Origin: a virus
DNA: 20,228 nucleotides
IMG/VR virus record: IMGVR_UViG_3300042291_000277
Coordinates: 1-20,228 of that record
Strand: one strand, 5' to 3'
How positions within the stretch are numbered: position 1 is the stretch's first letter; every line of letters begins with the position of its first letter. The notes beneath the pieces are model-generated. The model ran no database searches. It was given only the letters and a program-made list of their open reading frames with translations, and was not told the DNA's origin. The translations under genes and the position numbers were made by a program. Shown here piece after piece: positions 1 through 20,228 of this stretch.

Positions 1-102
1 CAAAGCTACTGTTGGGCTAACATTATTTATCCCTAAACGACTATTTGCTAAATCAGCCGTTAGTATATTGGTTAAACTATATTGATTGGATATTTTTGTC
101 AT
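1..102 (-). CDS. N-terminus of a tail fibre-like protein (cut by window edge)
   Basis: This is the first 34 codons of a gene that runs off the left edge. Its ATG lies 4 bp after the stop of the large fibre gene, so it is probably co-transcribed with it. The visible protein starts MTKISNQYSL and contains LGINNVSPTVAL. This resembles the V/I-G-I-G-T-x-S-P motifs that occur three times near the C-terminus of the preceding fibre, where such motifs mark stalk segments. From this resemblance I infer a second exposed fibre or fibre-tip protein. No domain can be assigned from so short a piece. Confidence 0.6.
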   Translation of the reverse strand, partial: MTKISNQYSLTNILTADLANSRLGINNVSPTVAL

Positions 103-106
103 CTTA

Positions 107-3100
107 TTATTTGTTTTCTAATAATGTTACTTTGGCTGATAGTTCTTGTATGGCTTTTACTAAGACAGGTATAATAAATTTCTCGTTAACACGAAGTGGA
201 TTATTAATTATTGTATCTCCTATTGTAATAGAATTACCCCCAAACGATTCTATTGATTCTGGTATTACTTGTTGTACTTCTTGTGCGACAAATCCTAACA
301 TATCTTTACCATCTTCACTTGGTTCAAATCCATCTACCCAATTAAACTTAACAGGATTTAATGCTGATATAGCATTTAAACCATAAGTGGTTGTACTTAT
401 ATTTTTCTTTAATCTAATATCAGAAGCATTATAAATATTTGTTCCAGATGGTGCGCCAATACTACCATTAGTACTTATTCTCATTCTTTCACTTGCATTT
501 GCTCCTTGATCTCCTGAATATACAAATGATAATGGAGTGCTTCCAAAATAAATTTGACTTCTCCAATCGCCTGAACCATAGGTTGAAAGTTGTAATCCAA
601 ATGAATAAGTTTGCGTTCCCGTCTGTCCAGTATTAGCAGAGTTTGTATCAGTTGATAACATAAATCCTGGCTCAATTGCTTGAACATGAACTCTTTGTGC
701 AATGCTTCCTCCAATTGAACCAGTACTTGATGGGGTAAATGTTACACCATTAATCAATACTGCTTGTAATCTACTTTGTGGCGAACTTGTTCCAATACCT
801 ATACTACCATTATTTTTAAATACACCTAATTGAGTTGCTCCATCAAACCATCTAAATATATCATTTGCTCCATTTGATGTTTTTGCAATCAATGCAACTG
901 CTCCTGTACTAGTACCTTCAACTGCAACTTCAGTATGTAATCTTGCACTTGGAGTACTTGTTCCAATTCCTACGTTGCCAGTATTTAAAATACGAATTCT
1001 CTCCGTATTATTAGTTTCAAAAATTAAAGGATGATTTGTAGTTGTAGATAAAAAACTACTTGATGTGCTTGCTATTAATCTAACTTTAACTGTACTATTT
1101 TCTGCAAACAATTCTGTTGATGTAGCTGAATTAACATAAGCCCTAACACTACCAGCAACCTCTAATTTAGTTGCAGGACTTGTAGTCCCAATGCCAACAT
1201 TAGTTCCATTATCATAAATTAAACTATTTCCTATCGTACCACTTGCAGTAAATTTAGGCACATAATTAGCAGTTCCTGATCCGCTTATGCCATTAACACT
1301 TGCTGTGTAGTTAATACTTTGAACTTGGTCATTAACAGTAGAAGCAATTGTAAGAACAAATGTAGTTCCGTTAGTAGCAGTAAATTCAGAAGATGTTAAT
1401 TTAGATCCATTTACATAAACATCTAAAAGACCTACAACATATCCTCCAGTTACTGTAAATGTTGTCTGTCCTGCAGTTGCAGTAAAATCTTGAAGATTTC
1501 TTGAATTAGGATCAGCAGTTAAAGTCCAAGACCTATCAGCAGATAAATCATAGGCAGTACCGTTAATTGTTAAACTTCTTGATGTAGGAACACCACCTAA
1601 ACCTGTTAAAGTGTAAGTAGGAATATTTAAAACATTAGAAACTAATGTAGATGCTCCAGAACTTCCAGTTGTAGTTAAACTTGTAATTCTATTTGTATAA
1701 GCAGTAGTCCAGTTACTTTGAATTGCATCTGTTGGTATTGAATAACCTGCTGCATAAGTCAATGCTAATGTTCCAGAAGTTGTAATTGGAGAACCTGTAA
1801 TTGATAAACCTGTAGGAACACTTAATGCAACCGATGTAACCGTTCCAACATTAGTTGTATAGCCATCTGGATTGCTTGCTAAATAATAAGTTGAATTATC
1901 ATAAGATATTGTTGTTCCACTTATTTTAACAAAACCAGTACCACTTAAAGCATTTTGTTTGCCATTAAAAGTAGTCCAATCAGTAGAACTTAATGCACCT
2001 CTATTTGTTGCAGATGCAGTAGGTATGTTTAAGGTTATTACTGGTGTTGTAGTTCCTGTCGCAACTGAACTTGACACATCTGATCCTGTTGTACCTAATG
2101 TCAATGCAGCAACACTTGTAACCGTTCCAACACTCCAAGATCTGTCTGCAGTTAAATCATAAGCAGTGCCATTAATGGTAAGGCTTCTTGCAGCATTTGC
2201 AGGTGTATAACCTAAAACTGTTGCAATTGATTTTTTCTCCCAAAGACTTGTAGTTGTATTATAAAACAACCCATCATTATTTGTAGGTGATTGCGCAGAT
2301 ACATTATGCAGTTCATCCATCTCATAGCCGTTCTGTATGCGAACTTCTATTTGACCTAATGAAACATGGGATCTTGTAACAACTCCCACATACACTAAAT
2401 GTGCAGGGGCATATTGCTTAGTTGTAGTATATTCTCCAGCAGTAGTAGATGAAAGATATAGTTGTTGCCCTTCTGTAAATGCAGATGTATCTAAACCAAT
2501 TAAATCACCCATAACCACAACATAACCTGTTGCATTATTAGCAATATTTGCTTGACATAATCCAAAGGTCTGTGCAGATGTAGCATCACCTGTAGCAATA
2601 GCCTTGCTTACAACAGGATTATTTCCTGTCGCACCACTTATGTAAATAACCGTTCCTTTTGTTAAGGTTGCACCTGTTTGATTCCTTATAAGCCTAACTA
2701 ATGTGCCTGCTTGTCCAGCAACAGGAAAAGCAATTAAACTTCCATCACCTGCTACATATTGAGTTGTATCTCCTGTAGGATTTGGATAGTAAGTAGCAGT
2801 ATCGTAGGAAATTGTACCTGCAGTTGATTTAACAAATCCTGTGCCTGTTAAATTATTTTGCTTAGTATTTAAAGCATTCTGTAAGTCAGTTTGATTAGAC
2901 AATGTTCCTGTAATTCCACCCCATATAGTTCCAACCGTAGGGGAAACCTCGATGTATGTAGCACCAGACCAACGATAAATCTTATTGGTATCTAATGCAA
3001 CATAAATTTTACCTGTTTCCCCACTTGCAGGAAACCCTGCTAAATTAGCATATTCTAAAACGTCATCTACATAGGAAGGTAGTTGTGATGCAGGAACTAA

Positions 3101-4591
3101 ACCGCCAGAATCAAGACTTGCATATCCATTTGCTACACCTTTATATGCAGTATTCTCTGGTGTATATCCAAGAGCAGATGTAACATTGTTACTTGTAAGA
3201 GATAATGTACCACCTAATGTAAGATTTCCACTTGTTGTAACAGATCCACTTAAACTTAAACCACTAACTGTTCCTGTCCCACCTACACTTGTGACTGTTC
3301 CAACATTGCTTGTGTAACCGTTTGGATTTGTAGCATTGTATGGTGTATATCCTAAAGCAGTAGTAACATCTGAACTACTTAATGTAATAGCACCTGTTCT
3401 TGTATTAAAACTTGTAACACCACCTTGATAAGCAGGTATGTTTAAAATACCAGTAGTATTATCATAAGTAGCACTACCACTTGTCCCTGTTGTAGTTAGG
3501 CTTATGGCATTCCTTGACCTTGTATTTGTATAATATAAATTTGTGTCTTCAGTAACTAAAGCAGTTGTGTAATCTCCAGCAGTAGGAGTTATTGCACCTG
3601 TCCTTGTATTAAATGATGTAACACCACTCGCTATTGTCCAACTTCTGTTTGCAGTTAAATCATAAGTTGTTCCATTGATAGTGATTGTCCTTGCATCTGT
3701 AACAGGGGTAAACCCTAATGCAGTCGTAACATCACCACTTGTTAATGTGATTGCTCCAGTCCTTGTATTGAATGATGTTACACCACCTAAATAAGCAGGC
3801 ACATTTAAAATACCTGTTATATTGTCGTATGTTGCAGCACCCGATGTTCCTGTTGTAGTTAAACTAATTGAACTCCTTGATCTTGCATTAGTAAAATATA
3901 AGTTTGTGCCTTCAGCAACTGCAGTTGTAACTAATGATTGAAAGGTTTTATCCCCTCTATAATATTGGTTTGATGTGCCAGCAGTAATTGTTGGCTCTTT
4001 ACCATTTAATGCAGTTTGAGTTGCAGTACTTATTGGTTTGTTTAAATCAGTAGTATTATCAACATTGCCTAAACCCACCATTGATTTAGTAATACCAGAA
4101 ACAGTTCCTGTAAAAGTTGGAGATTCTAAAGGTGCTTTAGTGTCTAAGGCAGTTTGAGTTGCTGAACTAATTGGCTTATTAACATCACTTGTGTTGTCAA
4201 CATTAGATAAACCAACCATTGATTTGGTTATTCCACTAACAGTACCAGTAAATGTAGGTGATGCTAATGGTGCTTTTAAATTTAAAGCAGTTTGTAGATC
4301 AGTTTGATTGGATAAAGTACCTGTAATTGTTCCCCAAGATGTAACTGAATTAACTTGGATATAAGCAGAACCATTCCAACGATACATTAAACTTGTATCA
4401 TTAGTAATATAAAGAGTAGTTGAATCACCAACTACAGGTAATGCAGCATAACTACTTACTAAATAATAATTAGAACCGACAATATTACCCGATGTATTTG
4501 ATACATTAATTGTAACTAAATTAGGTGTTGCATTAATTTGAACATTATCCGAATTATCGGTTACTGTTATATCAATTATATCGTTAGCCAT
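107..4591 (-). CDS. Tail fibre / receptor-binding protein with C-terminal peptidase S74 chaperone domain
   Basis: 1494-residue virion protein expected to form a trimeric fibre that contacts the host surface. In order: an N-terminal adaptor (about 1-85); two tandem SPTFTGTVSGITKSMVGL repeats (about 105-195); three copies of a VTSFNTRTGAIT unit and several SLTINGTAYDL units; a conserved fibre domain (about 627-770, from VRLIRNQTGATLTKGTV to IQNGYEMDELHNVSAQSP); a TAGQTTFTVTGGY module (about 1035-1095); three G-I-G-T-x-S-P stalk motifs (about 1130, 1203 and 1262); and an S74 domain (about 1390-1494) beginning SDIRLKKNI. In characterised S74 domains, which fold as a trimeric chaperone and then release themselves, a Ser followed five residues later by Lys forms the cleavage dyad. 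Ser1390 and Lys1395 fit that spacing. The start overlaps the upstream stop by one base (TAATG). The fibre role is secure, the receptor unknown. Confidence 0.9.
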   Translation of the reverse strand: MANDIIDITVTDNSDNVQINATPNLVTINVSNTSGNIVGSNYYLVSSYAALPVVGDSTTLYITNDTSLMYRWNGSAYIQVNSVTSWGTITGTLSNQTDLQTALNLKAPLASPTFTGTVSGITKSMVGLSNVDNTSDVNKPISSATQTALDTKAPLESPTFTGTVSGITKSMVGLGNVDNTTDLNKPISTATQTALNGKEPTITAGTSNQYYRGDKTFQSLVTTAVAEGTNLYFTNARSRSSISLTTTGTSGAATYDNITGILNVPAYLGGVTSFNTRTGAITLTSGDVTTALGFTPVTDARTITINGTTYDLTANRSWTIASGVTSFNTRTGAITPTAGDYTTALVTEDTNLYYTNTRSRNAISLTTTGTSGSATYDNTTGILNIPAYQGGVTSFNTRTGAITLSSSDVTTALGYTPYNATNPNGYTSNVGTVTSVGGTGTVSGLSLSGSVTTSGNLTLGGTLSLTSNNVTSALGYTPENTAYKGVANGYASLDSGGLVPASQLPSYVDDVLEYANLAGFPASGETGKIYVALDTNKIYRWSGATYIEVSPTVGTIWGGITGTLSNQTDLQNALNTKQNNLTGTGFVKSTAGTISYDTATYYPNPTGDTTQYVAGDGSLIAFPVAGQAGTLVRLIRNQTGATLTKGTVIYISGATGNNPVVSKAIATGDATSAQTFGLCQANIANNATGYVVVMGDLIGLDTSAFTEGQQLYLSSTTAGEYTTTKQYAPAHLVYVGVVTRSHVSLGQIEVRIQNGYEMDELHNVSAQSPTNNDGLFYNTTTSLWEKKSIATVLGYTPANAARSLTINGTAYDLTADRSWSVGTVTSVAALTLGTTGSDVSSSVATGTTTPVITLNIPTASATNRGALSSTDWTTFNGKQNALSGTGFVKISGTTISYDNSTYYLASNPDGYTTNVGTVTSVALSVPTGLSITGSPITTSGTLALTYAAGYSIPTDAIQSNWTTAYTNRITSLTTTGSSGASTLVSNVLNIPTYTLTGLGGVPTSRSLTINGTAYDLSADRSWTLTADPNSRNLQDFTATAGQTTFTVTGGYVVGLLDVYVNGSKLTSSEFTATNGTTFVLTIASTVNDQVQSINYTASVNGISGSGTANYVPKFTASGTIGNSLIYDNGTNVGIGTTSPATKLEVAGSVRAYVNSATSTELFAENSTVKVRLIASTSSSFLSTTTNHPLIFETNNTERIRILNTGNVGIGTSTPSARLHTEVAVEGTSTGAVALIAKTSNGANDIFRWFDGATQLGVFKNNGSIGIGTSSPQSRLQAVLINGVTFTPSSTGSIGGSIAQRVHVQAIEPGFMLSTDTNSANTGQTGTQTYSFGLQLSTYGSGDWRSQIYFGSTPLSFVYSGDQGANASERMRISTNGSIGAPSGTNIYNASDIRLKKNISTTTYGLNAISALNPVKFNWVDGFEPSEDGKDMLGFVAQEVQQVIPESIESFGGNSITIGDTIINNPLRVNEKFIIPVLVKAIQELSAKVTLLENK
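4005..4277 (-). repeat. Tandem ~45-codon repeat in the fibre gene
   Basis: Two adjacent coding repeats lie at about 4141-4277 and 4005-4140. Each encodes SPTFTGTVSGITKSMVGL, then NVDNT, then NKPIS and ATQTAL. The proteins are nearly identical while the DNA differs at many third codon positions, so this is a conserved structural repeat rather than a fresh duplication. Such repeats are typical of phage fibre shafts. Confidence 0.75.
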
Positions 4592-4929
4592 TATCTTGTA
4601 ATTTCTTGGGTGATTGAAAATATTCCTGAAACGTATGTTTTAACCGTATTGTCGGCAAACTTAATTTCTATATCATATTCATAATCATAAACAGGTATAT
4701 CAATTATTTGTGTATTGATTCTAAATAGACCAGTAGCAGGAGATGTTATAGTAATACCAGCACTTGCTACAGATGTCAATGATAAAGCAGGTGTTGTGTC
4801 ATCTGCAGTCTTTCTTAATTGCATCCGTATAATCGCACCTGTTAGATTTTTTGCGACATTATTGATCTTCAACTCAAAGTTGACTTGATCGAATGTATCG
4901 GCTTTTATATGGCTAAAATTAAGACTCAT
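4591..4929 (-). CDS. Small beta-sandwich adaptor-like protein, upstream of the fibre
   Basis: 112-residue protein without transmembrane segments or cysteines. The sequence alternates short hydrophobic strands with polar turns: NFELKINN, GAIIRMQLRK, GITITSP, YDYEYDIEIKF, and a closing GIFSITQEIT. This pattern resembles the small beta-sandwich N-domains of baseplate/fibre adaptor proteins (BppU-like, DUF2479-like), though I infer this from pattern only. Its stop overlaps the fibre start by one base (TAATG), indicating translational coupling and a likely role in attaching or assembling the fibre. The ATG follows an A-rich leader (AATAGAAAATGAG). It could instead be a head-tail adaptor. Confidence 0.6.
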   Translation of the reverse strand: MSLNFSHIKADTFDQVNFELKINNVAKNLTGAIIRMQLRKTADDTTPALSLTSVASAGITITSPATGLFRINTQIIDIPVYDYEYDIEIKFADNTVKTYVSGIFSITQEITR

Positions 4930-4982
4930 TTTCTATTTTTTTTAAATACACCTTTAATTTCTTTACGTTTTCTTTTTTGGGT

Positions 4983-5483
4983 TTATAGCACCCAACCAAT
5001 GAAATCGGCTTCTTTACTTGGGAACACATCGGCATTACTGTTTGAGTTGTATTCTGGATATAAATTATTATTAAATGACATATAGTCAATAAATCTTCTT
5101 GTGTAAGATTGAGCAATTGATCTTTCTTTTTCTACTAAGAAATCTATTTCTGATTTATCAACATTGGAACTATTCTCGCTACCATGCTTGTAAACTCCTT
5201 TGTTTGCAATTGTATATGCTGCAAATGGTAAATATTCAACCATAGACCAATGGATTAACATAGGTTTTATATAAACATTTAGAAGCATTAAATAATTGCC
5301 TGCTAATGTATTGGCAACTATATCTGCATTTAATTTGTTAAATAAATCAGTACCTAAATAATTTTGGATATGAATGTCTTGCGCCAACTTAACCCATTGA
5401 ATAAAACTGTCTGTATCTATATTACCGTTTAAGGCAGTATATTTAATTAGTTCATCCCTACTTATAAATAATGCAGTAGCCAT
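4983..5483 (-). CDS. Putative head-tail connector protein
   Basis: 166-residue soluble protein, predominantly helical in the first 120 residues: ISRDELIKYTALNGNID, then AQDIHIQNYLGTDLFNKL, then a hydrophobic helix around YLMLLNVYIKPMLIHWSMVEYLPF. The length, the helical make-up, the aromatic C-terminus (FIGWVL) and the position 3 bp after the portal gene fit the gp6-like connector role, a ring that docks beneath the portal. The family is widespread in Bacteroidetes phages, usually as hypothetical (DUF6712-like by my recollection). The function is inferred from context and fold pattern. A 53-bp gap separates it from the next gene, with no clear signal in it. Confidence 0.6.
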   Translation of the reverse strand: MATALFISRDELIKYTALNGNIDTDSFIQWVKLAQDIHIQNYLGTDLFNKLNADIVANTLAGNYLMLLNVYIKPMLIHWSMVEYLPFAAYTIANKGVYKHGSENSSNVDKSEIDFLVEKERSIAQSYTRRFIDYMSFNNNLYPEYNSNSNADVFPSKEADFIGWVL

Positions 5484-5486
5484 ATC

Positions 5487-7232
5487 TTATTTTGGTAAAA
5501 ATCCTTTATTTGGCATATTTATTGGTTTTGTATAAACCAATTTGTTATTTGTTGGCAATATCTCACCTGCTTTTCTTGCCTGTGCAGGTGTAATTTCTAT
5601 TGATCCTTTTTTTCTTGGATCTGTAAATCTTTTATATGTTTCTCTTGTCCAGAAATGATGACAAGCACCACCTCCTTTGTATAACCATATATCATAAGTA
5701 TCTGCTCCTTTTGCTCCCCATCCCTCATTTACAGGCTTTTCACTCATGCGCATTATATCTTCTTTACGATATAACTTATTAGCAGCAGTCATTTTCTTAC
5801 AAAAGGTTCTACTTTTTTCAGTTGTATCGCCTGAATATCTATATCTTGAAATAAATAATTTGCCATCTTGTTCTGATTTAATGTCTGGTCTTGCAACTCC
5901 TGTGCTTACAAACTCATAAATCTTTGACATTAATGATTTTTTAGGGTTGTTTAATGCCTCTAATTCTGCGTCTAATTGATCTTCTATATCATGGTCAACC
6001 ATTCTACTATCAACTAATTCCCACTCGTTTAAATCAATGTCTTCCCCAAATTCTTCAACATTCAATTCATCGATATGTGAAGACAAGGCAACACCAGTTT
6101 TCTCTTGCAATTCATCTTTACTTACATTAGGATTTAAATCAATGAACTCCAATGGTTGTAAAGTTTTAAAGTAAAGATTTAAACTTATTTTATTAAATGC
6201 TAAGACCTTATCAATTCCATCAAGGAATGTATCTTGAAAATAACGAATAACCATATTATCAAATAAGGTAATTGCATTCTTTAATTCATCCGCATTAGAA
6301 CTAAAGCCACTTGCACTTGGAATACCAAATTGCAAACCACTTACAACACCATGACCTAAAAGTATCTTTGATTTGGATTCTTCTGATAAATATTCATAAT
6401 GCTTTGGTGCATCATTTAAAGGAACAGAATCAACAGTTGTTTTTTTAGTTTCATCATTGTTAAATGAAACAATAACTTTTTTACCTTTAGATCCTGTTAA
6501 ATTACTTGTAACCTGTCGTGAAATTAATTCCCTTTTTTCTTCATCTGGTATTCCATTATTAAAGTTAACAATGCTTGTTGGACTAAATCCGTTCTGAACA
6601 TCGTTAATTAAATAATCTGCTATTTCTTCTTCCAATTTAGCATAAGGAATACAACCAACATAGTCAACATTAGAATAGTATTTTTGTCCAACCGTATAAT
6701 TACCAATGTAAAGAATTTCTAAAGTCTTATCACCAAATCCAAATGCAGGAATACGTTTAGGAACAAACTTCTTTGTATCTTCCCAATTGTCAGAATAGTA
6801 ATAAGCCTCTACCTCTCCTTTGCTATTACATTTTTCTGCTCTTAAAAGTTGTACAGGAATATGTTCAACTCTAACAATTTCAGTCTTTTGCTTATTATAG
6901 ATTAATTGAAAAGCATATTGCCCCAATAACTTCAAATCAGAAATACCTTTCTTGACAACATCCTTTCTGAATAGCATAATCATTTGCGCATATTCATTCG
7001 GCTTCTTGCTTGCATCTGTAGCATCTAAACCACGACCATAAATCAACTTAACAATGTTGTTTATTACGGCATTGTTTGTTGTAGATCCATTGTACCTATC
7101 AATTAAGAATTGGAAAAAATTATTATTCTCCCCAAATTCTACCCAATTATCTCGCTTTGATTCAACAATTTTAGGTTGTGAGTATGCCTCCAACTGAATA
7201 AAATGTGAATTTAAATGATCTTTCTTATTCAT
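5487..7232 (-). CDS. Portal protein with a C-terminal Cys/His-containing extension
   Basis: 581-residue portal, the dodecameric DNA gate at the capsid vertex. Portal-like features: the N-terminal NNFFQFLIDRYNGS and AVINNIVKLIYGRGLD region; a wing/stem-like middle with LKLLGQYAFQLIYN and HIPVQLLR; and the YLSEESKSKILLGHGVVSGL and SSNADELKNAITLFDNMVI helices typical of the crown/clip part. From about residue 434 an extra domain follows, with SRTFCKKM, LYRKEDIMRM, ADTYDIWLYKGGGACHHFW (about 519-527 for the Cys-His part) and a lysine-rich tail ending NKGFLPK. This extension is not part of the canonical portal fold and may be a minor-head-protein domain fused in. Its start overlaps the upstream gene by 8 bp. 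Portal assignment is good; the tail domain function is unknown. Confidence 0.8.
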   Translation of the reverse strand: MNKKDHLNSHFIQLEAYSQPKIVESKRDNWVEFGENNNFFQFLIDRYNGSTTNNAVINNIVKLIYGRGLDATDASKKPNEYAQMIMLFRKDVVKKGISDLKLLGQYAFQLIYNKQKTEIVRVEHIPVQLLRAEKCNSKGEVEAYYYSDNWEDTKKFVPKRIPAFGFGDKTLEILYIGNYTVGQKYYSNVDYVGCIPYAKLEEEIADYLINDVQNGFSPTSIVNFNNGIPDEEKRELISRQVTSNLTGSKGKKVIVSFNNDETKKTTVDSVPLNDAPKHYEYLSEESKSKILLGHGVVSGLQFGIPSASGFSSNADELKNAITLFDNMVIRYFQDTFLDGIDKVLAFNKISLNLYFKTLQPLEFIDLNPNVSKDELQEKTGVALSSHIDELNVEEFGEDIDLNEWELVDSRMVDHDIEDQLDAELEALNNPKKSLMSKIYEFVSTGVARPDIKSEQDGKLFISRYRYSGDTTEKSRTFCKKMTAANKLYRKEDIMRMSEKPVNEGWGAKGADTYDIWLYKGGGACHHFWTRETYKRFTDPRKKGSIEITPAQARKAGEILPTNNKLVYTKPINMPNKGFLPK

Positions 7233-7575
7233 AGAATATTATTGAATCTGTATTGCTTGTGTATGTACCTGAATTAACAGAATAAGTATCTGGAATTTGA
7301 TTGGTACAAAAAACCTTAATGTTATTTACAAGGTGATAATCTAACTTATTATTGATTACCCCATAGTATTTGATTTTAAAAGAATAGAAATGCCCTTCTT
7401 CTAAATCAAAAACCATTTTGAAAGTACTAAAAAAACTTTTCTTCTTGCAATTTATCTTGTAAGATGTTTCAACATTAGTTGTTTCATTCTTAATAAATAG
7501 ATAATTGGCATCATTTAATCTTGTAGGTATAAATGATACTTCTTGATTGCTTGCAGAAGATTTTAAAACGATCAT
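7225..7575 (-). CDS. Small beta-rich protein preceding the portal, function unknown
   Basis: 116-residue protein, not recognised. It has alternating hydrophobic and polar stretches (YLFIKNETTN, FKMVFDLEEGHFYSFKIKYYG, HLVNNIKVFCTN), suggesting a beta-sandwich, and ends NTDSIIFYE. It is the first gene after the terminator and promoter-like motif at 7581-7640, and it overlaps the portal start by 8 bp, so it should be translated with the portal. The context suggests a head-tail junction or minor head protein. Nothing in the sequence proves this. Confidence 0.55.
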   Translation of the reverse strand: MIVLKSSASNQEVSFIPTRLNDANYLFIKNETTNVETSYKINCKKKSFFSTFKMVFDLEEGHFYSFKIKYYGVINNKLDYHLVNNIKVFCTNQIPDTYSVNSGTYTSNTDSIIFYE

Positions 7576-7580
7576 AGTGT

Positions 7581-7604
7581 ATAAACGTAAAAAAGTAGTT
7601 TTGT
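7581..7604 (-). promoter_or_regulatory. Promoter-like motif ACAAAA-N9-TACGTTTAT, copy 1
   Basis: On the minus strand ACAAAA, nine bases, then TACGTTTAT, ending six bases before the ATG of the 116-residue gene. The same bipartite motif with identical spacing occurs at 11353-11376 and 13058-13081. TACGTTTA matches the Bacteroidetes -7 element TAnnTTTG except at the last base, but no -33 TTTG is visible at the usual distance, so ACAAAA may be a phage-specific element. It lies just downstream of a terminator, the right place to restart transcription for portal and fibre genes. Function is inferred. Confidence 0.6.
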
Positions 7605-7616
7605 TTTCTTTTTAAC

Positions 7617-7640
7617 GAAAAAAGGAGGCATCTGCCTCCT
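7617..7640 (-). terminator. Rho-independent terminator after the tail tube-like gene
   Basis: On the minus strand AGGAGGCA-GA-TGCCTCCT forms a perfect 8-bp GC-rich inverted repeat (or 7 bp with a 4-base loop), followed directly by six T residues. It lies 27 bp after the stop of the 175-residue gene and just before the promoter-like motif, so it would end a transcript carrying the tube gene. Confidence 0.88.
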
Positions 7641-7667
7641 AATTTCAACCCAAACAAACAAAATTTA

Positions 7668-8195
7668 TTAAACTCCAGATGTAACCGTTACGCCAGCAGC
7701 AGTTAAAGTAGTTGTTATAAAGTTTGCAGGTACTGGTTCTTCGCCTACAATTGTTAAAGTGTAACCAGACATATCGCCCATTGCTGCACCTGTAACTATT
7801 GTACCTCCTGTAACATCAAGACCATTTTTTAAACCACAATAGAAAAGGTTTCCATTGTTATCTTCAACGATTGCTTGTGGTCTACCAAAGGCAAGCAATT
7901 TGATTTGCCTATGATCTTTAATTGTTAATTGCTTTAAACTTAAATTTAAAGTTTGCGTAAAAAAAGTAGTTCCGTTTTCACGAGATGAATTAATCGTTTG
8001 CTCAAATGAACTTGATCCTTTCAAATCATATTTAAATCCGATTGGAGTCCCTGCAATAGCAGAAATAGCATCTGTGTTAGTTACATCATAAGTAACACCA
8101 GTTGCATCCCCTTCAGTCATGAAATAAACTGCTTTTAATCCACCAACACTTGTTTTGCAGGGTTCTAATCTCCCCAAAGAAATATCGCAAGGCAT
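7668..8195 (-). CDS. Putative major tail tube protein
   Basis: 175-residue virion protein beginning MPCDISLGRLEPCK. Other features are a DLKGSSSFEQTINSSREN segment, a FFTQTLNLSLKQLT strand pair, KLLAFGRPQAIVEDNNGN, and GTIVTGAAMGDMSGYTLTI near the end. I recognise the family as common in Bacteroidetes phages and likely to be the tail tube, because of its beta-rich make-up, its length and the abundance implied by its private terminator (7617-7640). Two cysteines near the N-terminus (residues 3 and 13) are of unknown role. It lies between capsid and portal genes rather than with the other tail genes, so a head decoration protein is the main alternative. A terminator directly upstream implies read-through or an unseen promoter. 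Confidence 0.6.
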   Translation of the reverse strand: MPCDISLGRLEPCKTSVGGLKAVYFMTEGDATGVTYDVTNTDAISAIAGTPIGFKYDLKGSSSFEQTINSSRENGTTFFTQTLNLSLKQLTIKDHRQIKLLAFGRPQAIVEDNNGNLFYCGLKNGLDVTGGTIVTGAAMGDMSGYTLTIVGEEPVPANFITTTLTAAGVTVTSGV

Positions 8196-8215
8196 ATTGA
8201 TTGAATTTAAAAGTT

Positions 8216-8246
8216 AAAAATAAGCACCCCAAATTAATGAGGTGCT
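8216..8246 (-). terminator. Terminator-like hairpin after the major capsid gene
   Basis: On the minus strand AGCACC and GGTGCT (8241-8246 and 8223-8228) form a 6-bp stem with a 12-base loop, followed by TTATTTTTAA. It starts 8 bp after the capsid stop. The stem is weaker than that at 7617-7640, so partial read-through into the tube gene is plausible. Confidence 0.7.
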
Positions 8247-8253
8247 ATTTATT

Positions 8254-9207
8254 TTAGTTGGCAGCATTTGTGATACCGTAAGTAACAATATCAGAAGCAA
8301 ATCCGTATTGTACACCTGCAGTCATTCTCATTACTACACGAACATTTTGTGATCCATCAATGTCAGCCATATCAATAACCTTAACTTCAGTCAAATCAGA
8401 GATAAGACCAGTACCGAAATACAAGTTAGATTTTTGAGTAGCAATTGCTTTTGTAGAAGCAAGACCATCTGCAACAAATATCTTGATACCATCAAAAGTA
8501 AGTGATCCATTGTTGTACCATTGAGTTCCCATTGCGTTAGTACCATTAGCACCTAAGCCAGAAGCACCATATCCACCCAAAGAACGGATATAAGCACGAG
8601 CCATTGCCTGAGAAACGTAGATGTAAAGATCATCTTTAGTGTATAAAGAAGAAGGGATAGCATCTGCAATCTTTCCTAATTCAGCAATGATAGTTGAAGA
8701 AGAAACGGCAGCACCAGCAATTTCTTGACCTGAAGGCAATGAAGCATCTGCAGCCAATAATGTAGAAATACCATCAAACTCACCTGCGTTAGCAGTAACA
8801 CCTTCCCAGATATTAGTTTCGTTCTTAGCAGCAACTTTAGCAGCAACGTGTGCAACTAAAAAGTCAGCAAAAGACTTAGGCAATGTTTTGAAAGCAGAGA
8901 ATCCTTGCTCTACAGATAACCAATCAGATGCAAAGTCTTTCTTACATAATTGTAAGTTAACTTGGAATTCTTCTGGTTGTAAAATCTTTTCAGTAAGAGT
9001 TACTGTCGATGTAGCATCGAAATCACAAGTAGCATTTTTCAAGATGGCATCTGTACCAACTCTTTTGATAACTTGCTTAAAACGTACATTTGGTTTTACT
9101 TCAATACCACCGCGATCGATAGTAGGTGAAGATAGCAATGAAGCCGCAATGATTTTATTTGCGTATTCACCTGCGTAGGTTGTGGTAATACTTGTTGTAG
9201 TAGCCAT
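8254..9207 (-). CDS. Major capsid protein (HK97 fold)
   Basis: 317-residue shell protein. Visible landmarks are an N-terminal arm (YAGEYANKIIAASLLSSPTI), a strand region KPNVRFKQVIKRV, a Cys-containing CDFDATSTVTLTEKIL segment, the spine-helix-like stretch FADFLVAHVAAKVAAKNE (about 110-130), YIYVSQAMARAYIRSL with a glycine-rich loop (GGYGASGLGANGTNAMG), and a closing DGSQNVRVVMRMTAGVQYGF. This is the pattern of HK97-fold capsid proteins of Bacteroidetes phages. It shows no N-terminal delta domain, which fits a separate scaffold-like gene 18 bp upstream. The gene is visibly richer in G/C third positions than its neighbours, and it ends in a terminator, both consistent with very high expression. 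Confidence 0.85.
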   Translation of the reverse strand: MATTTSITTTYAGEYANKIIAASLLSSPTIDRGGIEVKPNVRFKQVIKRVGTDAILKNATCDFDATSTVTLTEKILQPEEFQVNLQLCKKDFASDWLSVEQGFSAFKTLPKSFADFLVAHVAAKVAAKNETNIWEGVTANAGEFDGISTLLAADASLPSGQEIAGAAVSSSTIIAELGKIADAIPSSLYTKDDLYIYVSQAMARAYIRSLGGYGASGLGANGTNAMGTQWYNNGSLTFDGIKIFVADGLASTKAIATQKSNLYFGTGLISDLTEVKVIDMADIDGSQNVRVVMRMTAGVQYGFASDIVTYGITNAAN

Positions 9208-9225
9208 TTTTTATTTTAAATTTAA

Positions 9226-9825
9226 TTAGTTGAACATTTTATCATAAACTTTATCTTGGATTGTTTCTGGTCTGTTTTGACCAAAAGAAAATCCTTGCAC
9301 TTTTTCCTCTGCTTCTGGATTCTGAACAATTGGTTCAGCACCTTCTTCTTGAGAATTTAATTTAACTTCCAATGCTTCTTTTTCTGATTTTAAAGACTCA
9401 TTTTCTGCTTTAACTTCATTTATCTGTAAAGACAATTCAGTTCTTAATTTTTCAATTTCTGCAAAGAAAGTTTCCTTGCTAACTGATTCAACCACTCGCT
9501 TTGCTTGTGGTGCAGGTGCTTGTGGTGCAACTTGTGCTTCCACTTCAACTTCTACTTCTGGTGCTGCTTCTGCTTCAGGTGTAGCCTCTTTAACTTCGGC
9601 TATAATACCTTCAACTGCAACTACCAAAACCATTCCATCTTCTAATGTGTACTCACCAATTGGCATAGGTACAACACCATCGGCAGTAACAATTCCAACA
9701 GAGAAATCAGGTGCAAATTCTTCCGCTTCGATAATGGTAACACCATCTTCTAACTTCATCTGCGCCAAATTAACCTGAAAGCCTAATACTGCTTTAACTC
9801 GATTTTTTGTGCTTTTGTATTCCAT
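9226..9825 (-). CDS. Putative scaffolding protein
   Basis: 199-residue acidic protein immediately before the capsid gene, the standard place for a scaffold. Residues 1-80 look like a small beta domain with two LEDG turns (KLEDGVTIIEAEEF and YTLEDGMVLVVAVEG). Residues about 83-107 are a disordered Glu/Pro/Ala/Val stretch. Residues about 113-160 form a coiled coil (FFAEIEKLRTELSL through ESLKSEKEALEVKL). The last residues, ETIQDKVYDKMFN, are a short basic/aromatic helix. In many scaffolds a C-terminal helix docks on the capsid protein. The same IxxKV(F/Y) motif opens the two small coiled-coil proteins encoded just upstream. The function is inferred from position and architecture. Confidence 0.65.
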   Translation of the reverse strand: MEYKSTKNRVKAVLGFQVNLAQMKLEDGVTIIEAEEFAPDFSVGIVTADGVVPMPIGEYTLEDGMVLVVAVEGIIAEVKEATPEAEAAPEVEVEVEAQVAPQAPAPQAKRVVESVSKETFFAEIEKLRTELSLQINEVKAENESLKSEKEALEVKLNSQEEGAEPIVQNPEAEEKVQGFSFGQNRPETIQDKVYDKMFN

Positions 9826-9841
9826 ATATATATTTAATTAA

Positions 9842-10201
9842 TTACATTGATTTAATCATGGCATCAATAGCATTATACTTTGCAGTATATTGTTTATTGA
9901 TTTGACTTGCCTCTTTTTCTAATATTAAATATTTTGGTGGCAATTCAATACCTAATTCTTTTGATTTAGTTTTTAATTGACTAATTAATCCAATTACTTG
10001 ATTAGATCCTTGAGCAATATTTCCTAATGAATCTTTATATCCAATTAAAGAACCTTGTGCTTTATTAAAAATTGCTTTTGCAGAATCAACATTTTTTAAA
10101 TATCCATTTCTGCTTGTTTCTATGTCATCTGCTAATGCTAACTCAACTTTTTGAGATGCTAATTTGAACAATTTTTCAAATACTTTATTTTCTATTGACA
10201 T
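9842..10201 (-). CDS. Small coiled-coil protein with scaffold-like docking motif (paralogue 2)
   Basis: 119-residue, helical, cysteine-free protein. It begins MSIENKVFEKLFKLASQKVEL, closely matching the start of the gene 6 bp upstream (MSIESKVFQAL, then SQKVE) and the C-terminal IQDKVYDKMF of the scaffold-like protein encoded next. The rest is predicted coiled coil or helical bundle (IGLISQLKTKSKELGIEL, LEKEASQINKQYTAKYNAI). I do not know a named family. From its position between protease and scaffold and from the shared motif, I infer an accessory scaffold or internal head protein packaged during procapsid assembly. Confidence 0.6.
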   Translation of the reverse strand: MSIENKVFEKLFKLASQKVELALADDIETSRNGYLKNVDSAKAIFNKAQGSLIGYKDSLGNIAQGSNQVIGLISQLKTKSKELGIELPPKYLILEKEASQINKQYTAKYNAIDAMIKSM

Positions 10202-10207
10202 GATATA

Positions 10208-10582
10208 TTATTTTGTTTTATTTAGTAATGCAACCGAATCGCTTAATTCTTTAATTTGAATATCTGCTCTACTAATTGATTTTTTATATTCTTTAACTTG
10301 AGATGTATTATCTGCACTTTCACCAATCAATTTTTGATAATTAGAAGAAAAATCTAACATATCATTATATAATGCAGACTTTCTGGTAACCATTTCTTTT
10401 ATTGCAGAATTTATTTTTGCTTCTGCTTCTGTTATAGCCTTATAACGTATTTCAGTACCTTTATTAAATAAATTATCAATTTCTTTAGTTTCAGATATTG
10501 GATCAAGTTTAAACTCAACTTTTTGAGATACTAATTCTACTTTTGTAGATAATGCTTGAAATACCTTGCTTTCTATACTCAT
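10208..10582 (-). CDS. Small coiled-coil protein with scaffold-like docking motif (paralogue 1)
   Basis: 124-residue, highly charged helical protein without cysteine or tryptophan. Its N-terminus, MSIESKVFQALSTKVELVSQKVEF, is related to that of the downstream 119-residue protein, suggesting tandem duplication or a shared docking tag followed by divergent bodies. Further helices are AITEAEAKINSAIKEMVTRK and SRADIQIKELSDSVALLN. Similarity beyond the first 25 residues is weak by eye. It lies 5 bp after the Cys-rich mini-gene and 6 bp before its paralogue, in the head operon. An accessory scaffold or internal head protein is the likeliest role. No enzyme motif is visible. Confidence 0.6.
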   Translation of the reverse strand: MSIESKVFQALSTKVELVSQKVEFKLDPISETKEIDNLFNKGTEIRYKAITEAEAKINSAIKEMVTRKSALYNDMLDFSSNYQKLIGESADNTSQVKEYKKSISRADIQIKELSDSVALLNKTK

Positions 10583-10587
10583 TGTAA

Positions 10588-10776
10588 TTAGTTGCTTGTC
10601 GTGATTAAAACTCTTGGACTATTTGTATTTACTATTGTGGAGGCTACACTTTGAACCAATGAACCCACTCCTTGTGATTGTAACTCTCCATCACAACACT
10701 CAATACTATATGTGCCATCTGCACATAAGCATCCACGATTGCCACCCTTTGGACTTGATGTTTTATCTTTGCTCAT
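10588..10776 (-). CDS. Cysteine-rich mini-protein of the head operon
   Basis: 62-residue protein with a compact motif G-C-L-C-A-D-G-T-Y-S-I-E-C-C-D-G-E-L (about 15-32) holding four cysteines as CxC and CC, followed by LQSQGVGSLVQSV and a polar tail. I recall similar CLCxDGTYSxxCC proteins in other Bacteroidetes phages, without a known role. The four cysteines could bind a metal ion or form disulphides. Its start overlaps the protease gene by 14 bp, so it is real and translationally coupled. The ATG context (AATAGAAAATGAG) is the same as that of the 112-residue gene at 4929. A minor virion or assembly factor is possible. No function is claimed. Confidence 0.65.
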   Translation of the reverse strand: MSKDKTSSPKGGNRGCLCADGTYSIECCDGELQSQGVGSLVQSVASTIVNTNSPRVLITTSN

Positions 10777-11347
10777 TTTCTATTACGTTTATTATTTGAT
10801 TGACTAATTCTTCATCACTAATTTCTGGCAATAATTCCAAAGATAATTTATCAGCAAAGTACCCTTCAATTGAAAATCCTTTAATCTCTCCACTCTTTGC
10901 CTTTGACCAAATTTCTTCATTGTCTGCCTTCATTGAAACCATCCAAGTTCCTTTAGGTAAACTAAACCCATAAGATTTAGATTTATCCATTTCAGGATCT
11001 GTGATAATCCAAGACTCTACTAATGACATTCCATCTATTTTGGCTTTATGTTGTAAAGTTGCATTAGATTGGTTGCCATTCTTTAGGTACATTTGGCTTG
11101 CTTGCTCTACTGTACTTTCACTAAAGAACACTTGATACTTTTGATCTCCATCTTTACGGAAAATCATTTTATTAGGGATCAGTGCTGCTCCCATTAATAT
11201 TTTCTTTTCTGTATCTACTTCGGCTAAATTCATTTCGTACTCTTTAGCCAATGTAATAAAATTACTTTCAATCGCAGGTCTGTCTACCAAACTAATGGCT
11301 TCAATCCCATCCTCATCATTTGAAATTATTAATTCTATGATTTTCAT
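10763..11347 (-). CDS. XkdF-like prohead serine protease
   Basis: 194-residue protein of the XkdF-type putative phage serine protease family, expected to mature the prohead by cleaving scaffold and capsid proteins. Family signs: the N-terminal EAISLVDRPAIESNF region; LQH (His100) starting the catalytic part; SLVESWIITDPEMDKS (Glu111 in VESW); a GTWMVSMKA strand; and the GFSIEGYF block with the probable nucleophile Ser159. His100 and Ser159 are assigned as catalytic by analogy with herpesvirus/prohead protease-like folds. Unlike many phages, the protease is not fused to the capsid and is not preceded by the portal. The promoter-like motif at 11353-11376 precedes the ATG, making this the first gene of the head block. 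Confidence 0.82.
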   Translation of the reverse strand: MKIIELIISNDEDGIEAISLVDRPAIESNFITLAKEYEMNLAEVDTEKKILMGAALIPNKMIFRKDGDQKYQVFFSESTVEQASQMYLKNGNQSNATLQHKAKIDGMSLVESWIITDPEMDKSKSYGFSLPKGTWMVSMKADNEEIWSKAKSGEIKGFSIEGYFADKLSLELLPEISDEELVNQIINVIENEQR

Positions 11348-11352
11348 GATGT

Positions 11353-11376
11353 ATAAACGTATATTTAAAATTTTGT
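11353..11376 (-). promoter_or_regulatory. Promoter-like motif ACAAAA-N9-TACGTTTAT, copy 2
   Basis: Exact match to copies 1 and 3 in both halves and spacing, in the 39-bp gap between the tape-measure stop and the protease start. TACGTTTAT ends five bases before ATG, against six in copy 1. If it works like a -7 box, transcription would start at or next to the ATG, giving a leaderless or nearly leaderless mRNA for the head operon. Confidence 0.6.
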
Positions 11377-11386
11377 TACATTTTCA

Positions 11387-12928
11387 CTAACCTAAACTTG
11401 CACTCATTACTTTATTTCTGTCTAAAGATTGTTGTGAACTTACTTCAGATGAAACAACATAAGCCTTGATTGGTTGTTGCCCTTGCCCTACAACTTGTGC
11501 AATTTGGTTTACCCCACTTGCTCCAACAACATTAAATTGTGGTGCAGTAGAATAACTTGGTGTCATTTGTGGATTTCCAAAAGACATATTAGATCCACTT
11601 GCAGTTCCAGATCTAATATCTTGAATTCCTTTTGCACCTGCAGCAACTGCAGATAAACCTGCTGCTACTGATCCTGCTAATCCAACCCATGCCAATGGAC
11701 TTGTAACACCTCCATCTTTAACAAAGTTTTTTTTGGCATTTAAAGCAATACTTGCAACGGCTGCAGATTGTTCTAATATAATACCTGCAATAGCTAACTC
11801 TTTATTTTCCCCAGCAATTTGTCTTAATCCTTGCGCAAACTGCATGACTGCTGCAATATATTGTCCTTGTATTCCAAGTTTTGCTTCTGCTTCAATTTTT
11901 GCAATATTTTTTCTTTTCTCTGCTTCTTCATTTTCTACTGCAGTAATGTTACCCATGTAAGTAGCCATTGAATTTAATTCAACGCTATTTTCAAATTCAA
12001 TTTGTTTTTGTTTTTCTGCTGCTCTTAATTTTCTGTCTGCTTCTGCTTCAATTTCTATTGCTGCAATATTTTCTTCATAGACTCGCATTGAATTTGTCTG
12101 CGCATCTAACCTTGCTAAATCTGCTAATCGATCTTCTTCTTTCTTTTGCTTTAATTCCTCTCTCTTAGTTTTTTCTTCATTTAATAGTGCATTACGATTT
12201 ACTAATTGCTCACTCTCTAATCCAGTAAGTTGTGCTGCAATTCCTGCTTCATTATTTCTTGCATTAATTAATGCAATTTCATTTTCTATATTAGGCATTG
12301 TATCATACCTTACTTTAGCAGCATCGGTTTGATATTTAGCTTGCTTTTGCATTTCGGCATTTTGCAATTTTAATATTTGACCTAATCTTTCATTTGCCTT
12401 AATTCTTTCTGGAATAGATAAGGCATCATTATCACGAATCTGTCTTTGTAATTCAGCTAAACGATCAAATTTTTCAATTAATCCTTGTTGAATTACTGCT
12501 GCTCTTTTTGCATTATTTTCAAGTTTAGTTGTATCTGTAGCCTTACTAAAACTTTTGCCTAAATTGTCAAAGAACTTTTTAAATGATAAATCACCAGATA
12601 CAAGTTTGACAATATCTGAAAATATCATTTTAGTGGCAGTCATTGATGTATTAAATAAATCAATAACCTTTTGATTTTGCCCTATTGTATCTTTAAATAA
12701 CTGAAATGCCTCAATTACTAAACCTATACCTGCTGCTTTGATTGCTAATCCTAAGCCAGTAAATGCTTTAGCCATTTTGCCAATTCCGCTTTCAGCTTTC
12801 TTGGTAGAATCAGCAATATCTTCAACCTTTTTATTGGTTTCTTCTAATTTATGGGTTACGTCATCTACTTTTTTAGCGACATCGTCTAAATTATGTTTAA
12901 CTTTTAAGGTAATTACTTTCTCCTCCAT
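11387..12928 (-). CDS. Putative (short) tape-measure protein
   Basis: 513-residue protein thought to set tail length and enter the tail lumen. It shows an N-terminal heptad-rich stretch (about 8-45), a glycine/alanine hydrophobic segment GLGLAIKAAGIGLVIEAF (about 58-75), a long charged coiled coil (about 140-350, rich in Glu, Lys, Arg and Ala), a second hydrophobic segment around PLAWVGLAGSVAAGLSAVAAG (about 405-430), and a C-terminus KAYVVSSEVSSQQSLDRN that I recognise from Bacteroidetes phage tape measures. At about 0.15 nm per residue the tail would be at most around 77 nm. Its start overlaps the tiny upstream ORF by 16 bp. It lies after the Dit/Tal-like genes instead of before them, which is unusual. 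Confidence 0.75.
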   Translation of the reverse strand: MEEKVITLKVKHNLDDVAKKVDDVTHKLEETNKKVEDIADSTKKAESGIGKMAKAFTGLGLAIKAAGIGLVIEAFQLFKDTIGQNQKVIDLFNTSMTATKMIFSDIVKLVSGDLSFKKFFDNLGKSFSKATDTTKLENNAKRAAVIQQGLIEKFDRLAELQRQIRDNDALSIPERIKANERLGQILKLQNAEMQKQAKYQTDAAKVRYDTMPNIENEIALINARNNEAGIAAQLTGLESEQLVNRNALLNEEKTKREELKQKKEEDRLADLARLDAQTNSMRVYEENIAAIEIEAEADRKLRAAEKQKQIEFENSVELNSMATYMGNITAVENEEAEKRKNIAKIEAEAKLGIQGQYIAAVMQFAQGLRQIAGENKELAIAGIILEQSAAVASIALNAKKNFVKDGGVTSPLAWVGLAGSVAAGLSAVAAGAKGIQDIRSGTASGSNMSFGNPQMTPSYSTAPQFNVVGASGVNQIAQVVGQGQQPIKAYVVSSEVSSQQSLDRNKVMSASLG

Positions 12929-13059
12929 ATTCTTTTTATTTGATTATATGCTTTTTTCCAATCAGTTGGAATTTCATTTTTGCCTTTTGCTATCTCTATT
13001 GATTCGTGTTTTCCGTAATGATTATTTACCATTAACAGATCTAATATATTCTTTATCAT
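12913..13059 (-). CDS. Very small ORF before the tape measure, function unknown
   Basis: 48-codon ORF, protein MIKNILDLLMVNNHYGKHES and on to a basic end NQIKRIWRRK. The first ATG lies inside the promoter-like motif (TACGTTTATG). If that motif is a promoter, the likelier start is the internal ATG at 13032, giving 39 residues beginning MVNNHYGKHE. It overlaps the tape-measure start by 16 bp and fills the gap after the methyltransferase. Overlap and location resemble the small genes that sit before tape measures (tail assembly chaperones), but the length is far below those and no similarity can be claimed. It may be non-coding leader. Confidence 0.4.
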   Translation of the reverse strand: MIKNILDLLMVNNHYGKHESIEIAKGKNEIPTDWKKAYNQIKRIWRRK

Positions 13060-13081
13060 AAACGTATTTTTTAGGTTTTGT
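13058..13081 (-). promoter_or_regulatory. Promoter-like motif ACAAAA-N9-TACGTTTAT, copy 3
   Basis: Third exact copy with the same 9-base spacing, beginning 1 bp after the stop of the methyltransferase gene. It precedes the small ORF and the tape-measure gene. Together the three copies divide the late region at block boundaries: tape measure, head genes, portal/fibre genes. Confidence 0.6.
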
Positions 13082-13082
13082 C

Positions 13083-13682
13083 TTATGAATTCAATTGAAA
13101 TAAAATCATACATTTATCATTATAATGAGGAAATCCTTCTTGACAATCTTCATTTATTAAATATATTGGATTTAAATTAAATGGACTTATCATTAAATTT
13201 ATACATTTCCAACCTCCATCTTCTATATCAGGATTGAAATCCCATTTTGTAAAAGATGTTGCTAATAGATATTTAGATCCACTTTCTTTACAATTTTTTA
13301 AAGCAAGTAATACATTGTCATTACTTAAATGACCTAAGCAATCCCTAACAAAAATTAAATCAACTTTAGGCAATATATCTTTAGTTAAATCTAATAATCT
13401 AAAATCAATTTGATTATATAATTCTTTATTTTTTTCAACTAATGGTTCTACTATATCTGCGCCTATGTAAGAAGTACCACATAAATCAACACTTTTCATC
13501 CAATTATAATCGCCACATGGTAGATCTAAAATAGATTTAATGTTAAATTTTTGTATTAATACAGGTAATTCTTTTCTAATTACTTTAGTATTTTGCATTT
13601 CACTACCACCACCACTAACACTTTCTGGTGAACACCATAAATTATTTTCGTAAATTTCTGTAAACTTTTTTTTTACACTCAT
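13083..13682 (-). CDS. Class I SAM-dependent methyltransferase
   Basis: 199-residue enzyme with a Rossmann-type methyltransferase layout. It has a lead-in FTEIYENNLWCSPESVSGGGS; motif I ILDLPCGDYNW (about 51-61, replacing the usual DxGxG); an acidic post-II residue in YIGADIVEP (Asp76); a motif IV-like block VDLIFVRDCLGHLS (about 107-120); and a following strand SKYLLATSF. The protein family often sits in glycan or surface-modification gene groups and in phages. The substrate cannot be read from sequence. DNA-methylase motifs (DPPY, NPPY) are absent, so a sugar, protein or small-molecule substrate is likelier than DNA. It follows the glycosyltransferase gene by 15 bp and probably acts with it. 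Confidence 0.75.
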   Translation of the reverse strand: MSVKKKFTEIYENNLWCSPESVSGGGSEMQNTKVIRKELPVLIQKFNIKSILDLPCGDYNWMKSVDLCGTSYIGADIVEPLVEKNKELYNQIDFRLLDLTKDILPKVDLIFVRDCLGHLSNDNVLLALKNCKESGSKYLLATSFTKWDFNPDIEDGGWKCINLMISPFNLNPIYLINEDCQEGFPHYNDKCMILFQLNS

Positions 13683-13697
13683 AATTGTTTGTTTGTT

Positions 13698-14621
13698 TTA
13701 AAGTAATGGTGAATTTAAACCTGCTTTTTGCACTTCATTATAATAATAATAACTACTTCTATTTTTATCTAAATCTAAATTAGTATTGTAAGGCAGTTTA
13801 TGTGTAAATTCTCCTTTAAAAAACATTCCACTTTTTGAATCTGCTACACCTGCATTATGAAGAATCTTATATTTAACCGAATCCGATATATCGCTTGTAG
13901 ACCATCCAAAATCTAATTCCTTAACTACCTTTGTTTGATGTCCAAAGAACCAAGCATTGTAAAGCAATGACCACATACCAGCAGTCCATTTTTGTATTGG
14001 ATAATCGTTTTCATATTTAGATACATGGTAAGGTTCTTTGTTTATAAAATATTGATATAAACTAATTGAATCCTTTTCAACTTTATCCCAAAAATTATAG
14101 TCTGTTCCCTTTACTATGTATTGTGCGCCTCCGCTATGATCATTCATTAGTTTAGGAATTAATGTAGGAATCCCTACAATCCTACACATATCTATTAATA
14201 GATCTTCACCCTTTTGCATGATATAGTCATAATTGATATAACTATTTGTATCACTTAAATACCAAACATCACCTTTTTCAAATTGTGAATAATCTGGTGT
14301 ACCTGTAAATACTATATCCGAATCATGCAAAAATAAAACTTCATCTTTTAATGCAGGATTAGATGCAAGATGTTGTTTCATTAGATTAAAATAAATAGCG
14401 GGAATATAACTGGTATTTTCCCTTGTGTCTTTATAAAAGAAAAACCTAATGGTTGGATAATGTTCTTGCAAAATTCTCCATTTTGTTAAATCCTCATTAG
14501 TAAATCCCAATACTATATCTATTTGATTAGGATTAATTCCATGCGACATGAAATTATTTATGACAGTTTCTACTTGCCATAAATAATAATCATTCGCAGG
14601 TTGACAACATATATATCTCAT
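13698..14621 (-). CDS. Glycosyltransferase (GT-A-like, DxD)
   Basis: 307-residue soluble protein with a GT-A-type layout. It has an N-terminal nucleotide-binding-like strand (MRYICCQPANDYY); a metal-binding DxD in LFLHDSDIVFTG (Asp100, Asp102); an acceptor-loop-like DHSGGAQYIVKG (about 161-172); WTAGMWSLLYNAWFFG (about 212-227); and a late His in KILHNAG (His255) that could complete metal binding. The DxD, SGGAQY and W-x-x-x-M-W pattern reminds me of eukaryotic-type peptidyl Ser/hydroxyproline glycosyltransferases, but this is a motif impression only. The gene starts 1 bp after the Thr-rich tail protein and is followed by a methyltransferase. I infer that it glycosylates a virion protein, with the adjacent Thr-rich protein the prime candidate. 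Host surface glycan modification is the alternative. Confidence 0.7.
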   Translation of the reverse strand: MRYICCQPANDYYLWQVETVINNFMSHGINPNQIDIVLGFTNEDLTKWRILQEHYPTIRFFFYKDTRENTSYIPAIYFNLMKQHLASNPALKDEVLFLHDSDIVFTGTPDYSQFEKGDVWYLSDTNSYINYDYIMQKGEDLLIDMCRIVGIPTLIPKLMNDHSGGAQYIVKGTDYNFWDKVEKDSISLYQYFINKEPYHVSKYENDYPIQKWTAGMWSLLYNAWFFGHQTKVVKELDFGWSTSDISDSVKYKILHNAGVADSKSGMFFKGEFTHKLPYNTNLDLDKNRSSYYYYNEVQKAGLNSPLL

Positions 14622-14622
14622 A

Positions 14623-17600
14623 TTATGAACATGAACCTTGTGGTAAACTTACACTTATTGCGCCTCCAGCAGTTACCGTTCCTTGTCTTGCGCATATAGT
14701 TACTGTTCCAAGATAACCTAATTCAACTCCATAATTCCAAGTTCCATTGCAAGACTGATAATCATAATAATCCGAATATTCAGTATCATAATTTATCAAA
14801 GTATATTGTTGACAATTAGGAGCAGCAGTAGTAGTTGTAGTTGTCGTTGGCGCAGCCGTAGTCGTAGTTGTGGTAGTAGTTGTCGTGTATCCACAAGCGG
14901 GATCGTTATAAGCAATCACCGAATTATAAGTTCCACAAGATCCATCTGCAAAAATACCAATTTTGTTAAAATCAGGTGCGCCTCCACAAAACTCGCCTAT
15001 GTATGTACCGTAAGGAGTGCAAGTTGTTGTAGTCGTTGTTGTAGATGTAGTTGTTGGCGCAGCAGTAGTTGTAGTCGTAGTAGGTGCAGCAGTAGTTGTC
15101 GTAGTAGTTGTTGTGTAACCACAAGCAGGATCGTTATAAGCTATAACTGATTGATATTCTCCACAAGACCCATCGGCAAATACACCAATCTTGTTATAGT
15201 CTGGCGCACCTCCACAGAACTCACGAATATAAGTTCCATAAGGAGAACAAGTAGTTGTGGAAGTTGTAGTAGTAGTACAAGAGGTTGCTATAACACTATT
15301 AATCTGATTGCTAAAATTACTATGTGTTGCTCTTTGTACATATCTAATAATTCCATCACCATTTACAAAATAATATCCTGTTGTGTAATTAGTTGTTGCA
15401 AAGAATGGAATCGGATTGAAAATTGAGCAATCCTCAATATTAACATCATAACGCAAGAAAGTATATCTTGGAGGTAATGTAGTTGTAGTTGTGGAAGTAG
15501 TTGTAGTAAATCCACAGGCAGGATCGTTATAAGCTATTACAGATTGGTATTCACCGCATGAACCATCTGCAAATACCCCTATTTTATTAAAGTCTGGTGC
15601 GCCACCGCAGAACTCATATAGGTAAGTTCCATAAGGAGGGCAGGTAGTTGTAGTAGTTGTTGTTGTTGCACAACTTGAATTTACAATACTATTAATCTGA
15701 TTTGTAAAATTAGTATGCACTCCATTTATTAAATATCTTGTAATACCATCTCCATTAATAATTTTAAATCCATCTGCATAAGATGTGTATGCCCAGAAAG
15801 GAATTGGATTAGATGTAGAACAATCAAAACTACTAACATCAAAACGGAAATATGTAAATCTTGGTGCTTCAGTAGTAGTACTTGTGGTTGTAGTACTTGT
15901 GGTGCTTGTACTTGTACTTGTAGTCGTTGTACTTGTACTTGTGGTACTTGTGCTTGTACTCGTAGTGCTTGTTGTTGGAGTAGCAGTAGTAGTTGTTGTT
16001 GTCGCACTTAAAGTAATATTTCTGAAATCAGACATTAATTCAAGACTTGTTTCTCCTGTTGTTAATTCTGTCTGATAAGAATTAATAATATACCTCTTAT
16101 CTCTAATTACTATCTTGTCATTTAAGGCAAGTTTAGACAATAGAAATATAGGTAAAATTGCTTTTATCTTCATTAGTCTTGCTTTCTGATTAAATGTATT
16201 TGTAAGGTATGCTGAATAGTAATTTTGAAATAATGAATTTTGCTCAATTTTATTAGTAAAAGTTGATTGTTCTGCTCCCCAATTTATAGTACTAACGATA
16301 GAAGATACTAAAGTATCTTGACCAAATAAGTTATAAGTTGTAGCAGTTGCACTTGATGTACCGTCATCAAAATAATATGTTTTTGGAGATGTCAAAGTTT
16401 GAATCACTCCATAATCATAAAGAATAACAGGCTTGGGTATATAACCACTATAATCAAATTTAATAGAATACCCTACTTGTAAATTCGTATCTGTGAATTT
16501 AGTAAATGGCATATTTTCAAAAGGCAATTCAATAGAATATTCTTCACCATCATTATCAATCTCATATTTTAAATCTCCGTATGGTATATCAGATTGAGAT
16601 AAAAATCTTGTTGCTAATAAGTTTTCGCATTCCTCATAATTAAAATTAAAAGTCTTATAAGGTCTTACCCTTTCTAAATCTATTTCATCCGTTTGGCAAT
16701 ATTCTGAAATATCATAGGTTTGCCCTGCTGAATACCATTCCTCAAGTTGTTCAACATAATAAGTAATTCCATCATTAGAATAACAGGTAAGATTAAACAT
16801 TTTTAATAATCCACTAAAGAAATCTTCTGCTTTTAATTCTGGCATATAATCGCCAATATTTAAAGTCGTTGTTGTTGTTTGTGGTGTGCTTTGTGTTGCA
16901 ACCACATCAATGCTTGCCCCTGATCCACTATTAATTTCAAAAGTATAAACAGATGTAAATGTTAACGCACTTGTTGAAGATACAAAAAAAGTATAAGCAC
17001 CTGAATCAACAAAAGCAATATCTAATCTTATGGGAAATCCAGTTGGACTTGTAAGAGCAGTTTGCTCATTTACTTTAATCCCATTTTTATAAACTGAAAA
17101 ATTAAATGTAATACCACTACCACTTGTAAAATCAATATCTATATAATTTTTACTTACATAAGCTGGTGCAAGAGGTTGGGTAAAATTTAAAACATTAGTT
17201 GCTAAATCGAAAATGTCTGATGTTCCAGTAGTACTTGATTTAGATTGAAAATATATTCTATTATCAGATCCTTTTTGAACAAATGTATCTGTATTTTTTA
17301 GCCACAAGAAAGCATTAGTAAATTTTGAATTACTTAAAAAACTTCCACTTAATGTAATACCTATTTGAGTTGCAATAGATTCAAGTATCTTGCTTATTCT
17401 CATTGCAGGGAATAAATCTAAATACGAAATTGGAGTTCCTACCTTACTTATGTCGTAATTACTTACATCTGTTCCATTGGTATTATATTGCCAAACATTC
17501 TTCGAAGATATTAAAGGAAATTTAACATCAAGTCCAACATTACCAGTAACTCTTGTTTTAACTATTGCACCTGTATATGTAAAGTTGTATGCTGAATAAT

Positions 17601-18000
17601 CAAAGTCCCTTAAAAATCTATTATTAAATTTATCTTTTAATGATATAAGAGATCCAAAGAAAGTCAATGTGTAATTATCAATATCACCTTTTTTATAACT
17701 TGCCTTTTCTAATTGTAACTTTCCTTTCCTAAATGGTAATGTATCAATTTCAATATAAGCATCTTTTCTTTTGGTGGCATTAAATGCAGAATCTAAACTA
17801 TTTTCATACCAATGTTTGAAGATCGCATTATTAGTTTTTGTCGCAGGAATGGTAAACGATTGACTAAAATCTGTAAAGACTTTAGATATGTCATTTATAT
17901 TTTGAATTGAACTATTGATTGAAATATTTTCATCTTCAAACAATTCAAGTCTTTTTGCCAACCCGTCATCACCATAAACAAAAATGCTTACATTAATCAT
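14623..18000 (-). CDS. Tal-like tail/baseplate protein fused to Thr-linked cysteine modules (probable adhesin)
   Basis: 1125-residue virion protein with two parts. Residues 1-660 resemble Bacteroidetes phage baseplate/Tal-like proteins: INVSIFVYGDDGLAKRLELF, ISKVFTDFSQSFTIPATKTNN, FRKGKLQLEKASYKKG, later GDYMPELKAEDFFSGLLKMFNL and EQLEEWYSAGQTYDISEYC. From about residue 664 the chain is low-complexity Thr/Ser linkers alternating with modules: A1 (FTYFRFDVSSFDC to NSSC), B1, A2, B2, B3, then a distinct C-terminal cap ending SLPQGSCS. B modules run PYGTY, EFCGGAPD, NKIG, FADGSCG, SVIAYNDPACG. The gene overlaps the Dit-like gene by 4 bp (ATGA) and is followed 1 bp later by the glycosyltransferase. 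The first part should sit at the tail tip, the second extend outward as a receptor binder. Confidence 0.78.
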   Translation of the reverse strand: MINVSIFVYGDDGLAKRLELFEDENISINSSIQNINDISKVFTDFSQSFTIPATKTNNAIFKHWYENSLDSAFNATKRKDAYIEIDTLPFRKGKLQLEKASYKKGDIDNYTLTFFGSLISLKDKFNNRFLRDFDYSAYNFTYTGAIVKTRVTGNVGLDVKFPLISSKNVWQYNTNGTDVSNYDISKVGTPISYLDLFPAMRISKILESIATQIGITLSGSFLSNSKFTNAFLWLKNTDTFVQKGSDNRIYFQSKSSTTGTSDIFDLATNVLNFTQPLAPAYVSKNYIDIDFTSGSGITFNFSVYKNGIKVNEQTALTSPTGFPIRLDIAFVDSGAYTFFVSSTSALTFTSVYTFEINSGSGASIDVVATQSTPQTTTTTLNIGDYMPELKAEDFFSGLLKMFNLTCYSNDGITYYVEQLEEWYSAGQTYDISEYCQTDEIDLERVRPYKTFNFNYEECENLLATRFLSQSDIPYGDLKYEIDNDGEEYSIELPFENMPFTKFTDTNLQVGYSIKFDYSGYIPKPVILYDYGVIQTLTSPKTYYFDDGTSSATATTYNLFGQDTLVSSIVSTINWGAEQSTFTNKIEQNSLFQNYYSAYLTNTFNQKARLMKIKAILPIFLLSKLALNDKIVIRDKRYIINSYQTELTTGETSLELMSDFRNITLSATTTTTTATPTTSTTSTSTSTTSTSTTTTSTSTSTTSTTTTSTTTEAPRFTYFRFDVSSFDCSTSNPIPFWAYTSYADGFKIINGDGITRYLINGVHTNFTNQINSIVNSSCATTTTTTTTCPPYGTYLYEFCGGAPDFNKIGVFADGSCGEYQSVIAYNDPACGFTTTTSTTTTTLPPRYTFLRYDVNIEDCSIFNPIPFFATTNYTTGYYFVNGDGIIRYVQRATHSNFSNQINSVIATSCTTTTTSTTTCSPYGTYIREFCGGAPDYNKIGVFADGSCGEYQSVIAYNDPACGYTTTTTTTTAAPTTTTTTAAPTTTSTTTTTTTCTPYGTYIGEFCGGAPDFNKIGIFADGSCGTYNSVIAYNDPACGYTTTTTTTTTTAAPTTTTTTTAAPNCQQYTLINYDTEYSDYYDYQSCNGTWNYGVELGYLGTVTICARQGTVTAGGAISVSLPQGSCS
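14816..16008 (-). repeat. Modular repeat region: Thr-rich linkers and A/B cysteine modules
   Basis: In protein order: linker (15863-16008, Thr/Ser only); A1 (about 15672-15866); linker; B1 (about 15510-15645); linker; A2 (about 15287-15477); linker; B2 (about 15116-15249); a long linker with AAP punctuation (about 15020-15118); B3 (about 14889-15020); linker (14816-14887). B modules are almost identical as proteins yet differ at many synonymous sites. Only the 14 bp ggatcgttataagc is unchanged in all three. Linker DNA is built of ACA/ACT/ACG triplets and would be prone to length change by slippage or recombination. Confidence 0.85.
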
Positions 18001-19067
18001 ATTACATTATTTAATAAATTATAGGCATATTCAAAATCCATTGTATAATTGATATTCTTATCTTGAATAATTGTCTTTAAATCTGTTTGATTAGTCTTTA
18101 AAGTTACAGGTTTGTTGTCTAATAGTACAACTTCGCTTAACATTAAATCTTGAATAAAATCTGAATAGTTTTGTGGTACAAATCCTGTGTTTAAAGTTAC
18201 GGTTTGTCTTGCATTAAAATTAAATGCTTTGGATTGTCCTTTGTAAGCATTGTAATTAAAAGAACTTGGAAGCAAGTTGTACATCGTACTTGAAACCGTT
18301 AATTGATTTGTCTGTGCTTTAAAGAATGTAAGAAACTGCCACCCACCAAAACGATTGATAAATGAACAGACTACTGGTGTATATTTAGACTCACAAATAG
18401 GAGTTACATTAAATATAGATGAATAAGTCAATGTGCCACCTACAAAATATTTTAAGGTTGTAATTGTGCCATTGTTATAGTTAGCACTTGATGTAGTCAA
18501 AGGTACTTTATACATATATTTGCCTGCACTTACTCCTGTTCCAAAGACAGGGGTAGTAATTACATTGTTATTACTTAAATCTTTGTATTCAACATCTAAT
18601 TTATCTCCTAAAGCATTATTAATTAATACGTTTGCAAAAGGAATGTTGCCTAATGAATACTGGATTTCTTTAGTATTATCAGCCAATAGACAATAATTGT
18701 TTAATGGATTAGTTTGATTGTACCCACCAATGTAGTTATTGTATCCATCAACACCAGCATAAGTTGTGGTATCAACTAAAGAATATACACCTGCAGATGT
18801 TTCTTTGTATCGTTTTATGGAAACATTACACCATTGATTGTTTGTTCCATCACTTGAAACAATGTTTTCAATGTATTCTCTTATATAAGGTGATATATTA
18901 TAAAGCGTAGATCTTTGTGCATTAGATGCTACCTTCTTTGAAAGTGTATAGGTTGCAGTTGCAGGAATTGAATTAGGGGTATTCCACAGAAATATCTCCA
19001 ATTTACTTCCGACCTGTGATGCTTCATTGATCTCTATTTGATAAGGAGATCTTGCGTAAATTATCAT
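17997..19067 (-). CDS. Dit-like distal tail protein
   Basis: 356-residue protein, beta-rich throughout, starting MIIYARSPYQIEINEASQ, with an internal FINRFGGWQFLTFFKAQ segment and a C-terminal block VLLDNKPVTLKTNQTDLKT followed by NINYTMDFEYAYN. That C-terminal block is a hallmark I know from Bacteroidetes phage tail proteins that sit before a Tal-like gene. Order and 4-bp ATGA overlaps on both sides with the gp10-like and Tal-like genes support a distal tail/baseplate hub role. Three cysteines cluster loosely (NQWCNV, CLLAD, CESKYTPVVC). The function is inferred from context and family memory, not from a defined catalytic motif. Confidence 0.65.
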   Translation of the reverse strand: MIIYARSPYQIEINEASQVGSKLEIFLWNTPNSIPATATYTLSKKVASNAQRSTLYNISPYIREYIENIVSSDGTNNQWCNVSIKRYKETSAGVYSLVDTTTYAGVDGYNNYIGGYNQTNPLNNYCLLADNTKEIQYSLGNIPFANVLINNALGDKLDVEYKDLSNNNVITTPVFGTGVSAGKYMYKVPLTTSSANYNNGTITTLKYFVGGTLTYSSIFNVTPICESKYTPVVCSFINRFGGWQFLTFFKAQTNQLTVSSTMYNLLPSSFNYNAYKGQSKAFNFNARQTVTLNTGFVPQNYSDFIQDLMLSEVVLLDNKPVTLKTNQTDLKTIIQDKNINYTMDFEYAYNLLNNVI

Positions 19068-19609
19068 TTTATTTTCTTTAATTTATAATCAACAATATAA
19101 TCTATATCCATTTTAAATGCTTCACCTAATTCCCCATTAATATACTTATTCTTCCCTGCTGCAAATGGCTTAGTAAAAAATAAACTTGGTCTTAACCCCG
19201 TTTGATAAATACTTCTTGTTATTAAAAATGCAGTTGAATTATATGAAATAAACTTACCACTTTTTTTATCTCTAAATTGTATCCCTCTTTGTTTTACCCA
19301 TTTTTGAATCCCTTCTGTTAACCCACCTTTACCAGTTTTATTACCTTTACCACTTCCAAATTTAAATGGACTATTAGGTGCTTTGTTTGAACTGCTTTTG
19401 CCTTTAACTCCTTGATCTTGAAACATTCCATAGTCAACCATTTCAAAGCCAACTATTGAATAATCATTGTCACTTACTATTTCACCTTTTAAACTATTAT
19501 ATAACTCCTTTGTGTTGTTCTTCCTATTCTTTGATAGGTTAGATCTTGACTGCTGAATTACATAGTCCCTAAATCTTTTTATTAAAGCCTCTGTGTTCTT
19601 CAGTTTCAT
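19064..19609 (-). CDS. HK97 gp10-like neck / tail completion protein
   Basis: About 181 residues, basic. Motifs fitting gp10-like neck proteins: VDYGMFQDQGVKG, a Gly/Lys/Ser-rich loop (KFGSGKGNKTGKGG), IQKWVKQRGIQF, and ITRSIYQTGLRPSLFFTKPF near the end (the helix and P-x-x-F pattern common to the family). These proteins join the tail terminator to the head connector. I place the start at the ATG at 19609, which overlaps the upstream stop as TAATG like two other junctions here. An in-frame TTG at 19615 would add two residues and is less likely. It overlaps the Dit-like gene by 4 bp (ATGA). Confidence 0.7.
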   Translation of the reverse strand: MKLKNTEALIKRFRDYVIQQSRSNLSKNRKNNTKELYNSLKGEIVSDNDYSIVGFEMVDYGMFQDQGVKGKSSSNKAPNSPFKFGSGKGNKTGKGGLTEGIQKWVKQRGIQFRDKKSGKFISYNSTAFLITRSIYQTGLRPSLFFTKPFAAGKNKYINGELGEAFKMDIDYIVDYKLKKIK

Positions 19610-20064
19610 TAGCAAACACTCATGTCATTTGGAACAATAATATCAAATGTCAATGTCCATCCTGCAACCTTATTTTCAAACCTATCAGTAAATGGTTCAC
19701 ATAATGGATCTCCATCAATCTGAACTAAATTACTAAATAATTCACCCCTCTTTAAACTACTTACTAATCTTTGTGCAATAGCTAATTGCTCATTTAAAAC
19801 ATCTAATAGATTGTCATTGCCTTCAAATACATCTGTCGCATTCTCTTTGCTTATATCTACAAGATCCATAAATAAAATAGATATGTTGTAACTGCTGACA
19901 AATTCCTTTGGACTTGCATTGTTTACAATGATATGGCTTAAAGGATAAATAGTTTGCTTAACTAAATCAACTTCAAAGATATCACCAGTACTAACAGTAT
20001 GTACAAAGCCTGTGTCTTTTATATAGTCCCTTAATTTATCAATAACGTAATAAAATCCGTTCAT
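19609..20064 (-). CDS. Putative tail terminator / tail completion protein
   Basis: 151-residue protein starting MNGFYYVIDKLRDYIKDTG. Its layout is an N-terminal helix, a strand pair around SHIIVNNASP and YNISILFMDLVDIS, a helix with NLLDVLNEQLAIAQRLVSSL, and a closing block FTDRFENKVAGWTLTFDIIVPN. The alpha/beta order and the final R-F-x-N-x-V-A-G-W strand fit tail terminators (gpU/gp11-like), which cap the tail tube before it joins the head. It lies directly before the gp10-like gene, the usual neighbour. Its start overlaps the upstream stop by one base (TAATG). The function is inferred from layout and neighbours. Confidence 0.6.
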   Translation of the reverse strand: MNGFYYVIDKLRDYIKDTGFVHTVSTGDIFEVDLVKQTIYPLSHIIVNNASPKEFVSSYNISILFMDLVDISKENATDVFEGNDNLLDVLNEQLAIAQRLVSSLKRGELFSNLVQIDGDPLCEPFTDRFENKVAGWTLTFDIIVPNDMSVC

Positions 20065-20228
20065 TATCTATTTTGTTTAATCATTTTAATTTCTAATTCG
20101 TTTTTCTGTTTTTCAAAACTTAAAAAAGTTAAGCATTGATTAATGGGTAGTTGGGTAATTTCATCAAATCTTCTAACATCGCCCTGTGATAAGGCATAGA
20201 TTGAAGAATACCAACCCCATCTTTTTCC
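20064..20228 (-). CDS. C-terminus of a tail-assembly-like protein (cut by window edge)
   Basis: Open reading frame entering from the right edge, 54 visible codons, stop at 20064-20066 overlapping the next ATG. The piece reads GKRWGWYSSIYALSQGDVRR, then FDEITQLPINQCLTFLSFEK and a charged helix ending KMIKQNR. The W-Y-S-x-I-Y-x-L-x-x-G-D-x-x-x-F-x-x-I-x-x-L-P pattern recalls small helical proteins next to tail genes in Bacteroidetes phages, possibly the tail assembly chaperone. Because the start is missing, neither length nor any programmed frameshift can be judged. Confidence 0.6.
   Translation of the reverse strand, partial: GKRWGWYSSIYALSQGDVRRFDEITQLPINQCLTFLSFEKQKNELEIKMIKQNR

Follow-up and report, generated by a model that had tools for sequence, protein, structure and literature searches.

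Poly-threonine tracts and a GT8-like glycosyltransferase occur together in phages, pointing to O-glycosylation of virion proteins

The window analysed here, a viral DNA stretch of 20,228 nucleotides, encodes a tail protein with Thr-rich tracts beside a glycosyltransferase (GT) and a methyltransferase (MT; Table 1), and comparison with other phages ties this GT to Thr tracts on virion proteins. We consider it very probable that the GT O-glycosylates Thr tracts on virion proteins of the phage that encodes it, giving a mucin-like glycan brush. A broader proposal, which we regard as likely, is that poly-Thr, in short runs, would be a portable 'glycotag' carried by capsid, tail-tube, tail and small virion proteins for O-glycosylation by a GT8-like enzyme of PHROG 4417, which would move with the tag between Bacteroidota and Bacillota phages and have a common ancestry with enzymes of lanthipeptide clusters. 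The gene order given in the initial annotation, tail protein followed by a DxD glycosyltransferase and a class I methyltransferase, was recovered: all three genes lie on the minus strand, with a 1-nt gap at position 14622 between the tail-protein and GT ORFs and the MT following the GT. The same annotation had placed the two enzymes before the next promoter-like motif; as such motifs occur in the region at the level expected by chance (53 observed versus 46.7 ± 6.7 in shuffled sequences), this placement is uninformative and the motifs were dropped as an operon border.

Table 1. Features of the tail protein, GT and MT locus in the window
Feature	Coordinates	Strand	Remarks
Tail (virion) protein, 1125 aa	14623..18000	-	residues 11-673 match PHROG 38559 (unknown function)
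GT, 307 aa, GT8-like glycosyltransferase (PHROG 4417)	13698..14621	-	predicted GT-A fold
MT, 199 aa, class I SAM-dependent methyltransferase (PHROG 3382)	13083..13682	-	optional GT partner
GT DxD motif D100-S-D102 (metal/nucleotide-sugar)	14316..14324	-	both Asp invariant
GT H255-N-A-G258	13848..13859	-	H and G invariant in homologue alignments
MT SAM-binding motif region DLPCGDYNW	13500..13526	-	conserved residues, from sequence
Thr-rich tract 1	15865..16014	-	residues 663-712
Thr-rich tract 2	15637..15678	-	residues 775-788
Thr-rich tract 3	15472..15513	-	residues 830-843
Thr-rich tract 4	15241..15288	-	residues 905-920
Thr-rich tract 5, with AAP	15013..15120	-	residues 961-996
Thr-rich tract 6, with AAP	14821..14892	-	residues 1037-1060

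The GT is a direct member of PHROG 4417, which it matches over its full length (residues 1-300, E 1.3e-71); these proteins, also named 'prophage pi2 protein 34', have so far been annotated as being of unknown function, and their GT-A fold and link to poly-Thr are newly reported here. Searches for a Pfam or NCBIfam family returned none, the sole hint, L544_NTransf, being below the cut-off and in one sequence only, and so not used to name the enzyme. A profile search of PDB sequences likewise gave nothing significant (best E 0.13, not to a GT8 enzyme). The AlphaFold2 model (pLDDT 95.6) has a GT-A, GT8-like fold, with VIA-align Z scores of 15.3 to glycogenin, 15.2 to LgtC and about 14 to GlyE; Skp1 galactosyltransferase and UGGT are also among the best fold matches, several of which act on proteins. 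The DxD motif claimed for the enzyme is borne out by the invariance of D100 and D102 in 38 aligned homologues and 17 more diverse ones. The invariant H-x-x-G near the C-terminus has, judged from sequence, the spacing of the C-terminal metal-binding motif of GT8 enzymes. The GT thus resembles GT8-type GT-A enzymes (glycogenin, LgtC, GlyE, LARGE1) in fold, DxD and H-x-x-G, while differing from them in having neither a significant sequence match to solved structures nor a Pfam or NCBIfam family, and on its modelled fold it is predicted to be a GT8-like GT-A enzyme. Distant homologues on Bacteroidota chromosomes lie within lanthipeptide-like clusters carrying GG-leader peptides, LanC-like proteins and C39 peptidase transporters, which suggests peptide acceptors.

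The six Thr-rich tracts described in the tail protein are all present, and all fall in its C-terminal 455 residues, which include 118 Thr and 40 Ser; AAP, said to punctuate the tracts, occurs in four copies but is confined to the last two. Hydroxyl residues predominate in the tracts (~74-78% Thr, 11-13% Ser), and with six of them the protein shows the repeated Pro/Thr/Ser-rich tracts of mucin-type O-glycoproteins. Their Thr codons are mixed (48 ACT, 46 ACA, 10 ACG and 6 ACC), and the tracts are therefore not products of simple DNA slippage. The Thr-rich extension, the part of the protein beyond the PHROG 38559 match, is missing from more distant orthologues. The GT was found in 15 of 15 resolvable loci of orthologues with the extension and in none of the approximately 60 without it. 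When the contigs of extension-less orthologues were searched for the GT or a run of seven Thr codons, 0 of 27 had either; the tracts are therefore far above chance, and relatives do not keep the GT once the Thr-rich part is absent, the outcome that would have counted against the initial annotation. Within this one family, the association may reflect a single evolutionary event.

Wider sampling of GT neighbourhoods gave the same association. The gene just upstream of the GT is Thr-rich in 66 of 86 loci, a proportion that drops to 1/85, 1/79 and 0/77 in the first three genes downstream (Fisher 2e-48), and of the 78 GT loci with 2 kb or more of upstream sequence, 76 contain a Thr-rich stretch. 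Poly-Thr is also carried on virion or adjacent proteins by unrelated Gram-positive phages, in which the GT is only ~31-37% identical to that of the window; GT-negative phages with orthologous tail-tube proteins have no such tracts. One genome scan gave 34 GT loci in Bacillota, every one of them with poly-Thr; a single phage often bore it on several separate proteins, and its usual place was the C-terminal end of a capsid or tail-tube protein. GT-positive phages in laboratory or food strains include PLE3 of Lacticaseibacillus casei BL23, Lactococcus phage 1706, prophage bIL285 of IL1403 and Chryseobacterium phage MA9V-3. In the tail-tube family, 19 loci have both poly-Thr and the GT, 54 have neither, one has poly-Thr without the GT and none has the GT without poly-Thr (Fisher 9e-17); in the single discordant locus (L413) the GT is absent from the stretch examined. 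The best tree of this family implies at least 12 changes of state, and restriction to well-supported branches leaves 4-6 independent pairs, all concordant or neutral and too few for significance. On larger poly-Thr phage contigs the GT was found in 18 of 27, versus 2 of 399 Bacilli genomes; it was not seen in the other 9 contigs, which are possibly incomplete or use another GT. A strict converse, in which the GT adjoins every poly-Thr protein, was rejected, the figure being 21/87 in short stretches, though it rises to the above 18/27 on whole contigs. Poly-Thr stretches were also seen in many environmental phage proteins, and among 85 neighbours of GT-negative poly-Thr genes, other GT families comprised four Glycos_transf_2 and one GlcNAc.

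These distributions bear on two other explanations of the GT. Poly-Thr could be a flexible spacer or decoration alongside which a GT with another target travels by adjacency, as might be suggested by the usual adjoining of the two genes and by secreted Bacilli proteins that have Thr-rich spacers without the PHROG 4417 GT. However, in many GT-positive phages two or three different virion proteins bear tracts, some at a distance of six genes, and GT-negative tail-tube orthologues have none, so adjacency alone is insufficient and we consider this explanation improbable. Phage glycosyltransferases that change the host O-antigen are well known, and the GT could similarly alter wall polysaccharide or lipopolysaccharide at the host cell surface, for example to block superinfection. 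While this general precedent favours such a role, nothing from the present analysis does: the GT is a soluble, single-domain protein encoded inside the virion structural operon, where its gene neighbours those for capsid or tail proteins across unrelated phages, and is tightly linked to poly-Thr, while its homologues in RiPP clusters hint at peptide acceptors. We therefore judge a host-surface target highly improbable.

The MT matches PHROG 3382 over its full length (residues 6-195, E 7.4e-51) and its model, of moderate quality, has a SAM-dependent methyltransferase fold by Foldseek, with Asp53, Pro55, Cys56, Gly57 and Asp58 invariant in 13 homologues. An obligatory GT and MT pair was rejected, as only a minority of the GT loci include the MT (29 ORF matches, window included) and none of the 34 Bacillota loci from the genome scan does. 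This minority occurrence and the moderate model would fit an MT acting on protein or an unrelated substrate, with no functional link to the GT. Against this, nearly all close MT relatives found in IMG/VR, in loci mostly picked for their similarity to the GT or MT, sit at the PHROG 4417 GT or no more than about 500 bp behind it, and more distant relatives have GTs for neighbours in mycobacteriophages Ariel and prophiGD91-2 and belong to a sugar cluster in a cyanophage. In other phages, several GTs and MTs are among the genes that follow the GT. We regard such an unlinked, non-sugar role as rather unlikely; the MT is an optional GT partner and, as its genomic proximity to GTs suggests, perhaps a sugar methylase.

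In the mechanism that we propose, the GT would act as a soluble, metal-dependent GT-A/GT8-like enzyme that draws a nucleotide sugar from the infected host and adds sugars to Thr (and Ser) hydroxyls in disordered Thr-rich tracts of virion proteins, the acceptor here being the C-terminal extension of the tail protein. More enzymes may lengthen or trim the glycan in some phages, and here the MT would probably methylate the sugar. The resulting mucin-like brush on the particle might serve as a shield, in stiffening or in binding. The initial annotation had viewed the locus as a cassette by which the phage modifies its own adhesin; comparison supports the tie between the GT and Thr tracts on which this view builds, but not an adhesin as the specific target, since tracts elsewhere lie on major capsid and tail-tube proteins, nor the suggested methyl capping of the glycan, the MT being present at a minority of GT loci.

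Virion glycosylation is known from mycobacteriophages, Che8 and Rita among them (Freeman et al. 2023, as described in PMC11256854 and PMC13313380), in which phage-encoded GTs, often with a methyltransferase, target the phage's own capsid or tail. As expected of a self-glycosylation system, the GT of the window is genetically linked to its presumed virion target, and the MT of the Ariel GT/GT/kinase/MT module is related to that of the window. Two mycobacteriophage regions compared here (L091, L092) have no gene matching the PHROG 4417 GT, and the present system differs in its poly-Thr association, its often single GT and its occurrence in Bacteroidota and Bacillota phages. In SPP1, a frameshift gives the tail-tube protein a C-terminal extension with an Ig-like (FN3) domain (PMC8718954). 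Phages 9183, VPE25 and SA2 resemble SPP1 in a possible minority frameshift extension of the tail-tube or capsid protein, predicted from sequence, although their extension is a poly-Thr tract rather than an Ig-like domain. Nothing relevant on glycosylation of poly-Thr in phages, or on its pairing with a GT8-like enzyme, was found in the searchable literature.

Taken together, our analysis points to the poly-Thr/GT8-like pairing as a widespread, apparently undescribed route to phage sugar coats. The link gives a testable role to both poly-Thr stretches and PHROG 4417, would extend phage self-glycosylation from mycobacteriophages to the phages of Bacillota and Bacteroidota, and offers a simple sequence marker for predicting sugar-coated particles and proteins. 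If the GT glycosylates plain poly-Thr, it could become a useful tool for sugar-tagging proteins.

The genes for the tail protein, the predicted glycosyltransferase (GT) and the class I methyltransferase (MT) were confirmed as open reading frames where the initial annotation had placed them, including the spacing between tail protein and GT (see table). The window is a virus record of IMG/VR and is 20,228 bases long; its main genes all lie on the minus strand and are part of a virion structural region (portal-like, protease-like and tail fibre). A match to PHROG 38559 covers residues 11-673 of the tail protein, and beyond it six Thr-rich tracts alternate with Cys-containing domains that are identified as repeats by a tandem duplication within the gene. 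The six tracts had been described earlier as punctuated with AAP; the tracts stand, but AAP occurs only four times and is confined to the last two. The promoter-like motif proposed as the cassette border was abandoned, such motifs being at chance level in the window.

Features of the window discussed in the text
Feature	Position	Strand	Description
Tail-fibre-like protein	107-4591		1494 aa; C-terminal endosialidase-type chaperone domain (Peptidase_S74, E 6.5e-13)
Methyltransferase (MT)	13083-13682	-	199 aa
Predicted glycosyltransferase (GT)	13698-14621	-	307 aa; one base past the tail protein stop
Tail protein	14623-18000	-	1125 aa
Imperfect tandem duplication in tail gene	15092-15864		period 393, 73% match

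The GT matches the PHROG 4417 profile (E 1e-71) and belongs to no family in Pfam or NCBIfam. An AlphaFold2 model built from an alignment of 38 homologues (mean pLDDT 95.6) was closest to GT-A enzymes of the GT8 kind, namely glycogenin (Z 15.3), LgtC (15.2), the Skp1 galactosyltransferase (15.0), UGGT and GlyE. Invariant among the aligned homologues are D100 and D102 of the DxD motif and an H-x-x-G at 255-258; in GT8 enzymes, such a DxD plus a His binds the metal.

Relatives of the N-terminal part of the tail protein were collected from viral contigs. This revealed a GT in all 15 relatives whose C-terminus is extended by a Thr-rich part and whose available sequence runs far enough past the gene, versus none seen for approximately 60 orthologues lacking the extension (about 45-60% identical). 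The complete contigs of 27 extension-less orthologues contained neither a GT nor a run of seven Thr codons. Thus, the extension and the GT come together, and retention of the GT in the absence of the Thr-rich part, which the initial annotation had named as evidence against self-glycosylation, was not found among these relatives. Within this family the coincidence may reflect a single event.

We examined 86 GT loci drawn from viral contigs and phage records. The gene directly preceding the GT was Thr-rich in 66 of them, compared to 1/85, 1/79 and 0/77 at the first, second and third gene positions downstream (Fisher 2e-48 for upstream versus pooled downstream, which is only indicative because the loci are related to one another). 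Upstream sequence reached at least 2 kb in 78 loci, and 76 of these have a Thr-rich stretch. An upstream gene that failed our stricter first Thr score can have Thr/Pro/Ala tracts (L022, L025 and L027), or the tract sits one or two genes further up. The reversed order was noted separately at L252, L255, L258 and L260, with a poly-Thr ORF of 81-93 aa just downstream of the GT. At L417 and L470 the GT is split over several ORFs and the poly-Thr tails are kept; these may be recent pseudogenes or sequencing errors.

One tail-tube family was gathered from viral contigs and scored by script, with six loci unresolved. Poly-Thr and GT occurred together in 19 members, neither in 54, poly-Thr without GT in one (L413) and GT without poly-Thr in none (Fisher 9e-17). 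On a 75-row tree built without the tail, there were at least 12 state changes for tail-tube poly-Thr and 14 for the GT, and the two disagreed only in L474 and L482; in both, the poly-Thr protein that precedes the GT is instead a small, separate one. Well-supported branches alone yielded four to six independent pairs, none discordant, a number too small for significance in a sign test.

A prophage scan with one genome per species gave 74 GT loci. All 34 from Bacillota had poly-Thr tracts, typically in the last 20-30 residues of the capsid protein, a 105-aa head protein and the tail-tube protein; Phage_capsid and Phage_TTP_1 in Pfam back the capsid and tail-tube identities of example proteins. 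Among 399 evenly drawn Bacilli genomes only two had a GT, one being the query genome, and 50 had eight-Thr-codon runs somewhere. Of the runs inspected, the one that lies C-terminally in a small virion-like ORF belongs to the other GT-positive genome; most of the rest are out of frame or fall in proteins that are secreted or unrelated. A GT-blind scan for TTTTTTTAAP returned 117 ORFs; a GT lay inside the short fetched stretch for 21 of the 87 ORFs followed by 1 kb or more of sequence, in many cases less than 100 bases away, and in 18 of 27 larger contigs searched whole. Poly-Thr therefore predicts the GT strongly, though not absolutely. Near GT-negative poly-Thr genes (L186-L305) we noted a small number of glycosyltransferases of other kinds (Glycos_transf_2, GlcNAc), together with radical SAM/SPASM proteins; these are possible alternative modifying enzymes.

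In isolated phages, mainly of Gram-positive hosts, GT homologues are about 31-37% identical (41% in Chryseobacterium phage MA9V-3), and in annotated regions the gene comes straight after a gene for a major capsid or major tail protein or after another small gene, in most cases inside the virion structural region. The tail tubes of phiFL1A and bIL285 end in TTTTTSTTTTTTSSTTTTTTTQASSK and KTTTTTTTTTRHD, respectively, and phage 1706 proteins in TTTTTTTTTTHHD; gp45 of phiFL1A, another head-region protein, has Thr blocks, a 125-aa PLE3 protein is TTTTTTTVKP-rich, and R3.3, Semele and VPE25 likewise have poly-Thr. Phages that have orthologous tail tubes and lie outside the GT set (Javan47, phiJL-1, Javan563 and EauS-123) had no run of four or more Thr in the proteins examined. 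Just past the capsid or tail-tube stop, poly-Thr is encoded in another frame in phages 9183 (L087:7600-8010), VPE25 (L496:7700-7870) and SA2 (L086:7560-7930), and in frame beyond it in bIL285 (L089:7850-8010). In these four phages, programmed frameshift or readthrough could yield minority subunits with long Thr tails.

The window MT matches PHROG 3382 (E 7e-51) and was modelled as a class I methyltransferase fold at lower confidence (pLDDT 72.9). Of the close MT relatives found in IMG/VR, nearly all begin at a GT or no more than about 500 bases behind it; only a minority of GT loci carry an MT, and none of the 34 from Bacillota does. More distant MT relatives have GTs as neighbours in mycobacteriophages and are also part of a cyanophage sugar cluster. 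In other phages, the GT is followed by genes that include those for glycosyltransferases, methyltransferases and epimerases. A role as sugar methylase is plausible for the MT.

Next to more distant GT homologues on Sphingobacterium-, Pedobacter- and Chitinophaga-type chromosomes lie genes for GG-leader precursor peptides (TIGR04149-like), for LanC-like proteins and for C39 peptidase ABC transporters; one neighbourhood also includes a lantibiotic dehydratase. One of these GT homologues has a second, galactosyltransferase-type domain (Glyco_transf_7C), and some precursor peptides contain TTTTTT (L352 and L371). Homologues in the lanthipeptide-like clusters of Bacteroidota chromosomes (L339-L375) are mostly about 480-590 aa. 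These neighbourhoods fit a GT family that would act on ribosomally made peptides.

Virion glycosylation is established for mycobacteriophages, according to PMC11256854 and PMC13313380, which cite Freeman et al. 2023, and an O-methyltransferase/GT module of Corndog is discussed in PMC4351075. In the part of the literature covered, poly-Thr tracts are not described as sites of glycosylation in phages, nor is PHROG 4417 identified as a glycosyltransferase. The GT probably O-glycosylates Thr tracts of the phage's own virion proteins, with the MT as an optional partner, and we speculate that the benefit to the phage would be shielding, stiffening or binding.
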